Assembly: GCF_027214025.1 (NCBI RefSeq)
Contig: NZ_JAPWHB010000002.1
Coordinates: 496,001-560,000, forward strand
Direction: 5' to 3'
Source of the DNA: Parahoeflea alexandrii
GTDB taxonomy: Bacteria > Pseudomonadota > Alphaproteobacteria > Rhizobiales > Rhizobiaceae
Length of the DNA stretch: 64,000 nt
Shown one piece after another: positions 1-64,000 of this stretch (the first letter of the stretch is position 1; each line of letters opens with the position of its first letter). The translations under genes were made by a program, and so were the position numbers. The notes under the pieces were generated by a model. The model worked only from the letters and a program-made list of their open reading frames with translations. It was not told where the DNA came from and made no database searches.

Positions 1-869
<869 letters not shown>

Positions 870-943
870 CGGCAAATCCCCTTGGTTCACGTTAGGTCTC
901 GTGATTTTCGAGGATTGGACTAGCGGAGCCGTATGAAACCGCG

Positions 944-961
944 ATGTCGGTTTGATGTCAG
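944..961 (-). promoter_or_regulatory. Pho-box-like direct repeat upstream of phnC
   Basis: On the minus strand the sequence reads CTGACAT-CAAA-CCGACAT, two 7-mers repeated every 11 bases. The PhoB consensus is CTGTCAT-N4-CTGTCAT; the first copy matches 6 of 7 and the second 5 of 7. It lies about 75 bases before the phnC start, a normal distance for an activator site. The match is seen in the sequence; PhoB binding is inferred. Confidence 0.6.
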
Positions 962-1051
962 TTTTGTTACGATTCACAGATGTCGGGCCGGATGCGCGAG
1001 AACCCGCAGTTTTCCGCCATTTTCGCGCTTGCACTGTGGCCCATGGCATGT

Positions 1052-2567
<1,516 letters not shown>

Positions 2568-2571
<4 letters not shown>

Positions 2572-3275
2572 GCGGCGGACTTTCCGGCAGCGAAGGCCGA
2601 GACGTCGATGACGTCGTCGGCCACCGCGGTGCGGACATCCTGGTCGTGGAAAATGCCGAGCAGCGCCGCACCTTCCGCCTTCTTGCGGGCGATCAGGCTG
2701 ATCACCACCTCGCGGTTGGCGGCATCGAGCGACGCCGTCGGCTCATCGAGCAGCAGGATCGGGTGATCGGTGATGAAGCCGCGGGCGATATTGACCCGCT
2801 GCTGCTCGCCGCCTGAAAAGGTTGCCGGCGGCAACGACCAGAGTTTTTCCGGCAGGTTGAGCTCGGCAAACAGCTCCCGCGCCCGCTCATGCGCGGTCTC
2901 CTGGGCGACGCCGCGGATCAGCAGTGGCTCGGCAGCTACGTCGAGTGCCGACACCCGCGGCACGGCGCGCAGGAACTGGCTGACATAGCCGATCGTGTCG
3001 CGCCGGATTTCGAGCACGGTGCGAGGGGATGCGCTGGCGACATCGATGTGGCGGCCATGGTGTTGCACCAGGATCTGGCCGCTGTCGGTGCCGTAGTTGC
3101 CATAGAGCATCTTCAGGATCGAGCTCTTGCCGACGCCCGACGGCCCGCCCAGGACCGCGCAGGAGCCGGCCTTGAGCGAAAACGAGACATTGGCGACCAC
3201 GGGCAGTTCGACGCCGCCGCGCATGTGCATGATGAAAGTTTTCTTCACTTCCGAAGCAACAAGGAGGGTGTTCAT
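2568..3275 (-). CDS. phnL: C-P lyase system protein PhnL
   Basis: PhnL is an ABC-type ATPase of the carbon-phosphorus lyase machinery. With PhnG, PhnH and PhnI it supports formation of alpha-D-ribose 1-methylphosphonate 5-triphosphate from ATP and phosphonate. The 235-residue product has Walker A GGPSGVGKSS (about residues 42-51), signature FSGGEQQRV and Walker B ILLLDEPTASLD, but no membrane segment, as expected of PhnL. It lies three bases after phnK and overlaps the downstream transferase by four bases. Operon order G-H-I-J-K-L matches characterised C-P lyase clusters. It is distinguished from PhnK by its shorter length and position. Confidence 0.92.
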
Positions 3276-3278
3276 GGC

Positions 3279-4103
3279 CTAGACCTGCAGGATGGAGGAA
3301 ACGAGAAGCTGCGTGTAGGGCGCGCGCGGATCGTCGAGCACCCGGTCGGTCAGGCCGGCCTCGATCACCCTGCCCTCCTTCATCACGATCATCCTGTCCG
3401 ACAGCAGCCGGGCGACGGCGAGATCGTGGGTGACGACGATGACGGCGAGGCCGAGATCGGAGACCAGCCCGCGCAACAGATCGAGCAGCCGCGCCTGCAC
3501 CGAGACGTCAAGTCCGCCGGTGGGTTCGTCCATGAACACCAGCCGTGGTTCGGTCACCAGGTTGCGGGCGATCTGCAGCCGCTGCCGCATGCCGCCCGAG
3601 AAGGTCCGGGGCTGATCGTCGACCCGGTCTTCATCGATCTCCACCCGCGACAGCCATTCGATCGCGGTGTTGCGGATATTGCCGTAATGCCGGTTGCCCA
3701 CCGCCATCAGCCGTTCGCCGACATTGGCGCCGGCCGAGACGGTCATCCGCAATCCGTCGATCGGGTTCTGGTGCACGAAGCCCCAGTCGGTGCGCATCAG
3801 GTAGCGGCGCTCGGCTTCCGCCATCTTGTAGAAGTCGGCGCTTGCGCCATCGCGCATGCGGTAGTGAACAGTGCCGCAGGTTGGCGTCAGCCGCGACGAA
3901 ATGCAGTTGAGCAGCGTCGTCTTGCCGGAACCGGATTCGCCGACGATCGCCAGCACCTCGCCCGGCCAGAGATCGAAACTCACATCGGCACAGCCGATGC
4001 GCTTGCCGTAGACCCGGGTCAGGCCCTCGACGCTGAGCAATGGCTTGACCGGCGCCGGAATGCCGGCTGCGGCAAGTGCTTCAAGTGTATCGGAATGGCT
4101 CAT
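3279..4103 (-). CDS. phnK: C-P lyase system protein PhnK
   Basis: An ABC-type ATPase that docks on the PhnGHIJ core complex. The 274-residue product carries Walker A GESGSGKTT (about residues 55-63), the signature FSGGMRQRLQIAR, Walker B LVFMDEPTGGLDVS and a switch histidine in VVTHDL. The residues resemble the oligopeptide-type ATPases (OppD/OppF), typical of PhnK, but no permease genes accompany it. Its start overlaps the end of phnJ by four bases. It should be expressed with the rest of the operon from the promoter before phnG. Confidence 0.93.
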   Translation of the reverse strand: MSHSDTLEALAAAGIPAPVKPLLSVEGLTRVYGKRIGCADVSFDLWPGEVLAIVGESGSGKTTLLNCISSRLTPTCGTVHYRMRDGASADFYKMAEAERRYLMRTDWGFVHQNPIDGLRMTVSAGANVGERLMAVGNRHYGNIRNTAIEWLSRVEIDEDRVDDQPRTFSGGMRQRLQIARNLVTEPRLVFMDEPTGGLDVSVQARLLDLLRGLVSDLGLAVIVVTHDLAVARLLSDRMIVMKEGRVIEAGLTDRVLDDPRAPYTQLLVSSILQV

Positions 4104-5020
4104 CGCGTTGCCTCCTTGCCGGTACTTGCGTCATCGCCCAGTAGAGCGCCGCGGTGGCCTTCGGCCTGGCGGCTTTCGCAGTGATGGGTGTCCGAGCAGA
4201 CGAACATCCGCCCGCCCTTGTCGTCGAGCACCACCTCGTCGAGATAGACCTGCTCTGCGCCGCACATGGCGCAAGGCTGATCGAAATGCTGGATCTCGAA
4301 CGGATGGTCCTCGAAGTCGAGGCTGACCACCTCGGTGTGCGGCGGGATGGCGTAGATCCGTTTTTCCCGGCCGGCACCGAACAGCTGCAGCGCCTCGGAC
4401 TGGTGCATCTTCGGATTGTCGAATTTCGGCGTCGGAGACGGATCCATCACGTAGCGTCCCTCGACCTTGACCGGATACGCATAGGTTGTGGCGATGTGGC
4501 CGTTGCGGGCGATGTCCTCGTAGAGCTTGACATGCATGAGGCCGTATTCCTCGAGCGCATGCATCTTGCGGGTCTCGGTCTCGCGCGGCTCGAGGAAGCG
4601 CAGAGGCTCCGGGATCGGCACCTGGTAGACCAGCACCTGACCCGCAGTCAGCGGCGTTTCCGGAATGCGGTGGCGGGTCTGGATGATCGTCGCATCCGGC
4701 GTCGCGGTTGTGGTCGCCACTCCGGCCGTCTTGGCGAAGAAGGCACGGATCGAGACCGCGTTGGTGGTGTCGTCCGCACCCTGGTCGATCACCTTGAGCA
4801 CATCCTCGGATCCGATGATCGCCGCCGTTACCTGCACGCCGCCAGTCCCCCAACCATAGGGCATCGGCATTTCGCGGGAAGCGAACGGCACCTGGTATCC
4901 CGGCACCGCGATCCCCTTGAGGATTGCCCGGCGGATCATCCGCTTGGTCTGCTCGTCAAGATAGGCGAAATTGTAGGTGGCGAGGTTCTGCGAAACCTCG
5001 TTTGTTACAGGCGCGTTCAT
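4100..5020 (-). CDS. phnJ: C-P lyase radical SAM catalytic subunit PhnJ
   Basis: PhnJ cleaves the carbon-phosphorus bond of ribose-1-phosphonate 5-phosphate, releasing a hydrocarbon such as methane and a cyclic ribose phosphate. The 306-residue product holds four cysteines at 250, 253, 275 and 281, spaced C-x2-C-x21-C-x5-C. This is the same spacing as Cys241, 244, 266 and 272 of E. coli PhnJ; the last of these is the catalytic thiyl residue. All four are therefore present and the enzyme should be active. The cluster ligation is non-canonical for a radical SAM protein, which is normal for this family. It overlaps both phnI and phnK by four bases. Confidence 0.97.
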   Translation of the reverse strand: MNAPVTNEVSQNLATYNFAYLDEQTKRMIRRAILKGIAVPGYQVPFASREMPMPYGWGTGGVQVTAAIIGSEDVLKVIDQGADDTTNAVSIRAFFAKTAGVATTTATPDATIIQTRHRIPETPLTAGQVLVYQVPIPEPLRFLEPRETETRKMHALEEYGLMHVKLYEDIARNGHIATTYAYPVKVEGRYVMDPSPTPKFDNPKMHQSEALQLFGAGREKRIYAIPPHTEVVSLDFEDHPFEIQHFDQPCAMCGAEQVYLDEVVLDDKGGRMFVCSDTHHCESRQAEGHRGALLGDDASTGKEATR

Positions 5021-6144
5021 TCCGCGGCCTCCCTATTTGCGTCTGTCGCGGATGCTTCGTCCTCTGCCCGTGCGGCGTTGGCAAAATGCTCGGCCCGCAT
5101 CCGCCGCACCAGGTCGAGTTCGGCCTGGAAGTCGACGTAATGCGGCAGCTTGAGATGCTCGACAAAGCCCGTCGCCTGCACATTGTCGCAATGCGACAGC
5201 ACGAATTCCTCGTCCTGGGCGGGGGCAACGATGTCCTCGCCGAGTTCGCTCGCCCTGAGCGCCCGGTCGCACAGCGACATCGCCATCGCCTTGCGCTCGG
5301 CCTGGCCAAACACCAGGCCATAGCCACGAGTGAACTGCGGCGGCACCTTGGCCGATCCCTGGAACTGGTTGACCATCTGGCATTCGGTCAGCTTCACCCG
5401 CCCGATCACCACCGTGAAGCCGAGTTCGGGGATCATCACATCGACATCGACCTCGCCGATGCGGATTTCACCGACAAACGGGTGGCTGCGCGCATAGCCG
5501 CGCTGGGTCGAATAGGCGAGTGCGAGCAGGAACCCTTCGTCACCGCGCGCCAGCGTCTGCAGCCGTGCATCGCGGCCCATCGGATATTCGGTCGGGGTGC
5601 GCGTGATATCGGCAACGGGCCGCGAGGCGTCGGTCACCGGATCGTCCTCGATCAGCCCTTCGTCCCCGAGAATGTCGGAGACACGCATCACCCGTTCGTT
5701 GCTGTCCTCTCCCGTCTCGGGCGCATCGACGGGTGCGTCGCCGGCCAGCGCAGGATCGAGCAGCCGATGAGTGTAATCGAAGGTCGGCCCCAGCAACTGG
5801 CCGCCGGGCAGATCCTTGTAGATCGCCGAGATCCGCCGCTCGACCAGCATCCGGCCAGTGTCCATTGGAAGCGAATGGCCAAACCTCGGCAGCGTGGTCC
5901 GGTAGGCGCGGAGCAGGAACACCGCCTCGATCAGGTCGCCGCGGGCCTGCTTGACCGCAAGTGCTGCCAGTTCCGGATCGTAGAGCGAGCCCTCGCCCAT
6001 CACCCGGTCGACGGCAAGCGACAATTGCCCGGCGATCTGCTCGAGCGTCAGGCCCGGTACATTGGCGTCGCCGCGGCGGCGCGCCGCGAGCAGGCGGTGG
6101 GCGTTGGCGATGGCGGCTTCGCCGCCCTTGACTGCAACATACAT
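5017..6144 (-). CDS. phnI: C-P lyase system protein PhnI
   Basis: PhnI is the nucleosidase-like subunit that displaces adenine from ATP so that phosphonate can be joined to ribose C1. The 375-residue product has the family start MYVAVKGGEAAIANAHRLL and conserved segments around ISAIYKDLPGGQLLGPTFDYTHRLLD. Length is as usual for the family. Its 3' end overlaps phnJ by four bases and it begins three bases after phnH ends, so the whole block is one transcript. A long reading frame in another phase over the same DNA is a high-GC shadow and was not annotated. Confidence 0.95.
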   Translation of the reverse strand: MYVAVKGGEAAIANAHRLLAARRRGDANVPGLTLEQIAGQLSLAVDRVMGEGSLYDPELAALAVKQARGDLIEAVFLLRAYRTTLPRFGHSLPMDTGRMLVERRISAIYKDLPGGQLLGPTFDYTHRLLDPALAGDAPVDAPETGEDSNERVMRVSDILGDEGLIEDDPVTDASRPVADITRTPTEYPMGRDARLQTLARGDEGFLLALAYSTQRGYARSHPFVGEIRIGEVDVDVMIPELGFTVVIGRVKLTECQMVNQFQGSAKVPPQFTRGYGLVFGQAERKAMAMSLCDRALRASELGEDIVAPAQDEEFVLSHCDNVQATGFVEHLKLPHYVDFQAELDLVRRMRAEHFANAARAEDEASATDANREAAE

Positions 6145-6147
6145 CGT

Positions 6148-6768
6148 CTACGCCTCCCTGCTGACAAGACGGGTGCTGCGCGGCAATGCTGCCACACAGC
6201 CCGGAGCGGCGAGGATCAAATCGACGCCGCGCGGAAACGCCGCCCGGTTGGCCCGCCACTGGTTTTCGAAATGCTGCGGCAACGGATCCGGCGCGACCCG
6301 GGCCTGCCCCTTGATCCCGGGACCTTCCAGCGTCAGCGGGGCGCCATCCGAAAGTGTCGAGACCTGCAGGATGATCGTCGTCGAGCGGTCCGGAAACTCC
6401 TGGGTGCCGAGCGAGAAGCCGTTCAGCGCCGAGAGGTTCTGCGGCGCAGCCACCAGCGCAAAGGCGGCATCGGACGGGTTGCTCACCACCGGCGCGCCGG
6501 TGTGAAAGACGATCCAGTCCTTGACGGCGGAGACCTTGGTCAGCGCCGCATCGAGCCAGACCGGCGTGTCGGCATCGGCAAGCGTTGCGATCAGCGCCGA
6601 GGCCGAGGCCGACAATGGCGCCGGAGGCACGGTCACATCCGACAGCGCCTGCACCGAGCCCGGCCGCGCCATGGCGTCCATCAGCGCCCGGAAGACCGTC
6701 TGCGACGCCCACACCGGATCGGCAAAACCGCCTTCGTAGACAGTGTTTGTTTGCGGGATGGCAGTCAT
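6148..6768 (-). CDS. phnH: C-P lyase system protein PhnH
   Basis: PhnH is a small subunit of the PhnGHIJ complex, related in fold to PLP-dependent enzymes but without the cofactor. The 206-residue product begins with the family-typical segment GGFADPVWASQTVFRALMDAMARPG (given here only for its positions, about 13-37) and has the usual length. It overlaps the stop of phnG by one base and is followed by phnI after a three-base gap, consistent with translational coupling. Nothing unusual was seen. Confidence 0.93.
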   Translation of the reverse strand: MTAIPQTNTVYEGGFADPVWASQTVFRALMDAMARPGSVQALSDVTVPPAPLSASASALIATLADADTPVWLDAALTKVSAVKDWIVFHTGAPVVSNPSDAAFALVAAPQNLSALNGFSLGTQEFPDRSTTIILQVSTLSDGAPLTLEGPGIKGQARVAPDPLPQHFENQWRANRAAFPRGVDLILAAPGCVAALPRSTRLVSREA

Positions 6769-7262
6769 CAGTCTTCGCCTCGCACCATGGTGAAAAAATT
6801 GACCCGTGTGGCCGCGGTTTCCCGGCGGACTTTTGCGTCGGCCTCGTCGCCAAGCTGTTCGAGCGGCGCAACGATCTCGCGCTCGACCAGATCGGCATGG
6901 GCGGGATCCTGCGCCAGCGCGTCGATAACGGCGACCAGTTGCGCCTTACGGGTGTCGCGGCCGCTGATCATGGCGTGCCCCACCTGCCCCGACCCGATCC
7001 GGACGGTCACGCGGGTGGCCGAGACCTCGCCGACATGGAAAGGTTGGCCGGTGCCGCCGGCGCGCCCCTGAAGCGCGACGAGCCCCGATTCCGGCCCGCG
7101 CAGCAGTTCGACTTCGGGATCGAGACCGGTCTGCTTCCAGCACTTCAAGAGCTCATTGCCCGGCGCCCTGGCAAGCACCGACAATAGCCTCTGCCGCCTG
7201 GCGACTTCCCGGACGGTCGCGTCGTCCGTCGTTCCATCCAGCTCATTTCCTGCGAGCGCCAT
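6768..7262 (-). CDS. phnG: C-P lyase system protein PhnG, first gene of the operon
   Basis: PhnG is a small subunit of the C-P lyase core. The 164-residue product includes the recognisable RQRLLSVLARAPGNEL segment near residues 23-38 and the GTGQPFHVGEVSATRVTVRI core near 90. It is the promoter-proximal gene of phnGHIJKL. A ribosome binding site (AAGGAG) precedes the ATG at 7262. A perfect inverted repeat at 7277-7296, just upstream of the start codon, is well placed to be the operator of the divergently encoded repressor PhnF. Confidence 0.93.
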   Translation of the reverse strand: MALAGNELDGTTDDATVREVARRQRLLSVLARAPGNELLKCWKQTGLDPEVELLRGPESGLVALQGRAGGTGQPFHVGEVSATRVTVRIGSGQVGHAMISGRDTRKAQLVAVIDALAQDPAHADLVEREIVAPLEQLGDEADAKVRRETAATRVNFFTMVRGED

Positions 7263-7276
7263 CGAGATCTCCTTAT

Positions 7277-7296
7277 TTGTCTATTTATCTAGACAA
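7277..7296. promoter_or_regulatory. Probable PhnF operator between phnG and phnF
   Basis: A perfect inverted repeat TTGTCTA-TTTATC-TAGACAA (7-6-7) lies 15 bases before the phnG start codon and about 70 before phnF. GntR/HutC-family regulators bind such dyads, and this is the only strong dyad in the divergent intergenic region. Assignment to PhnF is inferred from position. Confidence 0.65.
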
Positions 7297-7327
7297 CCAT
7301 ATCAATTACGATACACTTAAACCGCTC

Positions 7328-7345
7328 ATGTGACGAGCCTGTGAC
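7328..7345 (+). promoter_or_regulatory. Pho-box-like direct repeat upstream of phnF
   Basis: ATGTGAC-GAGC-CTGTGAC repeats a 7-mer with an 11-base period, the geometry of a Pho box. The match to CTGTCAT is weaker than at phnC (4 and 5 of 7). It covers an in-frame GTG at 7341, which argues for the downstream start of phnF at 7365. Confidence 0.35.
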
Positions 7346-7364
7346 ATTACGAAAGGAAACCCGG

Positions 7365-8111
7365 GTGAAAGCACTGCAACGACGGACCGGGATTGCGCTC
7401 TGGCGGCAGGTTGCAGACCAGATCCGTCAGACCGTTCTCCCCGGACTGGCGGCCAACGACCGGCTGCCGGCGGAGGCGGAACTGGCGATCCGCTTCGGGG
7501 TCAACCGGCACACCGTCCGCTCGGCAATCGCCGCACTCGAGAAGGAAGGCATCCTGCGCGCCGAGCAGGGCCGCGGCACCTTTCTCAATGACCGCAGGCG
7601 CCTGCGCTACCCGATCGGCCGCCGCACCCGCTTTTCCTCGGGCCTCGAGGATCAGGCCCGGACCCGGTCCGGAAGGCTGCTGTCAAGCGAGACCATGCCC
7701 GCCCCGCCCCATGTCGCCGCCGCCCTGTCGCTGCCCGCCGGAGCACCGGTCATTCAGCTCTCGACGCTCTCCACCGCCGACGCGGTTCCGATCTCCGCAG
7801 CAACCTCCTGGTTTGACGCCGGTCGGTTCTCCAAGATCGCGGAACTCTATGCAGAGACCGGCTCGATCACCGCCTCGCTGGCGCGCCTCGGGGTCGACGA
7901 CTACACCCGCAAGACCACCGCAGTTGAAGCCCGCCATGCCAGCAGCGAGGATCTCGATCTGCTCGCGCTCTCGCCCGGCGCCATCGTGCTGCTGACCCGC
8001 GGGATAGACATCGATTCGGACGGCCGGCCGGTGCTTTACGGCGAGTCGCGCTTTGCCGCCGACCGCGTCGAGCTCATCATCGACAACCAGGCCGCCGAAA
8101 CTCCGGTCTGA
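7365..8111 (+). CDS. phnF: GntR/HutC-family phosphonate regulator PhnF
   Basis: PhnF is a one-component regulator with an N-terminal winged helix (residues about 1-68; the motif LAIRFGVNRHTVRSAIAALEKEG marks the recognition helix region) and a C-terminal UTRA ligand-binding domain. I place the start at the GTG at 7365 (VKALQRRTG), giving 248 residues, because AAAGGAAA lies 7-14 bases upstream. A GTG at 7341 would add eight residues but has no ribosome binding site and lies within a direct repeat. It is divergent from phnG and presumably represses it through the dyad at 7277-7296. The effector is unknown; a phosphonate or C-P lyase intermediate is likely. Confidence 0.9.
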   Translation: MKALQRRTGIALWRQVADQIRQTVLPGLAANDRLPAEAELAIRFGVNRHTVRSAIAALEKEGILRAEQGRGTFLNDRRRLRYPIGRRTRFSSGLEDQARTRSGRLLSSETMPAPPHVAAALSLPAGAPVIQLSTLSTADAVPISAATSWFDAGRFSKIAELYAETGSITASLARLGVDDYTRKTTAVEARHASSEDLDLLALSPGAIVLLTRGIDIDSDGRPVLYGESRFAADRVELIIDNQAAETPV

Positions 8112-8137
8112 TCCACCCCAACCCCGCGCCAAATGGA

Positions 8138-8155
8138 CCGTCACAAAACTGAGAA
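8138..8155 (+). promoter_or_regulatory. Pho-box-like direct repeat upstream of plcP-btaAB
   Basis: CCGTCAC-AAAA-CTGAGAA shows the 7-4-7 geometry of a Pho box (11-base period), with 5 and 4 of 7 matches to CTGTCAT. It is 57 bases before the GTG start of the phospholipase gene. In Sinorhizobium the equivalent genes are PhoB-activated; binding here is inferred. Confidence 0.45.
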
Positions 8156-8211
8156 CTGAATCGTGTTTAAGCCTGCCAGCAGAACGATAGCTCCAAGTTC
8201 AGGCGGGCCCC

Positions 8212-9027
8212 GTGACCACAAATTACCGGACCATTTTCCTTTCCGACATTCATCTGGGCACGCCCGATTGCCAGGCAGAGATCCTGATCGATTTCCTGCG
8301 CGAGCATGATGCCCCGACCATCTATCTGGTGGGCGACATCGTCGATTGCTGGCGCATGAAGCGCAAGGGTTTCTACTGGCCGCAATCCCACAATGACGTG
8401 GTCCAGAAGCTGCTTCGCAAGGCCCGAAAGGGCACCCGCATCATCTACGTCCCGGGCAATCATGACGAAATGCTGCGCGAATACCAGGGCGTTCATTTCG
8501 GCGGCATCGAGGTGGTCGAGCGCGACGTGTTCGAGACCGCCGACGGCAAGCGCCTGCTGGTCATCCATGGCGACGAGTTCGACATGGTGGTGATGAACCA
8601 CCGCTGGCTGGCGCATCTCGGCGACATCGCCTATGGCCTGGCGATGTGGGCTAACAAGTGGCACAACCGCAGCCGCAAGCTCTTGGGCCTGCGCTACTGG
8701 TCGTTCTCGCGCTGGGCCAAGCTGAAGGTCAAGAGCGCGGTCAATTTCATCTCCGATTTCGAGGAAGTGTTGGCCGAGGAAGCCCGCAAGCACGGCGCCG
8801 ACGGTGTCATCTGCGGCCACATCCACCACGCCGCCAACGAGATGCGCGGCGGCGTCCGCTACATCAACACCGGCGACTGGGTGGAAAGCTGCACGGCCGT
8901 GGTCGAACATTCCGATGGCCGCATGGAGATCATCGACTGGTCACGCCGCATTTCCGAAAAGGCCGGGCAGCCGGCGAAAATCAGACAGCTCAAGCCGTCC
9001 GTTGACGCACAGGGCGAAGCGGCATGA
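8212..9027 (+). CDS. plcP: Metallophosphoesterase, probable phospholipase C PlcP for lipid remodelling
   Basis: A 271-residue calcineurin-like phosphoesterase with the full set of metal-binding motifs: SDIHLG (about 10-15), VGDIVD (41-46), PGNHDE (81-86), HGDEFD and GHIHH. It belongs to the LpxH/UshA-like group that includes Sinorhizobium PlcP, which removes the head groups of phosphatidylcholine and phosphatidylethanolamine during phosphate starvation, leaving diacylglycerol. Placement directly before btaA and btaB, which use that diacylglycerol, is the main reason to call it PlcP rather than a lipid A enzyme. Start codon is GTG. A UDP-diacylglucosamine pyrophosphatase role cannot be excluded from sequence alone. 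Confidence 0.8.
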   Translation: MTTNYRTIFLSDIHLGTPDCQAEILIDFLREHDAPTIYLVGDIVDCWRMKRKGFYWPQSHNDVVQKLLRKARKGTRIIYVPGNHDEMLREYQGVHFGGIEVVERDVFETADGKRLLVIHGDEFDMVVMNHRWLAHLGDIAYGLAMWANKWHNRSRKLLGLRYWSFSRWAKLKVKSAVNFISDFEEVLAEEARKHGADGVICGHIHHAANEMRGGVRYINTGDWVESCTAVVEHSDGRMEIIDWSRRISEKAGQPAKIRQLKPSVDAQGEAA

Positions 9028-9064
9028 CCGCCCTCGCCACCTTCTCTCCCCCGGAGTCCTGAAA

Positions 9065-10309
9065 ATGACCATGATCGAATCCACCGCAGTCGGCGCCCGC
9101 ATCGACGGCGCGGTCGTCCGCAACACGGCACTCACCGCCACCGGCATCCTCGAGCGGGTGTTCTCCGCCGCCTTCCGCGGACTGGTCTATCCGCAGATCT
9201 GGGAAGACCCGCTGATCGACATGGAAGCGCTGGCGCTTCAGCCCACAGACACGTTGGTCACCATCGCGTCGGGATCCTGCAACGTCATGTCCTACCTGAC
9301 CGCCAACCCGGCCGAGATCATCGCCGTCGACCTGTCGCCCGCCCATGTTGCCCTTGGCAAGCTCAAGCTCGCCGCGGCCACGCACTTGCCCGGCCACACG
9401 GCGTTCTCCAACATGTTCCGCCACGCCAATTTGAAGACCAATCTGGCGCTCTACGATCGCTACATCCAGCCGCATCTTGATGACGAGACCCGTCGCTACT
9501 GGGACGGACGGGAAATCAACGGCCGCCGCCGGATCAGCCGCTTCACCCGCGGCTTCTACACCACCGGCCTGCTCGGCCGTTTCATCTCGGCCGCCCATGT
9601 TCTGGGCAAGCTCTACGGCGTCGACCCGCGCGAACTTCTGCGCATGGAGAGCGTCGAAAAGCAGCGCGAGTTCTTCAACACCCGCATCGCCCCGGTGTTC
9701 GACAGCCGCAGCTTCAAGACCCTGACCTCGCTGCGCGCCTCGCTGTTCGGCCTCGGCATTCCGCCCGCCCAGTATGAAGCTCTCGCCGGCGATTCGACCG
9801 ACGGCATGACCGGCGCCCTGCGCATCCGCACCGAGCGCCTCGCCTGCGGCTTTCCGCTCAAGGACAACTACTTCGCCTGGCAGGCTTTCGGACGCGGCTA
9901 CCAGCCGGGTGAGACAGCCAGCCTACCACCCTACCTCGAAGCGAAGAACTTCGAGACCGTGCGCCGCAATGCCGGCCGCGTGAACATCGTCAACGAGAGC
10001 ATCACCACCCTGCTCGCCGCCCGGCCCGCCGCCTCGGTCGACGCCTTCGTGCTGCTTGACGCCCAGGACTGGATGACCGACGCCCAGCTCTGCGAACTCT
10101 GGGCCGAGATCACCCGCACCGCCAGACCCGGCGCGCGCGTCATCTACCGCACCGCCGCGGCGGCCTCCCCGCTGCCCGGCCGGGTGCCCGACGGCATTCT
10201 CGACAAATGGGATTACCGCATCGACGAAAGCCGGGAGATGGGCGCGCGTGACCGCTCGGCCATCTATGGCGGCTTCCATCTGCATGTGAAGCGCGACCAG
10301 GCAGCATGA
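9065..10309 (+). CDS. btaA: S-adenosylmethionine:diacylglycerol 3-amino-3-carboxypropyltransferase BtaA
   Basis: BtaA transfers the aminocarboxypropyl group of SAM to diacylglycerol, giving diacylglyceryl homoserine, the first step to the betaine lipid DGTS. The 414-residue product shows the family segments VYPQIWEDPLIDMEAL (about 41-56) and the SAM site IASGSCNVMSYL followed by IIAVDLSP. I choose the ATG at 9065, preceded by GGAG; the open frame extends further upstream but only through the plcP coding region. It lies 37 bases after plcP and overlaps btaB by four bases. The family acts at the inner membrane surface. Confidence 0.95.
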   Translation: MTMIESTAVGARIDGAVVRNTALTATGILERVFSAAFRGLVYPQIWEDPLIDMEALALQPTDTLVTIASGSCNVMSYLTANPAEIIAVDLSPAHVALGKLKLAAATHLPGHTAFSNMFRHANLKTNLALYDRYIQPHLDDETRRYWDGREINGRRRISRFTRGFYTTGLLGRFISAAHVLGKLYGVDPRELLRMESVEKQREFFNTRIAPVFDSRSFKTLTSLRASLFGLGIPPAQYEALAGDSTDGMTGALRIRTERLACGFPLKDNYFAWQAFGRGYQPGETASLPPYLEAKNFETVRRNAGRVNIVNESITTLLAARPAASVDAFVLLDAQDWMTDAQLCELWAEITRTARPGARVIYRTAAAASPLPGRVPDGILDKWDYRIDESREMGARDRSAIYGGFHLHVKRDQAA

Positions 10310-10965
10310 GCACGGTCTCCGCCAACGCCTCGATGATGGACGGCATCTATCGCCACCAGCGCCATATCTACGATCTCACCCGCCGCTACTACCTGCTCGG
10401 CCGCAATGACCTGATCGCAGCCCTGAAACCTCCGGCCGGCGGCACGGTGCTGGAGATCGGCTGCGGCACCGCGCGCAACCTGCTGCTGGCGGCCCGTCGC
10501 TACCCCGATGCGCAGCTGTTCGGCATCGATATCTCGGCGGAAATGCTCAAGTCCGCCGAAGCCACCATCGCGAAGAACCGGATCGGCGACCGCGTCAGGC
10601 TGGCCCAGGCCGACGCCACCCGGTTCGATGCCGGCGACCTGTTCGGAGTGGCCCGATTTGACCGGGTGTTCTTTTCCTACAGCCTGTCGATGATCCCCGG
10701 CTGGGAAGCGGCACTTTACCAGGCCATCGAGGCGGTGGCGCCAGGCGGCGAGCTTCACGTCGTCGATTTCGGCCAGCAGACCGCCCTGCCCGGCTGGTTC
10801 GGCAAGGGCCTGAAGGCCTGGCTCGCCCGCTTCCACGTCACCCCAAGGGCAAGCCTTGGCGACGCCATGGCCGCAATTGCCGAGGACCACCACGCCGAAC
10901 TGAGCTTCTCGACACTCTACCGGGATTATGCCCGGATCGCCGCCATCCGGCTGCCTGCGGACTGA
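10306..10965 (+). CDS. btaB: Diacylglyceryl-homoserine N-methyltransferase BtaB
   Basis: BtaB methylates diacylglyceryl homoserine three times using SAM, completing DGTS. The 219-residue product has a class I methyltransferase fold: motif I LEIGCGTARNLL (about 47-58), the acidic end of strand 2 FGIDIS, and a later VVDFG. It is translationally coupled to btaA through a four-base ATGA overlap. The product is the expected length and ends only three bases from the convergent modC stop codon, so there is no room for a separate terminator. Confidence 0.95.
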   Translation: MSTVSANASMMDGIYRHQRHIYDLTRRYYLLGRNDLIAALKPPAGGTVLEIGCGTARNLLLAARRYPDAQLFGIDISAEMLKSAEATIAKNRIGDRVRLAQADATRFDAGDLFGVARFDRVFFSYSLSMIPGWEAALYQAIEAVAPGGELHVVDFGQQTALPGWFGKGLKAWLARFHVTPRASLGDAMAAIAEDHHAELSFSTLYRDYARIAAIRLPAD

Positions 10966-10968
10966 TCC

Positions 10969-12057
10969 TCAGCCGGCTCCGCCAACCTCCGACTGAGCCA
11001 CGGCGACCGACTTGAGCACTGCGAAACAGGCTGCTCCCGGCGCGAGCTCCAGTGCCAGCGCGGACCGCCGGGTGATCCGTGCCAGTAACAGGTCGTCCCC
11101 GGCCCTGAGCTGAATGATTGCCCCCGGCCCTTCGCCGAGCCGCACCGCCATCACCGTCGCCGGCAATATGTTGAGCGCCGACAGGCCTTCGGGCCGGGTT
11201 CGCGACAGGATCACGTCCTGCGCCAGGATACGGATCGACAGACGCGCCCCGAGCGACGCGTCGACATGCGGCAGGAACAGCGGCCCCGCCGATGCCTCGA
11301 GCCGTGTCAGGCCATCCTCTGCCTGCGCGGCCACGATAGCCTGCAACGAAGCGCCGGCGGCGCGAATTCCAAGCGCCGGAACGTTTTCCGGATCCGACAG
11401 CACCTCGTGGGCCGGGCCGGACCGGATCACCTGCCCCTTGTCCATCAGCACCAGCGTCGTCGCCAGCCGCGCCACTTCCGCCATCGAGTGGCTGACGTAG
11501 AGAATTGGAATGTCGGTTTCGCCCCTGAGCCGCTCGAGATAGGGCAGGATCTCGGCCTTGCGCTCTTCGTCGAGTGCGGCGAGCGGTTCGTCCATCAGCA
11601 ACAGCCGCGGATTTGCCAGCAGCGCCCGGCCGATCGCCACACGCTGTTTCTCGCCGCCGGACAATCCGCCCGGCCTGCGCTCGAGCAGCCCGTCGATGCC
11701 GAGCATGCCGACAACGTGATCGAAACTCTCTCCGGGGCTGCGCGGCGCGAACCAGCGGCCATAATTGAGGTTTTGCCGTACACTCAGATGCGGGAACAGC
11801 CGCCCCTCCTGGAACACGTAGCCCAGCCGGCGCCGATGCACCGGCACGGAGATCCGGCGCTCAGCATCGAACAGTACTGTCTCGCCAAGCTGAATGCGGC
11901 CCGCATCCGGCCTGATCAGGCCGGCGACGGCGTTGATCACCGAGGTCTTGCCCGACCCCGAGCGGCCGGACAGGGCGGTGACGCCGGCCGGCGCCTGGAA
12001 CGCCACGTCGAGGGAGAAATCGCCGAAGCGATGGGCGAAGCGGACGGTGAGACTCAT
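10969..12057 (-). CDS. modC: Molybdate ABC transporter ATP-binding protein ModC
   Basis: ATPase of the ModABC molybdate importer. The 362-residue product has Walker A GRSGSGKT (about 31-38), signature LSGGEKQRV, Walker B LLLMDEPLAALDEE and switch VSHS, followed by a C-terminal TOBE/molybdate-binding domain (about 290-355) that allows inhibition by intracellular molybdate. The ATG at 12057 gives the family N-terminus MSLTVRF; the reading frame continues upstream only as a shadow inside modB. It overlaps modB by four bases. Confidence 0.96.
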   Translation of the reverse strand: MSLTVRFAHRFGDFSLDVAFQAPAGVTALSGRSGSGKTSVINAVAGLIRPDAGRIQLGETVLFDAERRISVPVHRRRLGYVFQEGRLFPHLSVRQNLNYGRWFAPRSPGESFDHVVGMLGIDGLLERRPGGLSGGEKQRVAIGRALLANPRLLLMDEPLAALDEERKAEILPYLERLRGETDIPILYVSHSMAEVARLATTLVLMDKGQVIRSGPAHEVLSDPENVPALGIRAAGASLQAIVAAQAEDGLTRLEASAGPLFLPHVDASLGARLSIRILAQDVILSRTRPEGLSALNILPATVMAVRLGEGPGAIIQLRAGDDLLLARITRRSALALELAPGAACFAVLKSVAVAQSEVGGAG

Positions 12058-12776
12058 GATCCGGCAATCCTGCGCGCCACGGCCCTGCCGATCCATTCGG
12101 AAAGCAACAGCGCCAGCAGCGCGATCGCCACCGCGATCAGCACCAGCCGCGCCGCCTGGGCATCGCCGCCCGGAACCTGCAGGAAACTGTAGATCGCCGA
12201 GGGCAGCGTCTGCGTCTGGCCCGGGATATTGGAAACGAAGGTGATGGTGGCGCCGAACTCGCCCATCGCCTTGGCAAACGCCAGGATCGCCCCGGCGATC
12301 ACGCCCGGCAGGATCAGCGGCAGGGTGACTGTGGCGAACACCCAGGCCCGCGACGCGCCGAGCGTGGAGGCAGCCTGCTCCAGCTTCGGATCGACCGCCT
12401 CGATGGCGAGCCGGATCGCCCGCACCATCAGCGGAAACGCCATCACTGCAGCCGCCAGTGCGGCTCCGGTCCAGCGGAATGCCAGCACGATCCCGAGATA
12501 CTGGTCGAGCAGCCCGCCCACGAAACCCTTGCGCCCGAAGGTCATGAGCAGGATGTAACCGGTCACCACCGGAGGCAGGATCAGCGGCAGATGCACCAGG
12601 CCGTTCAGCGCCTGCTTGCCCCAGAACTCGTAGCGCGCCAGCACATATGCCACAGCAACGCCGAACGGCAGGCTGACCAGCGTCGCCCAGACCGAAACTT
12701 TGAGCGACAGGGCCACTGCGCGCCATTCGTCCGGCGTAAGGGTGAAAGTCAGGCCTCCCGGCAATCCATCCAGCAT
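12054..12776 (-). CDS. modB: Molybdate ABC transporter permease ModB
   Basis: Integral membrane permease, 240 residues, with about five hydrophobic helices and the cytoplasmic EAA-type loop near TLGASRAWVFATVTLPLILPG (described by its key residues G-A-S and P-L-I-P at about 146-166). It starts four bases after modA ends and overlaps modC by four bases, forming modABC. Length and hydrophobic profile are as usual for ModB. Confidence 0.96.
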   Translation of the reverse strand: MLDGLPGGLTFTLTPDEWRAVALSLKVSVWATLVSLPFGVAVAYVLARYEFWGKQALNGLVHLPLILPPVVTGYILLMTFGRKGFVGGLLDQYLGIVLAFRWTGAALAAAVMAFPLMVRAIRLAIEAVDPKLEQAASTLGASRAWVFATVTLPLILPGVIAGAILAFAKAMGEFGATITFVSNIPGQTQTLPSAIYSFLQVPGGDAQAARLVLIAVAIALLALLLSEWIGRAVARRIAGS

Positions 12777-12780
12777 CCGG

Positions 12781-13563
12781 CTACTTCTTCAAGACTTGGA
12801 ATCCCTGGCCTTCGAAGGCCGCCCGAGCCTTAGCACCGGAGAGATAGATCAGGAAAGCCTCTGCATCCGGCTTGCCGGTTTCCGCCATCACTGCGGCGGG
12901 GTAGATGATGGCCGGATGGCTGCCGGCGGGAAAGGTGCCGACAACGCTCACGCCCGGCTCGGCTGCCGCATCGGTGGCATAGACAATGCCCAGGGGCGCT
13001 TCGCCTGCCGCCACCAGCGCCAGCGCCGCGCGCACATTGTCGGCCTGTGCGACCTTCGGCTCGACCGCATCCCAGACCCCGAGACTGGTCAGCGCCGCCT
13101 TGCCGTAAACCCCCGCAGGCACCGAATCCACCAGCGCCATCGCCAGCCTGTTCTCGCCCAGCATGCCGGCAAGATCGAAACCCGGCGCGATCTGCACCGG
13201 AGCCGCACCGGCGCCATGAGCCACAAGCACAATGCTGTTGCCCAAGAGATCGACGCGCGTCTCCGGCTTGATCAGGCCGTCCTGCTGCAGCGTATCCATC
13301 CAGTTGACGGCCGCCGAGATGAACAGGTCGGCGGGTGCGCCGCCCTGGATTTGCCGGGCCAGCGCCGAGCTGCCCGCATAGGAGACGACGGCGGTGTTGC
13401 CGGTCTCCGCGTTCCAGGCGGTGACGACCTCATCGAGCGCGGTCTTCATGCTGGCCGCGGCAAAAATGGTGATGTCCCCGGCCAACGCCGCGGCAGGAAC
13501 AGCAAGCGCGGCAGTGAACGAAACAGCTGCGGCAAGCGCAAGGCGGCGGGTGATGGCAAACAT
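12781..13563 (-). CDS. modA: Molybdate-binding periplasmic protein ModA
   Basis: Periplasmic solute-binding protein that captures molybdate or tungstate. The 260-residue precursor has a Sec signal peptide (about 1-28, ending AALAG) and the ModA landmarks ITIFAAASMKTALDEV (about 31-46), SYAGSSALARQI (oxyanion-binding serines) and ADLFISA. It is the first gene of the mod transport operon and lies under a ModE-type palindrome at 13583-13606. Confidence 0.96.
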   Translation of the reverse strand: MFAITRRLALAAAVSFTAALAVPAAALAGDITIFAAASMKTALDEVVTAWNAETGNTAVVSYAGSSALARQIQGGAPADLFISAAVNWMDTLQQDGLIKPETRVDLLGNSIVLVAHGAGAAPVQIAPGFDLAGMLGENRLAMALVDSVPAGVYGKAALTSLGVWDAVEPKVAQADNVRAALALVAAGEAPLGIVYATDAAAEPGVSVVGTFPAGSHPAIIYPAAVMAETGKPDAEAFLIYLSGAKARAAFEGQGFQVLKK

Positions 13564-13582
13564 GCGGTCGGTCTCCGGTGAT

Positions 13583-13606
13583 CGTTATGTTTGACAAAAC
13601 ATATCA
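13583..13606. promoter_or_regulatory. ModE-type operator before modA
   Basis: An imperfect dyad centred near 13594 has arms ATGTTT and AAACAT around a four-base spacer, extending to CGTTATGTTT and AAACATATCA. Its AT-rich core and length resemble the E. coli ModE site (CGTTATATT-type arms). It sits 20 bases before the modA ATG, where molybdate-bound ModE would block transcription. Confidence 0.65.
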
Positions 13607-13631
13607 CTGGATTTCGCGCAATTTGCAACCG

Positions 13632-13988
13632 TTATTTCTGAGCGGGAATATCGCTGAGCATCGCAGACAAGGTGGCAATCTGTGGCGCGCCGCGCTCAAG
13701 AACCATGGCTTCAAGGCTGCGGAACTCCGCCAGCACGGCTTCTCCGGCATCGGTCAGGCTGGCGCCGCCGCCTTTCTGTCCGCCGCGGCTGCTCTCCACC
13801 AGCGGCGAAACGAACGCGGCGTTCATGTCCTCCACCAGCATCCAGGCCCGTTTGTAGCTCATCTTCATGCGCCGGCCTGCAGCCGAGATCGAGCCCTCCT
13901 CGGCAATGCCTTGCAGGAGATCGGCCTTGCCGGGCCCCAGGATCAGGCCATTGTCAAAGGTCAGCCGCAGCCGCAGTTTGGGCGCCAT
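13632..13988 (-). CDS. modE: Short ModE-type LysR-like regulator (HTH domain only)
   Basis: A 118-residue protein with the ModE/LysR-type winged helix: LLQGIAEEGSISAAGRRMKMSYKRAW at about 24-49 is the signature helix-turn-helix, followed by the wing with GGQKGGGASLTDAGEAVL. It lacks the C-terminal molbindin domains of E. coli ModE, a common alphaproteobacterial form; molybdate sensing must therefore occur differently or through partner proteins. The ATG at 13988 has GGAGG a short distance upstream; an upstream extension of 28 codons is unlikely to be used. It is co-oriented with modABC, upstream of the probable operator. Confidence 0.85.
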   Translation of the reverse strand: MAPKLRLRLTFDNGLILGPGKADLLQGIAEEGSISAAGRRMKMSYKRAWMLVEDMNAAFVSPLVESSRGGQKGGGASLTDAGEAVLAEFRSLEAMVLERGAPQIATLSAMLSDIPAQK

Positions 13989-14074
13989 AGCATCATCCTC
14001 CCTGGCTCGCCCGAAACATGACGACAAACGCCCGGCAAGACAAGGTCCAAGGCCCCGCTGGCCAGGACGCAAAT

Positions 14075-14102
14075 GCCGGAAGCAGGAGTCCCCGCTTCCG
14101 GC
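14075..14102 (-). terminator. Hairpin downstream of soxF
   Basis: GCCGGAAGC and GCTTCCGGC pair perfectly over 9 bp with a 10-base loop. In the direction of soxF transcription it is followed by ATTTGCG, a short T run. It lies 52 bases beyond the soxF stop codon and probably ends the sox transcript. Confidence 0.5.
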
Positions 14103-14153
14103 CCCGCTTCAGGCGTTGTCGTGTTCACCGCGAATGACTGCGTGACCCGGACC

Positions 14154-15428
14154 CTAGCCGAACATGTCGGCGGTGATGCCGGCATACCAGCCGACCGACT
14201 CTTCAAAGTTGGCCTTACGCAGCGCATCCTCCTCGTTCATCTGGCTGATGAAACCTTGCGTCGAGGCAATCTTGCCGTCGCCGGGCGCGTATTGAGCCCC
14301 GACCTTGATGCTGTCGTCGGTGTCGATCAGGCTCCAGCAGGTGTTGGCGAATTTCGCCGGGAACACCTTCGAGCCCACAAGATCCGCGCGGACATTCATC
14401 GCCGCGACCTTGGCCTGGCTATTGGCAGAGAAGCCCGATTTCGGCATGTCGCCTGCGATGCAGGCATCCCCGATGACGAAAATCGCCTCATCCATTGTCG
14501 AACGCATGCTTGTGGGATCGATCGGGCAGAATCCGCTGTCGTTGGTCAGACCGGCGGCGGAGGCGATGGCGCCGGCCTTCTGCGCCGGGATCACGTTCAT
14601 GAAAGCGCCCTTGAAGGTATCGAGCCCGGTCTCCACCGTGCCGGCCTTGACATCGATGCTCTCTATGCCGCCATGCACGTCCGGCCCGTACCACTCGATC
14701 ATGCCCGGATAGTGCTTTTCCCAGCCTTCCTGGAACACGCCCTGCTTGGAGAATTTCGGCTTCGGGTCGAGGATGATGATCTTCGCATCCGTTAGCCCCT
14801 TGGACTTGAGCACATGCGCCATCATCGAAGCCCGCTCATAGGGGCCGGGCGGGCAGCGGTAGGGATTGGGCGGCGCCACCATCAGGATCTGCTGCCCGTT
14901 CTCGATCGCATCGACACCGGCCTTGAGGATTTTGGTCTGCTCTCCCGCCTTCCAGGCATGCGGCGCTGTCTGGGACAGTTCCTCCGAGTATCCTTCCACC
15001 GAATCCCAGATCAGATCGATGCCTGGCGACACCACCAGCCGGTCGTAGGGGATCGTCGATCCGTCCGCCATCGTCACCGTCTTGGCCGCGCGGTCGACGC
15101 CAGTAGCCCGTCCGGTCACCTTGGTGATGCCGTAGCTCGATTGCAGCGTGTCGTAGCTGTGGGTGATCGATTCGAAGCTGCGAAACCCGCCGACGTAAAG
15201 GTTCGAAAAGAAGCAGGTGGTGAACATCTCCGAATCGTCGATCAGCGTCACGTTGATGGCGCCGTCGGAATCCTTGGCGATGTAGCGTGCAGCCGTGGCG
15301 CCGCCGGCACCGCCGCCGATGACGACAACGCGCGGCTTGTCCTGCGCGCGCAGATAGGTCGGAAGCGTTAGCGCTGCGGCACTCGCGCCTGTGAAAAGTC
15401 CGAATTGGCGTCTTGTCAGGCCTGCCAT
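14154..15428 (-). CDS. soxF: Sulfide dehydrogenase flavoprotein subunit SoxF (FCSD type)
   Basis: A periplasmic FAD protein of the flavocytochrome c sulfide dehydrogenase family, working with the cytochrome SoxE. The 424-residue precursor has a twin-arginine signal (TRRQFGLFTGAS, about 4-15), an FAD-binding VVVIGGGAGGATAARY (about 33-48), and the redox-active cysteines expected of FCSD (TTCFFSNLY near 71 and RCPPGPYERA later). The ATG at 15428 has GGGAGGAT upstream. It is the last gene of the sox run, 28 bases after soxE. It is not required for thiosulfate oxidation in Paracoccus but stimulates it. Confidence 0.92.
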   Translation of the reverse strand: MAGLTRRQFGLFTGASAAALTLPTYLRAQDKPRVVVIGGGAGGATAARYIAKDSDGAINVTLIDDSEMFTTCFFSNLYVGGFRSFESITHSYDTLQSSYGITKVTGRATGVDRAAKTVTMADGSTIPYDRLVVSPGIDLIWDSVEGYSEELSQTAPHAWKAGEQTKILKAGVDAIENGQQILMVAPPNPYRCPPGPYERASMMAHVLKSKGLTDAKIIILDPKPKFSKQGVFQEGWEKHYPGMIEWYGPDVHGGIESIDVKAGTVETGLDTFKGAFMNVIPAQKAGAIASAAGLTNDSGFCPIDPTSMRSTMDEAIFVIGDACIAGDMPKSGFSANSQAKVAAMNVRADLVGSKVFPAKFANTCWSLIDTDDSIKVGAQYAPGDGKIASTQGFISQMNEEDALRKANFEESVGWYAGITADMFG

Positions 15429-15456
15429 GATATCCTCCCGGGTTGCAGGTTTCTCT

Positions 15457-16200
15457 CTATTGCGGATCCAGCGAACTGAAATAGGCCGCCAGCGCCGCAA
15501 TTTCCTCGTTCGAGAGGTTCGCGACGCGCAATTTCATCACATCGTTTGAGCGCACATTGGTGACGTACTCGAACAGTGAAGTAACGAAATAATCTTTTGG
15601 CAATCCGACAATGGACGGAATGCCATCCGCATGGCCGCTGGCCTGGTGACAGGTCACGCATTCGCCGGCCAGATATTCGCCGTACTCCGGGTCACCTTCC
15701 ATCTGCAGCACGATGTCGGCAAAACCGCTGACCGGTCCCGAAGCCGAAACTTGCTCGGGGACGGGATCTGCGGCGGGCGCTTGTCGGGTGGCCGCTTCAA
15801 GCCACGATATCAGCGCCCGCCGGTCATCCTCATCCGGCATGCCGCGAAACGACATCCGGTTGCCCTTGATGAAATCGCGCGGTCTTTCGAGATACTGGCT
15901 GAGCGCATCCGCATCCCAGACAAGACCCGCCTCACCCGCAGCGCGCATGCTCTCGGAGTAACGAAAATCCTCAAGGCTGCCAGCCTTGCGCCCGAACAGT
16001 CCGTCCAGATGCGGCCCCACCCGGTGCTTCGCGCCCGCACCGATCTCGTGGCAGGTCGCACACGGCTTGAACAGCGCTTCCGCCTCGTCCGCCCGCGCCG
16101 GACCGGAGAATCCGGATACGGTCAGAATGCCAATAAAAATGGCAGGCACCAGACTGCACACCATTCCAATGTGCGCGGGGTGCCTGCCAGTTCCATCCAT
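15457..16200 (-). CDS. soxE: Dihaem c-type cytochrome SoxE
   Basis: Periplasmic dihaem cytochrome, electron-accepting partner of SoxF. The 247-residue precursor has a hydrophobic signal segment (about 11-37) and two haem sites, CATCH at 47-51 and CVTCH at 181-185. The start at 16200 is chosen because GAGGAG lies 5-11 bases upstream. The first haem domain is strikingly similar to the N-terminal haem domain of SoxD in this cluster (shared VGP-L--FGR-AGS, GLVWDA, IKG--M-F-G), suggesting duplication. The second domain is FCSD-cytochrome-like. Confidence 0.88.
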   Translation of the reverse strand: MDGTGRHPAHIGMVCSLVPAIFIGILTVSGFSGPARADEAEALFKPCATCHEIGAGAKHRVGPHLDGLFGRKAGSLEDFRYSESMRAAGEAGLVWDADALSQYLERPRDFIKGNRMSFRGMPDEDDRRALISWLEAATRQAPAADPVPEQVSASGPVSGFADIVLQMEGDPEYGEYLAGECVTCHQASGHADGIPSIVGLPKDYFVTSLFEYVTNVRSNDVMKLRVANLSNEEIAALAAYFSSLDPQ

Positions 16201-16238
16201 ACTAGCTCTCCTCAAGGGCGTTTTTCAGCGCTCGGGTG

Positions 16239-17348
16239 TCAATCGATTCCGCCTCCGGAATTCTCATCGCCCTCGCCCTCTGGCGTCACGTCGATGACCT
16301 GGGCACGGGCGGTGATTTTCACCGGGCCCGGCTTGCACTCGGACATGCAGGGCTCGATGCCCTTGGCGTAATGCGGCTCGCTCGCCCGGTCATCCGGAAT
16401 GAAGTTGGCTTCATTCGGCAAATGTACCGAGGCGAAGTTGTCCTTCGACAGTTCGAACTCCTCGTCATCCACGATATCGTTGAGATACATCAGATAGGCC
16501 GTGAGCGCATAGACATCGTCGTCGGAGAGCGAACGGGCATTGCCGAACGGCATCGCTCGGCGAACGTAATCGAACACGGTCGACAGATATGGCCAGTACG
16601 AACCGATCGTCTTTTCCGGACGGTCGTTGCGCAAGGTGTCCTGCCCTCCGGCAAGCACCGGCCAGCGTCCTGCGCCCTCACCGAAATCGCCATGACAGAC
16701 GGCGCAGTTTTCCACGAAGATCGGTTCGCCCTCTGCCACCGTGCCACGGCCTTCCGGCAGGCCGGTTCCATCCGGACGGACATCGATGTCCCAGGCCGCG
16801 ATTTCATCGGGCATAGCCTTGCGGCCCAACCCGAATGCGCCCTGGCTTTTCTCGACAGCCATCTCCGCAGCCGGAGCAGCTTCGACGGCGGCGCCCGCGT
16901 CGGCGGTTTCGACCGGGGTTTTGCCAGTCTCAACAGCCGCCGGAGCCGCCGCCGTCTCCTGGGAGAAGGTTTTCAGATAAGCCAGCACATTGGCGATATC
17001 ATCGTCTTTCTTGAGACCGGCAAAGGCCATCTTGGTGCCTTTGATCATGTCCTTCGGTTTGGCCAGATAGGTGCTCAGCGTCTCTGCGTCCCAGACCAGG
17101 CCACCCTGACCGGCCTCGCTCATGGCATTGGAGTACTTGTACCCCTCAGCCGATCCTGCCGTGCGGCCGAACACGTCATTGAGCTCCGGTCCCACCTTGT
17201 GCTTGGCGCCATCGCCTACGGCGTGGCAGGCCGCGCATTTCTTGAACACTTTCTGGCCGGCGTCAGCGTCGCCATCGGCAAGCGATGGGCTGGCAAAAGC
17301 TGTGAGCGCCAGAACAGCGAGAGCTGCAGACTTAGGAAACTTCAACAT
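16239..17348 (-). CDS. soxD: Sulfane dehydrogenase cytochrome subunit SoxD
   Basis: Dihaem cytochrome subunit of the SoxCD sulfane dehydrogenase, which oxidises the outer sulfur atom bound on SoxY. The 369-residue precursor has a signal peptide (1-25), haem site CAACH at 38-42, an Ala/Pro/Val-rich linker (about 131-170) and haem site CAVCH at 215-219. The ATG at 17348 lies 17 bases inside the end of soxC, so the two genes overlap and are probably coupled. Length is close to Paracoccus SoxD. It ends in a Gly- and Glu-rich tail. Confidence 0.93.
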   Translation of the reverse strand: MLKFPKSAALAVLALTAFASPSLADGDADAGQKVFKKCAACHAVGDGAKHKVGPELNDVFGRTAGSAEGYKYSNAMSEAGQGGLVWDAETLSTYLAKPKDMIKGTKMAFAGLKKDDDIANVLAYLKTFSQETAAAPAAVETGKTPVETADAGAAVEAAPAAEMAVEKSQGAFGLGRKAMPDEIAAWDIDVRPDGTGLPEGRGTVAEGEPIFVENCAVCHGDFGEGAGRWPVLAGGQDTLRNDRPEKTIGSYWPYLSTVFDYVRRAMPFGNARSLSDDDVYALTAYLMYLNDIVDDEEFELSKDNFASVHLPNEANFIPDDRASEPHYAKGIEPCMSECKPGPVKITARAQVIDVTPEGEGDENSGGGID

Positions 17349-18615
17349 TTTCAACCACCCCGTCGTTGTTGACGTGCCATGTCTGGATGCCATTGTTGTG
17401 ATAGATCGAATTCTCGCCACGCGCCGCGCGCAGCTCGTTCTTGGTCGGCTGGACCAGTCCCTGATCGTCAATGGCGCGGGACTGCAGCAAAAGCTCCGAC
17501 CCGTCCCAGTTAATATCGAGGTAGAACCGGTGCAGCGCCTTGGGCAGGCTTGGGCCGTCAAGCCGCGCGGTCTGCCAGGTGCGGCCACCGTCGAGCGTGA
17601 CATCAACGCGCTTGATCGTGCCGTTTCCGGACCAGGCCAGGCCGGTGATCACCAGCGGCCCCTTGCCATGGGTCACCGGTGCCTGCGGGCTCGGGCTGGT
17701 GATGACCGATTTCACGTCCATCACCCAAGTATGGCGCCGCGCCTTACCATTGGCGAGAAGATCGGTGTATTTGGAGGTTTCCTCGCGCTGAGCCCAGGGC
17801 TCGTCGCCCACTTCCAGCCGGCGCAGCCATTTAACCCACATGTTGCCTTCCCAGCCGGGAACGCAGAGCCTGAGCGGATAGCCCTGTTCGGGACGCAACG
17901 CTTCGCCGTTCATCTTGAACGCGACAAGGCAGTCGTCGAGCGCTTTCTCCATCGGGATCGAACGCGTCATCGCCGAGGCGTCGGCGCCTTCGGCCAGGAG
18001 CCATTTGCCGTTGGTCTTCACCCCTGCCTCTTCCAGCAGATAGCGCAGCGGCACCCCGGTATAGACCACGCAATGGATCATGCCGTGGGTGAACTGGCAG
18101 CCGTTGAGCTGCGAGCCGCGCCACTCCATACCGCCATTGGCGGCGCATTCGAGGAAGTACACCCGGTTTTCGCGCGGGAACCGTTTCAGGTCCTCCATAG
18201 TGAACACCAGCGGCGTGTCGACCAGGCCGTTGATCATCAGCCGGTGATCGGCCGGATTGATGATCGCCGTGCCGCCGTGATGCCGTTCGAAACACAGGCC
18301 GTTGGGCGTGATGATGCCGTCAAGCTCGTGCAGCGGCGTGAAATTGATCGACGATACCGGGTCCGCGGTCAGCCACGGCACATTGCGGCGCACGACATTG
18401 GCCTCGAACTCGGACGGCTTGCCGTAGGGCGCCACGTCGACGCCTTCTCCGAGATAACGGTTCCAGTCCTGGATTTCGGTGATCAGCGGATCGCCTGCTG
18501 CCCGCGCCACGCCGGCGCTGGCTGCAACCGCGGCTCCGCCCAGCAGGCCGGCCTTGAGAAAATCGCGCCGTGACGCTGCCTGTTTCGTCCGTTTCGGGTC
18601 GGTGATATCTACCAT
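17332..18615 (-). CDS. soxC: Sulfane dehydrogenase molybdoprotein subunit SoxC
   Basis: SoxC is a sulfite-oxidase-family molybdenum cofactor protein, partner of SoxD. The 427-residue precursor carries a twin-arginine signal (SRRDFLK at 15-21, AxA cleavage near 39), so it is exported folded with its cofactor. The probable molybdenum-ligating cysteine is Cys157 in FLECAANGG. The C-terminal dimerisation domain is complete. With soxCD present, thiosulfate should be oxidised fully to sulfate without sulfur globules. The need for molybdenum gives a reason for the adjacent mod operon. Confidence 0.95.
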   Translation of the reverse strand: MVDITDPKRTKQAASRRDFLKAGLLGGAAVAASAGVARAAGDPLITEIQDWNRYLGEGVDVAPYGKPSEFEANVVRRNVPWLTADPVSSINFTPLHELDGIITPNGLCFERHHGGTAIINPADHRLMINGLVDTPLVFTMEDLKRFPRENRVYFLECAANGGMEWRGSQLNGCQFTHGMIHCVVYTGVPLRYLLEEAGVKTNGKWLLAEGADASAMTRSIPMEKALDDCLVAFKMNGEALRPEQGYPLRLCVPGWEGNMWVKWLRRLEVGDEPWAQREETSKYTDLLANGKARRHTWVMDVKSVITSPSPQAPVTHGKGPLVITGLAWSGNGTIKRVDVTLDGGRTWQTARLDGPSLPKALHRFYLDINWDGSELLLQSRAIDDQGLVQPTKNELRAARGENSIYHNNGIQTWHVNNDGVVENVEVS

Positions 18616-18708
18616 GAAAACCTCCCGCTGCGCATATCCAGCATTTGCATTGTCGTCTCCGTCTTCATAGCCGTGGCTGGGAAACCCGGCTTTCGGTTCA
18701 AATCGGCG

Positions 18709-20409
18709 TTACTGGATCACCCGGACGGCAGCAGCCTCCGGATCCAGCGAAACCACCGATTTCTTGGTGATGTAGTTTTCCATCAGATCGTAGATTGCCG
18801 GGCCCTCGACCCCTTGGTTCACGGACGCCCAGCCACCGACCACATAGGTCTTGTCGGCCTCCAGCAGTTCGCCGCTTCCGGTCAGCCGCATATCCGAAAT
18901 CCGGCTGCCCATTTCGGCCTCGGGCGTACAGGCGTAGCTGAACCCGCCCACCCGCACCATGTCGCCGCCCTGCTGCAGGAAGGGATCCTTGTTGAACAGG
19001 TTGTCGCAGACATCTTCCATGATGTCCTTGATCTGCGCTCCGGTGAACTCCAGCCGGTAGACCGCCGGGTAGCTCATAGAGGTTTCGGTGTAGAGGTCGT
19101 CGATGGTGATGTCCGAGCCCGGAAGCAGCGTCGTGCCCCAGCGGAAACCGGGCGACAGCGCAATCTGGGTGTCGCGTTCTTCCATGATGCCCTGGCAGAT
19201 CAGGTCATCCCAGGTTCCGTTGAAATTGCCGCGCCGGTAAAGCAGGCTGTCGGTGCGGCCGATGACACGCTGTGTCTCGGCCTCATAGGGCGCGCGCACC
19301 TCGTCGATCTTGGCGGCCATCTCCGGATCCGGGGTAATGATGTCAGCAAAGACCGGAATCAGGTTGGAGCTGTAGCCCGTCACCTTGCCGTCCTTGACCT
19401 CGAGATCGATGCGGCCGAGATACTTGCCGTGCGAGCCAGACGACATCAGCAGCGTGCCGTCGACTTCCAGCGCAAACGGTGTCGCGTCGTGGGTGTGGCC
19501 GGTGACGATCACGTCCAGTCCGCTGACGGTCGAGGCGATCTTGCGGTCGACATCGAAGCCGTTGTGGGACAGCATCACCACCACTTCCGCGCCTTCTTCG
19601 CGCGCCGCGTCGACATTGGCCTGCAGCACCTCGGGACGGATGCCGAACGACCACTTCGGGAACATCCAGCTCGGATTGGCGATCGGCGTGTACGGCATCG
19701 CCTGGCCAATCACAGCCACCTTGACGCCGCCGCGCTCGAAATAGGCGGTGGGCTCGAAGGCCGGCTCATCCCATTCCGCGTCGAAAATATTGGATGCCAG
19801 AAACGGATAGCCCATGGCCTCGATCAGCTCGAGGAAGCGCTCCTCGCCGAAGGTGAACTCCCAATGTCCTGTCATTGCGTCGGGCTTGAGCAGCTTCATG
19901 CACTCGACCATGTCCATACCGTTGGTCTTCAGCGATGTATAGGAGCCCTGCCAGGTGTCGCCGCCGTCAAGGAACAGCACCTTGTCGTCACCGCGATCGG
20001 CGCGGATCGCCTTGACCAGCGTTGCCGTGCGGTCCAGCCCGCCGAGCTTGCCATAGGTCCGCGCCAGGTCGACATAATCGACCATCGTGTGGGCATAGGC
20101 ATAGGGGCTGCCTTTCTCGATCTTGAAGTAATCGAGGAATTCCTGCGCAACCAGGTGCGGCGGAACGCCGGCATAGGCGCCGACACCGATATTGGTGTCC
20201 GGCGGACGGAAGTAGACCGGCTTGAGCTGGGCATGGCAGTCGGTGAAATGCAGCAGCGTCACCTGCCCCTTGGAGTCGAACTTCAGCAGATCATCCTGTG
20301 TCAGCTTCTGCTGCGCCAGCGCACGTGTCGGATTTGCACCCAACCCGGCGGCGCCAAGCACAAAGCCGGCGTTCAGGGCATATTGCAGAAAATCTCGCCT
20401 GGTATGCAT
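18709..20409 (-). CDS. soxB: Sulfate thiol esterase SoxB
   Basis: SoxB is the di-manganese hydrolase that releases sulfate from the SoxY carrier. The 566-residue product has a twin-arginine signal (HTRRDFLQYAL from residue 2) and the metallophosphatase motifs FTDCHAQL, DGGDTWQGS, LSHNGFDVD and TGHTHD in order. I choose the ATG at 20409 because GGAG lies six bases upstream; the open frame extends 27 codons further but without such a signal. It is separated from soxA by 229 bases, an unusually long gap inside this operon. Confidence 0.96.
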   Translation of the reverse strand: MHTRRDFLQYALNAGFVLGAAGLGANPTRALAQQKLTQDDLLKFDSKGQVTLLHFTDCHAQLKPVYFRPPDTNIGVGAYAGVPPHLVAQEFLDYFKIEKGSPYAYAHTMVDYVDLARTYGKLGGLDRTATLVKAIRADRGDDKVLFLDGGDTWQGSYTSLKTNGMDMVECMKLLKPDAMTGHWEFTFGEERFLELIEAMGYPFLASNIFDAEWDEPAFEPTAYFERGGVKVAVIGQAMPYTPIANPSWMFPKWSFGIRPEVLQANVDAAREEGAEVVVMLSHNGFDVDRKIASTVSGLDVIVTGHTHDATPFALEVDGTLLMSSGSHGKYLGRIDLEVKDGKVTGYSSNLIPVFADIITPDPEMAAKIDEVRAPYEAETQRVIGRTDSLLYRRGNFNGTWDDLICQGIMEERDTQIALSPGFRWGTTLLPGSDITIDDLYTETSMSYPAVYRLEFTGAQIKDIMEDVCDNLFNKDPFLQQGGDMVRVGGFSYACTPEAEMGSRISDMRLTGSGELLEADKTYVVGGWASVNQGVEGPAIYDLMENYITKKSVVSLDPEAAAVRVIQ

Positions 20410-20602
20410 CCCATTCTCCATTCGGGCGAAAAACGGACAAGCGATCTCGCTCCAGCAAATGCCAGAATCCGTATTTTCATTTAATTTCAAACCGTTAACG
20501 CAAAGCTCTTCAAGTCATGCCGATCTGAAGAACGGTAATCGCGTAATGCTCCAGCGAAACCGCTGGCTATGCGGGTCCTGTAGGACGCGCCGGGTTCTGA
20601 GG

Positions 20603-20626
20603 CCGGAGGCGCCGAGACGCCCCCGG
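20603..20626 (-). repeat. Intercistronic hairpin between soxA and soxB
   Basis: CCGGAGGCG and CGCCCCCGG can pair over 9 bp with one mismatch and a six-base loop, 13 bases after the soxA stop. No T run follows on the transcribed strand, so it looks like an mRNA-processing or stability element rather than a full terminator. The rest of the 20410-20638 gap shows no further gene. Confidence 0.45.
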
Positions 20627-20638
20627 TAAATTCAAAGC

Positions 20639-21487
20639 CTACTGGCGAACCGACGGGGTTTCGACCGAAAGGCCGGTACCGCGCCATGTCACATAGGTTT
20701 CCAGCGCCATCAACTCGTCCGAGAACGCCTTGGGCTGTTCTGCCCGCGTATCGCGGATACAGCCGCGGAAACGCTGATGCAGCGATGTCAGACCGCTCTT
20801 CAGACGGTAGGTCGGGAAGCCATTGACCTGTCCCTGGCTGAGATGGTCAGCCCGGATGAACTTGCCCATGGCCTTCTCATGGCAGCTTGCGCAGGCAAGG
20901 TTCAACTGACCCATGCGGGTGTAGTAGACGTCCTTGCCCTTTTCCCACCAGGCCTGCATGTCGCCCTGCGTCAGGTCGATTTCGACCGGCATGCCGAGCG
21001 ACTGGTACTTGATGTAGGACGTCAGCTCCTGCTGGCCGCCCTTGTTGAAGGCGAGCGCTTCCGCGCCCATCTGCTCGGTGCGGCACTTGTTGATCTGCAG
21101 CTCGACATTGATCGGCTTCTTTGAATCCGCATCCCATTTCGGGAAGCTGGCTCCGATGCCCTTCATGCTTTCTGCAGCATCGCCATGGCAGCTCGCGCAG
21201 GATTTGCCGGCGGTGCCCTCAACCTTGTTCCACAGCACTTCGCCGTCTTCGACAGCGATCATGCCAGGGTTTTCGATCGAATCGCGCTCCGCGTCACGGG
21301 TTTCCGCTTCACGGAAAAGCCAGCCCGAATACACCTCGTCGAACGGGTGCCCCTCAGGCGCCTTTGCGCGGGTTACAATCGGCGTACCGTCGATTTCGAG
21401 CGTGTCATCGACCGGGTCGGCCATGACCGGACCTGACCCAGCGAATGCGGCCGCCATAACGACACCGGCAATCAAAAGTCTTTTCAT
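20639..21487 (-). CDS. soxA: Dihaem cytochrome SoxA of the SoxAX complex
   Basis: SoxA, with SoxX, oxidatively attaches thiosulfate to the cysteine of SoxY. The 282-residue precursor has a signal peptide (about 1-23) and two haem sites, CASCH at 97-101 and CASCH at 199-203, so this is the dihaem form. Cys243 in RGCIRDTRA is placed like the cysteine persulfide ligand of the active-site haem in characterised SoxA. It lies 66 bases after soxZ and begins the part of the operon before the long soxA-soxB gap. Confidence 0.94.
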   Translation of the reverse strand: MKRLLIAGVVMAAAFAGSGPVMADPVDDTLEIDGTPIVTRAKAPEGHPFDEVYSGWLFREAETRDAERDSIENPGMIAVEDGEVLWNKVEGTAGKSCASCHGDAAESMKGIGASFPKWDADSKKPINVELQINKCRTEQMGAEALAFNKGGQQELTSYIKYQSLGMPVEIDLTQGDMQAWWEKGKDVYYTRMGQLNLACASCHEKAMGKFIRADHLSQGQVNGFPTYRLKSGLTSLHQRFRGCIRDTRAEQPKAFSDELMALETYVTWRGTGLSVETPSVRQ

Positions 21488-21553
21488 AACGTTCTCCGTC
21501 CTCCCGGGAACTCCCGATGCGGGAACCTCCCCCGCCCGGGCTCCCTCCCAAAG

Positions 21554-21877
21554 TTACTTGACTTCGATCGGCGCCTCGGCCTCGTAGACCGAACCGTTGT
21601 CATCGAGCCAGGTGAACTTGAATGTCCCGCTGGCCGGCACCTTTGCGTTGAACTCGAAATAGGGATTGGCGGAAATCGCCGGATCCAGATCGCACTCGAA
21701 CACCTTCTGCCCCTCGAAGGTGCAGGTGAACTTGTTGATGATCTGACGCGGAATGGGATTACCATCCTTGTCCTTGCGCTGACCCGATTCCATCTCGTGG
21801 CTGATCAGGGTCTTGATGGTGATCACCTCACCGGCCGAAGCCGACTTGGGCACCTTGATGCGTGGTTTTGATGCCAT
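21554..21877 (-). CDS. soxZ: Thiosulfate-carrier subunit SoxZ
   Basis: A 107-residue immunoglobulin-like protein that forms the SoxYZ heterodimer. It has no signal peptide, as expected, because SoxZ is exported by hitch-hiking with Tat-dependent SoxY. The family start PRIKVPKSASAGEVITIKTLISHEME is seen at about 4-29, and IINKFTCTFEGQKVF follows. It lies 21 bases after soxY. Nothing unusual was seen. Confidence 0.95.
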   Translation of the reverse strand: MASKPRIKVPKSASAGEVITIKTLISHEMESGQRKDKDGNPIPRQIINKFTCTFEGQKVFECDLDPAISANPYFEFNAKVPASGTFKFTWLDDNGSVYEAEAPIEVK

Positions 21878-21898
21878 TTTCGTAAATCCTGTCCTGCC

Positions 21899-22354
21899 TC
21901 AGCCGCCGCAGCCGCCGATGGTTACCTTGACCTGTTTCTTGTCCATGAAGACCGAACCGTCTTTCATCTTCGCAACCGCGATGACGTTCTGGGTCTTGGC
22001 AAGGCGGATACGGGTCGTTGCGAGTGCTTCACCGCTCATTTCGGTGAAATGGAACGTGGCAACTGCCGGGCTCGGGTTTCCATCGGCAAAAATGATGACC
22101 GATTCCACCAGATCGTCGCCTTCCATGGCGCTTTCTACGCTGACCGACACCGGCACGGTGTTGCCGTTCTCGGCAATCTCCGGCGTGTTCAGCGAGACCT
22201 TGCCTTCGCCCGGCTTTGCACCGCCGGTGAATTCCATGATCATCTTTTCGGCGTCTTCCGCCGAGGCCAGAGCCGGAGTCATCCGGGCACCGGCGACCGC
22301 GAATGCAGCCGCACCCGCCGTCAGTCCTAAGACATTGCGTCTTGTTAGTTTCAT
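21899..22354 (-). CDS. soxY: Sulfur-carrier protein SoxY
   Basis: SoxY carries all reaction intermediates on a C-terminal cysteine. The 151-residue precursor starts with a twin-arginine signal (LTRRNVLGLTAGAA, about 3-16) and ends with the swinging-arm motif VTIGGCGG, whose cysteine is residue 149. I place the start at 22354, where the signal peptide begins properly; the open frame runs 19 codons further upstream without reason. It is 25 bases after soxX. Confidence 0.96.
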   Translation of the reverse strand: MKLTRRNVLGLTAGAAAFAVAGARMTPALASAEDAEKMIMEFTGGAKPGEGKVSLNTPEIAENGNTVPVSVSVESAMEGDDLVESVIIFADGNPSPAVATFHFTEMSGEALATTRIRLAKTQNVIAVAKMKDGSVFMDKKQVKVTIGGCGG

Positions 22355-22379
22355 TGGCTTCGAGCTCCCTTGCTCCAGT

Positions 22380-22844
22380 TTATTCCTTGAGTGTACCGAG
22401 ATAGGCGACAACGTCCTCGACCTGCTGCGCGGTCAGGATTGTCTTGCCAACAAAATCCTTGGCCACGTCCTGCCCGACGTTGAGCGAGTAGAATCCTGGC
22501 ATGACGGTTTCGTCGGTGAACACATGCTTCGAATTGACCACGATCGCCCTCAGCATCGGCTGCTCCCAGCGCGAGGCGACACCATCCAGCGACGGGCCCA
22601 CATCACCATGGAAAAGCTCCTTGGACATATCGGTACTCGTATGGCAGGCCAGACAATTGCCCAGCTTGCGGCTCTTGAAGGCTTCCGCACCGGCCGCAGG
22701 ATCCCCTGCCACGCCGGTCAGAGATACAGTCACACCGTCATCGGTGAACTCCACCGCATCGGGCGAAACCTCGCTCGCAAAAGCTGCAGTCGACAGTGCA
22801 ACCGCCGCCATCGCCCCCAGTGTGATTTTCATTCGCCTTGTCAT
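22380..22844 (-). CDS. soxX: Monohaem cytochrome SoxX
   Basis: SoxX accepts electrons within the SoxAX complex. The 154-residue precursor has a signal peptide (about 1-23, FAS) and one haem site, CLACH at 64-68, with a likely axial methionine in ETVMPGFYS near 117-125. GGAGGGA precedes the ATG at 22844. A 125-base gap separates it from soxW, long enough for an internal promoter; a concentric inverted repeat lies inside the gap. Confidence 0.94.
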   Translation of the reverse strand: MTRRMKITLGAMAAVALSTAAFASEVSPDAVEFTDDGVTVSLTGVAGDPAAGAEAFKSRKLGNCLACHTSTDMSKELFHGDVGPSLDGVASRWEQPMLRAIVVNSKHVFTDETVMPGFYSLNVGQDVAKDFVGKTILTAQQVEDVVAYLGTLKE

Positions 22845-22908
22845 TTTGGCGTTCCCTCCTCCGATTGACCGGACACAGCAGTCCGGATCTACTCCGATTC
22901 CAAGATAC

Positions 22909-22959
22909 CCATACTTCACCGCACAATCAATGCAAAAATATGATTTCTTGAATGTATGG
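22909..22959. promoter_or_regulatory. Possible second SoxR operator between soxW and soxX
   Basis: CCATAC (22909-22914) and GTATGG (22954-22959) are inverted repeats, and AATCA (22925-22929) with TGATT (22941-22945) form an inner pair with nearly the same centre (22934-22935). In Pseudaminobacter and Paracoccus SoxR binds both the soxS-soxV and soxW-soxX gaps, so position supports the call; sequence similarity to the first site is weak. Confidence 0.4.
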
Positions 22960-22969
22960 CTTGCGCAGC

Positions 22970-23557
22970 CTACTCTGCATCAAGCCTTCCCTGTGCCCGC
23001 ATCTCGTTGATGATCCGGGCGTGATACTTCTGAAAATGCTCGTCACTCTCGTAGCCTTTCTCGGCTACCCATTTGAACATGTTGAGGAATGTCCATTTCC
23101 CGAATGCGCCCGGCATGGTTGCAACCGCCGCCTCGGCAACGGTCTTTCCTTCCGGCGCTTCCTCCGGCAGAAACACCATGGTCGGGGTGAAAACATAGCC
23201 CCATTTGCGCGCCGCGGTCTTCTCGGTCAGCACTTCACCGTCAAGATCAGTGACTTCCTCGTCGCCGAACATGTTGTACTGGACGACCTTGTAGTTGGCC
23301 TTGATGAAGTCGGAAACCTCCGGATCCGACAGGATCTTCTCGTGCATCTGGGCGCAATAGATGCAGCCGCGCTGCTCGAAAATCATCACCAGCCGCTTGC
23401 CTTCCTCCTTGGCGCTGGCAATGTCCTCTGCGACATCGCGGAAGGTGAGGGCAAACCAGTCCTCCTTGTGCAGTCCGTCTTCGCCGATCTCGGAGGACCA
23501 GGCCTGGACGGACAGGGCGGCAAGCGCTGCAAGCGCAATTATCACACGTCTTATCAT
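22970..23557 (-). CDS. soxW: Periplasmic thioredoxin SoxW
   Basis: SoxW is a periplasmic thioredoxin that receives electrons from SoxV. The 195-residue precursor has a signal peptide (about 1-22) and the redox pair CIYC at 65-68 inside a thioredoxin fold (RLVMIFEQRGCIYC, cis-proline in FTPTMVF). GGAGGAA precedes the ATG at 23557; a longer open frame exists but lacks such a site. It is ten bases after soxV. It keeps Sox proteins, probably the SoxY cysteine, in reduced form. Confidence 0.9.
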   Translation of the reverse strand: MIRRVIIALAALAALSVQAWSSEIGEDGLHKEDWFALTFRDVAEDIASAKEEGKRLVMIFEQRGCIYCAQMHEKILSDPEVSDFIKANYKVVQYNMFGDEEVTDLDGEVLTEKTAARKWGYVFTPTMVFLPEEAPEGKTVAEAAVATMPGAFGKWTFLNMFKWVAEKGYESDEHFQKYHARIINEMRAQGRLDAE

Positions 23558-23567
23558 CTTATTCCTC

Positions 23568-24302
23568 CTAACCGATCGTAGCGAATGCGGGAAACATCTC
23601 AAGCAGCCATTGCGCGATCCGTGACATCTGCCCGGTCATGAACAGGATACCGGTGACGACAAGGAGTAGGCCCATGGCTTTTTCGATGACAGCCATATGT
23701 TTCTTGATTCGGGTCGAAAACCGGATGAAACGGCTCGCGAAGAACCCGGCGACAACAAACGGAATGCCGATTCCGAGCGCATAAAGGCCCAGCAGCACCG
23801 CGCCCTGCCCGGCGCTTTCCTTGGCGGCCGCCATGAACAGGATCGCCGCCAGGATCGGCCCCACACACGGTGTCCAGCCGAAGGCGAAGGCCAGTCCCAT
23901 GACATAGGCGCCGACCATCCCCGCAGGCTTGCGCTCAACCTGGACCCGCGCTTCGCGATAAAGCAGCGCAAACCGGAACACGCCGAGAAAATGTAGCCCC
24001 ATCAACAGGATCAACACTCCGGCGACGATCGCCAGCACATCGAAATAGCGCGCAACCGACTGGCCGATCAGGCTTGCGGTCGCCCCCAGCGACACGAAAA
24101 CGGTACTGAAGCCCAGCACGAAGGCAATCGAGGCGAGAGCGATACGGCGCGATGCGACAGCGTCTGCATCGGCATTCTTCACCTCGTTGAAGCTCATGCC
24201 CGCCAGATAGGCAAGATAGGGCGGAACGATCGGCAACACGCAGGGTGAGAAAAAGGACAGCAAACCGGCCAGAAACGCGGCCCCGTACCCGACATCGATC
24301 AT
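23568..24302 (-). CDS. soxV: Thiol-electron transporter SoxV (CcdA family)
   Basis: SoxV is a membrane protein that carries reducing equivalents from cytoplasmic thioredoxin to periplasmic SoxW. The 244-residue product has six predicted hydrophobic helices and the CcdA hallmarks FFSPCVLPIVPPYLAYLAG (about 18-36, with the redox cysteine after SP) and GWTPCVGPIL (about 141-150). It is the first gene of the minus-strand sox operon and is divergent from soxS across a nested palindrome. Confidence 0.93.
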   Translation of the reverse strand: MIDVGYGAAFLAGLLSFFSPCVLPIVPPYLAYLAGMSFNEVKNADADAVASRRIALASIAFVLGFSTVFVSLGATASLIGQSVARYFDVLAIVAGVLILLMGLHFLGVFRFALLYREARVQVERKPAGMVGAYVMGLAFAFGWTPCVGPILAAILFMAAAKESAGQGAVLLGLYALGIGIPFVVAGFFASRFIRFSTRIKKHMAVIEKAMGLLLVVTGILFMTGQMSRIAQWLLEMFPAFATIG

Positions 24303-24471
24303 CTAACGTCCTCCCTGTGGCGCTGACAGTCGGATGCGACCCGTCACAACCACCCCATCACAATCCTCCGGTGCATGCAGGGCTTGCCGTTGCCATGTCA
24401 ATTGCATGCAGCAAGCAGCTTCCTGTATTCCGGTATCGAGCCTCCCGCATTCCGGGACAAACCAGAATACG

Positions 24472-24507
24472 ATTGCAAGATATGCAACAATGCATATATA
24501 TTGCAAT
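24472..24507. promoter_or_regulatory. Nested palindrome, probable SoxR operator between soxV and soxS
   Basis: The inner element ATATGCA-ACAA-TGCATAT (24480-24497) is a perfect inverted repeat. It is framed by a second perfect pair, ATTGCAA (24472-24478) and TTGCAAT (24501-24507), with almost the same centre. The site lies 30 bases before the soxS ATG and in the divergent control region of soxV, exactly where SoxR binds in related cluster layouts. Confidence 0.75.
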
Positions 24508-24536
24508 CACTATTTTTCAGTGATTGGACTGGCCTC

Positions 24537-24887
24537 ATGACCTCACTCTATGTCGTGGCACTGACCCTCATCCTGGGTCTGACGACCCCGGTCATGGCCG
24601 CCGAAATGATCATGTTCGAGCAGCCGGGCTGCGCATGGTGCAAGCGGTTCAACGAGGAAATCGCACCGGCCTGGCCGAAAACCGAACAAGGCAAGCGCGC
24701 CCCGCTGCGCCGCGTCAACATTCACGACGATATCCCTGCCGACCTCGCCGGAATTCCGGTCGAGCGGTTCACCCCGACCTTTGTGCTGGTCGACGGTGGT
24801 CGCGAGATCGCAAGATTGCGCGGCTATCCCGGCGACCAGTTCTTCTGGGCGCTTGTCGACGAGATGATGACAAAGCTGGACCAGTGA
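24537..24887 (+). CDS. soxS: Periplasmic thioredoxin-like SoxS
   Basis: SoxS is a small thiol-disulfide protein thought to keep Sox proteins active. The 116-residue precursor has a signal peptide (about 1-22, VMAAE) and the redox motif CAWC at 32-35, preceded by MIMFEQPG, with a cis-proline in FTPTFVLV. I choose the ATG at 24537 because the signal peptide begins there; the open frame extends upstream only through the operator region. Its stop overlaps the soxR start by one base (TGATG). Confidence 0.9.
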   Translation: MTSLYVVALTLILGLTTPVMAAEMIMFEQPGCAWCKRFNEEIAPAWPKTEQGKRAPLRRVNIHDDIPADLAGIPVERFTPTFVLVDGGREIARLRGYPGDQFFWALVDEMMTKLDQ

Positions 24888-25234
24888 TGACCGCCCCGTC
24901 GTCAGGTCAGGATTTCAACGGGCAGGACATTACCCTCCTGGCCGGCCAGGCCCGCAAGGCAAGCGACATTCTCAAGGCCCTGTCCCACGAAACCCGGCTG
25001 CTGATTCTCTGGCTGCTGTCGGAGAGCGAGAAATCCGTCTCCGAGCTCGAGGAGTTGCTGTCGTTGCCGCAGGCCGCAGTGTCGCAACAGCTTGCCCGGC
25101 TTCGCTACGACCATTTGGTCAGCACCCGCCGCGAGGGCCGCGTGATTCACTATTCGATCACCAGTCCGGAAGTCTCGGCGGTGGTCACCTCGCTTTATGA
25201 GCTGCTGTGCGAACCGGCTAACCGGGCGGGTTGA
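24887..25234 (+). CDS. soxR: ArsR-family repressor SoxR
   Basis: SoxR represses sox genes in the absence of reduced sulfur. The 115-residue product is an ArsR-type winged helix: KALSHETRLLILWLL (about 32-46), the recognition helix region LSLPQAAVSQQLARLRYDHLV (about 60-80), and the wing RREGRVIHYSI. It follows soxS with a one-base overlap, so the two form a soxSR operon that should be autoregulated through the palindrome at 24472-24507. It has a single cysteine near the C-terminus (LLCEPANRAG), so sensing through a Cys pair as in SqrR or BigR is not evident. Confidence 0.9.
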   Translation: MTAPSSGQDFNGQDITLLAGQARKASDILKALSHETRLLILWLLSESEKSVSELEELLSLPQAAVSQQLARLRYDHLVSTRREGRVIHYSITSPEVSAVVTSLYELLCEPANRAG

Positions 25235-25328
25235 TGCTCCCGGATTGCTTGCATTGGCTTGGGTGTGGCCGTAAGTTCAGAGTAACAAGACCGGGCTCGA
25301 ACCTGGCAAACGGGAGGAGATGACCGAC

Positions 25329-26414
25329 ATGATGGATTCGGGGTGGGTGCTGGCGCTTTCGGGCTGCCTGGTCGGCGCGATCATCGGCTATGCCGCGCGG
25401 CGAAGTCATTTCTGCACGATGGCGGCGCTGGAGCGTCACTGGTACGCGGGTGACGACACCCCCCTGCGGGCTTGGGCATTGGCCGCTTTCACCGCGCTCA
25501 TCGCCACGCAACTGCTCAGTGCCGCGGGCCTAGTCACGATCGAGAAATCCTTCTACCTGACCGAACCGCTGCCGCTTGCCGGCGCTATCGTGGGCGGGCT
25601 GATGTTCGGCGTCGGGATGGCGCTCGTCGGCACCTGCGGCTTTGGCGCCCTGGTGCGGCTCGGCGGCGGCAACCTGCGGGCGCTGGTGGTCCTGACCGGC
25701 CTGGGTCTGGCGGCCCTCGCCGCCCAGCGCGGCGTCACCGCCCATCTCCGCGCAACCCTGCTTGATCCGCTCTCGCTGGATCTGAGCCGCTTCGGCGGAC
25801 AGTCGGCCGGCGCCCTCCTGTCAGGCGCCATCGGTTTCGACATCAGCCTGGCGCTCGCCCTGGCAATCGGGTTTGCCGGCCTGTGGTGGGTATTCAGATC
25901 CGCAAGCTTCCGCGCCGACCGCGCCCGGCTTGTTGCCGGCATGGTCATCGGCCTGTGCATTGCCGCAGGCTGGGTCATCACCAGCAACTACGCCGCCCTT
26001 GCCTACTTCCCGGTCCAGATCGAGGCCGGCTCCTTCGTCATGCCGGTCGGCGAGACCATCCTCCAGATCATCACGGTCACCGGCGAACTGCCCGACTATG
26101 GCGTGGGCCTTGTCGTCGGCGTCTTCCTCGGCGCGGCGGTCTCCGCATTTCGTTCGGACGACATGCGCTGGGAGGCGTGCGATGACGCACGCGAACTCAG
26201 CCGTCACCTGCTTGGAGCCTTCCTGATGGGAACCGGCGGCGTCTTCGCGCTCGGCTGCACCATCGGCCAGGGCGTCAGCGCCTTTTCCGTGATGGCGATC
26301 TCCGCCCCCATCGTCATGATCTCGATCGCCGCGGGCGCCCGCATGGGGCTAGGCATGCTGGTCGAAGGCACGCCGTTCAGCTTCATCGCCGACTGGCGCG
26401 CCCGCAAGACCTGA
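25329..26414 (+). CDS. YeeE/YedE-family thiosulfate or sulfur transporter (copy 1)
   Basis: An integral membrane protein of 361 residues with two homologous halves, about ten hydrophobic segments, and the family cysteine motifs GVGMALVGTCGFGALVRLGGGNLRAL (first half; key residues G-C-G) and GGVFALGCTIGQGVSAFS (second half). Related TsuA proteins import thiosulfate by passing it between such cysteines. I choose the ATG at 25329 because GGGAGGAG is nine bases upstream; the ATG at 25320 abuts that site. It follows soxR on the same strand, so a thiosulfate-uptake role fits, but the substrate is not proven. Confidence 0.8.
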   Translation: MMDSGWVLALSGCLVGAIIGYAARRSHFCTMAALERHWYAGDDTPLRAWALAAFTALIATQLLSAAGLVTIEKSFYLTEPLPLAGAIVGGLMFGVGMALVGTCGFGALVRLGGGNLRALVVLTGLGLAALAAQRGVTAHLRATLLDPLSLDLSRFGGQSAGALLSGAIGFDISLALALAIGFAGLWWVFRSASFRADRARLVAGMVIGLCIAAGWVITSNYAALAYFPVQIEAGSFVMPVGETILQIITVTGELPDYGVGLVVGVFLGAAVSAFRSDDMRWEACDDARELSRHLLGAFLMGTGGVFALGCTIGQGVSAFSVMAISAPIVMISIAAGARMGLGMLVEGTPFSFIADWRARKT

Positions 26415-26416
26415 CC

Positions 26417-27343
26417 CTAGGCCGAGGCGACGAACCGGTAAGCCGTCCCGTCGCGCTCCACCCGGCCCTCGCCGGGCTTGGGCAAGTGGTAGGCGGCCAG
26501 TGCCGCCTTGTCGGTCGCAAGCCGGTCAAGCAGCCTGAGACGCGTGGCGACGCCCTTCTCGGCATCCTGGTCCGAGCCGCTTGGCCACGCCGGATGCGCG
26601 AACGACACGGCGAAATGGGTGATCGCATCGCCCGCAATCAGCATCGGCTCGGATCCGCCGTGCAGCATGAACGACATGTGCCCGGGCGTATGCCCCGACG
26701 TGTCCACGGCCTCAATGCCCGGCAGGACTTCGGCGCCGGGCTCGAACAGGTTGATCATGTCCTCGAGAACGGCCAGCCGGTTCTGCGCGCCCACGGCGAA
26801 GGTCTTGCGCTCTTCCGGCATGGCATCGACCGTCCCCGGATCGCGCCAGAAGTCCCACTCCGCACGCCCCATGTGGAAGCTGGCATTGGGGAAGACGATC
26901 TCGTCGAAATCATCGAGCAGGCCCCAGAGATGGTCCGGATGGCCATGGGTGAAGACCACATCGGTCACATCGGCCGGATCGAAGCCGGCGTCGGCCATAT
27001 TGTCGAGAAGCTTGCCGGCCGACGGCATGAAGTTGGATCCCGAGCCGACATCAAACATGATCAGCCGGTCGGATGTCTTGAGGATAGGCACGTTGCAATC
27101 GGGCAGAAGCGAATCCGTCGGCAATCCGTTCTTTTCCAGAAGCGCGATCAGTTCGTCCTGCGGCGCATCCGGATAGGAAAAGCTCAGCGGCAGGACCAGA
27201 TTGCCGTCGCTGACGCTGGTCAGAACGGCATCGCCGATTTCGAATGCCCTGGCCCCGGAAAGCCCCGCCGGCAGCAGCATGCTGGCTGCTGCAGCCATGC
27301 CGGTGTGCAGGAATGTGCGGCGCGTCTGTTCGAGCGGTGCCAT
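26417..27343 (-). CDS. soxH: SoxH-like exported metallo-beta-lactamase-fold hydrolase
   Basis: A 308-residue metallo-beta-lactamase-fold protein with a twin-arginine signal (TRRTFLHTGMAAA, about 8-20), the zinc motif THGHPDH at 132-138, and further ligands GHTPGHMSF and AGDAITH, then AYHLPKPG near the end. The ATG at 27343 is preceded by GGGAGAGA. Its place beside sox genes and its exported nature match SoxH of Paracoccus, which is dispensable for thiosulfate oxidation. It lies convergent with the first YeeE gene (two bases apart) and divergent from the second. The substrate is unknown. Confidence 0.75.
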   Translation of the reverse strand: MAPLEQTRRTFLHTGMAAAASMLLPAGLSGARAFEIGDAVLTSVSDGNLVLPLSFSYPDAPQDELIALLEKNGLPTDSLLPDCNVPILKTSDRLIMFDVGSGSNFMPSAGKLLDNMADAGFDPADVTDVVFTHGHPDHLWGLLDDFDEIVFPNASFHMGRAEWDFWRDPGTVDAMPEERKTFAVGAQNRLAVLEDMINLFEPGAEVLPGIEAVDTSGHTPGHMSFMLHGGSEPMLIAGDAITHFAVSFAHPAWPSGSDQDAEKGVATRLRLLDRLATDKAALAAYHLPKPGEGRVERDGTAYRFVASA

Positions 27344-27354
27344 GTTCTCTCTCC

Positions 27355-27370
27355 CATATAGAATTATATG
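27355..27370. promoter_or_regulatory. Perfect AT-rich inverted repeat upstream of soxH
   Basis: CATATA-GAAT-TATATG is a perfect 6-4-6 dyad, 12 bases before the soxH start. Its arms and four-base spacer resemble the inner palindrome of the soxV-soxS operator in layout, so an ArsR-type repressor such as SoxR is a candidate. Confidence 0.5.
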
Positions 27371-27386
27371 AATATTTGCCTTTGTC

Positions 27387-27400
27387 TTGACCCAGGTCAA
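27387..27400. promoter_or_regulatory. FNR/FixK-type box between soxH and the second YeeE gene
   Basis: TTGACC-CA-GGTCAA is a perfect dyad and fits the TTGA-N6-TCAA consensus of the FNR/FixK/Dnr group. It is centred about 50 bases from both divergent start codons, so it could serve either gene. The dyad is seen; the regulator is inferred. Confidence 0.5.
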
Positions 27401-27448
27401 TGCTTGTTCTCATAAATCAGGCAAATTGCGTCTAAAAAGGGCCGTGGA

Positions 27449-28573
27449 ATGGAACTCGAATGGCTTGCTGACAGGTTTGGTGACAAAGGCGCGCTGTTGA
27501 TCGGCGGCGCCATCATTGGTGCGCTGTTCGGTGCCTTCGCACAGCAAAGCCGGTTCTGCCTGCGCGCCGCAGCCATCGAGTTCTCCCGCGGCCAGGTCGG
27601 TGGCAAGATGGCGATCTGGCTGATCGTGTTTTCCACAGCCATTGCCGGAACCATGCTGCTGTCGGCGTTTGGTATGTTCACCGCCACCGAAGCCCGTCAA
27701 TTGGCTTCGCCGCAAAGCCTCTCGGGAGCGGCCATTGGTGGCTTGCTGTTTGGCACCGGCATGGTGCTGGCGCGTGGCTGTTCGTCCAGGCTTTTGGTGC
27801 TCTCGGCCACCGGCAACCTGCGTGCCCTGCTTTCCGGTCTTGTCTTCGCAGTCGTCGCCCAAGCCAGCCTGCACGGGTTTCTTTCTCCGCTTCGCGATGC
27901 GCTGGCGTCGCCGCTGACAACCCTGTCGATCGGTTCGAACGATCTGCTGACATTGTTCGGTATCTCCGAAATAATCGCCCTCACCTTCGTCCTGGTCGGC
28001 CTTGTCGCCAGCCTGTCGCTGGCGCTTTGGCGCAAGATCGGACTCTGGAAGACCATCACCGCCTTTGCCGTTGGCGCCTGCATTCCGCTGGCCTGGTGGT
28101 TCACAAAATCGATGACCACTATCGCCTTCGAGCCGGTGCAACTGGAAGCTCTGAGTTTCACCGGACCGTCAGCCAACACGCTGATGCTGTTCCTCTCGGA
28201 GCCCGGTTCGATGATCGATTTCGATGTCGGTCTGGTCCCCGGCGTGTTCATCGGCGCGTTCATCGCCGCTTTGGTGACAGGGGAGCTGGAGCTGCAAGGC
28301 TTTGAGGGCGGCGGTTCGATGCGCCGCTATCTGGCCGGCGCAGCGCTGATGGGGTTTGGCGGCATGTTGGCCGGCGGCTGCGCCGTCGGCGCCGGCGTCA
28401 CCGGCGCAAGCATCTTCGCCCTGACCGCATGGGTCACCTTGTTTGCGATCTGGATCGCCGCAGCAACAACCGACTGGGTGGTTGATCGCAAACTGCCTGC
28501 AAGAAAGGCCCGGTCTCAAGCAAGGTCCGTCGCCGGAGAGGCGCAACTCAGCGATCTCCAGCCCGGCATGTGA
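27449..28573 (+). CDS. YeeE/YedE-family sulfur transporter (copy 2)
   Basis: A 374-residue polytopic membrane protein of the same family as the gene at 25329 but clearly divergent from it. The family motifs are GTGMVLARGCSSRLLVLSATGNLRAL (first half; key residues R-G-C-S-S-R) and GFGGMLAGGCAVGAGVTGAS (second half). The N-terminus holds AQQSRFCLRAAAIEF, typical of the family. Being divergent from soxH with an FNR-type box between, it may be controlled separately from soxSR. Transport of thiosulfate or another sulfur species is likely but unproven. Confidence 0.8.
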   Translation: MELEWLADRFGDKGALLIGGAIIGALFGAFAQQSRFCLRAAAIEFSRGQVGGKMAIWLIVFSTAIAGTMLLSAFGMFTATEARQLASPQSLSGAAIGGLLFGTGMVLARGCSSRLLVLSATGNLRALLSGLVFAVVAQASLHGFLSPLRDALASPLTTLSIGSNDLLTLFGISEIIALTFVLVGLVASLSLALWRKIGLWKTITAFAVGACIPLAWWFTKSMTTIAFEPVQLEALSFTGPSANTLMLFLSEPGSMIDFDVGLVPGVFIGAFIAALVTGELELQGFEGGGSMRRYLAGAALMGFGGMLAGGCAVGAGVTGASIFALTAWVTLFAIWIAAATTDWVVDRKLPARKARSQARSVAGEAQLSDLQPGM

Positions 28574-28578
28574 AAAGA

Positions 28579-28637
28579 CCGCCAGCCAGGGCGCTCTCCG
28601 TACATCCGGGATCAGCGGCATCCTGTCTGGCGGCCTT
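28579..28637 (+). terminator. Long-stem hairpin after the second YeeE gene
   Basis: CCGCCAG (28579-28585) and CTGGCGG (28627-28633) pair, and after one mismatch CAG and CTG extend the stem; CCTTTG follows. The loop is long (33 bases), so terminator function is uncertain. The rest of 28640-28853 shows no gene or clear signal. Confidence 0.35.
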
Positions 28638-28853
28638 TGTCGAAGCACTCTTTATCGAGCGTCTTGTGCGATCCCCTCTGGATCTGGCAAATACAATGCA
28701 GGAACCGTGCCAGTTGCTTGCGGTCACGTCAGGCCGGCATTCACACCGCTTTCGCTTCAAACCCTTGGGATCACTGCATTTGCGATGGGCAGGCTCAGCC
28801 CGCAAACCACGCCACTCGCACAATTCCTGTGCATCTGGGCCAAGGTCGGGACT

Positions 28854-29549
28854 TCAGACCGACACGGCCTCGCGCAGGGTTTCCTTGCTCAGGCTTTCCC
28901 GGTCGCCGGACATCTTCACCTCACCGCGCTCGATCACGCAGAAGCGGTCCGCCAGGCCATAGGCAAATTCGAAATACTGCTCCACCAGCACGATCGCCAT
29001 CTTGCCTTCGTCGCGCAGCAGCGCAATCACCCGACCGATCTGCTGGATGATGTTGGGCTGGATGCCCTCGGTCGGCTCATCCAGCAGCAGCAGCTTGGGC
29101 CGGGTGATGAGCGCACGGGCAATACTCAGCTGCTGCTGCTGCCCGCCCGACAGGTCTCCGCCGCGCCGGTTGCGCATGTCTTTGAGCACCGGGAACAGCT
29201 CATAGATATGATCGGGGATCTTTCGCTCCGACCGCGGCAGGCAGGCAAAGCCGGTTTCAAGGTTCTCCGTGACCGTCAGCAGTGGGAAGATATCCCGGCC
29301 CTGCGGCACGTAGCCCACGCCCTTGGCCGCCAGCTGGTAGGCCGGCAGCTTGCCGATCGCCTCGCCCGCCAGGGAATAGTCCCCGCCCGAGCGGTGATGC
29401 ACGCCGGAGATCGCCTTGAGCAGGCTGGTCTTGCCAACGCCGTTGGTGCCCATCACGCAGGTCACCTGCCCCACATCGGCCTTCAGCGAGATGCCCTTGA
29501 GGATTTGCGACTGCCCGTAATGAAGGGTGAGGTTTTCAACGTTCAGCAT
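28854..29549 (-). CDS. urtE: Urea ABC transporter ATP-binding protein UrtE
   Basis: One of two ATPases of the high-affinity urea importer. The 231-residue product has Walker A GTNGVGKTS (about 34-42), signature DLSGGQQQQLSIARAL, Walker B LLLLDEPTEGIQPN and a switch region LVEQY, the LivF-like pattern used by UrtE. It is the last of five genes, three bases after urtD. Confidence 0.95.
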   Translation of the reverse strand: MLNVENLTLHYGQSQILKGISLKADVGQVTCVMGTNGVGKTSLLKAISGVHHRSGGDYSLAGEAIGKLPAYQLAAKGVGYVPQGRDIFPLLTVTENLETGFACLPRSERKIPDHIYELFPVLKDMRNRRGGDLSGGQQQQLSIARALITRPKLLLLDEPTEGIQPNIIQQIGRVIALLRDEGKMAIVLVEQYFEFAYGLADRFCVIERGEVKMSGDRESLSKETLREAVSV

Positions 29550-29552
29550 TTT

Positions 29553-30293
29553 CTAGCGCCCCAGATAGACATCGATGACGTCGGAATTGGCGGTGACGTG
29601 ATCGAGCGTCCCCTCCGCCAGAACCGACCCTTCGTGCAGCACCGTCACCTTGCAGTCGAGCCGGCGGACGAACTCCATGTCGTGCTCGACCACGACGACG
29701 GCGCGGGTTTCGGCCGCCCGGCGCAAGAGGTCGGTGGTGTGTTCGCGTTCGCCCAGCGTCATCCCGGCCGCCGGCTCGTCGACCAGCAAAAGCTTCGGAT
29801 CCTGGGCCAAGAGCATGCCGATCTCGAGCCACTGTTTCTGCCCGTGGGAGAGTTCGCCCGCCGTCCGGTCGAGTTCCCCCGACAGGCCGATCTCCTCGGC
29901 AAGCGCCGACACCCTGCCATCGTCTTCCTTGCTCGGCTTGTAGCGCAGCACCGCGAACGGCAGCCGGTCGTTGCTCAGCGCCATCGTCAAATTGTCGCGC
30001 ACGCTTTGCGCCTCGAACACGGTCGGGCGCTGGAACTTGCGGCCGACGCCAGCGCGCGCGATCTGGCTTTCCGACAGCCTGAGCAGATCGAGCTGCGGTT
30101 CCCCGAACCGCACCCGGCCCTCGTCGGGCCGGGTCTTGCCGGTCACGATATCCATGAAGGTGGTCTTGCCCGCGCCGTTCGGTCCGATGATGGCGCGCAG
30201 CTCCTGCCCGCCGATCTCGAACGACAGATTGTTGATCGCCTTGAACCCGTCGAACGAAACGGAAATCGAAGTCACTTCCAGAAGCGCGCTCAC
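29553..30293 (-). CDS. urtD: Urea ABC transporter ATP-binding protein UrtD
   Basis: Second ATPase of the urea importer, LivG-like. The 246-residue product has Walker A GPNGAGKTT (about 37-45), signature ELSHGQKQWLEIGMLL (LSHGQ instead of LSGGQ, normal for this group), Walker B LLLVDEPAAGMT and switch VVEHDMEF. Its start overlaps urtC by four bases. Confidence 0.95.
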   Translation of the reverse strand: MSALLEVTSISVSFDGFKAINNLSFEIGGQELRAIIGPNGAGKTTFMDIVTGKTRPDEGRVRFGEPQLDLLRLSESQIARAGVGRKFQRPTVFEAQSVRDNLTMALSNDRLPFAVLRYKPSKEDDGRVSALAEEIGLSGELDRTAGELSHGQKQWLEIGMLLAQDPKLLLVDEPAAGMTLGEREHTTDLLRRAAETRAVVVVEHDMEFVRRLDCKVTVLHEGSVLAEGTLDHVTANSDVIDVYLGR

Positions 30294-31462
30294 GATGCAG
30301 CATCCTTCCTGACCAGCCGGTCAAACAGCCCGCCGATGCCCTTCGGCGCAAACAGCGTCACCAGCACGAAGCCGAGCCCGAGCAGCACCTGCCACCAGTC
30401 GACCCAGTCGATCGTGTAGAAGCCGAGCGGGATGCTCGGCGCCTGCCCGCCGGTGAACCAGGAGGACAACAGCGACACCAGCGCGGCCCCGATCACCGCG
30501 CCATAGAGCCGCCCGCGGCCGCCGATCGCTACCCAGACCGCCAGGTAGATCGAGGCGATCGGCGCAATTTCCGCCGGATTGATGATGCCGGCCTGCGGAT
30601 AGTAAAGCGCCCCGGCAATCGCCGCGATCACCGCGGTCAGGGTGAACACCACCAGCTTGTAGGCCTCCACCGGGTAGCCCATGAAGCGGATGCGCGCCTC
30701 GTCATCGCGGATCGCCCGGATGACATTGCCGAACTTGCCCGACACCACCCATGCGGCGACCAGATAACCCAGCCCCAGCGCGAAGGCCGAAGCCAGGAAG
30801 AACCACACCGAGACCACCGATTGCGGCACTTCGGTCAGGCCGGGAATGTTCTGCAATCCCGAAAGCCCGTTGTTGCCTCTCAGCCCCGAGTCGTTCTGGA
30901 ACAGGTAGAGCGACAGCGCCAGCGTCATCGCCTGCGTGAGGATGGAGAGATACACGCCCGTCACCCGGCTGCGGAAGGCGAGCCAGCCGAACACCAGCGC
31001 CAGAAGCCCCGGAACCAGCACCACGAGCAGGAGCTGCGCAAACAGGCTGTCGGCGAAATACCAGACCACCGGGATCTCGGCCCCGCCGACCACGCCGAAG
31101 ATCTGCGTGCCGATCGCCTCGGTGATCTCTTCCGGCGTTGCCGGCAGTTCCCCTCCCGACAGCGAGGCGATGACGATGTCCTTGGTCCGCTCGTACATCA
31201 GCCACATGCCGATCATGTAGCCGCCGAGCCCGAAGAAGGCGAAATGGCCGAGCGACAGGATGCCGCAATAGCCCCAGACCAGATCCATGGCGATGGCGAT
31301 CAAGCAGAGACACAGGGTCTTGCCGAGGATCTTGATGAAGCTCGTCGAGACGATGCCGAGACCGAAACCTTCCGACAGGATGATGATCACGATGGTGAAC
31401 AGCGCCAGAAGACCGATGAAGACCAGCACCGAGGGCTGCCGGGCGAACAGGGAGCGTTGCAT
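30290..31462 (-). CDS. urtC: Urea ABC transporter permease UrtC
   Basis: LivM-type permease of 390 residues with about ten hydrophobic segments and the family landmarks DLVWGYCGILSLGHFAFFGLGGYMIGMW (about 61-88; key G-Y-x-G-x-L-S-L-G-H) and the cytoplasmic loop RAIRDDEARIRFMGYPVEAYKL. It ends overlapping urtD and begins three bases after urtB. Length and motifs are as expected. Confidence 0.95.
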   Translation of the reverse strand: MQRSLFARQPSVLVFIGLLALFTIVIIILSEGFGLGIVSTSFIKILGKTLCLCLIAIAMDLVWGYCGILSLGHFAFFGLGGYMIGMWLMYERTKDIVIASLSGGELPATPEEITEAIGTQIFGVVGGAEIPVVWYFADSLFAQLLLVVLVPGLLALVFGWLAFRSRVTGVYLSILTQAMTLALSLYLFQNDSGLRGNNGLSGLQNIPGLTEVPQSVVSVWFFLASAFALGLGYLVAAWVVSGKFGNVIRAIRDDEARIRFMGYPVEAYKLVVFTLTAVIAAIAGALYYPQAGIINPAEIAPIASIYLAVWVAIGGRGRLYGAVIGAALVSLLSSWFTGGQAPSIPLGFYTIDWVDWWQVLLGLGFVLVTLFAPKGIGGLFDRLVRKDAAS

Positions 31463-31465
31463 GGT

Positions 31466-33415
31466 CTAGTCCCCCGCCGCACGGCCCTTGAGCGCGATGA
31501 TGCCCTTGGGTCTGAACTGGATGAAGATGATGATGAAGATGATCATGTAGGTCTGTGCCGCCAGCGTGTTGGACGGATTGAAGAACTCGATGAGCTTCTG
31601 CAGCGAGCCGATCATCCCGGCGCCGGCCAGCGTGCCCCAGATGTTGCCAACGCCGCCGACCACTACGGTCATGAAGCTTTGCACGATGTAGCCCGATCCG
31701 AGTTCCGAGGTGACTTTCGCAAACAGCCCGATGGCGACCCCGGCGATCCCGGCGATGCCGGAGCCGAGCCCGAAGGTCAGCATGTTGATCCGGTCCGGAT
31801 TGATCCCCATCGACGAGGCCATGCGCGGGTTCTGCGTCACCGCCCTGACTTCGAGACCGAGGCGGGTCTTGTTGAGCACGAACAGCAAGAGCCCGAGGAA
31901 GGCGAGCGCCAGCACGAAGATCGCGATCCGGATATAGCTGATCGACACCACGTCATTGAGCACCCAGGCACCGTCGAGCCAGGACGGCGATGTCAGCGGC
32001 CGAGCCTGGGTGCCGAAGATGTTCTTGGCAACCTGCTGCAGCGCGATCGACACGCCGAAGGTAGCGAGCAGCGTTTCGAGCGGCCGGTGCGCAAGATAGC
32101 GGATCACCAGACGTTCCAGAGCCACGCCGGCCAGGAACGCCACAGCGAAAGCCAGCGGCAGCGCCACGATGATCGAGACCGTGTAGTTCGGGATGAACTG
32201 CTGCACGACGTAGCCGGTATAGGCGCCGATCATGATGAATTCGCCATGCGCCATGTTGATCACCCCCATCACCCCGAAAGTGATGGCAAGCCCGATTGCC
32301 GCGAGAAAGTAGATCGACGCCAGCGACAGCCCGTCGAGCGCCAGATCGACAAACTGGTAGAAACCGACCGTACCGCTGATGCTGGCGAGCGTTTCCCGTG
32401 CGGCCGTCGTCAGCACCGGATCCGGCTCCGCGTAGACTTCCGCGAACACATGATCGGCCAGCGCCTGGCGCTGCTCTTCCTTGGTCACCAGCGGCGGCAC
32501 GGTTCCATTGCCGGCAAGCGCCAGATAGGCGCGGTCGCGGGCGCTCTGGGTTACCAGTTCGGCGACCGGAATGCCGGCCACCAGGCCGTTTTCGATATTG
32601 TCGATCAGCGCCTGCTTGCGGTCGGCCAACGGCACGATCGGCCGCGCCTTGCCGGCATCGACCAGCAATTGGTAGGCGATGTCAGGCTCGATATCGCTGC
32701 CCGGTGTCAGCAGCCTCGCCACATTGACGCCTTCGGGTGCCGTGTCGAACACCTTGATGCTGGTCGCCAGTAGCGGATTGAGTGCCGCGCGCGCATCGAC
32801 GCCGGGATCGCCGGCAAAACTCTCGATTGCGGCAACCCGGTTTGCCTGGTCGCTGCCGAACTGGATGGTCAGCAGCCGCTGCAGCCGCTCCTTGCGCGCC
32901 TTGATGGCGGGGTCGGGTTCGGAGTCGATTGCCGCCCTGAGAATGCCCAGATGCGAGGCATCGGGATCCCGTTCCAGCGCCGTCAGTGCCTGCAGCCGCC
33001 GTTCCGGGTCCGGATCGGAGAGCTGGAACTGTACCAGTGCGCCGGCGATAACGCCGCGCACGCCACTGTTGGGCTTGAGATTGTCGAGGTCGGCCTTGTC
33101 AGCCAGCCCGGCCTGCTCGCCGGTGCCGACATCGATCAGCATCAGCTTGCCGCCGTCGGCCTTTTCGACAAGGAAGAACCGGCCATCCGATTTCCGCTGC
33201 CACAACTCCTTTTCCCGCCACTTCTCGAGAAAGACCGCCACGCCGGGCAGCTGGCTTGCGACCAGGGCGTCGAGCACCGGCCCGATGGTCGTGCGCGACG
33301 GCTTCTCGATCTTCGCCCGGTGTGTCTCGAGCAGGGTATTGAGATCGGCGTCCTGCGCGTGGGCGGGCGCGAATGCAAGCAGAGCGGCAAGGAGAAGGAA
33401 AATGATGCGGAGCAT
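31466..33415 (-). CDS. urtB: Urea ABC transporter permease UrtB with long N-terminal extension
   Basis: LivH-type permease. The 649-residue product has a signal peptide (about 1-20, AHAQD), a soluble segment of roughly 330 residues built of helical repeats (RLQALTALERDPD, KARKERLQRLLTIQFG) and then the eight-helix permease core starting near residue 355, with GVMGVINMAHGEFIMIGAY as its signature. Long N-termini are common in UrtB but this one is among the larger. The extension should lie in the periplasm, where it could contact UrtA. It starts 62 bases after urtA, with a strong hairpin between. Confidence 0.94.
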   Translation of the reverse strand: MLRIIFLLLAALLAFAPAHAQDADLNTLLETHRAKIEKPSRTTIGPVLDALVASQLPGVAVFLEKWREKELWQRKSDGRFFLVEKADGGKLMLIDVGTGEQAGLADKADLDNLKPNSGVRGVIAGALVQFQLSDPDPERRLQALTALERDPDASHLGILRAAIDSEPDPAIKARKERLQRLLTIQFGSDQANRVAAIESFAGDPGVDARAALNPLLATSIKVFDTAPEGVNVARLLTPGSDIEPDIAYQLLVDAGKARPIVPLADRKQALIDNIENGLVAGIPVAELVTQSARDRAYLALAGNGTVPPLVTKEEQRQALADHVFAEVYAEPDPVLTTAARETLASISGTVGFYQFVDLALDGLSLASIYFLAAIGLAITFGVMGVINMAHGEFIMIGAYTGYVVQQFIPNYTVSIIVALPLAFAVAFLAGVALERLVIRYLAHRPLETLLATFGVSIALQQVAKNIFGTQARPLTSPSWLDGAWVLNDVVSISYIRIAIFVLALAFLGLLLFVLNKTRLGLEVRAVTQNPRMASSMGINPDRINMLTFGLGSGIAGIAGVAIGLFAKVTSELGSGYIVQSFMTVVVGGVGNIWGTLAGAGMIGSLQKLIEFFNPSNTLAAQTYMIIFIIIFIQFRPKGIIALKGRAAGD

Positions 33416-33441
33416 GGGAAATCAAGACCGGTTGAAGGGGT

Positions 33442-33466
33442 GGAAGGGGGCACAAGGCCCCCTTCC
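33442..33466 (-). repeat. Strong hairpin between urtA and urtB
   Basis: GGAAGGGGGC and GCCCCCTTCC pair perfectly over 10 bp with loop ACAAG. No T run follows in the direction of transcription. Such hairpins after binding-protein genes stabilise the upstream message so that UrtA is made in excess of the membrane subunits; this role is inferred. Confidence 0.7.
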
Positions 33467-33477
33467 CTTTGCAGGGT

Positions 33478-34770
33478 TCAATAGTTGGAATTGAGCTGCA
33501 CGCAGGTCTTGGTGTCGGTGTTGTACATGCCGCACTTCAGGGTGATCCAGTCCGATTCCAGCACCTTGGATTCGGGCAGGAAGTCGGTCCAGGCGTCGCC
33601 CGGAACCGGCTCGGTCTGGCTGACGATATCGAACTGGCCATCGGCCTGGATTTCGCCGATGAGCACCGGCTTGGTCAGGTGATGGTTGGGCAGCATTTCG
33701 GCCATCGTGCCGGTCAGGTTCGGAACCTTCTGTCCGACCACGGCTTCGGTCACCTTGTCCACGTCGGTGGTGCCGGCGGCTTCGACTGCCTGCACCCACA
33801 TGTTGAAGCCGATATAGGTGGCTTCCATCGGGTCGTTGGTCACGCGCTTCTCGCCGGCAAACGCCTTCCATTCCTTGATGAACTCAGCATTGACCGGCAC
33901 ATCGGCGGACTGGAAGTAGTTCCAGGCGGCCAGGTGACCGACGAGGTTGGTGGTGTCGAGGCCGGAGAGTTCTTCTTCGCCCACAGAGAAGGCAACGACC
34001 GGAATGTCGTCGGCAGAGATGCCGGCGGCGGCCAGTTCCTTGTAGAAGCCGATATTGGCGTCACCGTTGATGGTCGAGATCACGCCGACCTTCTTGCCGT
34101 CGGCGCCAAGAGCAACCACGTCGGCAACGATCTTCGACCAGTCCGAATGACCGAACGGCGTGTAGTTGACGAAGATGTCTTCGGCAGCGATGCCCTTGTC
34201 CTTGAGGTACTGCTCGAGGATCTTGTTGGTCGTGCGCGGGTAGACATAGTCGGTGCCGAGCAACGCGAACTTCTCAACGCCGAGCTCTTCGAGGAAATAG
34301 TCGGTCGCGGGAATGGCCTGCTGGTTCGGCGCAGCACCCGTGTAGAAGACGTTCTTGGAGGATTCTTCACCCTCGTACTGGACCGGGTAGAACAGAAGGC
34401 CGTTGAGCTCCTCGATCACCGGCAGCACCGACTTGCGGCTCACCGAGGTCCAGCAGCCGAACATCACGTCGACCTTGTCGACGGTGAGCAGTTCGCGCGC
34501 CTTCTCGGCAAACAGCGGCCAGTCGGATGCCGGGTCGACGACAACGGCCTCAAGCTTCTTGCCCAGCACGCCCCCCTTGGCGTTCTGCTGCTCGATGAGC
34601 ATCAGCACAGTGTCCTTGAGCGTCGTTTCCGAGATCGCCATCGTGCCCGAAAGGGAGTGCAGAACACCAACCTTGATCGTGTCGTCCGCGGCATATGCCG
34701 AATGTGCGAGAATCGTTGATGTGAAAAGTGCTGCCGCCCCTGCGATACGCAATTTCGTGGTAAATTTCAT
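33478..34770 (-). CDS. urtA: Urea-binding periplasmic protein UrtA
   Basis: Periplasmic binding protein (peripla_BP_5 type) for urea, first gene of urtABCDE. The 430-residue precursor has a signal peptide (about 1-28, AYAAD) and family landmarks KVGVLHSLSGTMAISETTLKD (about 33-53), DPASDWPLFAEKAREL and FYPVQYEGEESSKNVFYTGAAPNQQ. The ATG at 34770 is preceded by GGAGG at five bases. That ribosome binding site is inside a perfect 8-bp hairpin, and a sigma-54 promoter lies just upstream, so the gene is likely under nitrogen control. Confidence 0.96.
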   Translation of the reverse strand: MKFTTKLRIAGAAALFTSTILAHSAYAADDTIKVGVLHSLSGTMAISETTLKDTVLMLIEQQNAKGGVLGKKLEAVVVDPASDWPLFAEKARELLTVDKVDVMFGCWTSVSRKSVLPVIEELNGLLFYPVQYEGEESSKNVFYTGAAPNQQAIPATDYFLEELGVEKFALLGTDYVYPRTTNKILEQYLKDKGIAAEDIFVNYTPFGHSDWSKIVADVVALGADGKKVGVISTINGDANIGFYKELAAAGISADDIPVVAFSVGEEELSGLDTTNLVGHLAAWNYFQSADVPVNAEFIKEWKAFAGEKRVTNDPMEATYIGFNMWVQAVEAAGTTDVDKVTEAVVGQKVPNLTGTMAEMLPNHHLTKPVLIGEIQADGQFDIVSQTEPVPGDAWTDFLPESKVLESDWITLKCGMYNTDTKTCVQLNSNY

Positions 34771-34775
34771 GTCAG

Positions 34776-34802
34776 CCTCCGTGCTGTTCGTGTCCACGGA
34801 GG
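34776..34802 (-). promoter_or_regulatory. Hairpin sequestering the urtA ribosome binding site
   Basis: CCTCCGTG and CACGGAGG (arms 34795-34802 and 34776-34783 read on the transcribed strand) pair perfectly over 8 bp with an 11-base loop. The GGAGG of urtA is entirely within the 3' arm. A transcript started from the sigma-54 promoter (about 34799) would lack the first three bases of the 5' arm, weakening the stem. Confidence 0.6.
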
Positions 34803-34809
34803 TCATCAA

Positions 34810-34825
34810 TGCAAACGCCTTGCCA
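34810..34825 (-). promoter_or_regulatory. Sigma-54 promoter of urtABCDE
   Basis: On the minus strand TGGCAAGGCGTTTGCA matches the sigma-54 consensus TGGCAC-N5-TTGCA with one change; the GG and GC dinucleotides are 12 bases apart, as required. Transcription would start near 34799, about 29 bases before the ATG. NtrC control of urea uptake is well known; an NtrC site was not recognised. Confidence 0.75.
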
Positions 34826-35106
34826 GTTGCGACGGAGGGCGGACATTAACGGTTTATTATAGTTCACAGCCCGGATTGCATGTGCCAGAGACTGGAAATT
34901 GCCCACTAATTCGCCATTTATTACACAGTGACTAATGTTTAATCAATTTACTTACAAATTCAGTCAATCGGATCGCGACACAACAAGTCACAGAAAAGCA
35001 GTTTCCTGGGGCAAGGCTTGCGCAACAGTGTTTTTTCGCCTCTTATCGATTCAGGCGAGGCAGAAAGCCTCATCAGCAACGATCAACAAGGAGTTCAGCG
35101 GTAATC
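34826..35106. other. AT-rich divergent spacer between urtA and the BTLCP gene
   Basis: This 281-base stretch is markedly richer in A and T than its surroundings and carries no open frame of note. It must contain the upstream activator site of urtA and the promoter of the BTLCP gene, but I recognise no convincing motif besides the ribosome binding site AAGGAG at about 35090-35095. Confidence 0.5.
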
Positions 35107-35676
35107 ATGAGCGCACCCCTTTTCTTGCTCGCCATGCTGGCGGCCTTGTTTACGTTTCTCTCGCCGGCAATTGCCTCTACATGGCTCAAGACCGGCAAGC
35201 AGACCACGCGGCCATACGGCCACGTTGAATACTGCACGCGCAATGCCTTCGATTGCGGTGGACGCTCCGCCGGTTCCACACTGCCGCCGCCCCGGAAGAA
35301 CATCCTGAATGCCGTCAACCGGGAGGTAAACCGCTCGATCAAGGCAGCCTCCGACCAGACCGCCTTTGGCCGCAAGGAATTCTGGACGGCAAAGGCACGC
35401 TCGGGGGATTGCGAGGATTTCGCTCTCGCCAAGCGCGCCAGGCTGCTGCGCATTGGTTTCAAGCCTTCGCAACTGCTGCTGACGATGGGCTACGCCGGCA
35501 GCGAGGCGCACACGGTGCTGGTGGTCAGAACCCGCGATGGCGACTATGTCCTCGACAATCTCCATGACGAAGTGATGCCGGTCCAGTCTGCGCAGATGAG
35601 TTTTCGCAAGATCCAGGCGCCGGACCATGGCGGCAAATGGCTGCAAGTCACCGGCAAGACCGGCCGGGCGCCCTGA
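35107..35676 (+). CDS. Transglutaminase-like cysteine peptidase (BTLCP family)
   Basis: A 189-residue exported protein of the bacterial transglutaminase-like cysteine proteinase family. It has a signal peptide (about 1-23) and a complete probable catalytic triad: Cys in SGDCEDFALAKR (about residue 99-101), His in SEAHTVLVV, and Asp in VLDNLHDEV. These proteins are widespread in Hyphomicrobiales; relatives such as LapG cleave surface adhesins, but no adhesin or LapD homologue is seen nearby, so the target is unknown. AAGGAG precedes the start. Confidence 0.85.
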   Translation: MSAPLFLLAMLAALFTFLSPAIASTWLKTGKQTTRPYGHVEYCTRNAFDCGGRSAGSTLPPPRKNILNAVNREVNRSIKAASDQTAFGRKEFWTAKARSGDCEDFALAKRARLLRIGFKPSQLLLTMGYAGSEAHTVLVVRTRDGDYVLDNLHDEVMPVQSAQMSFRKIQAPDHGGKWLQVTGKTGRAP

Positions 35677-35722
35677 TTTCCATCCCGCAACCGACCGTCA
35701 GCCGCACCTGATCAAACTCGAG

Positions 35723-35752
35723 GGCCGCCCGAAAGGACGGCCTTCCTGCTTT
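35723..35752 (+). terminator. Probable terminator after the BTLCP gene
   Basis: GGCCG (35723-35727) and CGGCC (35738-35742) form a short stem with loop CCCGAAAGGA, followed by TTCCTGCTTT. It is 47 bases after the stop codon. Confidence 0.5.
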
Positions 35753-35781
35753 GGAAAAGCTTGCCGACGCGCCGGTAGACT

Positions 35782-37125
35782 GTGCTATGGCTTGACCTCG
35801 CCTCATCAACAGCAATCCGGGAAAAGCCGGAGGACATACCAATCGCCGGCTTCCGCTTCATTCACACCGCCGACATCCATCTTGATTCCCCACTCAAGTC
35901 GCTCGCCCTGCGCAATCCGGAGCTGGCCGAACTGGTCGGCGGGGCTTCGCGGCAGGCGCTCTCCGATATTGTCGACCTGTGCATAACCGAGCGCGTCGAT
36001 GCCCTGATCATCGCCGGCGATCTCTATGATGGCGACCAGACCTCGATGAAGACCGCCCGGTTTCTCGCCAGCGAGTTGAACCGCCTGTCCGCCGCCGGCG
36101 TCCGCACCTTCATCATCCGCGGCAATCATGACGCGCTGTCGCGCATATCCCGCGAACTGGTGCTGCCCGATCTGGTCAAGCTGTTCGGCAGGAGCCCCGA
36201 GCATGTGCTGATCGAACGCGGCGCGGGCGAGAAGCCGGTCGCTGTTCATGGACTGAGTTTTGCCAGCCCGACAGCGCCGGAAAGCCTGCTTCCGAAATAC
36301 GCCCGTGCCCTTCCCGACGCGATCAACATCGGCATCATGCACACAAGCCTCGGCGGCGCCCCCGGGCACGATCCCTATGCGCCCTGCAGCCCCGCCGAAC
36401 TGCAAGCCACCGGCTATGATTACTGGGCGCTGGGACACATCCACAAGCGCTCGGTCGTCACCGGTTCGGCAACCATCGTCATGCCCGGCATGCCGCAGGG
36501 CCGCGACATCAACGAGGACGGCCCCAAATCGGTGACGCTCGTGTCGATCGGCGAAGATGGAGCGGTCAGCCTTGAAGAAAGGCAGACCGCCCTCGCCGAG
36601 TTTGCCCGGGTCACCGTCGACGCCACAGGCCTCGCCGAATGGAGCGATCTCGCAGGCGCGCTCACCGATGCGCTGGCACCGGCCCGCTCCAGGTCATCGG
36701 CTCAGCAGCTCGTGGTCCGGCTCACGGTCTCCGGCGAAACCCCGCTCGCCTGGCGCATGCGCCGCGATGTCGATCTGCTGATGGCCGAGGCCGAGGAACG
36801 GGCCGCGCAGATCGGCGGCACCTGGATCGAGAAGATCGAGATCGGCTGTACGCCGCCGCGAACGGTTCAAGCATCGGCGACCGACCCGCTGCATGAACTC
36901 AGGGCCCTGATCGAGGACGCCATTCTCGGCTCCGACGCCTACGAGACCGCGCTGGCAGCCGTGGCCGAAACCTTGCAGGCGCAGCTGCCGACCGATCTTC
37001 GAGATATGTTCGGCACCGACGAGGCCGAGACAAGGGCGCGGCGCCTGGAGCTTGCCCGCCAGGGCGCCGACGACGTGCTGGCCCGGCTGCAGCCAGGCCA
37101 CGCCACCGGCGGCGAGACCGCCTGA
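35782..37125 (+). CDS. SbcD/YhaO-like metallophosphoesterase, DNA repair exonuclease subunit
   Basis: A calcineurin-like nuclease related to SbcD, Mre11 and YhaO. The motifs are FIHTADIHLDSPL, IIAGDLYDGD, IIRGNHDALS, MHTSLGG and ALGHIHKRSV in order, all metal-binding residues present. The C-terminal 180 residues form the capping and partner-binding region. Its stop overlaps the start of the ATPase gene by one base (TGATG), so the pair forms an SbcCD-like complex. The start is uncertain: the GTG at 35782 gives 447 residues, but homology begins near residue 20 (FRFIHTADIH), and GGAGG at 35829 has only an ATA codon close behind it. Confidence 0.85.
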   Translation: MLWLDLASSTAIREKPEDIPIAGFRFIHTADIHLDSPLKSLALRNPELAELVGGASRQALSDIVDLCITERVDALIIAGDLYDGDQTSMKTARFLASELNRLSAAGVRTFIIRGNHDALSRISRELVLPDLVKLFGRSPEHVLIERGAGEKPVAVHGLSFASPTAPESLLPKYARALPDAINIGIMHTSLGGAPGHDPYAPCSPAELQATGYDYWALGHIHKRSVVTGSATIVMPGMPQGRDINEDGPKSVTLVSIGEDGAVSLEERQTALAEFARVTVDATGLAEWSDLAGALTDALAPARSRSSAQQLVVRLTVSGETPLAWRMRRDVDLLMAEAEERAAQIGGTWIEKIEIGCTPPRTVQASATDPLHELRALIEDAILGSDAYETALAAVAETLQAQLPTDLRDMFGTDEAETRARRLELARQGADDVLARLQPGHATGGETA

Positions 37126-40100
37126 TGCGCCTCAATCGCCTTGACCTCACCCGCTACGGCAAGTTCACCGATCACCGGATCGATTTCGGATCGGCTGCCG
37201 CCGGCGGCTGCGATCTGCACATCGTCTACGGCCCGAACGAGGCCGGCAAATCGACCCTGTTCAGCGCCTGGCTCGACCTCTTGTTCGGCATCGGCGCGCA
37301 AAGCAGCTACAATTTCCTGCACCCCTACCCCAACATGCGGATCGGCGCGGCCATCGAAATCGACGGCAGGACGCAGGAATTCGTCCGCATCAAGCGCCAG
37401 CAGAACAGCCTGCTCGATAGCCGCGACCAGCCCGTCTCCGACGGCGCACTGCTCTCAGGCCTCGGCGGGCTCGACCGCGACAGCTACCTGACCATGTTCT
37501 CGCTCGACGATGAAAGCCTTGAACAGGGCGGCGAAAGCATCCTCGCCAGCCGTGGCGATCTGGGCGAACTGCTGTTTTCGGCCAGCGCCGGACTGGGCGA
37601 CCTCTCCCAGCGGCTTTCGGGGATCCGCACCGAGACCGAGGATTTCTACAAGCCCCGCGCCCAGAAGCGCATCCTTGGTGAACTCAAGGCCGAACTTGCC
37701 GAACTGAAGACCGAGCGCGACCGGATCGACACCCAAGCCAGCAAATTTGCGCAACTGAGCAAGGAGCTGGAAGAGGCAAAGGCCCGCCACGACGAGGCCG
37801 GCGGCGAACGCAAGCGACTCCGCGTGCGGTTGACCGAAATTGACCGCCTGCTGACGGCGCGTCCCCGCCTCGCCGAACTCGAGCGGCTGCAGGCCGGCCT
37901 CGAACCGCTCTCGGACCTGCCGGACGTTGCCCCCGAATGGCGCCAGCAGGTCCGGGATCTCGGCGAGCAGGAGGCCGCTCTTGAAGCCGCGGGCGCTGCG
38001 CTGGAGGCCGAGATCGAGCGGCTGACCGCGGAGCGGGATGCACTTGATGTCGATGCCACGATGCTGGCGTTGCAGGACCGCCTCGGCGAACTCGCCCGGC
38101 TGCGCACCCGCCACGACGCTGCCGGCGAAGATCTGCCGGAGCGCCGCGCGGCGCTCGACCGCATCGACGGGCGGATCGAGCAGTATCTTGCCCGCCTCGG
38201 GCAACCGACCGGCTCAATCGCCGCCGAGCTGCTGCTCGACACCTCCAGGACAGCCGCCCTCCGCGAGCTGATCGACGCCCGTGCAAGCCTCGATGTACGG
38301 CTTGCCGCCGCCCGCAAGGAAGCCGCCGACGCGCTTGCCAACCGCGACGAGGCGCAGGCACATCTGCTCTCGGCAGGCGGAGCACCGGAGCCCGGCGCAC
38401 CCGGGCTCCAGCAAGGCCGGATGGCGGCGCTCGCAGAAATCCTCGCGCTTCTGCGCAATGACAACCACGACCAGCACTGCCTGACCGCCAGCCGCACCGT
38501 GGCGGCGGCGCGCGAGACATGCCGTGCGCTGATCGAGACCCTGACCCCGTGGACAGGCAAGACCGGGCAATTGCGCGCCATGCTGCCGCCATCGGCAGAA
38601 ACAATCCGCGGATGGAAATCCGGCATCGAGGAGCTCGACCGGAAACGCATCTCGACCGACGAGGAGATTGCCCGCCACGGCCAGACGCTCAAGCGGCTGG
38701 AGGCGGAGGCTGCCGCCATCACCCGGCCAGGCGCCCTGCCGTCAAACGCTCAGACGCAGGCGCTGCGCACCGTGCGCGACAAGGCCTGGGAAACCCACAA
38801 GGCCAGGCTCGATCCGGAGACCGCAGCAACCTTTGAAGCCGCCATGCATGCCCATGACGAGGCCGCCGACAGGCGCGCCGCGCATCTCTCCGAGGTCGCC
38901 AGGCTCAACGAAATCTCGATGCAATCGGACATCGCCAGGGCCGGCCTTGAGGGCGCGGAGACCGCCCGGGCCGGCATCGACAAGGCACTGTCCGATCTCA
39001 GCGATCGGATCGCCGCCACTATCGGGCAGCTTTCACCCGCCCTGCCCGCCGGCATGACGCCCGAGGCTTTGCAGCAGTGGCTCGATCGCAGGGACCAGGT
39101 TCTTCGGGCCGACGACGCGCTTCAGGCCGACGTCCGCGCGCTGGAAATCGCCGAGCAGGACCGGCGGACCGTCGCTGCACGGCTGCACCGGGCGCTTTCG
39201 CCGCTCGACCCGGAGGCCGGCCCGGACGAAGACCTCGAGACGCTGCTCGCCCGCGCGCAAACTCTCGTCAGCCGGGAAGCGAAGCTTGATGGTTACCGCC
39301 AGGCACTGGCCGAACAGGAGCGCATGCTCGCCCGGCGGCAGCGCGATGTCGAGAACACCGAAGCCGAAGCGCAGGCCTGGATGCTGGCCTGGAAGCAGGC
39401 CTGCGACGGCAGCTGGCTTGGCAACGCCGCGAAGGCCCCGACCGCCGCGGAAGTCCGCGAGGCCCTGCCGCTGCTTGCCGAACTGGCAACCGCGATCCAC
39501 GAGCGCGATGGCCTCGCCGACCGCATCGCCAAGATGCAGCGGGATCAGGCCGACTATGCCGCAGCACTTCAGGCAACCGCCTCAGAGGCCGGCCTCGACA
39601 CTCGCGACACCCCGCCCGCCGCCATTGCCCGGCAACTGGCGGACCGGCTGGCAATGGCCGAGAAAGCCAACGCCCGCCATGACGATCTCACCCGGCAGAT
39701 CGAACAGGCGCTGGCCCGGCAGCGCACCCATGCAGAAACCCGCGCGGCCCATGCCGCCCGCAAGGCGCATATGCTCGAGGCGCTCGGCGCCGACTCGCTG
39801 CCCGACGCGGCGCTGAGGACCGACCAGGCGCTCGAGCGCAGGCAACTGGGGCAACGGACCAGCCAGATCGCGGACGAACTCTGCGAGGCGCTCGGCGTCG
39901 CCTCGCTTGACGAAGCCCGCTCCCGGCTGGAAACCGCCGACGCCACAGAACTTAACGCGGAAAAGCAGGAACTCGAAGCGTCGCTCGAAACACTCGACGC
40001 CGAAATCCAGCATCTGTTTGCCGCCCGCACCCGCGCCTCCGACGCGATCAACGCCGTCGGCGGCGACGATGCGGTGGCCCGCATCGAGCAGAAGCGGAAG

Positions 40101-40622
40101 ACCACCCTGCTCGCCATTGCCGAGGGCGCCGAGCGCTATCTCAGGCTGTCGGCCGGCGTCATCGCCATGGAGCAGGCGCTGACGCTCTACCGCGAGCGCC
40201 ACAGCTCCTCGATGATGCAGCGCGCATCGGAAGCCATCCGCACCATCAGCCGCGGCCGCTACACCGGCCTTGCCTCGCAGCCTGACCATGGGCGCGACAA
40301 GGGACGCGAACTGCTGATCGCCATCCAGAAAGACGGCACTTCGAAACAGGCGGCGGAAATGTCCAAGGGCGCCCGCTTCCAGCTTTACCTGGCGCTGCGC
40401 GTCGCCGGCTTCCATGAATTCGCCGCCACCCGCCAGACAGTGCCGTTCATCGCCGATGACATCATGGAAACCTTCGACGATTTCCGCGCCGAGGAAACCT
40501 TCCGGCTGTTTGCCGGCATGGCCTCCGTCGGCCAGGTGATCTATCTCACCCACCACCGCCATCTCTGCTACATCGCCAGATCCGTCTGTCCGGACGTGAC
40601 CATTCACGAACTGACCGCCTGA
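37125..40622 (+). CDS. SbcC/YhaN-like SMC-type ATPase
   Basis: A 1165-residue ATPase with an N-terminal half-site MRLNRLDLTRYGKFTDH and Walker A GPNEAGKST (about 38-46), the YhaN-specific FSLDDESLEQGGESIL segment, a very long central coiled coil (about 180-980, rich in Ala, Glu, Arg, Leu), and a C-terminal half-site with the signature region SKGARFQLYLALR and Walker B-like VPFIADDIMETFDDFRAE. It partners the nuclease encoded immediately upstream and is likely to process DNA ends or hairpins. No zinc-hook CxxC was noted in the middle, consistent with YhaN rather than classical SbcC or Rad50. Confidence 0.88.
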   Translation: MRLNRLDLTRYGKFTDHRIDFGSAAAGGCDLHIVYGPNEAGKSTLFSAWLDLLFGIGAQSSYNFLHPYPNMRIGAAIEIDGRTQEFVRIKRQQNSLLDSRDQPVSDGALLSGLGGLDRDSYLTMFSLDDESLEQGGESILASRGDLGELLFSASAGLGDLSQRLSGIRTETEDFYKPRAQKRILGELKAELAELKTERDRIDTQASKFAQLSKELEEAKARHDEAGGERKRLRVRLTEIDRLLTARPRLAELERLQAGLEPLSDLPDVAPEWRQQVRDLGEQEAALEAAGAALEAEIERLTAERDALDVDATMLALQDRLGELARLRTRHDAAGEDLPERRAALDRIDGRIEQYLARLGQPTGSIAAELLLDTSRTAALRELIDARASLDVRLAAARKEAADALANRDEAQAHLLSAGGAPEPGAPGLQQGRMAALAEILALLRNDNHDQHCLTASRTVAAARETCRALIETLTPWTGKTGQLRAMLPPSAETIRGWKSGIEELDRKRISTDEEIARHGQTLKRLEAEAAAITRPGALPSNAQTQALRTVRDKAWETHKARLDPETAATFEAAMHAHDEAADRRAAHLSEVARLNEISMQSDIARAGLEGAETARAGIDKALSDLSDRIAATIGQLSPALPAGMTPEALQQWLDRRDQVLRADDALQADVRALEIAEQDRRTVAARLHRALSPLDPEAGPDEDLETLLARAQTLVSREAKLDGYRQALAEQERMLARRQRDVENTEAEAQAWMLAWKQACDGSWLGNAAKAPTAAEVREALPLLAELATAIHERDGLADRIAKMQRDQADYAAALQATASEAGLDTRDTPPAAIARQLADRLAMAEKANARHDDLTRQIEQALARQRTHAETRAAHAARKAHMLEALGADSLPDAALRTDQALERRQLGQRTSQIADELCEALGVASLDEARSRLETADATELNAEKQELEASLETLDAEIQHLFAARTRASDAINAVGGDDAVARIEQKRKTTLLAIAEGAERYLRLSAGVIAMEQALTLYRERHSSSMMQRASEAIRTISRGRYTGLASQPDHGRDKGRELLIAIQKDGTSKQAAEMSKGARFQLYLALRVAGFHEFAATRQTVPFIADDIMETFDDFRAEETFRLFAGMASVGQVIYLTHHRHLCYIARSVCPDVTIHELTA

Positions 40623-40842
40623 TTGAGGGCTTGCCGGCTGTTTTTCCGCACCTGCGAACAGGCTTGGCTTGGCATTGACGGCTTATGCCTGTATCGAGGC
40701 GGCACTCTCGCTGATCCTCACTCGGATCATTTTCCCTGCAGGACGCAGGACCGCCGGGCCCGATATCGCTAGCGCATTGGCCCGCTCCTGCAAGCACAGC
40801 ATCACCGAACCATCCCTTCACCGGACAGGACGCCAACTCTCC

Positions 40843-42327
40843 ATGATCTCGTTCAACAGCTATGCGTCGCAATGGACCGGCAACATCCGCGGCGACATTC
40901 TCTCGGGCCTCGTCGTCGCCCTTGCCCTGATTCCGGAAGCCATCGCGTTTTCGATCATCGCCGGCGTCGACCCAAAGGTCGGCCTCTATGCCTCGTTCTC
41001 GATTGCGGTGATCACGGCAATCGTCGGCGGCCGTCCCGGCATGATCTCGGCGGCAACCGCGGCGACTGCCGTGCTGATGGTCACGCTGGTCAAGGAGCAC
41101 GGGCTTGAATACCTGCTCGCCGCCACCGTGCTCGCCGGCTTGATCCAGATAGCCGCCGGCATTGCCCGGCTCGGCTACGTCATGCGCTTCGTCTCGAAAT
41201 CGGTGATGACCGGCTTCGTCAACGCGCTGGCGATCCTGATCTTCATGGCGCAATTGCCCGAGCTCATCGGCGTGCCCTGGCTCACCTATGTCATGGTCGC
41301 GGCAGGTCTTGCCATCATCTACCTGTTTCCGCTGATCACCACCGCCATCCCCTCGCCGCTGGTCACCATCGTGGTGCTCACCGCGATTACCTGGTTCTTC
41401 GGCTTCGACCTCAGGACCGTCGGCGACATGGGCGCCCTGCCCGACACCTTGCCGGTGTTCCTGATCCCCGTCATCCCGCTCAACCTCGAAACGCTGTGGA
41501 TCATCCTGCCCTATTCGGTCGCGGTCGCCGCCGTCGGCCTGCTTGAATCGCTGATGACCCAGTCGATCGTCGACGATCTCACCGACACCTCGTCCAACCG
41601 CAACATGGAATGCGTCGGCCAGGGCATCGCCAACACCGCCACCGGCTTCATCGGGGGCATGGCCGGCTGCGCCATGATCGGCCAGTCGATCATCAACGTG
41701 AAATCCGGCGGCCGCGGACGCCTGTCGACCTTCGTCGCCGGCTCCATGCTCCTGTTCTTCATCGTCGTACTGGGCGATTCCGTTGCAAGGATCCCGATGG
41801 CGGCCCTGGTGGCGATCATGATCATGGTCTCGATCGGCACCTTCTCCTGGTCCTCGATCAAGAGCTTGCGCACCCATCCGCGTTCCTCTTCGGTGGTGAT
41901 GCTGGCCACCGTGCTGTTCGTGGTCTTCACCCACAATCTCGCCATCGGCGTGCTGGTCGGCGTGCTGCTCTCGGGCCTGTTCTTCGCCTGGAAGATCGCG
42001 CAGCTCTTCGGCGTCCGCTCGACGCTCTCCGAAGACGGCCGCACCCGCACCTACATCGTCGAGGGGCAATTGTTCTTCGCTTCCGCCGAAGACTTCATGA
42101 AGGCCTTCGATTTCCGCGAAGTGCTGGAGAAGGTCGTCATCGACGTCTCCCGCGCCCACATCTGGGACATTTCAAGCGTCGCAGCCCTCGACATGGCGGT
42201 CTTGAAATTCCGCCGCGACGGCGCCGAAGTGGAGATCATCGGCATGAACGAAGCATCGGAAACCATCGTCGACCGGCTGGCTATCCACGACAAGCCCGGC
42301 GCCATGGACCAGCTGATGACCCACTAG
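40843..42327 (+). CDS. SulP-family anion transporter with STAS domain
   Basis: A 494-residue secondary transporter with about ten or more hydrophobic segments. The family signature [35 protein letters not shown] occupies about 16-50 (key residues G-L, P-E-A, F-S, G-L-Y), and the cytoplasmic STAS domain begins near residue 395 ([33 protein letters not shown]). I choose the ATG at 40843 where the family N-terminus begins; the preceding 58 codons of open frame show no similarity. Sulfate, bicarbonate and other anions are all possible substrates. The gap 40623-40842 shows no recognisable element. Confidence 0.88.
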
Positions 42328-42335
42328 TGCATCCT

Positions 42336-42426
42336 GCATAAGGCGGAATCGCCTGATGCAGATAAGATGCCCTAGATTCATAGAAATAGAGCGACCTTTG
42401 TGCGTCCAAGAGGACGCACGGCGCTC
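42336..42426. repeat. Two-hairpin intergenic repeat, Rhizobiales palindromic type
   Basis: First hairpin: GCATAAGGCG (42336-42345) and CGCCTGATGC (42350-42359), one mismatch, loop GAAT. Second hairpin: GTGCGTCC (42400-42407) and GGACGCAC (42412-42419), perfect, loop AAGA, flanked by AGAGCG and CGCTCT, which extend the dyad. Similar GTGCGTCC palindromes are dispersed in rhizobial genomes as I recall them; copy number here cannot be judged because only one copy is in the window. Confidence 0.6.
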
Positions 42427-42443
42427 TAGAGGAGGACCTGATC

Positions 42444-43298
42444 ATGACCAACATCCTTTTGGCCCTCGTTGACGGGTCCATCTATTCGAAAAGCGTCTGC
42501 GACCATGCCGCCTGGGCGGCGGCGCGGATGGATGCCGAAGTCGACCTGCTGCACGTGCTCGATCGCCAGCCGGGTACGGGCAAATCCGATCTCTCGGGCT
42601 CGATTGCGCTCGGCGCCCGCACCGCGCTGCTGGAGGAGCTGTCATCGCTCGACGAGCAGCGCGCCAAGCTGTTGAGCCAGAAGGGCCGCGCCATTCTCGA
42701 CGATGCGCGCGCCATCATCGAGGCCGCGGGCGGGAAAGTTGCAGGCGCTCACCTGCGCATGGGCGAAATCGTCGACACCGTGATCGAGCAGGAAGGCCCT
42801 GCCAGCATGCTCATGGTCGGCAAACGCGGCGAGGAAGCCGATTTCGCCAGCCTGAGGCTCGGCGCCCATCTCGAGCGCTTCATCCGCGCAAGCCACAAGC
42901 CGGTCTTCGTCGCCTCCCGCGCCTTCAAGCCGATCGACACCGCGATCATCGCCTATGACGGCGGAGCATCGAGCCAGCGCGTGGTCGACCACATCGCCCG
43001 CAACAAGCTGTTTGCAGGCCTCAAGATCGATCTCGTCACCGTCGGCCAGCGCAACCGCGAAACCGAAAAGGCGCTCGAGGATGCCAAGGCCATCCTCACC
43101 GGCGCCGGCCTCGCCACCGAGACCACCATTCTCTCAGGCCAGCCCGACGAGGTGCTGGGCAAGCGCGTCGAGGAGCATGGCTCCTGTCTTGTCGCCATGG
43201 GCGCCTACGGCCACTCCCGCATCCGCGCCTTTGTGCTGGGCTCGACCACCTCGGAAATGCTCCGCTCCTGCAAGGCGCCGGTGCTGTTGATGCGGTGA
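42444..43298 (+). CDS. Tandem universal stress protein (UspA family)
   Basis: A 284-residue cytoplasmic protein made of two Usp domains (about 1-150 and 160-284). The second domain has the ATP-binding loop MGAYGHSRIRAFVLGSTTSEML near the C-terminus, with key residues G-x2-G-x9-GS. The first domain has a more degenerate version, MVGKRGEEADFASLRLGAHLERF. GGAGGA precedes the ATG. It follows the SulP gene after a repeat element, an association seen often, but the functional link is unknown. Confidence 0.9.
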   Translation: MTNILLALVDGSIYSKSVCDHAAWAAARMDAEVDLLHVLDRQPGTGKSDLSGSIALGARTALLEELSSLDEQRAKLLSQKGRAILDDARAIIEAAGGKVAGAHLRMGEIVDTVIEQEGPASMLMVGKRGEEADFASLRLGAHLERFIRASHKPVFVASRAFKPIDTAIIAYDGGASSQRVVDHIARNKLFAGLKIDLVTVGQRNRETEKALEDAKAILTGAGLATETTILSGQPDEVLGKRVEEHGSCLVAMGAYGHSRIRAFVLGSTTSEMLRSCKAPVLLMR

Positions 43299-43344
43299 TG
43301 GCTTTGGGCCTATCTTGTAAGCATGTTTCATCTGGAATTTCGGC

Positions 43345-44037
43345 ATGCTCCAGACCATTGCCTTTGATGCTGACGACACACTTTGGGAAAACGAGCAGTT
43401 CTATCGTCTGACCGAGCAGGAGTTCCGCGCACTCCTGTCCGATCATGCGGACGGTGACCATCTTTCGGAGCGTTTGCTGGCTGCTCAGAAGCGCAACCTG
43501 AATACCTACGGGTTCGGCATCAAGGGTTTCGTTCTGTCGATGATCGAGACCGCGATCGAAGTCACCGACGGACAGGTTCCGACCGAATCTATCTCAAAGA
43601 TCCTCGCGATCGGCCGCGACCTTCTCGGACACCCGATCGAACTGCTGGAAGGGGCAGGTGACGTGCTCGACGCACTCGCGGGACGCTACACCTTGCTACT
43701 TATTACGAAGGGCGACCTGTTCGATCAGGAACGGAAGATTGCCCAGTCCGGCCTGGCCGAAAAATTTGACACCATCGAAATCGTCCCGGACAAGAACGCC
43801 GCGGTCTACCGGCGGATTTTCACCCGGATGGGCGCCGAGCCGCACAGCACGGCCATGGTCGGCAACTCGCTCAAGTCGGACATCGTTCCGGTCCTCGAGC
43901 TTGGCGCATGGGGCATTTTTGTTCCCCATGCCCTCACCTGGTCGCTCGAACATGTCGAAGCGCCAGTGGACCATGAGCGTTTCAGACAGATTGAAAACCT
44001 CAGGGCGCTACCAGATCTGCTGTCGCGAATCCCCTAG
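43345..44037 (+). CDS. HAD-superfamily hydrolase
   Basis: A 230-residue haloacid-dehalogenase-like hydrolase. Motif I FDADDTLWENE is at 6-16, with the nucleophile Asp8 and acid Asp10. Motif II is in LLLITKGD (about 118-125), Lys in RKIAQSG region, and motif IV in MVGNSLKSDIVPVLELG. The cap is helical. The substrate is probably a small phosphorylated metabolite. It is convergent with, and overlaps by four bases, the MaoC-phosphotransacetylase gene. Confidence 0.85.
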   Translation: MLQTIAFDADDTLWENEQFYRLTEQEFRALLSDHADGDHLSERLLAAQKRNLNTYGFGIKGFVLSMIETAIEVTDGQVPTESISKILAIGRDLLGHPIELLEGAGDVLDALAGRYTLLLITKGDLFDQERKIAQSGLAEKFDTIEIVPDKNAAVYRRIFTRMGAEPHSTAMVGNSLKSDIVPVLELGAWGIFVPHALTWSLEHVEAPVDHERFRQIENLRALPDLLSRIP

Positions 44038-45437
44038 CCTAATCCCAGCGGCCTGAGCCGCCGCCAGTGATAGAACACCTTGGCCAGCGCCGCAGACACG
44101 ATCCGCGCGTCCACCGTGTCCGAGCGGCTGGTCAGCATGATCGGCACGCGGGCGCCAAGCGCGATGCCGGCGGAGGATGCACCGGCCAGGTGGATGAGCT
44201 GCTTGGCGATCATGTTGCCGCTCTCGAGATTGGGCGTGACCAGGATGTCGGCACGGCCCGCCACGTCGGAGATGATGCCCTTGGCGGCGACGGCGGCAGG
44301 CGAGATCGCGTTGTCGAAGGCCAGCGGCCCGTCGACCTTGCCGCCCGTGATCTGGCCGCGGTCGTGCATCTTGCAGATCGCGGCGGCGAGCAGCGTCGAG
44401 GGCAGCTTGCCGGTTACCGTTTCGACAGCCGAGAGCAGCGCCACCAGCGGCACTTCCACGCCGATGGCGATGGCCAGATCTATGGCGTTCTGGACGATGT
44501 CCTTCAGCGCTTCCAGATCGGGCGAGATGTTGATCGCCGCATCGGTGACAAACAGCGTCCGGTCCTGTCCCGGCACGTCGAGCGCGAAGACATGGGAGAG
44601 CCGCCGCTCGGTCCGCAAGCCCTTGTCCTTGTCGAGGACGGCCACCAGAAGTTCGTCGGTGTGCAGCTTGCCCTTCATCAGCGCGCCGGCGCGGCCCTCG
44701 TGCACCAGCGCCACGGCCACTTCCGCCGCCGCATGGCTGTGCGCCGCGTCAACAATCTCGAGCCCGGCGAGATCAAGCCCCGCGGCTTCCGCCGCGGCCT
44801 CGATCTTGGCCCTGGGCCCGACCAGCACTGGCGTGATCATGCCCTCGTCGCGCGCGGCGATCGCCCCGCCGAGGCTGAGCGCATCGCAGGGGTGAACGAT
44901 GGCCGTCAGCAGCGGATCGAGCGCCCTTGCGCGTTCGACCAGCGCGCCGAAGCGCACGCCCGGCGCCTTGAGGTGGGTAACCGGCATGCGGGCGATGCGC
45001 CGGCGGATCTTGGCTCGTGGCGCCCGCACCTCGGCCTGGCCTGACACGATCGTCTCGCCTTGCGCATCGAGGCAGCTGCAATCGAGCCTGACTTGCCCCG
45101 TACCCTTGTCGATACCGGTGACTTCGACGCGAACGATGATGCGGTCGCCGACATTGACCGCCCGGTGGAATTTCAGCGTCTGCCCCAGATGCTCGGTCCC
45201 GGGTCCGGGCAGCCGTGTGGCCAGCACCGCCGAAATCAGCGCGCCGGCCCACATGCCGTGCACGATGCCCTGTTCGAGTTCCGTACCTTCCGCGCCGCCC
45301 TCCTCCAGGCTCGCCGGATTGACGTCGGCTGAAACGGTCGCGAACATCGCAATGTCGGGACGGGTCAGCACCCGTTCGATTTCGGCCCGGTCACCGAGGG
45401 CGATTTCATCGACGGTGCGGTTTTCGATCAGATCCAT
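44034..45437 (-). CDS. MaoC-like hydratase fused to phosphate acetyl/butyryltransferase
   Basis: A 467-residue two-domain enzyme. Residues about 10-150 form a MaoC-type hot-dog domain (GIVHGMWAGALISAVLATRLPGPGT, about 58-82, with the probable catalytic His and Gly). Residues about 165-467 form a phosphotransacetylase/phosphotransbutyrylase domain (HPCDALSLGGAI, GALMKGKLHTDELL, FVTDAAINISPDL, VAGRADILVTPNLESGNM). The family is annotated as bifunctional enoyl-CoA hydratase/phosphate acetyltransferase. No acetate or butyrate kinase gene lies next to it. Its role could be recovery of short-chain acyl-CoA as acyl phosphate. Confidence 0.88.
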   Translation of the reverse strand: MDLIENRTVDEIALGDRAEIERVLTRPDIAMFATVSADVNPASLEEGGAEGTELEQGIVHGMWAGALISAVLATRLPGPGTEHLGQTLKFHRAVNVGDRIIVRVEVTGIDKGTGQVRLDCSCLDAQGETIVSGQAEVRAPRAKIRRRIARMPVTHLKAPGVRFGALVERARALDPLLTAIVHPCDALSLGGAIAARDEGMITPVLVGPRAKIEAAAEAAGLDLAGLEIVDAAHSHAAAEVAVALVHEGRAGALMKGKLHTDELLVAVLDKDKGLRTERRLSHVFALDVPGQDRTLFVTDAAINISPDLEALKDIVQNAIDLAIAIGVEVPLVALLSAVETVTGKLPSTLLAAAICKMHDRGQITGGKVDGPLAFDNAISPAAVAAKGIISDVAGRADILVTPNLESGNMIAKQLIHLAGASSAGIALGARVPIMLTSRSDTVDARIVSAALAKVFYHWRRLRPLGLG

Positions 45438-45675
45438 TCAGACACTCCAATGACGCTTGGCTGGGCCGCAGCCGTTGACACGGCTTCAGACGGGCTTGGA
45501 CCGGCCCGGCGAAGCGCGGGCTGCGGACCCGGATGGCAGCGAACTTGCCCCAGCGGTGCAACAGACACAAGACATCGGGTCTGCCGCGACCCGGTTTTCG
45601 GCACGGACTCCGATAGGAAGGTTCACATCCGTGGTCGAGCGTCCGGTGGCAGCCGGAAGCGGCCCGCAGAAAGAC
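45438..45675. other. Intergenic stretch before the PTA gene, no gene recognised
   Basis: The 307-base gap between the fusion enzyme and cytochrome b561 holds the terminator at 45676-45713. The remaining part contains only high-GC shadow frames; the promoter of the fusion gene should be here but no clear -35/-10 pair was recognised. Confidence 0.4.
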
Positions 45676-45713
45676 ACAAAAAGACCTGCCAGCGCGGCGG
45701 CAGCTGGCAGGTC
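45676..45713 (-). terminator. Strong intrinsic terminator after cytochrome b561
   Basis: GACCTGCCAGC and GCTGGCAGGTC form a perfect 11-bp stem (45683-45713) with a nine-base loop. On the minus strand it is followed by TTTTTGTG, a proper T run. It lies 32 bases after the b561 stop codon. Confidence 0.85.
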
Positions 45714-45744
45714 GGCCCAAGCGTCGAGGGGGACGTGAGAACGC

Positions 45745-46326
45745 TCAGGCGATATCGTCGGGTCCGGGGGCGCGTTTGCGGCCGGTGACCATGGCGCGGA
45801 CGAGGTTCTCGCCATGCTCGAAGCCCGCGACGATGACGCCGCCGACATGCAGTCCGATCAGGCCGAGAGCGGCAAAGGCCGATGCCTCGTGCAACTCCTC
45901 GACCCATTCCACCCCCCAATAGGCATTGGTGGTCATCAGGAAGCCGGAGAGCGAGATGGCGGCGAGAACAAGCAGCAGGGCAATTACCATCGCTCCACCC
46001 GCCGGATTGTGTCCGAGATAGCGCCGGGCCTTCATCCTGATCGTGTCACCGATGAACCCGGCCACTGTTGACGGCCTGTAGATGAACGATGCAAACCGCG
46101 CGTGCCGCGACCCGACGAAACCCCAGATCACCCGAAAGCCGATCAGCCCGGCAATGATGTAGCCTGCGGTCTCATGTGGCTTCTGCCATTCATCGCCGGT
46201 GAGAAAGGCGAAAGTGAACAGGCCGACGAGCGACCAGTGGAAGATCCTGACCAGCGGGTCCCACACCCGGATGGTCGCCGGCGACTGGATGTCGCCGGTT
46301 TCCATCGCGGCCTTCGCCGTGACCAT
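45745..46326 (-). CDS. Cytochrome b561-family membrane protein
   Basis: A 193-residue membrane protein with four hydrophobic helices and histidines placed for two haem b groups: RIFHWSL (near 28-34), KPHETAGY (near 50), ELHEASAF (near 143) and GLHVGG (near 157). It belongs to the prokaryotic cytochrome b561 / Ni,Fe-hydrogenase b-type subunit family. Its start overlaps the upstream PepSY gene by one base, so the two are cotranscribed and may form a transmembrane electron path. The natural electron donor is unknown. Confidence 0.85.
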   Translation of the reverse strand: MVTAKAAMETGDIQSPATIRVWDPLVRIFHWSLVGLFTFAFLTGDEWQKPHETAGYIIAGLIGFRVIWGFVGSRHARFASFIYRPSTVAGFIGDTIRMKARRYLGHNPAGGAMVIALLLVLAAISLSGFLMTTNAYWGVEWVEELHEASAFAALGLIGLHVGGVIVAGFEHGENLVRAMVTGRKRAPGPDDIA

Positions 46327-46598
46327 CAGTCGTCACCCTTGACCCGGACCACGTCACCGGTGCCAGGATGGAAGTAGACCTCGACGCGCTTGCCGTCCTT
46401 GTCGATCGCATAGGCTTCCAGGCAACCGTCTTCGGCCTTGATCGAGCGGACGTCGTAGCCCATGCCCTTGGCCTTCTCCGTGATGGCGGCATCGCTCATC
46501 CACTGGTCGCGGGGAACATTCGGGCAGTCCTGCGAGGCCAACGCTGCGGCCGGGGCAATGGCCGTGAACAGGACTGCGGCGATAAGCGGTGTTTTCAT
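46326..46598 (-). CDS. Small exported PepSY-domain protein
   Basis: A 90-residue periplasmic protein with a signal peptide (about 1-22, ALASQ) and a single PepSY domain (DAAITEKAKGMGYDVRSIKAEDGCLEAYAIDKDGKRVEVYFHPGTGDVVRVK; key segments at about 36-85). It has two cysteines (Cys25 and Cys59) that could form a disulfide. It is encoded with cytochrome b561 and is divergent from a second PepSY gene linked to a two-component system, suggesting that signalling and redox partners are coregulated. Confidence 0.85.
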   Translation of the reverse strand: MKTPLIAAVLFTAIAPAAALASQDCPNVPRDQWMSDAAITEKAKGMGYDVRSIKAEDGCLEAYAIDKDGKRVEVYFHPGTGDVVRVKGDD

Positions 46599-46687
46599 TG
46601 TGTGTCTCCATTGATAAAGCAGTCTGGCCTTCTGGCCGTTGACGCTGGCTTTGTCGCAGAGCCATCATGACAATCCGCTGATCGGGT

Positions 46688-46705
46688 CTGTCAGCGTTTT
46701 GTCAT
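46688..46705 (+). promoter_or_regulatory. Direct repeat in the PepSY/PepSY divergent promoter region
   Basis: CTGTCAG-CGTT-TTGTCAT repeats a GTCA-centred 7-mer with an 11-base period. It is the best formal match to a Pho box in the window (12 of 14 consensus bases), and OmpR/PhoB-family regulators in general bind such repeats. The adjacent response regulator is therefore an equally good candidate for binding. Confidence 0.5.
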
Positions 46706-46728
46706 TTTCGAACAGCGATGCTGCAGAC

Positions 46729-47043
46729 ATGAACCCTATGATATATCGCTTCTTGCTGATCGCGACGCTCGCGCAGGCGCCGGTTGCCGTCCTTGCCGAC
46801 GATGATCATCGTCAACGCGACGAAATCGATGCCGCGGTAAGGAAGGGTGAGATCCTGCAATTGTCGGACATCCTCAAACGGGTGAAGCCGCAGATTGACG
46901 GCAAGATATTGGAGATCGAGTTCGAGAATTCGAAGCGAAACCCGATCTACGAGATCTATGTTCTCGACCGCAGCGGACGCCGCCTCGAATACGAGGTCGA
47001 CGCCCGCACGGCCAGAATCATCAGCTTCGAAGCCGACGACTGA
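46729..47043 (+). CDS. PepSY-domain protein upstream of the response regulator
   Basis: A 104-residue exported protein with a signal peptide (about 1-20, VLADD) and a PepSY domain near the C-terminus (ILEIEFENSKRNPIYEIYVLDRSGRRLEYEVDARTARII region, about 62-100). It ends four bases before the response-regulator gene and is probably the first gene of a three-gene operon. Its place recalls FeuN, a small periplasmic protein that restrains the FeuPQ two-component system in Sinorhizobium; that parallel is an inference from context. Confidence 0.8.
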   Translation: MNPMIYRFLLIATLAQAPVAVLADDDHRQRDEIDAAVRKGEILQLSDILKRVKPQIDGKILEIEFENSKRNPIYEIYVLDRSGRRLEYEVDARTARIISFEADD

Positions 47044-47047
47044 TCCC

Positions 47048-47719
47048 ATGCGCATCTTGCTAGTCGAAGACGACCAACGTATCCGACAGGATGTCACCAC
47101 CGCACTCGAGGCGGCGGGCTTTGTCATCGACGCAGAGGCCAACGGCGAGGAAGGCTGGTTCCTGGGCGACACCGAAACCTACGCCGCTGCCGTTCTGGAC
47201 CTGGGCCTCCCGGGCATGGACGGCCTGAGCGTGCTCAAGCGCTGGCGCGCCGAGGGCCGCGATTTCCCCGTGCTGGTTCTGACCGCCCGCGGCGCATGGG
47301 CCGAACGCGTGGAAGGCATCGACGCGGGCGCCGACGACTACCTGCCCAAACCTTTCCGCATGGAGGAACTGATCGCCCGGCTGCGCGCCATCATCCGCCG
47401 CTCCGGCGGCCAGGCGAGCCCGGTCGTCACCGTCGGCGAGACCGAACTCGACACGCGGCAGATGCGGCTCACCGTCCGCGGCGTCCCGGTCAGCTTGTCG
47501 CCGCAGGAATATCGTCTCGTCGCCTATCTGATGCTGCACAAGGGCCGCGTGGTCCCGCAGCAGGAACTCTCCGAGCATCTGCAATCGGTGCATTTCGAGC
47601 GCGAGTCCAATGCCGTCGAAGTGCTGGTCGGCCGGGTCAGGCGCAAGCTGCCCACAGCACTCATCGAGACACGCCGCGGCTTCGGCTACATCGTCAACGA
47701 GCCGGACGGGACGTCGTGA
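47048..47719 (+). CDS. OmpR/PhoP-family response regulator, FeuP-like
   Basis: A 223-residue DNA-binding response regulator. The receiver domain (1-120) has the acidic pocket VEDD at 6-9, phospho-acceptor Asp51 in LDLGLPGMDG, and the conserved Lys in YLPKPF. The winged helix (about 128-220) is of OmpR type (SPQEYRLVAYLMLHKGRVV, VEVLVGRVRRKL, RRGFGYIV). The stretch EEGWFLGDTETYAAAVLDLGLP resembles FeuP and PhoP proteins of rhizobia. It overlaps the histidine kinase gene by four bases. Confidence 0.92.
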   Translation: MRILLVEDDQRIRQDVTTALEAAGFVIDAEANGEEGWFLGDTETYAAAVLDLGLPGMDGLSVLKRWRAEGRDFPVLVLTARGAWAERVEGIDAGADDYLPKPFRMEELIARLRAIIRRSGGQASPVVTVGETELDTRQMRLTVRGVPVSLSPQEYRLVAYLMLHKGRVVPQQELSEHLQSVHFERESNAVEVLVGRVRRKLPTALIETRRGFGYIVNEPDGTS

Positions 47720-49125
47720 AGGCCGGCGCCTCCCTCAGGTTCAGGCTGTTTGCCTACGCCGCCATCGTTGTCGCTGCCGCCCTGCTGGTGACCGGCCTCA
47801 GCCTGTCCGCGCTGTTCTCGCGCCACCTCGAGCGCCGTGTCGGCCAGGAACTCGACACCCACTTGAACCAGCTCACCGGCGGCTTGCGCATTGACGAAAA
47901 CTCGGAGCTCTCGCTCGGCCGCGAGCCGGTCGACCCCCGATTCCAGGCGATCTTCGGAGGGCTTTACTGGCAGGTCGACGATGAAACCACGCAGAGGCAG
48001 CTGAAATCGCGGTCGCTGTGGGACACCTATCTCGATATCCCCGGCGACAGGCTGGTCCCGGGCGAGACCCATGTCCACGAGATCGCCGGTCCGCAGGGCT
48101 CCACCCTGCTTGTCCATGAAATCCTGCTGCTGGTTTCCGCCTCCGACGGCGATCACCGGTTGCGGGTCGCCGTGGCCATCGACCGGGCCGAGATCAGCAC
48201 TCTTGCGGCAGGTTTCTCGCGCGATCTGGCCCCGGTGCTCGCCATCCTTGGCATGGTTCTCCTGCTCGGCTTCCTGCTGCAGATCGGCGAAGGCCTGAAG
48301 CCCGTCTACCGGGTGCTCGAAGGCGTGACAGCGATCCGGACCGGGGCCTCAAGACGCCTCGCCGCCGACCGCGTGCCCCGCGAAGTGGCGCCTCTCGTCG
48401 AGGAAGTAAACGCCCTGCTCGACGCCCAGGACCAGGCCATCAGCCGCGCGCGCGACCGCGCCGCCAATCTGGCGCACGGCCTCAAGACACCGCTATCGGC
48501 GCTCGTCTCCGATGTCGAGCGCCTGCGCGCGAGGGGCGAGGCCGAAATTGCCGATGACATTTCCGAATTGACCGAGAGCATGCGCCGTCACATTCAACGC
48601 GAGCTTGCCCGTGCGCGGTTGCGGCATGGCCGCAGCCAGGATCGCACGCCGCTCAAGCCAGTCGTCGACGGGATCCTGCGGGCGCTCAAGCGAACGCCGG
48701 AGGGAGAAGACCTCACACTGGACTGCACTGTCCCTCCGAACCTGGCAGTCCCCGTCGATCCCGATGATCTCAACGAACTGATCGGAAACCTGGCCGAGAA
48801 CGCGGTCCGGTTTGCGCGCACGCGCGTCCTTGTCGACGCGGTGGCATCGCCCGATGCGGTAGTCATCCGGATCGCCGATGACGGCCCCGGCATGAGCCCG
48901 GACAGCATGGCCGGGGTCGTAGAGCCACCCCGCCGGCTGGACCAGTCGACAACCGGCGCTGGTCTGGGACTGTCCATCTCCGGCGACATCGTCGAATCCT
49001 TCGGCGGCCGGCTCGAACTGGCGACCGCTTCTCTCGGGGGGCTCGAAGCCCGGATCTCGATCCCGTTGGCAAACACGCCCACCCCGGCCTCCAGGCCGTC
49101 CAGCCGCCTCCAAGACACTCACTAA
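47716..49125 (+). CDS. Sensor histidine kinase paired with the upstream regulator
   Basis: A 469-residue membrane sensor. Transmembrane helices lie at about 10-34 and 170-190 with a periplasmic sensing domain of some 135 residues between them. A HAMP-like linker follows, then the dimerisation domain with phospho-accepting His254 in NLAHGLKTPL, and a HATPase domain with N-box NLAENAVRF, G1 DDGPGM and G2 GAGLGLS. The GTG at 47716 overlaps the regulator stop by four bases. PhoQ/FeuQ-like domain order suggests sensing of envelope or osmotic state, but the signal is unknown. Confidence 0.9.
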   Translation: MKAGASLRFRLFAYAAIVVAAALLVTGLSLSALFSRHLERRVGQELDTHLNQLTGGLRIDENSELSLGREPVDPRFQAIFGGLYWQVDDETTQRQLKSRSLWDTYLDIPGDRLVPGETHVHEIAGPQGSTLLVHEILLLVSASDGDHRLRVAVAIDRAEISTLAAGFSRDLAPVLAILGMVLLLGFLLQIGEGLKPVYRVLEGVTAIRTGASRRLAADRVPREVAPLVEEVNALLDAQDQAISRARDRAANLAHGLKTPLSALVSDVERLRARGEAEIADDISELTESMRRHIQRELARARLRHGRSQDRTPLKPVVDGILRALKRTPEGEDLTLDCTVPPNLAVPVDPDDLNELIGNLAENAVRFARTRVLVDAVASPDAVVIRIADDGPGMSPDSMAGVVEPPRRLDQSTTGAGLGLSISGDIVESFGGRLELATASLGGLEARISIPLANTPTPASRPSSRLQDTH

Positions 49126-49251
49126 TCCCTCAAGGAATGCCTTACTGAGACTACCCCGTCCGTCTATCGGAAGCGTCGCGCTCGGCATGCCCCTCAAAAA
49201 CATCGTCAAGCCGATCTACATCCTCTCCCTCTTCAACGCTGCCGCGGCATC

Positions 49252-50388
49252 CTAGTCGAGCGTGCGGCGGAAGCGCATCAGCGCCAGCAGCATGTAGACC
49301 GCGACGAAGACCAAGAGCGCGGCAAGCGGCGTCGCCACCCCCTGCAGATCGGCGCCCTTGAGCATGACCGCGCGGATGATCCTCAGGAAATGCGTCAGCG
49401 GGAAGATCTCGCCAAGCGTCTGCGCCCAGCCCGGCATGCCGCGAAACGGGAACATGAACCCAGACAGCAGCAGCGACGGCAGGAAGAAGAAGAAGGTGAG
49501 CTGCATCGCCTGCATCTGGGTCCGCGCCAGCGTGGAGAATGCGTAGCCCAGGAGCACCAGCGCCAGCACGAAGATCAGGATGCTGATCAGGAGCAGCCAG
49601 AGCGAGCCGACAAACGGCACGCCGAACAGCGATTTGGCCGCCACCAGCACCACCACCACCTGCACCCCGCCGACCACCAGGAACGGCAGCACCTTGCCGA
49701 GCATGATCTCCAGCGGGCTCGCCGGCATGGCGAGCAGGTTCTCCATTGTGCCGCGCTCGGTCTCCCGCGTCAGCGCCATCGAGGTCATCATCACCATGGT
49801 CAGCTGCAGGATCACCCCAAGCAGGCCCGGGACGATGTTATACTGGGTGATGCCTTCCGGATTGTAGAGCTGGTGAACCACCACTTCGAGCGCTGCCGTC
49901 GATTGCCGGGCGGCCAGCGCCTCGGCCGATTGCTCGCGCAACAGCGCCTGCGCCGCAACGGTCCCGAGCGTCGAAATCGCGCCGGAGGCCACAGACGGAT
50001 CGGTCGCATCGGCCTCGATCAGGATCTGCGGATGATCGCCGCGCTCCACCCGCCGGGCAAAATCCGACGGCACAGTAACGACAAAGGAAACCACACCCGA
50101 CTGGATCAGCCGGTCGGCCTCCTCGGCGCTCGCCACCACATGATCGAACCGGTAGTAGCCGGTGTTCTCCATCGCCGAAACCATGGCGCGGGTGTAATGG
50201 TCCTGGCTGGTGGTCACCAGCGCCGCCGGCAGGCCCTTCGGATCATTGTTGATGGCGAAGCCGAACAGCACCAGCTGCATCAGCGGCACCCCCAGCATCA
50301 TCGCGAAGGTGATCCGGTCGCGTCGCATCTGGATGCTTTCCTTGGCAATGATCGCCATCAGCCTGCGAAACGAGAAGATGGAGCTCAT
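49252..50388 (-). CDS. ABC-2-type efflux permease (YbhS/YbhR-like)
   Basis: A 378-residue membrane permease of the ABC-2 family with one N-terminal helix, a large extracytoplasmic domain (about 50-180) and five C-terminal helices; the segment RETERGTMENLLAMPASPLEIMLGK (about 209-233) is the family signature. It overlaps the ATPase gene by four bases. Only one permease gene is present, whereas E. coli has ybhS and ybhR, so the transporter is probably a homodimer. Drug or lipophilic-compound export is likely. Confidence 0.88.
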   Translation of the reverse strand: MSSIFSFRRLMAIIAKESIQMRRDRITFAMMLGVPLMQLVLFGFAINNDPKGLPAALVTTSQDHYTRAMVSAMENTGYYRFDHVVASAEEADRLIQSGVVSFVVTVPSDFARRVERGDHPQILIEADATDPSVASGAISTLGTVAAQALLREQSAEALAARQSTAALEVVVHQLYNPEGITQYNIVPGLLGVILQLTMVMMTSMALTRETERGTMENLLAMPASPLEIMLGKVLPFLVVGGVQVVVVLVAAKSLFGVPFVGSLWLLLISILIFVLALVLLGYAFSTLARTQMQAMQLTFFFFLPSLLLSGFMFPFRGMPGWAQTLGEIFPLTHFLRIIRAVMLKGADLQGVATPLAALLVFVAVYMLLALMRFRRTLD

Positions 50389-51302
50389 GACATGTTGTCC
50401 GTCGATTTGCCCATGAACTGGATGAACACATCCTCCAGGCTGGTGGCGCCCTCGCGGTAGGCCACCCCGGTTGTTTCGGCCACCTTTGCGATCGCCGCCG
50501 CGAGGGTCGCCCTGTCCTGTCCCACCACGTGCAGCGTCAGCCCGAACGGCGCCACCTGGTCGACGCCCTCCATGCCCTGCAGCATCCTGGCTGCCTCTGT
50601 GATCCGGCCGCCCTCGAGCACGAAGGTGGTGAGCGCCGCATCGCGGATCACCTCCGGCACCGTGCCGCTGGCCAGCAGTTTGCCATAGGAGATGTAATGG
50701 ATCCGGTGGCAGCGTTCCGCCTCGTCCATGTAGTGCGTCGACACCAGAACGGTCAGCCCGGCGCTGGCGCGCATATGGATCTCGTCCCAGAACTCGCGCC
50801 GCGCCTTCGGGTCGACCCCGGCCGTCGGCTCGTCGAGCAGCAGCAGCTTCGGCTTGTGCATGATGCAGGCGGCCAGCGCCAGCCGCTGCTTCCAGCCGCC
50901 CGAAAGCGTTCCGGCCAGTTGCCTGCGCCGCGAAAACAGCCCGAGATCCTCCAGCGTGTCGCGCACCACGGCGGAGACCGGATCGAGATCGTAGAGCCGG
51001 GCGACGAAGGTGAGGTTTTCCTCGATCGACAGGTCTTCGTAAAACGAGAACCTCTGTGTCATGTAGCCGACTTCCCGCTTGATCCGCTGCCCGTCGGTGC
51101 GGATGTCATGGCCGAGCACCCGCCCTTCGCCCTCGTCGGGTGTCAAAAGCCCGCACATGACGCGGATTGTCGTGGTCTTGCCCGATCCGTTCGGCCCCAG
51201 GAAACCCGCGATCTCGCCCTCGGCCACCGACATCGAGACGTGATCGACGACGGTCTTGTCGCCGAAGCGCTTGACCAGCCCGTGAACCTCGATGGCGTTC
51301 AC
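50385..51302 (-). CDS. ABC efflux ATP-binding protein (YbhF-like, single domain)
   Basis: A 305-residue ATPase with Walker A GPNGSGKTT (about 35-43), signature TLSGGWKQRLALA, Walker B LLLLDEPTAGVDP and switch VSTHYMDE. E. coli YbhF carries two such domains in tandem; here there is one. The start is the GTG at 51302, which overlaps the end of the membrane-fusion gene by four bases; a longer frame upstream lies within that gene. It energises the permease encoded downstream. Confidence 0.9.
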   Translation of the reverse strand: MNAIEVHGLVKRFGDKTVVDHVSMSVAEGEIAGFLGPNGSGKTTTIRVMCGLLTPDEGEGRVLGHDIRTDGQRIKREVGYMTQRFSFYEDLSIEENLTFVARLYDLDPVSAVVRDTLEDLGLFSRRRQLAGTLSGGWKQRLALAACIMHKPKLLLLDEPTAGVDPKARREFWDEIHMRASAGLTVLVSTHYMDEAERCHRIHYISYGKLLASGTVPEVIRDAALTTFVLEGGRITEAARMLQGMEGVDQVAPFGLTLHVVGQDRATLAAAIAKVAETTGVAYREGATSLEDVFIQFMGKSTDNMS

Positions 51303-52258
51303 TGTCCGCTCCCCGCAAGGTCGACATCGACGATCTGTCCCGGCGTCAGCGCCCAGGCATCGCTGTCGGGCCGCGCTTCGACCAGGTAGACCAGCTTCTG
51401 GCGGTTCTCGAGCGAATAGATCACCGGCGGGGTGAACTCCGGATCGGGCGAGATGTAGCTGACGGTCGCCCGCATCCCCTCGCCGCAGCCATCGCATCGC
51501 ACCACAAGGCTCGCGCCCACCCGGATCGAGGAAAGCGCCGTCTCCGGCACGTAGACCCTGAGCTTGAGCGCGCCGTCGGGCAGCACCGAGAGCACCGGCG
51601 CCTGCGGACCGGCCACTTCGCCGGCGTTACGGATGATGTCGGAGACCACACCTGGCTGCGGGATCGACAGCACCCGCTTGGAAAGCCGCCACTCGGCGGA
51701 TTCGAGGACCGCGCCGGCCTGGTCGACCGCGGCCTGCGCCGCCTTGATCTCGTTTTCGCGCGCCGGAAGCCTGGCGACCGCCAGGTTGGCTTCGAGCTCG
51801 GCCACCTTGGCGCGGTTGAGTTCGACCGCGGTGGAGGCGGAATCATAGGCAGCCTGGGTGGAAATCCCCTGCGCCAGCAGATCCGACTGGCGCTGCAGCA
51901 CCCGCTCTGCTTCGGCTTCCTGTGCCTTGGCCGAACTCAGCGAAGCCTCGATACTGGCGATCTCTTCGGGACGCCGCCCCTCCTGCAGGTTGGCCAGTTG
52001 CCTCTCCGCCAGCGCCAGCCCGCCCGCGGCCTGGGCAACGGCGATTTCGGCGTCGCGCCGCTCGAGCCTGGCCAGGGGCTCGCCCGCCGTGACCCTGTCG
52101 CCGCGCCGGACCGCAAGGTCGACAACCTGCGCGGTCTCGATGGGGGCGACAAGCACATATTCGCCCTCGACGTAGCCGACAGCCAGCGGACCGGCGCCGG
52201 TGCAGGCCCAGATCAGGCTGGCAATGACGGGTACGGCGCAAATGAAGGACATCATCAT
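51299..52258 (-). CDS. HlyD-family membrane fusion protein (YbhG-like)
   Basis: A 319-residue periplasmic adaptor with an N-terminal membrane anchor or signal (about 1-22), a lipoyl/biotinyl half-motif (VVDLAVRRGDRVTAGEPLARLE, about 45-66), a long helical hairpin (about 70-190, rich in Ala, Glu and Gln) and a beta-barrel domain. It links the inner-membrane transporter to the outer membrane or periplasm. It overlaps the TetR-family gene and the ATPase gene by four bases each. Confidence 0.9.
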   Translation of the reverse strand: MMMSFICAVPVIASLIWACTGAGPLAVGYVEGEYVLVAPIETAQVVDLAVRRGDRVTAGEPLARLERRDAEIAVAQAAGGLALAERQLANLQEGRRPEEIASIEASLSSAKAQEAEAERVLQRQSDLLAQGISTQAAYDSASTAVELNRAKVAELEANLAVARLPARENEIKAAQAAVDQAGAVLESAEWRLSKRVLSIPQPGVVSDIIRNAGEVAGPQAPVLSVLPDGALKLRVYVPETALSSIRVGASLVVRCDGCGEGMRATVSYISPDPEFTPPVIYSLENRQKLVYLVEARPDSDAWALTPGQIVDVDLAGSGQ

Positions 52259-52941
52259 TCCTGTTTTCTGTTGGTTTCGACAAATGCACGGATATTGGCC
52301 AGGATCACCGCCTTGATGGCGCCGACCTCCTCCGGACCGACGGTTTTCCAGTCCATCCGCCGGGCGACGATGGCATGCCCGATGCGGAAATAGACGACCT
52401 GACCCGCAATGCTGAAGGTGCCAATGCGGATCAGGTCACTTTCCGGATCCTGGCCGGTGGCCAGCCCCAGAAGCACGCATAGACTGCGATGCACCGGCAG
52501 GATGAAATCGGTATAGACCCTGTCGAAGACCGCGCCGGCGGCACCCAGTTCACGCACCATGAACCCGGCGATGTCGCGGGCCTCGACCTGTCCGAGCATG
52601 AAATCGGTCACCCCCATGATGACGCGCTCGAAGGCTTCCTGCGCTTTTCCCGGATCCCCTTTCGGATCGATCGCGCCGAGCGCCGGACCGACGACAGACT
52701 GGATCCGGCTGCCCACCATTTCCGCGCACGCCAGCCGCAAGCCCTCCTTGCCGCCGAAATGGTAGGCGATGGAAGCGATATTGGCGTCCGCCGCAGCCGC
52801 GATCTCCCGCGTCGAGGTGGCTTCGAACCCTTTCGTCCCGAACAGCCGGACACCGGCCATCAGCAGCGCGGCACGCGTCTGGTCTCCGGCTTTCGCGGCG
52901 TTGGGCGAGGGTTTGGCGGCTTGGGACACGGCGTTTTCCAC
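52255..52941 (-). CDS. TetR-family regulator, CecR-like
   Basis: A 228-residue repressor, first gene of the efflux operon. The N-terminal helix-turn-helix is STREIAAAADANIASIAYHFGGKEGL (about 42-67); the C-terminal domain is of the CecR/DUF1956 type. In E. coli CecR controls ybhGFSR and responds to certain antibiotics. Here the regulator heads the same kind of operon, with four-base overlap to the adaptor gene, so it should repress its own transcript through the palindrome at 52977-53000. Confidence 0.9.
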   Translation of the reverse strand: MENAVSQAAKPSPNAAKAGDQTRAALLMAGVRLFGTKGFEATSTREIAAAADANIASIAYHFGGKEGLRLACAEMVGSRIQSVVGPALGAIDPKGDPGKAQEAFERVIMGVTDFMLGQVEARDIAGFMVRELGAAGAVFDRVYTDFILPVHRSLCVLLGLATGQDPESDLIRIGTFSIAGQVVYFRIGHAIVARRMDWKTVGPEEVGAIKAVILANIRAFVETNRKQE

Positions 52942-52976
52942 GGGTTGCTTTGGCCAGATCCTAGCGCTACCTGAAA

Positions 52977-53000
52977 ATTAAATCAATCGATTGATTTAAT
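52977..53000. promoter_or_regulatory. 24-bp perfect palindrome, operator of the CecR-like regulator
   Basis: The half-site ATTAAATCAATC is followed directly by its exact reverse complement, giving a 24-base perfect palindrome with no spacer. It lies 36 bases before the regulator start codon, overlapping the likely core promoter. TetR-family regulators bind such dyads; autorepression is inferred. Confidence 0.8.
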
Positions 53001-53086
53001 AATTTCGCGGACCGCCTTTCTCCCCTGCCCTCCATCAAGGCAGAGGCGGATCGATCCGGTTTCAAGGATGCTGTGGCCCGAATGCG

Positions 53087-53851
53087 CTACGGCCGGATTT
53101 TCCGCATCATCAGCCAGCTGTAGAGGCGCGGCGAAAGCCGGTTGATGCGCCAGCTCAGGCTTGCCACCCGGCCGACGGGAATGAAGCTCCGTCCCAGCCG
53201 CCAGCCATCGAGGATGATCCGGGCGGCCTGGTCCGGGCTCATCTCGTCGAAGCCGTCCGTTGCCGCCCCCGGCCTGCCGATGCCGTCCGCCGAGGCATCG
53301 AGCCGCCCGGGATTGGTGGCAACGAAGGAAGGCGCCGCGATCACCACCCTGACCCCGTATTGCGCCTCTTCCGAGGTAAGCGACGAGAAGAAGCCGTTGA
53401 GCGCATGCTTGCTCGCCGCGTAGGCGGTCCGCTTGTAAAGCGGCGCGAAGCCCGCCACCGAGGAGACCGCCAGATGCGTTCCCCGTCCCGCCCGCACCGC
53501 CTTGAGCAGGCCTGCCGCCACCCGCACCGAGCCGAAATAGTTGATCTCCATCACCAGCTTTTGCGAGGCGAGCGTGGTTTCGTCAAACAGCCCGATCTGC
53601 GTGACGCCGGCATTGTGGATGACGAGATCGATCGCCGGATGCCGCTCAGAGATCGCGGCGCAGATCGAAGCCAGCGCGGCTTCGTCGGTCAGGTCGCAGG
53701 CAACCTGCTCGACCCGGTCGTTTGCAGCCAGCGCCGCAAGGCCGCGAGGCAGATCGATCAGCACTACGCGCCAGCCTTCCTCGAGAAGCTGGCGCATGAA
53801 CGCCTGCCCCAGCCCGCCGGCGCCGCCGGTAATCACAGCGACGCGGCTCAC
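53087..53851 (-). CDS. Short-chain dehydrogenase/reductase
   Basis: A 254-residue classical SDR. The cofactor motif is TGGAGGLGQAF (about 8-18), NAG is in IHNAGVTQIG, and the catalytic residues are in SSVAGFAPLYKRTAYAASKHAL (Ser, Tyr and Lys near 135-155). The GTG at 53851 overlaps the upstream epimerase stop by four bases. As the last gene of the FMO-BASS-epimerase-SDR operon it probably oxidises or reduces a hydroxyl or keto group on the same substrate. The substrate is unknown. Confidence 0.88.
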   Translation of the reverse strand: MSRVAVITGGAGGLGQAFMRQLLEEGWRVVLIDLPRGLAALAANDRVEQVACDLTDEAALASICAAISERHPAIDLVIHNAGVTQIGLFDETTLASQKLVMEINYFGSVRVAAGLLKAVRAGRGTHLAVSSVAGFAPLYKRTAYAASKHALNGFFSSLTSEEAQYGVRVVIAAPSFVATNPGRLDASADGIGRPGAATDGFDEMSPDQAARIILDGWRLGRSFIPVGRVASLSWRINRLSPRLYSWLMMRKIRP

Positions 53852-54786
53852 AGTCCCGCCGCCTTGCGCCACAGATCGAACGTCTCGGCGCTGGTGAGTT
53901 CAGGCGTATAGCCGAACACGGTTTTCAGCGCCGTGTTGTCGAGCACCGGGCGGTATTGCAGGAACCGGACCTGCTCCGGCCCGTAGCGCGACAGGCCCAG
54001 CGGCCGCGCGATGCCGAGCGCCGCCTTCAGCACCCAGGCAGGCAGCGCCATCACCGGTTTGCCGAGCGCTTTTGCAAGATCGTGAACCGACAGCGCCCCG
54101 TCCCCGCAGACATTGAAGATCCCCGCCGGCCCCTCGCCCGCCGCACGCATCAGGATCCTGGCCAGATCGCGGGTCCAGATGAACACGAACGGGCTGTCCG
54201 ATCCCTTGACCGCGATCAGCTTCGGCCGGTGAAACAGCTCGGTGATCTGGTTTTCAAGCCCGGCTCCCAGCACCGTGCCGACCCTGAGCACAACCTGCTC
54301 GAGACCGGGATGCGAGGCGCGCGCCTCGGCCAGCATTTCCTCGACCTGCCGCTTGTGGTCCGAATAGGGAAACTCGGGGTTGCCCCGCACCGGATCGCTT
54401 TCGCGGAGCGGCACCGGATTGTCCGCGTGATAGCCGTAGGCCGCCCCCGACGAGGTCACCACCAGGCGCTTCACACCGTGGTTGATGGCGGCATCGAGCA
54501 CGTTGCGCGTACCCTTCACATCGACATCATGGGCGAACTCCCGGGTCATGCCGCGCGACGGCGAAACGATCGAGGCCAGATGCACGATCACGTCCGGCTT
54601 GAAGCCGCTGATGACGCGCTTTGCGTCATTGCCGCGCACATCGAGCTTCATGAACCCGACACCGTCGGGCATATCCTCATGCCTGCGAATGTCGGTTGCA
54701 AGCGTCTCCACCCCGGCCGCCGCCAGTTCGCTGACCAGCACCTGGCCTACGGCTCCGGCAGCGCCAGTCACCAGCACACGGCTCAT
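53848..54786 (-). CDS. NAD-dependent epimerase/dehydratase
   Basis: A 312-residue extended SDR. The cofactor site is VTGAAGAVGQVLV (about 6-18), and the catalytic pair is in SSGAAYGYHADN and YSDHKRQVEEML (Tyr-x3-Lys modified as YSDHK). It resembles NAD(P)-dependent 3-beta-hydroxysteroid dehydrogenase or aldehyde-reductase-like proteins more than nucleotide-sugar epimerases, but this is a weak inference. It overlaps genes on both sides by four bases. Confidence 0.85.
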   Translation of the reverse strand: MSRVLVTGAAGAVGQVLVSELAAAGVETLATDIRRHEDMPDGVGFMKLDVRGNDAKRVISGFKPDVIVHLASIVSPSRGMTREFAHDVDVKGTRNVLDAAINHGVKRLVVTSSGAAYGYHADNPVPLRESDPVRGNPEFPYSDHKRQVEEMLAEARASHPGLEQVVLRVGTVLGAGLENQITELFHRPKLIAVKGSDSPFVFIWTRDLARILMRAAGEGPAGIFNVCGDGALSVHDLAKALGKPVMALPAWVLKAALGIARPLGLSRYGPEQVRFLQYRPVLDNTALKTVFGYTPELTSAETFDLWRKAAGL

Positions 54787-55685
54787 CGGCGCGCCTCCCG
54801 GCGCGACCAGACTGCCGCCAGCGCCAACCCGGAAATGGCATGCCAGATGCCCCAGAATGCTGCCGCCACGGCCATGCCGCCAAGCCCGCCGAAGAAGGCG
54901 AAGATCAACACCAGGCCGAGGCCCGAATTCTGGATGCCGGTTTCGATGGTGATCGCCCGGCGGTCATAATCGGACAATCGCATCACACTCGCCGACAGGT
55001 AGCCGCCGGCAAGCGCCAGCGAATTGTGCAGGATCACCAGCCCCGCGACCGCGCCGGCATAGGACAGGAAGAAACTCCAGTTCGCCGCCAGCGCCAGCAC
55101 GATGAAGCCGATGAAGATCGCCATCGAGATCCGCTGCATCGTCTTGCGGATCCGCGCGGCGAAATCCGGCCGCCGGACATTGACCAGGATCCCGAGCATC
55201 AGCGGCAGGATCAGCATGAAGAACACGGTGATCGCGATCGACACCGGATCGAGCGTCGTCTGCCGCAGGATCGCCCGGGTCGGCTCGTAGAGATTGCCCC
55301 AGAACGCGACGTTGAATGGAGTCATCACGATCGCCGCAACCGTGGCAATCCCGGTCATCGACACCGACAGCGCCGAGTTTCCGCCCGCGCGGTGAGTGAT
55401 GAAGTTGGAAATGTTACCGCCCGGACAGGCCGCCACCAGGATCAGCCCCAGCGCGATCGACGGCTTCGGGTTGGTGACCAGCAGCATCCCGAATGTCAGT
55501 GCCGGCAGCACCAGGAATTGCGACACCATGCCGGTCAGCAGGGCCTTCGGCATCCGTACCAGCGCCCGGAAATCCGATGGTTTCAGGTCGAGCGCGATCG
55601 AGAACATGACGATCGCCAGGATGGCATTGAGCAGCATCAGGCTTTCGGGGCTGAAATTCAGCCTTATGGAGTCGATATCGGTCAC
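54783..55685 (-). CDS. Bile acid:sodium symporter (BASS) family transporter
   Basis: A 300-residue membrane protein with about nine or ten hydrophobic helices. Family signs include VLPALTFGMLLV, AACPGGNISNFITHRAGGNSALSVSMT (about 85-111; the crossover region that binds sodium) and ETGIQNSGLGLVLIF (about 246-260; the second sodium site). The family imports organic anions such as bile acids, pantoate or 2-oxo acids by sodium symport. It is coupled by four-base overlaps to the monooxygenase upstream and the epimerase downstream, so its cargo is likely their substrate. Confidence 0.88.
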   Translation of the reverse strand: MTDIDSIRLNFSPESLMLLNAILAIVMFSIALDLKPSDFRALVRMPKALLTGMVSQFLVLPALTFGMLLVTNPKPSIALGLILVAACPGGNISNFITHRAGGNSALSVSMTGIATVAAIVMTPFNVAFWGNLYEPTRAILRQTTLDPVSIAITVFFMLILPLMLGILVNVRRPDFAARIRKTMQRISMAIFIGFIVLALAANWSFFLSYAGAVAGLVILHNSLALAGGYLSASVMRLSDYDRRAITIETGIQNSGLGLVLIFAFFGGLGGMAVAAAFWGIWHAISGLALAAVWSRREARR

Positions 55686-57043
55686 TTGCCATCACCTTTC
55701 AGGGCTGCAATCCAGCTTGTCACAGCATTGCGGTAGGTGGCCTTGTCGACATAATAGGCCATCCGAGGCAGGTCGATATAGTTCATGCCGCCGGTGGCGC
55801 GCTTGAATCCCGCCGCCTTTTCCTCGCGCAGCGCCTTGGCCGCCATCTTGCCGTTCTTCAGCCCGGCAATGTAGCGCGCCACCATCTCGGCCTGCTCGTG
55901 CCGTCCCTGCCAGCCGAGCCCGGAAGCCTCCACCATCCCAAGCACGAACAGGTCGTCACGCTCGGGGTGCAGGCAGTTGAGGAACAGGTGCGGCGCATCG
56001 CCCTGCCAGCTCAGAAGCGCCTTGTCGATGAACGGATAATGCAGCTTGTAGCCGGTGGCCGCCAGGATCAGATCGTAGTCGGCCTGCGTCCCGTCCTTGA
56101 AATGAACCGTGTTGCCCTCGAACCGGTCGATATCCGGCCGCACCGTGATATCGCCATGCCCGGCATGAAACAGGATCAGCGAATTGACCACCGGATGGGA
56201 TTCGTAAAGCGCGTAGTCCGGCTTCGGAAACCCGTATTTGGACGGGTCTCCGACAAACCATTTCAGGATCATGCCGTCGACCCGGCGCTTGAGCCACATC
56301 GGCAGCTTGATCTTGCCCCCCATCGTGTCGGCGGGCCGGCCGAACACGTATTTCGGCACGAAGTAGTAGCCGCGCCGCATCGAGATATCGCAAGCCTTGC
56401 CGTGATGTATGGCATCGACCGCAATGTCGCAGCCCGAATTGCCAGCGCCGATGATCAGCACCCGCTTGCCCTTGAACACCTCCGGGTCGCGGTAGGCGCT
56501 CGAATGCATCAGTTCGCCGGAAAAATGTCCCTTGAATTCGGGCATGTTCGGCTCCGACAGGGTGCCGTTGGCGATCAGCACCCCGGCAAACTGCGCCGCG
56601 TGCTCGGTGCCGTCGGCTTCACGCCAGGTCACCCGCCAGCCCTCGCCGGACTTGCCGAGCGGTTCCGCCGACAGCACTTCCGCGCCGAATCGATAGTGAT
56701 CGTAGATCCCGAAATGTTTGGCGAACCGGCGGAAATAGTCCTTGAGCTCGCGGTGCGACGGGTACTCCGCCACCGTGGTATCCATCGGGAAATCCGTGAA
56801 CTCGGTCATCGTCTTCGACGAGATCAGGTGCGCTGTCTCGTACATGGTCGATTTCGGCCCGTCGATGTCCCACAGCCCGCCGACATCGGAATGCAGCTCG
56901 AAACCCCGGAACGGGATCCCCTGTTCGATCAGCGTCTTGGCCATCGCCAGCCCCATCGGGCCCGCGCCGATCAAGGCATAATGGTTGCGTAAATCTTCCG
57001 CGCCAGCCGCATCCTGCGCAGCCGTTTCAACTCTCTTGTCCAA
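55682..57043 (-). CDS. Flavin-containing monooxygenase
   Basis: A 453-residue class B flavoprotein monooxygenase. It has the FAD motif LIGAGPMGLAMAKT (about 26-39), the FMO fingerprint FSGELMHSSAYRD (F-x-G-x3-H-x3-Y type, about 172-184), the NADPH motif LIIGAGNSGCDIA (about 194-206), and the C-terminal ATGYK. It should insert oxygen into a nitrogen, sulfur or ketone carbon centre using NADPH and O2. It is the first gene of a four-gene operon, 45 bases from a perfect palindrome and divergent from a TetR-family gene. Confidence 0.9.
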   Translation of the reverse strand: MDKRVETAAQDAAGAEDLRNHYALIGAGPMGLAMAKTLIEQGIPFRGFELHSDVGGLWDIDGPKSTMYETAHLISSKTMTEFTDFPMDTTVAEYPSHRELKDYFRRFAKHFGIYDHYRFGAEVLSAEPLGKSGEGWRVTWREADGTEHAAQFAGVLIANGTLSEPNMPEFKGHFSGELMHSSAYRDPEVFKGKRVLIIGAGNSGCDIAVDAIHHGKACDISMRRGYYFVPKYVFGRPADTMGGKIKLPMWLKRRVDGMILKWFVGDPSKYGFPKPDYALYESHPVVNSLILFHAGHGDITVRPDIDRFEGNTVHFKDGTQADYDLILAATGYKLHYPFIDKALLSWQGDAPHLFLNCLHPERDDLFVLGMVEASGLGWQGRHEQAEMVARYIAGLKNGKMAAKALREEKAAGFKRATGGMNYIDLPRMAYYVDKATYRNAVTSWIAALKGDGK

Positions 57044-57088
57044 CTGTCCCCCTCCCTGGCTTCAGTGGATTTCTTCCTCGACTCATTA

Positions 57089-57104
57089 TTGAACGATCGT
57101 TCAA
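57089..57104. promoter_or_regulatory. 16-bp perfect palindrome between the FMO operon and its TetR-family gene
   Basis: TTGAACGATCGTTCAA is a perfect palindrome in a 79-base divergent gap, 18 bases before the regulator ATG and 45 before the monooxygenase ATG. This AACGATCGTT core is typical of TetR-type operators. One site could control both directions. Confidence 0.8.
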
Positions 57105-57122
57105 AACAAGGCAAGATGAATC

Positions 57123-57809
57123 ATGAGCCAAGAGTCACCAGCCGCCGCCCGAGCCGACCAGCCGCGCCGCCGCGCCGTATCCAAACGATCGCTGGCCACC
57201 AGCCTTGCCATCCTCGATGCAGCCGAACGGCTGTTTGCCGAGCGCGGCTATGACGGCGCCTCGGTGCGCGACATCGCCAGCGCCGCCGGCGCCCAGATCG
57301 CCTCCATCAGCTTTCACCATGTCGGCAAGGAAACCCTGTTCGAGCGGGTTGTCGAGCGGCGGGCCAAGGAACTGTCGCAATTGCGGCTAGATGCACTGTC
57401 AATGCTGAAAGCACATGACGCCAAGCCAACGCTCAAAGCGCTGCTCTCGGCTTTCCTGCGCCCCTATCTCGAAAAGGCCGGCGCCGGCGACCCGCAATGG
57501 CTCGCCTATGCGCGGCTTGTGGCGATGGTCTCTGCCGACATCCGCTGGCACCGGATCTCCGAGCGATGTTTCGACCCCACAGCCGGCGTCTTCATCGCCG
57601 AGATCGTAAAACTGTTTCCGCAGGCCGACCGGTCGGCCATCGCGGTGAGCTTCATCTTCTCGGTGTCGGCCATGCTGTCGCTGTCGACCTCGCAATGGCG
57701 CATCGAGGCGCTATCGGCGGCTGCCGGCAACCAGCCCGCCATGGACCGGCTCGCCGATCAGCTGGTCAGCTTCTGCGAGGCCGGCATGCGCGCGGCGCTT
57801 AAAGGCTGA
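57123..57809 (+). CDS. TetR/AcrR-family regulator of the FMO operon
   Basis: A 228-residue regulator. The helix-turn-helix lies at about 32-75 (LDAAERLFAERGYDGASVRDIASAAGAQIASISFHHVGKETL as described by its key residues F-A-E-R-G and I-A-x-x-A). The C-terminal domain is a ligand pocket of unknown specificity with a hydrophobic segment VSFIFSVSAMLSLS. It is divergent from the monooxygenase gene and probably represses it and itself from the palindrome at 57089-57104 until the operon substrate is present. Confidence 0.88.
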   Translation: MSQESPAAARADQPRRRAVSKRSLATSLAILDAAERLFAERGYDGASVRDIASAAGAQIASISFHHVGKETLFERVVERRAKELSQLRLDALSMLKAHDAKPTLKALLSAFLRPYLEKAGAGDPQWLAYARLVAMVSADIRWHRISERCFDPTAGVFIAEIVKLFPQADRSAIAVSFIFSVSAMLSLSTSQWRIEALSAAAGNQPAMDRLADQLVSFCEAGMRAALKG

Positions 57810-57846
57810 CGCCTGCGCCCATGCCTCGTTGCCCGCTTTGCGGGTG

Positions 57847-58116
57847 TCAGTTGAGCAGGATTTCCCCGTCCACCCGCCGCCACTCGTTCGGTCCGATCAG
57901 CTTCTGGTGCGCATAGCGGACCGAATGCAGCTTGCCGTCCAGCCGGGCTTCCCAGAAATCGAGGAACTTCCGCATTCCCGGAAACTCCGGTGCAAGATCG
58001 TACTCCTGCCAGATGAAGGTTTGCAGCAGCGACTGGAAATCGGGCAGCCGGTAGTAGATATGCGCGGTGGTCAGGCCGTAACCCTCCATCTGCCGTTCGA
58101 ACTCAGGTGAAACCAT
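57847..58116 (-). CDS. Usg-family protein
   Basis: An 89-residue protein of the Usg family (PF06233), found almost only in alphaproteobacteria. The start VSPEFERQMEGYGLTTAHIYYRLPD and the middle LLQTFIWQEYDLAPEFP and FLDFWEARLDGKLHSV are characteristic. AGGAGG precedes the ATG. The molecular function is unknown. It is convergent with the TetR-family gene and divergent from groES, which is a frequent neighbour in related genomes as far as I can recall. Confidence 0.85.
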   Translation of the reverse strand: MVSPEFERQMEGYGLTTAHIYYRLPDFQSLLQTFIWQEYDLAPEFPGMRKFLDFWEARLDGKLHSVRYAHQKLIGPNEWRRVDGEILLN

Positions 58117-58212
58117 TGTCTTGTGGACCTCCTGTTCTTCAACGGGAAAATCACAACAAACGACAATTGATTTGGCAAGAAAAATCGAACATTCCCATGA
58201 ATATTCAATATG

Positions 58213-58239
58213 TTAGCAGCCAACTGAAATGAGTGCTGA
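58213..58239 (+). promoter_or_regulatory. CIRCE element upstream of groESL
   Basis: TTAGCAGCC, a nine-base spacer, and GAGTGCTGA match the CIRCE operator (TTAGCACTC-N9-GAGTGCTAA) at 7 and 8 of 9 positions. It is about 150 bases before the groES ATG. HrcA repression of groESL is the expected function. The mismatches may weaken binding. Confidence 0.8.
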
Positions 58240-58390
58240 TTTTTTCGATTCAGGCTCTTGAAAACGGCTTTTTCAAAAACCAAATCGTCTGCCGCCAGGC
58301 GCCGTGAGCTTTCAGGGCCTGGCTTCCGCCGGGAGGCCATCGGCTCCGGGCGGAATGGGAGCCAATACAATGTTTGTCCAGGAGGAAAAC

Positions 58391-58705
58391 ATGAAATTCC
58401 GACCTTTGCACGACCGTATCCTTGTCCGCCGCGTTGAAAGCGACGAGCGCACCAAGGGCGGCATCATCATTCCCGACACCGCCAAGGAAAAGCCGCAGGA
58501 AGGCGAAGTCATCGCCACCGGTCCCGGCGCCCGCAACGAGCAGGGCGAGATCACAGCACTCGACGTCAAGGTGGGCGATCGCGTGCTCTTCGGCAAATGG
58601 TCCGGCACGGAAATCCGGCTCGATGGCGAAGACCTTCTGATCATGAAGGAATCCGACGTCATGGGCATCCTCGAAGCCGGCGTCGCGGTCAAGGCCGCCG
58701 CCTGA
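58391..58705 (+). CDS. groES: Co-chaperonin GroES
   Basis: A 104-residue co-chaperonin that caps GroEL. It begins [15 protein letters not shown] and contains the mobile loop [19 protein letters not shown] (about 16-34) and [14 protein letters not shown]. The ATG at 58391 follows GGAGGA by five bases; the open frame extends 29 codons upstream without relevance. It is 40 bases before groEL, under a CIRCE element. Confidence 0.97.
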
Positions 58706-58733
58706 TCACTGCCGGAAACATTGGGAAAACTGA

Positions 58734-60371
<1,638 letters not shown>

Positions 60372-60396
60372 TCCACCTTCCGCTCAAACAAACCAA

Positions 60397-60428
60397 GCCG
60401 CCTCGTCACCGGGGCGGCATTTTTTTTG
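60397..60428 (+). terminator. Intrinsic terminator after groEL
   Basis: GCCGCC (60397-60402) and GGCGGC (60413-60418) form the stem with a ten-base loop, followed by a run of eight or more T. It is 25 bases after the groEL stop codon. Confidence 0.9.
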
Positions 60429-60448
60429 TGTGGTCGCGTCAGGCTGCT

Positions 60449-61738
60449 TTACGACTTGTTCGCGTCCTCGCTGCTGTCTTCGATGTCGTGATGCTTGCGG
60501 ATCGAGCGCACCACCATCCAGGTAAAGCCGATCGCCACCGGCACGAACAGCGCCGACAACGTGCCGGCCTTGATCGGCAGTCCCAAGCCGTCGAGCGGTT
60601 TGGCCAGGTATCCGAACAGCCCGACGATGTAATAGGAGATGGCCGCGACCGAGAGGCCTTCGACCGTCTGCTGCATCCTCAGTTGCAGCTTCACGCGCCG
60701 GTTCATCGAACTCAGCAGCGCGCTGTTCTGGCGTTCGAGCTCGACATCGATCCAGCTTCTGAGCAGCGCCGTGGCGCGCGACAGCTTGCGTGACAGGTTC
60801 GCCTGCCGCTCCTCGATCGACTGGCAGGTGCGCATCGCCGGCGCCAGCCGTTTTTCCAGGAACGCTCCGATGGTCTCGAACCCGGGCTGCCCGGTTTCAT
60901 TCAGCGAGGCGATCCGCTCGCGCACGATGTTGTAGTAGGCGCGGCTTGCGCCGAACCGGTAGAGGCTGAGTGCCGCATTGGCCTCGAGCTCGGCCGCAAG
61001 CGCGGTGATGTCGGCCAGCAGCGTGTCGGCATGCTCGCGCGCACCGGTCTTCATGCCTTGTGTGATCTTGGTCAGCCCGTCCTCGATCCGGCGCATCTCG
61101 GGCGACAGCGACCGCGCCAGCGACAGCCCCAGCGCCGCAAGCGTCCGGTAGGTCTCGATGTCGAGAAGCCGCTGCACCACCGCGCCGCGGCCGGCATCGG
61201 TCATGCCCTTGTCGATCACCAGGATGCGGGTGAGCCCGTCACCGTCCTGGCGGAAGTCGGTGGCGATCAGCGCCTGGCCGTCCTTGACATCGCTCAGGCA
61301 CAGGCTGGTCGGGTCGAAACTGTCGAGTGCGGCTTGCGTTGCCGCTGAATCGGGCCGCACCTCCAGCCTCACTCCGGCAATCAGGCTGCCGGGCGGCGAG
61401 AACTGGTCGCCGAACGGATGCGTATCGAGCCCGTCGCCAAAGCTTGCCGGCGCCGGCGCATCCCAGAAATAGGTCGAGAATTCCGTGTGCCGTTCCCAGC
61501 GCAGGGTGCCCTGCCCCCAGCCCATGGCAAAATGCGCCGCATCCCGCCCCGGTGTCGCCAGGCCGCGCGCCCGGGCCAGTTCCGAAAGCACCGCATGGTC
61601 GACCACCGATCCGCCATCGGTCAGGAACGCCAGCTGAAAGATGACGCGTGACTTTCCCACCAGCGCAAATGGCCGCGCATGGATTTCTCCCAGCGCCTCA
61701 GCCCGCCCCTGCGCCATCGGAAATGAAAACCTGCCCAT
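60449..61738 (-). CDS. DUF3422-family membrane protein
   Basis: A 429-residue protein of unknown function, common in alphaproteobacteria. The N-terminal part (about 1-200) starts with the family segment LGEIHARPFALVGKSRVIFQLAFLTDGG, the middle is helical and coiled-coil-like (about 190-350), and two hydrophobic helices lie near the C-terminus (about 362-380 and 388-408), with a short charged tail. I choose the ATG at 61738 (MGRFSFPMAQ) because GAAGAGG lies upstream. No gene partner suggests a role. Confidence 0.8.
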   Translation of the reverse strand: MGRFSFPMAQGRAEALGEIHARPFALVGKSRVIFQLAFLTDGGSVVDHAVLSELARARGLATPGRDAAHFAMGWGQGTLRWERHTEFSTYFWDAPAPASFGDGLDTHPFGDQFSPPGSLIAGVRLEVRPDSAATQAALDSFDPTSLCLSDVKDGQALIATDFRQDGDGLTRILVIDKGMTDAGRGAVVQRLLDIETYRTLAALGLSLARSLSPEMRRIEDGLTKITQGMKTGAREHADTLLADITALAAELEANAALSLYRFGASRAYYNIVRERIASLNETGQPGFETIGAFLEKRLAPAMRTCQSIEERQANLSRKLSRATALLRSWIDVELERQNSALLSSMNRRVKLQLRMQQTVEGLSVAAISYYIVGLFGYLAKPLDGLGLPIKAGTLSALFVPVAIGFTWMVVRSIRKHHDIEDSSEDANKS

Positions 61739-61879
61739 CGTGTCGCTGCCTCTTCCAACCGGGAATCCCCGGGACCATAGCAAACCTGCCGGGGTATCGG
61801 AGTGTGTAATGCTGCACTACACCATGATGCGAACCACTGCCACGTCGGCAACAAGCGACAATTCAACGCTGGCAGGTCA

Positions 61880-62248
61880 TCAGCGCTCGCAAGGAGATAT
61901 CCGTACCGGCTCCTGCGCCGTGGCGCCCAGCTCCATGCATTCACCTTCGTGGCAGAGCCTCCAGGCCGACACGGTCGCGCCGGAGGAGGCAAGGTTGAGC
62001 TGCGGGACCGCCGGCATCTCGGGCGACCAGACCCACCAGCCGTCTTCAAGCCTTGCGCCAGCGCCCGGATCCATGCCCGCGCCCGAGCCCTTGACCCGCG
62101 CCTCGGTGAGTTCAAGCCCCTGCGCTGTCACCTGCCAGCTCTCCGACCATTCGGTCTTTTCCACCGAATGGGTCCACGACAGCGTAAACAGCGTGGTCGC
62201 AACCACCACCATCTTGCCGCCAGCCGCAACACAGAGCGCGAGTGCCAT
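61880..62248 (-). CDS. DUF1850 protein linked to TRAP transporter
   Basis: A 122-residue protein with an N-terminal hydrophobic segment (about 1-24) and a beta-rich DUF1850 domain (HSVEKTEWSESWQV near 27-40, GSGAGMDPG, SCRLCHEGECMELG-like Cys residues near the end as WRLCHEGECMELG). DUF1850 proteins are almost always encoded next to TAXI-type TRAP fused permeases, as here, where the gene starts one base after the permease ends. It is probably an accessory, membrane-attached component. Its function is unknown. Confidence 0.8.
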   Translation of the reverse strand: MALALCVAAGGKMVVVATTLFTLSWTHSVEKTEWSESWQVTAQGLELTEARVKGSGAGMDPGAGARLEDGWWVWSPEMPAVPQLNLASSGATVSAWRLCHEGECMELGATAQEPVRISPCER

Positions 62249-64000
62249 TCAGGCCGCTGCCGCGCGGCCGCGCATTTGCCGCCAGGCGAGCCCGGCAAAC
62301 AGCGCCGCCAGCGCAAAGCCGATCTCGTCGGTCAGCGGCAGCGAGGCAATCAGGGTAAAGGCCGCGACCATCCCGAGAGCCCGCATCGGCCAGCCGAGCG
62401 GACTGCCGAGGAAGCCGATCACCGCAGCCCCCCACAGCCCGATCGCCAGCGCCGTCTTGGCGACGATGTAGATCACCGCCGGCACGTAGCCGATCTCGGC
62501 CGCCAGCGGCCCGCCATCCTGCAGCATTAGCGCCGGCGTGTAGACCGCCATGAACGGAATGACGAAGCCCGCGGCGGCCACCTTGATCGCCTCCATCGAG
62601 ATCTTCAGCCCGTTCTCCTTGGCAATGGGTGCTGCGGCAAAACAGGCGAGCGCCACTGGCGGCGTCAGGTCGGCGAGGATGCCGAAATAGAACACGAACA
62701 TGTGGCTGACGATCAGCGGCACGCCCAGTTCCAGCAGCGCCGGCCCCGCAATCGACGAGGTGATGATGTAGTTCGGGATCGTCGGAATCCCCATGCCGAG
62801 CACGATGCAGGTGATCATCGTCAGCACCAGCGACAGGAACAGGCTCTTGTCGCCCACCGAGACGATGAATTGCCCGAACGTGTTGGCGGCACCGGTCAGC
62901 GTCATGGTGCCGATGATGATGCCGACCACGGCGCAGGCGACACCCACCGGCAGCGCCGTCTTGGCCCCTTCGGCCAGCGAATCCCGGCAGATCGCCAGTG
63001 TTTCTCTTCCACCCTTCGACAGCGCGTTCCAGCCGATCAGCGCCAGCACGGCCAAAAGGATCACCATGATGCCGAACTGCAGGAAGGCAGCCGCCACCAG
63101 TCCCAGTCCGATCCAGAAGATCACCCGGATCGCACCTTGCGGCAGTCCGAGCGCGATCGAACCGCCAAGGATCAGCAGCACCGTCAGCGCCAATCCCACC
63201 GTACCGGCAAACAGCGGCGTGTAGCCCGAAAACAGCAGGTAGATCAGCATCAGCAGCGGCAGCACCAGGTACCACTGCGCTTTCAGCGCCTTCATCGGCG
63301 ACGGCAGTTCATCCTTGGGAAGGCCGATGAGATTGTGCTTGCCGGCTTCCAGATGCACCATCCAGAAGGCGGAGGCGAAATAGAGCACCGCCGGAATGAT
63401 CGCCGCCTGCACCACCTCGTAATATTCGACGCCGAGCGTCTCGGCCATGATGAAGGCCACCGCCCCCATCACCGGCGGCATCAGCTGACCGCCCATCGAC
63501 GAGGTCGATTCAACGCCGCCGGCGAAGGCGGCGCGGTAGCCGAACTTCTTCATCAGCGGAATGGTGAACTGCCCGGTGGTCACCACATTGGCGACGCCGG
63601 ATCCGGAAATCGTTCCCATCAGCCCCGACGAGATCACCGAGACCTTGGCGGCACCGCCGCGCTTGTGGCCGACCATCCCAAGCGACACGTCGGTGAACAG
63701 CTGGATCATTCCGGCTTTCTCGAGAAACGAGCCGAACAGGATGAACAGGAAGATGAAGCTCGACGACACGAAGATCGGAATGCCGTAGATGCCTTCCGTG
63801 CCGTAGGCCATGTGGTCGATCACCTGGGCGAAATCATAGCCGCGGTGATCGAACGGCGCCGGCAGGTATTCGCCGAACAGGCAATAAGCCAGGAATGCCC
63901 CGGAAATGATCGGCAGCGCCGGCCCCATGATCACCCAGGCGGCGGCAAACACCGTGGCCAGAGCAATCACGCCCAGTACGATGTCGCGCGTCAACGGATC
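62249..64000 (-). CDS. TRAP transporter fused 4TM/12TM permease (cut by right edge)
   Basis: A large membrane permease of the TAXI-type TRAP family. At least 583 residues are inside the window, with many hydrophobic helices and family landmarks VISSGLMGTISGSGVANVVTTGQFTIPLMKKFGY and VESTSSMGGQLMPPVMGAVAFIMAE. The C-terminus is at 62249. The codon at 63994 is TTG and the frame stays open to base 64000, so the true N-terminus, including the small 4TM part, lies beyond the window. It should work with a TAXI binding protein encoded outside. A dicarboxylate or other organic acid is the likely substrate. Confidence 0.9.
   Translation of the reverse strand, partial: DPLTRDIVLGVIALATVFAAAWVIMGPALPIISGAFLAYCLFGEYLPAPFDHRGYDFAQVIDHMAYGTEGIYGIPIFVSSSFIFLFILFGSFLEKAGMIQLFTDVSLGMVGHKRGGAAKVSVISSGLMGTISGSGVANVVTTGQFTIPLMKKFGYRAAFAGGVESTSSMGGQLMPPVMGAVAFIMAETLGVEYYEVVQAAIIPAVLYFASAFWMVHLEAGKHNLIGLPKDELPSPMKALKAQWYLVLPLLMLIYLLFSGYTPLFAGTVGLALTVLLILGGSIALGLPQGAIRVIFWIGLGLVAAAFLQFGIMVILLAVLALIGWNALSKGGRETLAICRDSLAEGAKTALPVGVACAVVGIIIGTMTLTGAANTFGQFIVSVGDKSLFLSLVLTMITCIVLGMGIPTIPNYIITSSIAGPALLELGVPLIVSHMFVFYFGILADLTPPVALACFAAAPIAKENGLKISMEAIKVAAAGFVIPFMAVYTPALMLQDGGPLAAEIGYVPAVIYIVAKTALAIGLWGAAVIGFLGSPLGWPMRALGMVAAFTLIASLPLTDEIGFALAALFAGLAWRQMRGRAAAA

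Follow-up and report, generated by a model that had tools for sequence, protein, structure and literature searches.

A gene set of Parahoeflea alexandrii that is probably repressor-controlled and probably imports and oxidises an organic anion

Within a 64,000-nucleotide stretch of Parahoeflea alexandrii DNA (contig NZ_JAPWHB010000002.1, positions 496,001 to 560,000; hereafter the window), four overlapping genes face a divergent regulatory gene, and the locus raises the question of whether these five genes form one unit and what such a unit would do. A first-pass annotation had proposed an operon with its own TetR-type switch that plausibly encodes a complete pathway for a lipophilic anion such as a steroid, terpenoid or bile-like acid.

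The four genes lie on the minus strand. The first encodes a class B flavin monooxygenase (FMO; FMO-like, PF00743; 55682–57043, TTG start), and is followed by a BASS/SBF sodium symporter family gene (PF01758; 54783–55685, GTG start), an extended SDR of the NAD-dependent epimerase/dehydratase family (53848–54786, ATG start) and a classical SDR dehydrogenase (53087–53851, GTG start), each of these three overlapping the stop codon of the gene before it by 4 bp (GTGA, ATGA and GTGA). On the plus strand a TetR-family gene (TetR_N and TetR_C_30; 57123–57809) diverges from the run across a perfect 16-bp palindrome; both the exact four-base overlaps and the palindrome had been described in the first-pass annotation and are present as stated. 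For the classical SDR the GTG at 53851 is favoured over an upstream GTG at 53872, and the overlap at 53851 is possible in 72 of 78 relatives' loci; the start of the FMO is less certain, since conservation is poor over the initial ~20 residues.

The gene-neighbourhood comparison that had been proposed as a check showed that the set is not confined to close relatives. We counted 80 related loci (from 80 of 143 relatives), in Hoeflea, roseobacters, Thioclava, Sneathiella and others, and all five genes stand in the same arrangement in 74 of them, which supports the idea of a tight, operon-like group under a TetR-type switch of its own; two of the six departing loci end at a contig boundary. The set is also present in an isolate of Ruegeria pomeroyi (L055). 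The 4-bp overlaps are possible at the three junctions in 76, 72 and 72 of 78 loci, and the five protein families hold fixed positions in 80, 78, 77, 75 and 69 of the 80. When neighbour families were counted with a codon-score gene caller over up to 8 kb per side of the 80 loci, the commonest sixth family appeared in 17, at 4.0–7.2 kb downstream, and a sixth operon member was rejected since no further family exceeded that figure. With no further enzyme conserved, the whole pathway is not encoded at the locus, and the "complete pathway" of the first-pass annotation stays unproven: conservation stops at the five genes. No TetR neighbour was detected in four of the 80 loci (L035, L084, L095 and L103), among which a palindrome is kept in L035 and no perfect one is present in the other three.

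The set is patchily distributed: one other order has it in 6 of 25 genomes, its own family in 2 of 19 other genomes, and in one genome of the same genus (G001) the best FMO relative reaches 36% only. Plasmids were considered and rejected: 322 records matched at E 1e-20, every one below 60% identity (top-ranked 42.1%). An FMO tree, a quick build in which 34 of 98 inner branches are open, places Hoeflea within roseobacter sequences with modest support, and this position suggests that the set may have been transferred laterally. One locus (L112), whose matched stretch runs past the gene start into an upstream stop codon, was excluded from alignments and tree alike; L020 and L114 were also left out of alignments A1 and A2, and alignments A2 to A6 hold 30, 30, 25, 20 and 19 sequences, respectively, picked for spread.

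Outside the class, FMO, BASS and SDR are kept together in seven of eight loci, three of which also have the epimerase; the eighth (L183) has an FMO without BASS. The order varies from FMO-BASS-EPI-SDR-TauE with a divergent AraC gene (L178) to FMO-BASS-SDR (L179–L182) and SDR-FMO-BASS-EPI (L176, L177), and other lineages carry BASS-EPI-FMO (L150, L155, L157 and L185); SDR matches in these other-order loci were counted above 27% identity only. The recurring core is BASS and FMO plus one or both dehydrogenases, and the regulator is exchangeable.

How, then, might the set be controlled? The palindrome, TTGAACGATCGTTCAA (57089–57104), is a putative operator that lies at a promoter-like pair on the minus strand, with a -35 hexamer TTGCCT (57109–57114) and, 18 nt after it, a -10 hexamer AATAAT (57085–57090) that shares 2 bp with the palindrome. 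A perfect 16-bp palindrome is expected by chance in the 79-bp gap with a probability of about 0.001 (uniform-base arithmetic). Allowing 3 mismatches, the window contains no match to TTGAACGATCGTTCAA but the site itself (shuffled sequence averages 0.20 matches, with at least one in 18 of 100 shuffles), and the site is the only exact copy in the genome (5.54 Mb). A single further site in the genome differs at 2 positions, where uniform-base arithmetic expects about 1.5 such sites; being at chance level, and outside divergent-pair gaps in a crude ORF list, it was rejected as a second operator.

All operator counts refer to those loci in which a TetR match was found, 76 of the 80. The palindrome recurs with up to 4 mismatches in 73 of these, while shuffled intergenic DNA averages about 7; L056, L060 and L096 have 6, which is at chance level. 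Perfect symmetry is not general, the exact 16-mer being present in only 7 of the 76 and the site imperfect in most relatives, and it is GTTCAA that is fixed (exact in 71 of 76). The adjoining block TTGCCTTA, which contains the -35 hexamer, is conserved at every column in 62–73 of 73 loci. In the promoter scan one site came up, against an average of 1.0 in shuffles; a scan for terminator-like sites gave two, both intragenic (shuffles, 4.8), and none 3' of the SDR gene. The regulator scores 54.7 bits for TetR_N and 96.4 bits for TetR_C_30, and a helix-turn-helix protein of this kind beside a palindrome in a divergent promoter region is what marks a local TetR-type repressor, a role that the single exact site in the genome fits.

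The FMO (FMO-like, 181.9 bits) has the features of a class B enzyme: both Rossmann motifs (G26/G28/G31 and G199/G201/G204) and F174-x-G176-x3-H180-x3-Y184, which we take to be the FMO-type fingerprint (Y/F, versus W of type I BVMOs), are invariant in 30 of 30 aligned sequences. It falls below the cut-offs for Tmm (NF058570, 108.8 bits against 675) and ArsO (NF040505, 87 bits against 425), and both identities were rejected. The active-site Asn of the DiatB type is absent, I74 and E372 aligning with DiatB N57 and R360 and both being invariant in 30 of 30 relatives. Among 23 distinct cousin FMOs (L141 and L161 are the same gene, counted once) position 74 is Ile in 15, Asp in 6 and Asn in 2; given this variation Asn is not universal there, and fold and profile still place the protein in the family. 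Since the structure model is only moderate (pLDDT 73.5), we draw no argument from its pocket.

The BASS protein belongs to its family by the SBF domain (PF01758, 118.4 bits against a cut-off of 24.3), scores 185.9 bits for the bass subfamily TIGR00841, whose cut-off is 326.3, and falls below the cut-off for PanS (NF047939, 124.9 bits against 400), an identity that was rejected on this score. All 25 aligned sequences share Q56, S93, N94, S107, T111, E248 and Q252, presumably the sodium sites of the ASBT_NM structure. Cousin FMOs are fused to an amino-acid permease (AA_permease_2) in two loci (L113 and L154), and together with the invariant putative sodium sites these fusions support the import-then-oxidise logic of the first-pass annotation.

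Both dehydrogenases retain YxxxK. The epimerase-like protein scores 107.6 bits for Epimerase and has Asp32, and the classical SDR scores 136.4 bits for adh_short and has Asp33; these acidic residues suggest use of NAD, and so oxidation. By fold, the epimerase-like model comes closest to reductases and epimerases of sugar nucleotides, and despite the similar fold GalE was rejected as its identity (TIGR01179, 65.3 bits against a cut-off of 262.3).

We think it probable that the locus is a catabolic (or scavenging) operon under repressor control that serves sodium-coupled import, oxygenation and NAD-linked processing of one small-to-medium organic anion. From the position and conservation of the site, the TetR protein would sit on the palindrome within the promoter and block transcription, until the anion, or a product of its metabolism, frees the repressor, as is usual for the family. 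The four overlapping genes would then be made as one translationally coupled unit. Judging from its family and conserved positions, BASS would bring in the anion with sodium; the FMO, through its FAD and NAD(P) motifs, would add one oxygen atom at the expense of NADPH; the epimerase-like protein and the SDR would carry out NAD-linked steps; and the product would pass into metabolism via genes elsewhere.

A bolder proposal, possible but tentative, is that the set represents a pathway not described before and probably spread by lateral transfer, through which proteobacteria, marine ones and others, take up a common organic anion and oxidise it, with a distinct FMO subfamily (I74, E372) and two NAD-linked steps that finish a short conversion. 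Given that DiatB Asn is replaced by I74 and R360 by E372, the FMO would on this proposal do other than ordinary N- or S-oxygenation. The chemistry of the subfamily may be new to the literature searched, because two positions altered by mutation in the closest solved enzyme carry other, fixed residues here.

It might also be argued that a toxic or signalling anion is imported and oxidised in order to disarm it, with no growth benefit. This would agree with the small size of the set, which is self-contained and has a regulator to itself, with the lack of a conserved catabolic gene downstream and with the patchy occurrence, but an importer is odd for such a role. Genes for ABC efflux, together with a CecR-type regulator, do adjoin the set in the window, but only in 6 of 80 loci, which places efflux outside the module; the downstream CecR-HlyD-ABC genes were rejected as part of it on the same count. 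We regard detoxification or signal quenching as unlikely.

FMOs commonly S-oxygenate, and a sulfur-containing anion, with oxidation or cleavage by the FMO at the sulfur atom, would agree with a gene of the sulfite exporter family TauE/SafE that adjoins the set in L178 and an FMO-SDR pair in L151, lies near the set in L176 and has a similar-looking candidate counterpart, by eye, in L152. However, three TauE/SafE queries (E 1e-4) found no match in the loci, including the 80 main ones, so that TauE/SafE was rejected as a general partner, and members of this family carry other anions too; the organosulfur branch is improbable.

Biosynthetic tailoring, in which the enzymes would act on a metabolite of the cell itself and BASS would serve as its exporter, draws on DiatB, the closest solved FMO and a natural-product enzyme, and on a cousin FMO (L159, 41% identity) that adjoins a 2085-aa frame, polyketide synthase-like by eye only. 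Against it, the 80 loci show no large family of biosynthetic genes that repeatedly accompanies the set, the putative sodium-site positions of BASS are invariant, and the acidic residues of both dehydrogenases suggest NAD and hence oxidation, which makes it very improbable.

A bile acid or steroid catabolic cluster is expected to contain CoA ligase, ring-cleavage and beta-oxidation genes. The steroid, terpenoid or bile-like substrate of the first-pass annotation gains from the BASS/SBF family name and from a 3Beta_HSD score above cut-off (63.6 versus 22 bits) yet below that for Epimerase, but against it stand a BASS protein under both NCBIfam cut-offs, neighbourhoods with no conserved CoA ligase or ring-cleavage gene (over as much as 8 kb on either side, no sixth family goes beyond 17 of 80 loci) and an epimerase-like model whose fold matches sugar-nucleotide enzymes best; this substrate is not supported and is hardly credible.

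A five-gene unit with kept order, overlaps and operator occurs in many marine alphaproteobacteria, with a recognisable core outside the class, and the compound that it handles is probably one that many of these bacteria meet. The TetR regulator offers a direct handle, in that a compound that frees it from the palindrome would point to the substrate.

Is the set already known? No description of it was found in the open-licence literature, which agrees with the first-pass annotation, where no characterised pathway of this exact composition was known; this is weak negative evidence. The genes in the available text of a Roseobacter co-culture paper (PMC4069834) are unrelated, and it was rejected as a source on the set. 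For DiatB, no paper was found in the same literature.

The FMO operons of the VirS-MymA and AlmA type likewise combine an FMO and an SDR with a divergent regulator, but they have other partner genes and are not known to include a BASS transporter. An Arabinose_bd domain is present in the AraC regulators of L178 and L179, as it is in VirS. The TetR protein shares its TetR_C_30 domain with PsrA/NicR-like regulators; its best solved match is NicR (5fgl/5fhp, 58.6 bits), and it scores 65.7 bits for the PsrA model, below the cut-off of 300 bits.

DiatB (8z12, 8z16, 8z17) is the nearest solved FMO on two measures, with about 210 bits in the sequence comparison and E 7e-29 at 31% identity in the fold comparison, and its entries mutate N57 (8z16) and R360 (8z17), where the FMO here has I74 and E372. 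The class B fold and the FAD and NAD(P) motifs are shared with Tmm/bacterial FMO (2vq7, 7d4k, 5ipy), for which the titles of Asn78-mutant entries (2xlp, 2xlr, 2xls) mark an Asn in oxygen activation; the Ile here was placed by alignment to the DiatB Asn. The BASS protein shares family membership with PanS and ASBT_NM (3zux, 3zuy, 8oyf), and its nearest solved relative is 3zux, which we take to be ASBT_NM, a carrier presumably of bile acids and pantoate; unlike these, the BASS protein here sits within an oxidation operon.

The flavin monooxygenase (FMO, 55682-57043), the BASS transporter (54783-55685), the epimerase-like extended SDR (EPI, 53848-54786) and the classical SDR, all on the minus strand (the last at 53087-53851), and the divergent TetR gene on the plus strand (57123-57809) each scored well above the Pfam cut-off. 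The first-pass annotation had claimed four-base overlaps at the three junctions and a TetR-family gene facing the four others across a perfect 16-bp palindrome, and both features were borne out: the overlaps are GTGA (FMO/BASS), ATGA (BASS/EPI) and GTGA (EPI/SDR), and the palindrome, TTGAACGATCGTTCAA, lies between FMO and TetR at 57089-57104. The source genome clusters with Hoeflea. Directly downstream of the operon, on the minus strand at 49252-52941, is an ABC efflux set of four genes with 4-bp overlaps (ABC-2 permease, ATPase, HlyD-like protein and CecR-type TetR regulator), which was found in 6 of the 80 best relatives' loci among 143.

A genome-collection scan confirmed 143 FMO relatives, and the best 80, at 73 to 92% identity, were retained; they include Hoeflea, Ruegeria, Phaeobacter, Thioclava, Sulfitobacter, Shimia, Sneathiella and others. 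Seeking the gene set in other genomes, a check the earlier reading had suggested, gave the full five-gene arrangement in 74 of these 80 loci across several genera. FMO-BASS-EPI-SDR is colinear in 78, the remaining two (L038 and L039) being cut by contig ends, and the divergent TetR is present in 76; a start allowing a 4-bp overlap occurs at the three junctions in 76, 72 and 72 of 78 loci. Clustering of the neighbours placed five families in 80, 78, 77, 75 and 69 of the 80 loci, while the next commonest, 4.0-7.2 kb downstream of the FMO start, occurred in only 17, and the conserved unit is therefore those five genes. The operon is real and conserved.

Its distribution was sampled at increasing distance. 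Among 61 near genomes (18 of the own genus, 19 others of the family, 24 of other families of the order), FMO was present at 79% identity or more over nearly its full length in 16 of the genus, with a fragment at a contig end in one further genome (G008), and at 74-79% in 2 of the 19; none of the 24 had a comparable FMO. Class-wide, 7 of 385 genomes, counting the own genome, carry FMO at 72% or above, one other order has it in 6 of 25 genomes (two genera), and in a phylum-wide sample of 398 genomes eight outside the class have it at 56-62%. Other Hoeflea genomes hold a second FMO (L116:5634-6959, 36% identity; L117:5437-6759, 30%) adjoining a gene that by eye resembles purL, with no BASS or epimerase match in either 12-kb stretch.

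The palindrome is the sole site in the window at three or fewer mismatches and the sole exact copy genome-wide. A promoter scan found a sigma-70-like promoter directed at FMO, TTGCCT-18-AATAAT (57114-57085), whose spacer is mostly filled by the palindrome, with 2 bp common to the palindrome and the -10 box. Since shuffles yield one such site on average, the scan is weak by itself, and conservation argues more strongly for a promoter/operator site here. In the 76 loci with a TetR match, among the best 80 of 143 relatives, the best palindrome match had 0, 1, 2, 3, 4 or 6 mismatches in 7, 16, 25, 21, 4 and 3 loci, respectively, against a mean of about 7 and a best of 3 to 5 for shuffled intergenic sequences; the putative operator is thus conserved, with perfect symmetry the exception. 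GTTCAA is exact in 71 of the 76, and in three (L056, L060 and L096) the site cannot be recognised. Across the 73 loci that differ from the palindrome at four positions or fewer, the columns of a block 2 bp upstream of the palindrome, TTGCCTTA, are kept in 62-73, and those of a looser AAT-n-TA pattern on the -10 side in 43-73. One Hoeflea locus (L035) retains a palindrome upstream of 8001 with no TetR gene detected within the stretch; its repressor may have been lost or relocated. The TetR protein itself has a TetR_C_30 domain, and its best solved match is NicR.

All 30 aligned FMO sequences keep the FAD and NAD(P) motifs and the FMO-type fingerprint unchanged. The closest solved protein is DiatB, from which FMO differs in the printed alignment at two residues that PDB entry titles list as mutated (N57A in 8z16, R360A in 8z17): N57 is replaced by I74 and R360 by E372, both invariant in the same 30 sequences. 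At the I74-equivalent position, 23 distinct cousin FMOs have Ile (15), Asp (6) or Asn (2), and with only two keeping Asn its loss is common to a wider FMO branch and not peculiar to this operon; it may bear on the chemistry. In BASS, all 25 aligned sequences agree at seven sodium-site positions, and the nearest solved relatives are 3zux (133.2 bits) and 3zuy (130 bits). The epimerase-like protein falls under every listed NCBIfam cut-off; its predicted model (pLDDT 91.7) is closest in fold to sugar-nucleotide reductases and epimerases, and Asp32, Tyr141 and Lys145 are present in 30 of 30 aligned sequences, as are Asp33, Ser131, Tyr144 and Lys148 of the classical SDR in 20 of 20. An acidic residue ending the second strand usually indicates a preference for NAD.

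Further out, the set is rearranged. In eight FMO loci outside the class, examined as 15-kb stretches, BASS occurs with FMO in seven, an SDR of 32-36% identity occurs in seven and an epimerase-like gene in three (L176, L177, L178); in L183 FMO stands without partner genes. A regulator scan of three of the eight found an AraC regulator with an Arabinose_bd domain, divergently oriented, in L178 (FMO-BASS-EPI-SDR-TauE), a similar divergent one in L179 (FMO-BASS-SDR) and a LysR gene after the set in L176. Four loci (L150, L155, L157, L185) have the order BASS-EPI-FMO, with BASS and EPI at 45-51% identity and no TetR match; L185 also lacks any SDR match, and L150, L155 and L157 have none exceeding 27% identity. 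FMOs at 39-43% are paired with an SDR in L113, L151, L152, L154, L156 and L184, for the most part alongside a TetR-like gene, recognised from its annotation, from a weak match or by eye, and in L184 alongside an AraC gene. In L113 (an Agrobacterium sp. T29 plasmid; 5519-8416, 966 aa) and L154 (genome G416; 5378-8206, 943 aa) an AA_permease_2 domain is fused ahead of a class B FMO, placing transporter and monooxygenase in a single chain, and both fusions adjoin an SDR and a TetR-like gene. The linkage persists where gene order, regulator and transporter have changed, which gives good evidence that transporter and monooxygenase cooperate in this FMO branch. TauE/SafE family genes at or near cousin FMO-SDR sets (L178:4224-4958, L151:6016-6750, L176:11398-12183), with no match in the best 80 of 143 loci, hint at a sulfonate- or sulfite-related branch.

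Other cousin FMOs (L158, L159, L160) have no SDR-, BASS- or EPI-type partners; that at L159:6398-7732 (41% identity) directly adjoins a 2085-aa reading frame, polyketide synthase-like by eye. Of 322 plasmid records matching FMO, 206 are from E. coli. In E. coli plasmid p53_C (L187) and E. coli records among these matches, the gene for an FAD-dependent oxidoreductase at about 29-31% identity to FMO shares 4 bp with that of a SemiSWEET transporter, and the cluster also holds an aminotransferase and a Gfo/Idh/MocA enzyme.

We propose that the TetR protein would sit at the promoter and repress it until released by an anion or a product of that anion, that the four proteins would then be co-translated from a single transcription unit, and that sodium-driven uptake of the anion would be followed by one oxygenation and then NAD-linked steps. 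The steroid, terpenoid or bile-like substrate proposed at first was not borne out, as only family names point there.

A description of the FMO-BASS-EPI-SDR-TetR set was not found in an open-licence full-text library, and since subscription journals lie mostly outside it, novelty is provisional; passages of the roseobacter co-culture paper PMC4069834 concern unrelated genes. Of the first-pass claim of an undescribed system, what stands is an operon that is apparently, and provisionally, undescribed, and what does not is a new category of system. Its interest lies in a tractable pathway with an FMO branch of unexplored chemistry, and the operon is of a familiar general kind, with its own regulator, transporter and oxidoreductases.
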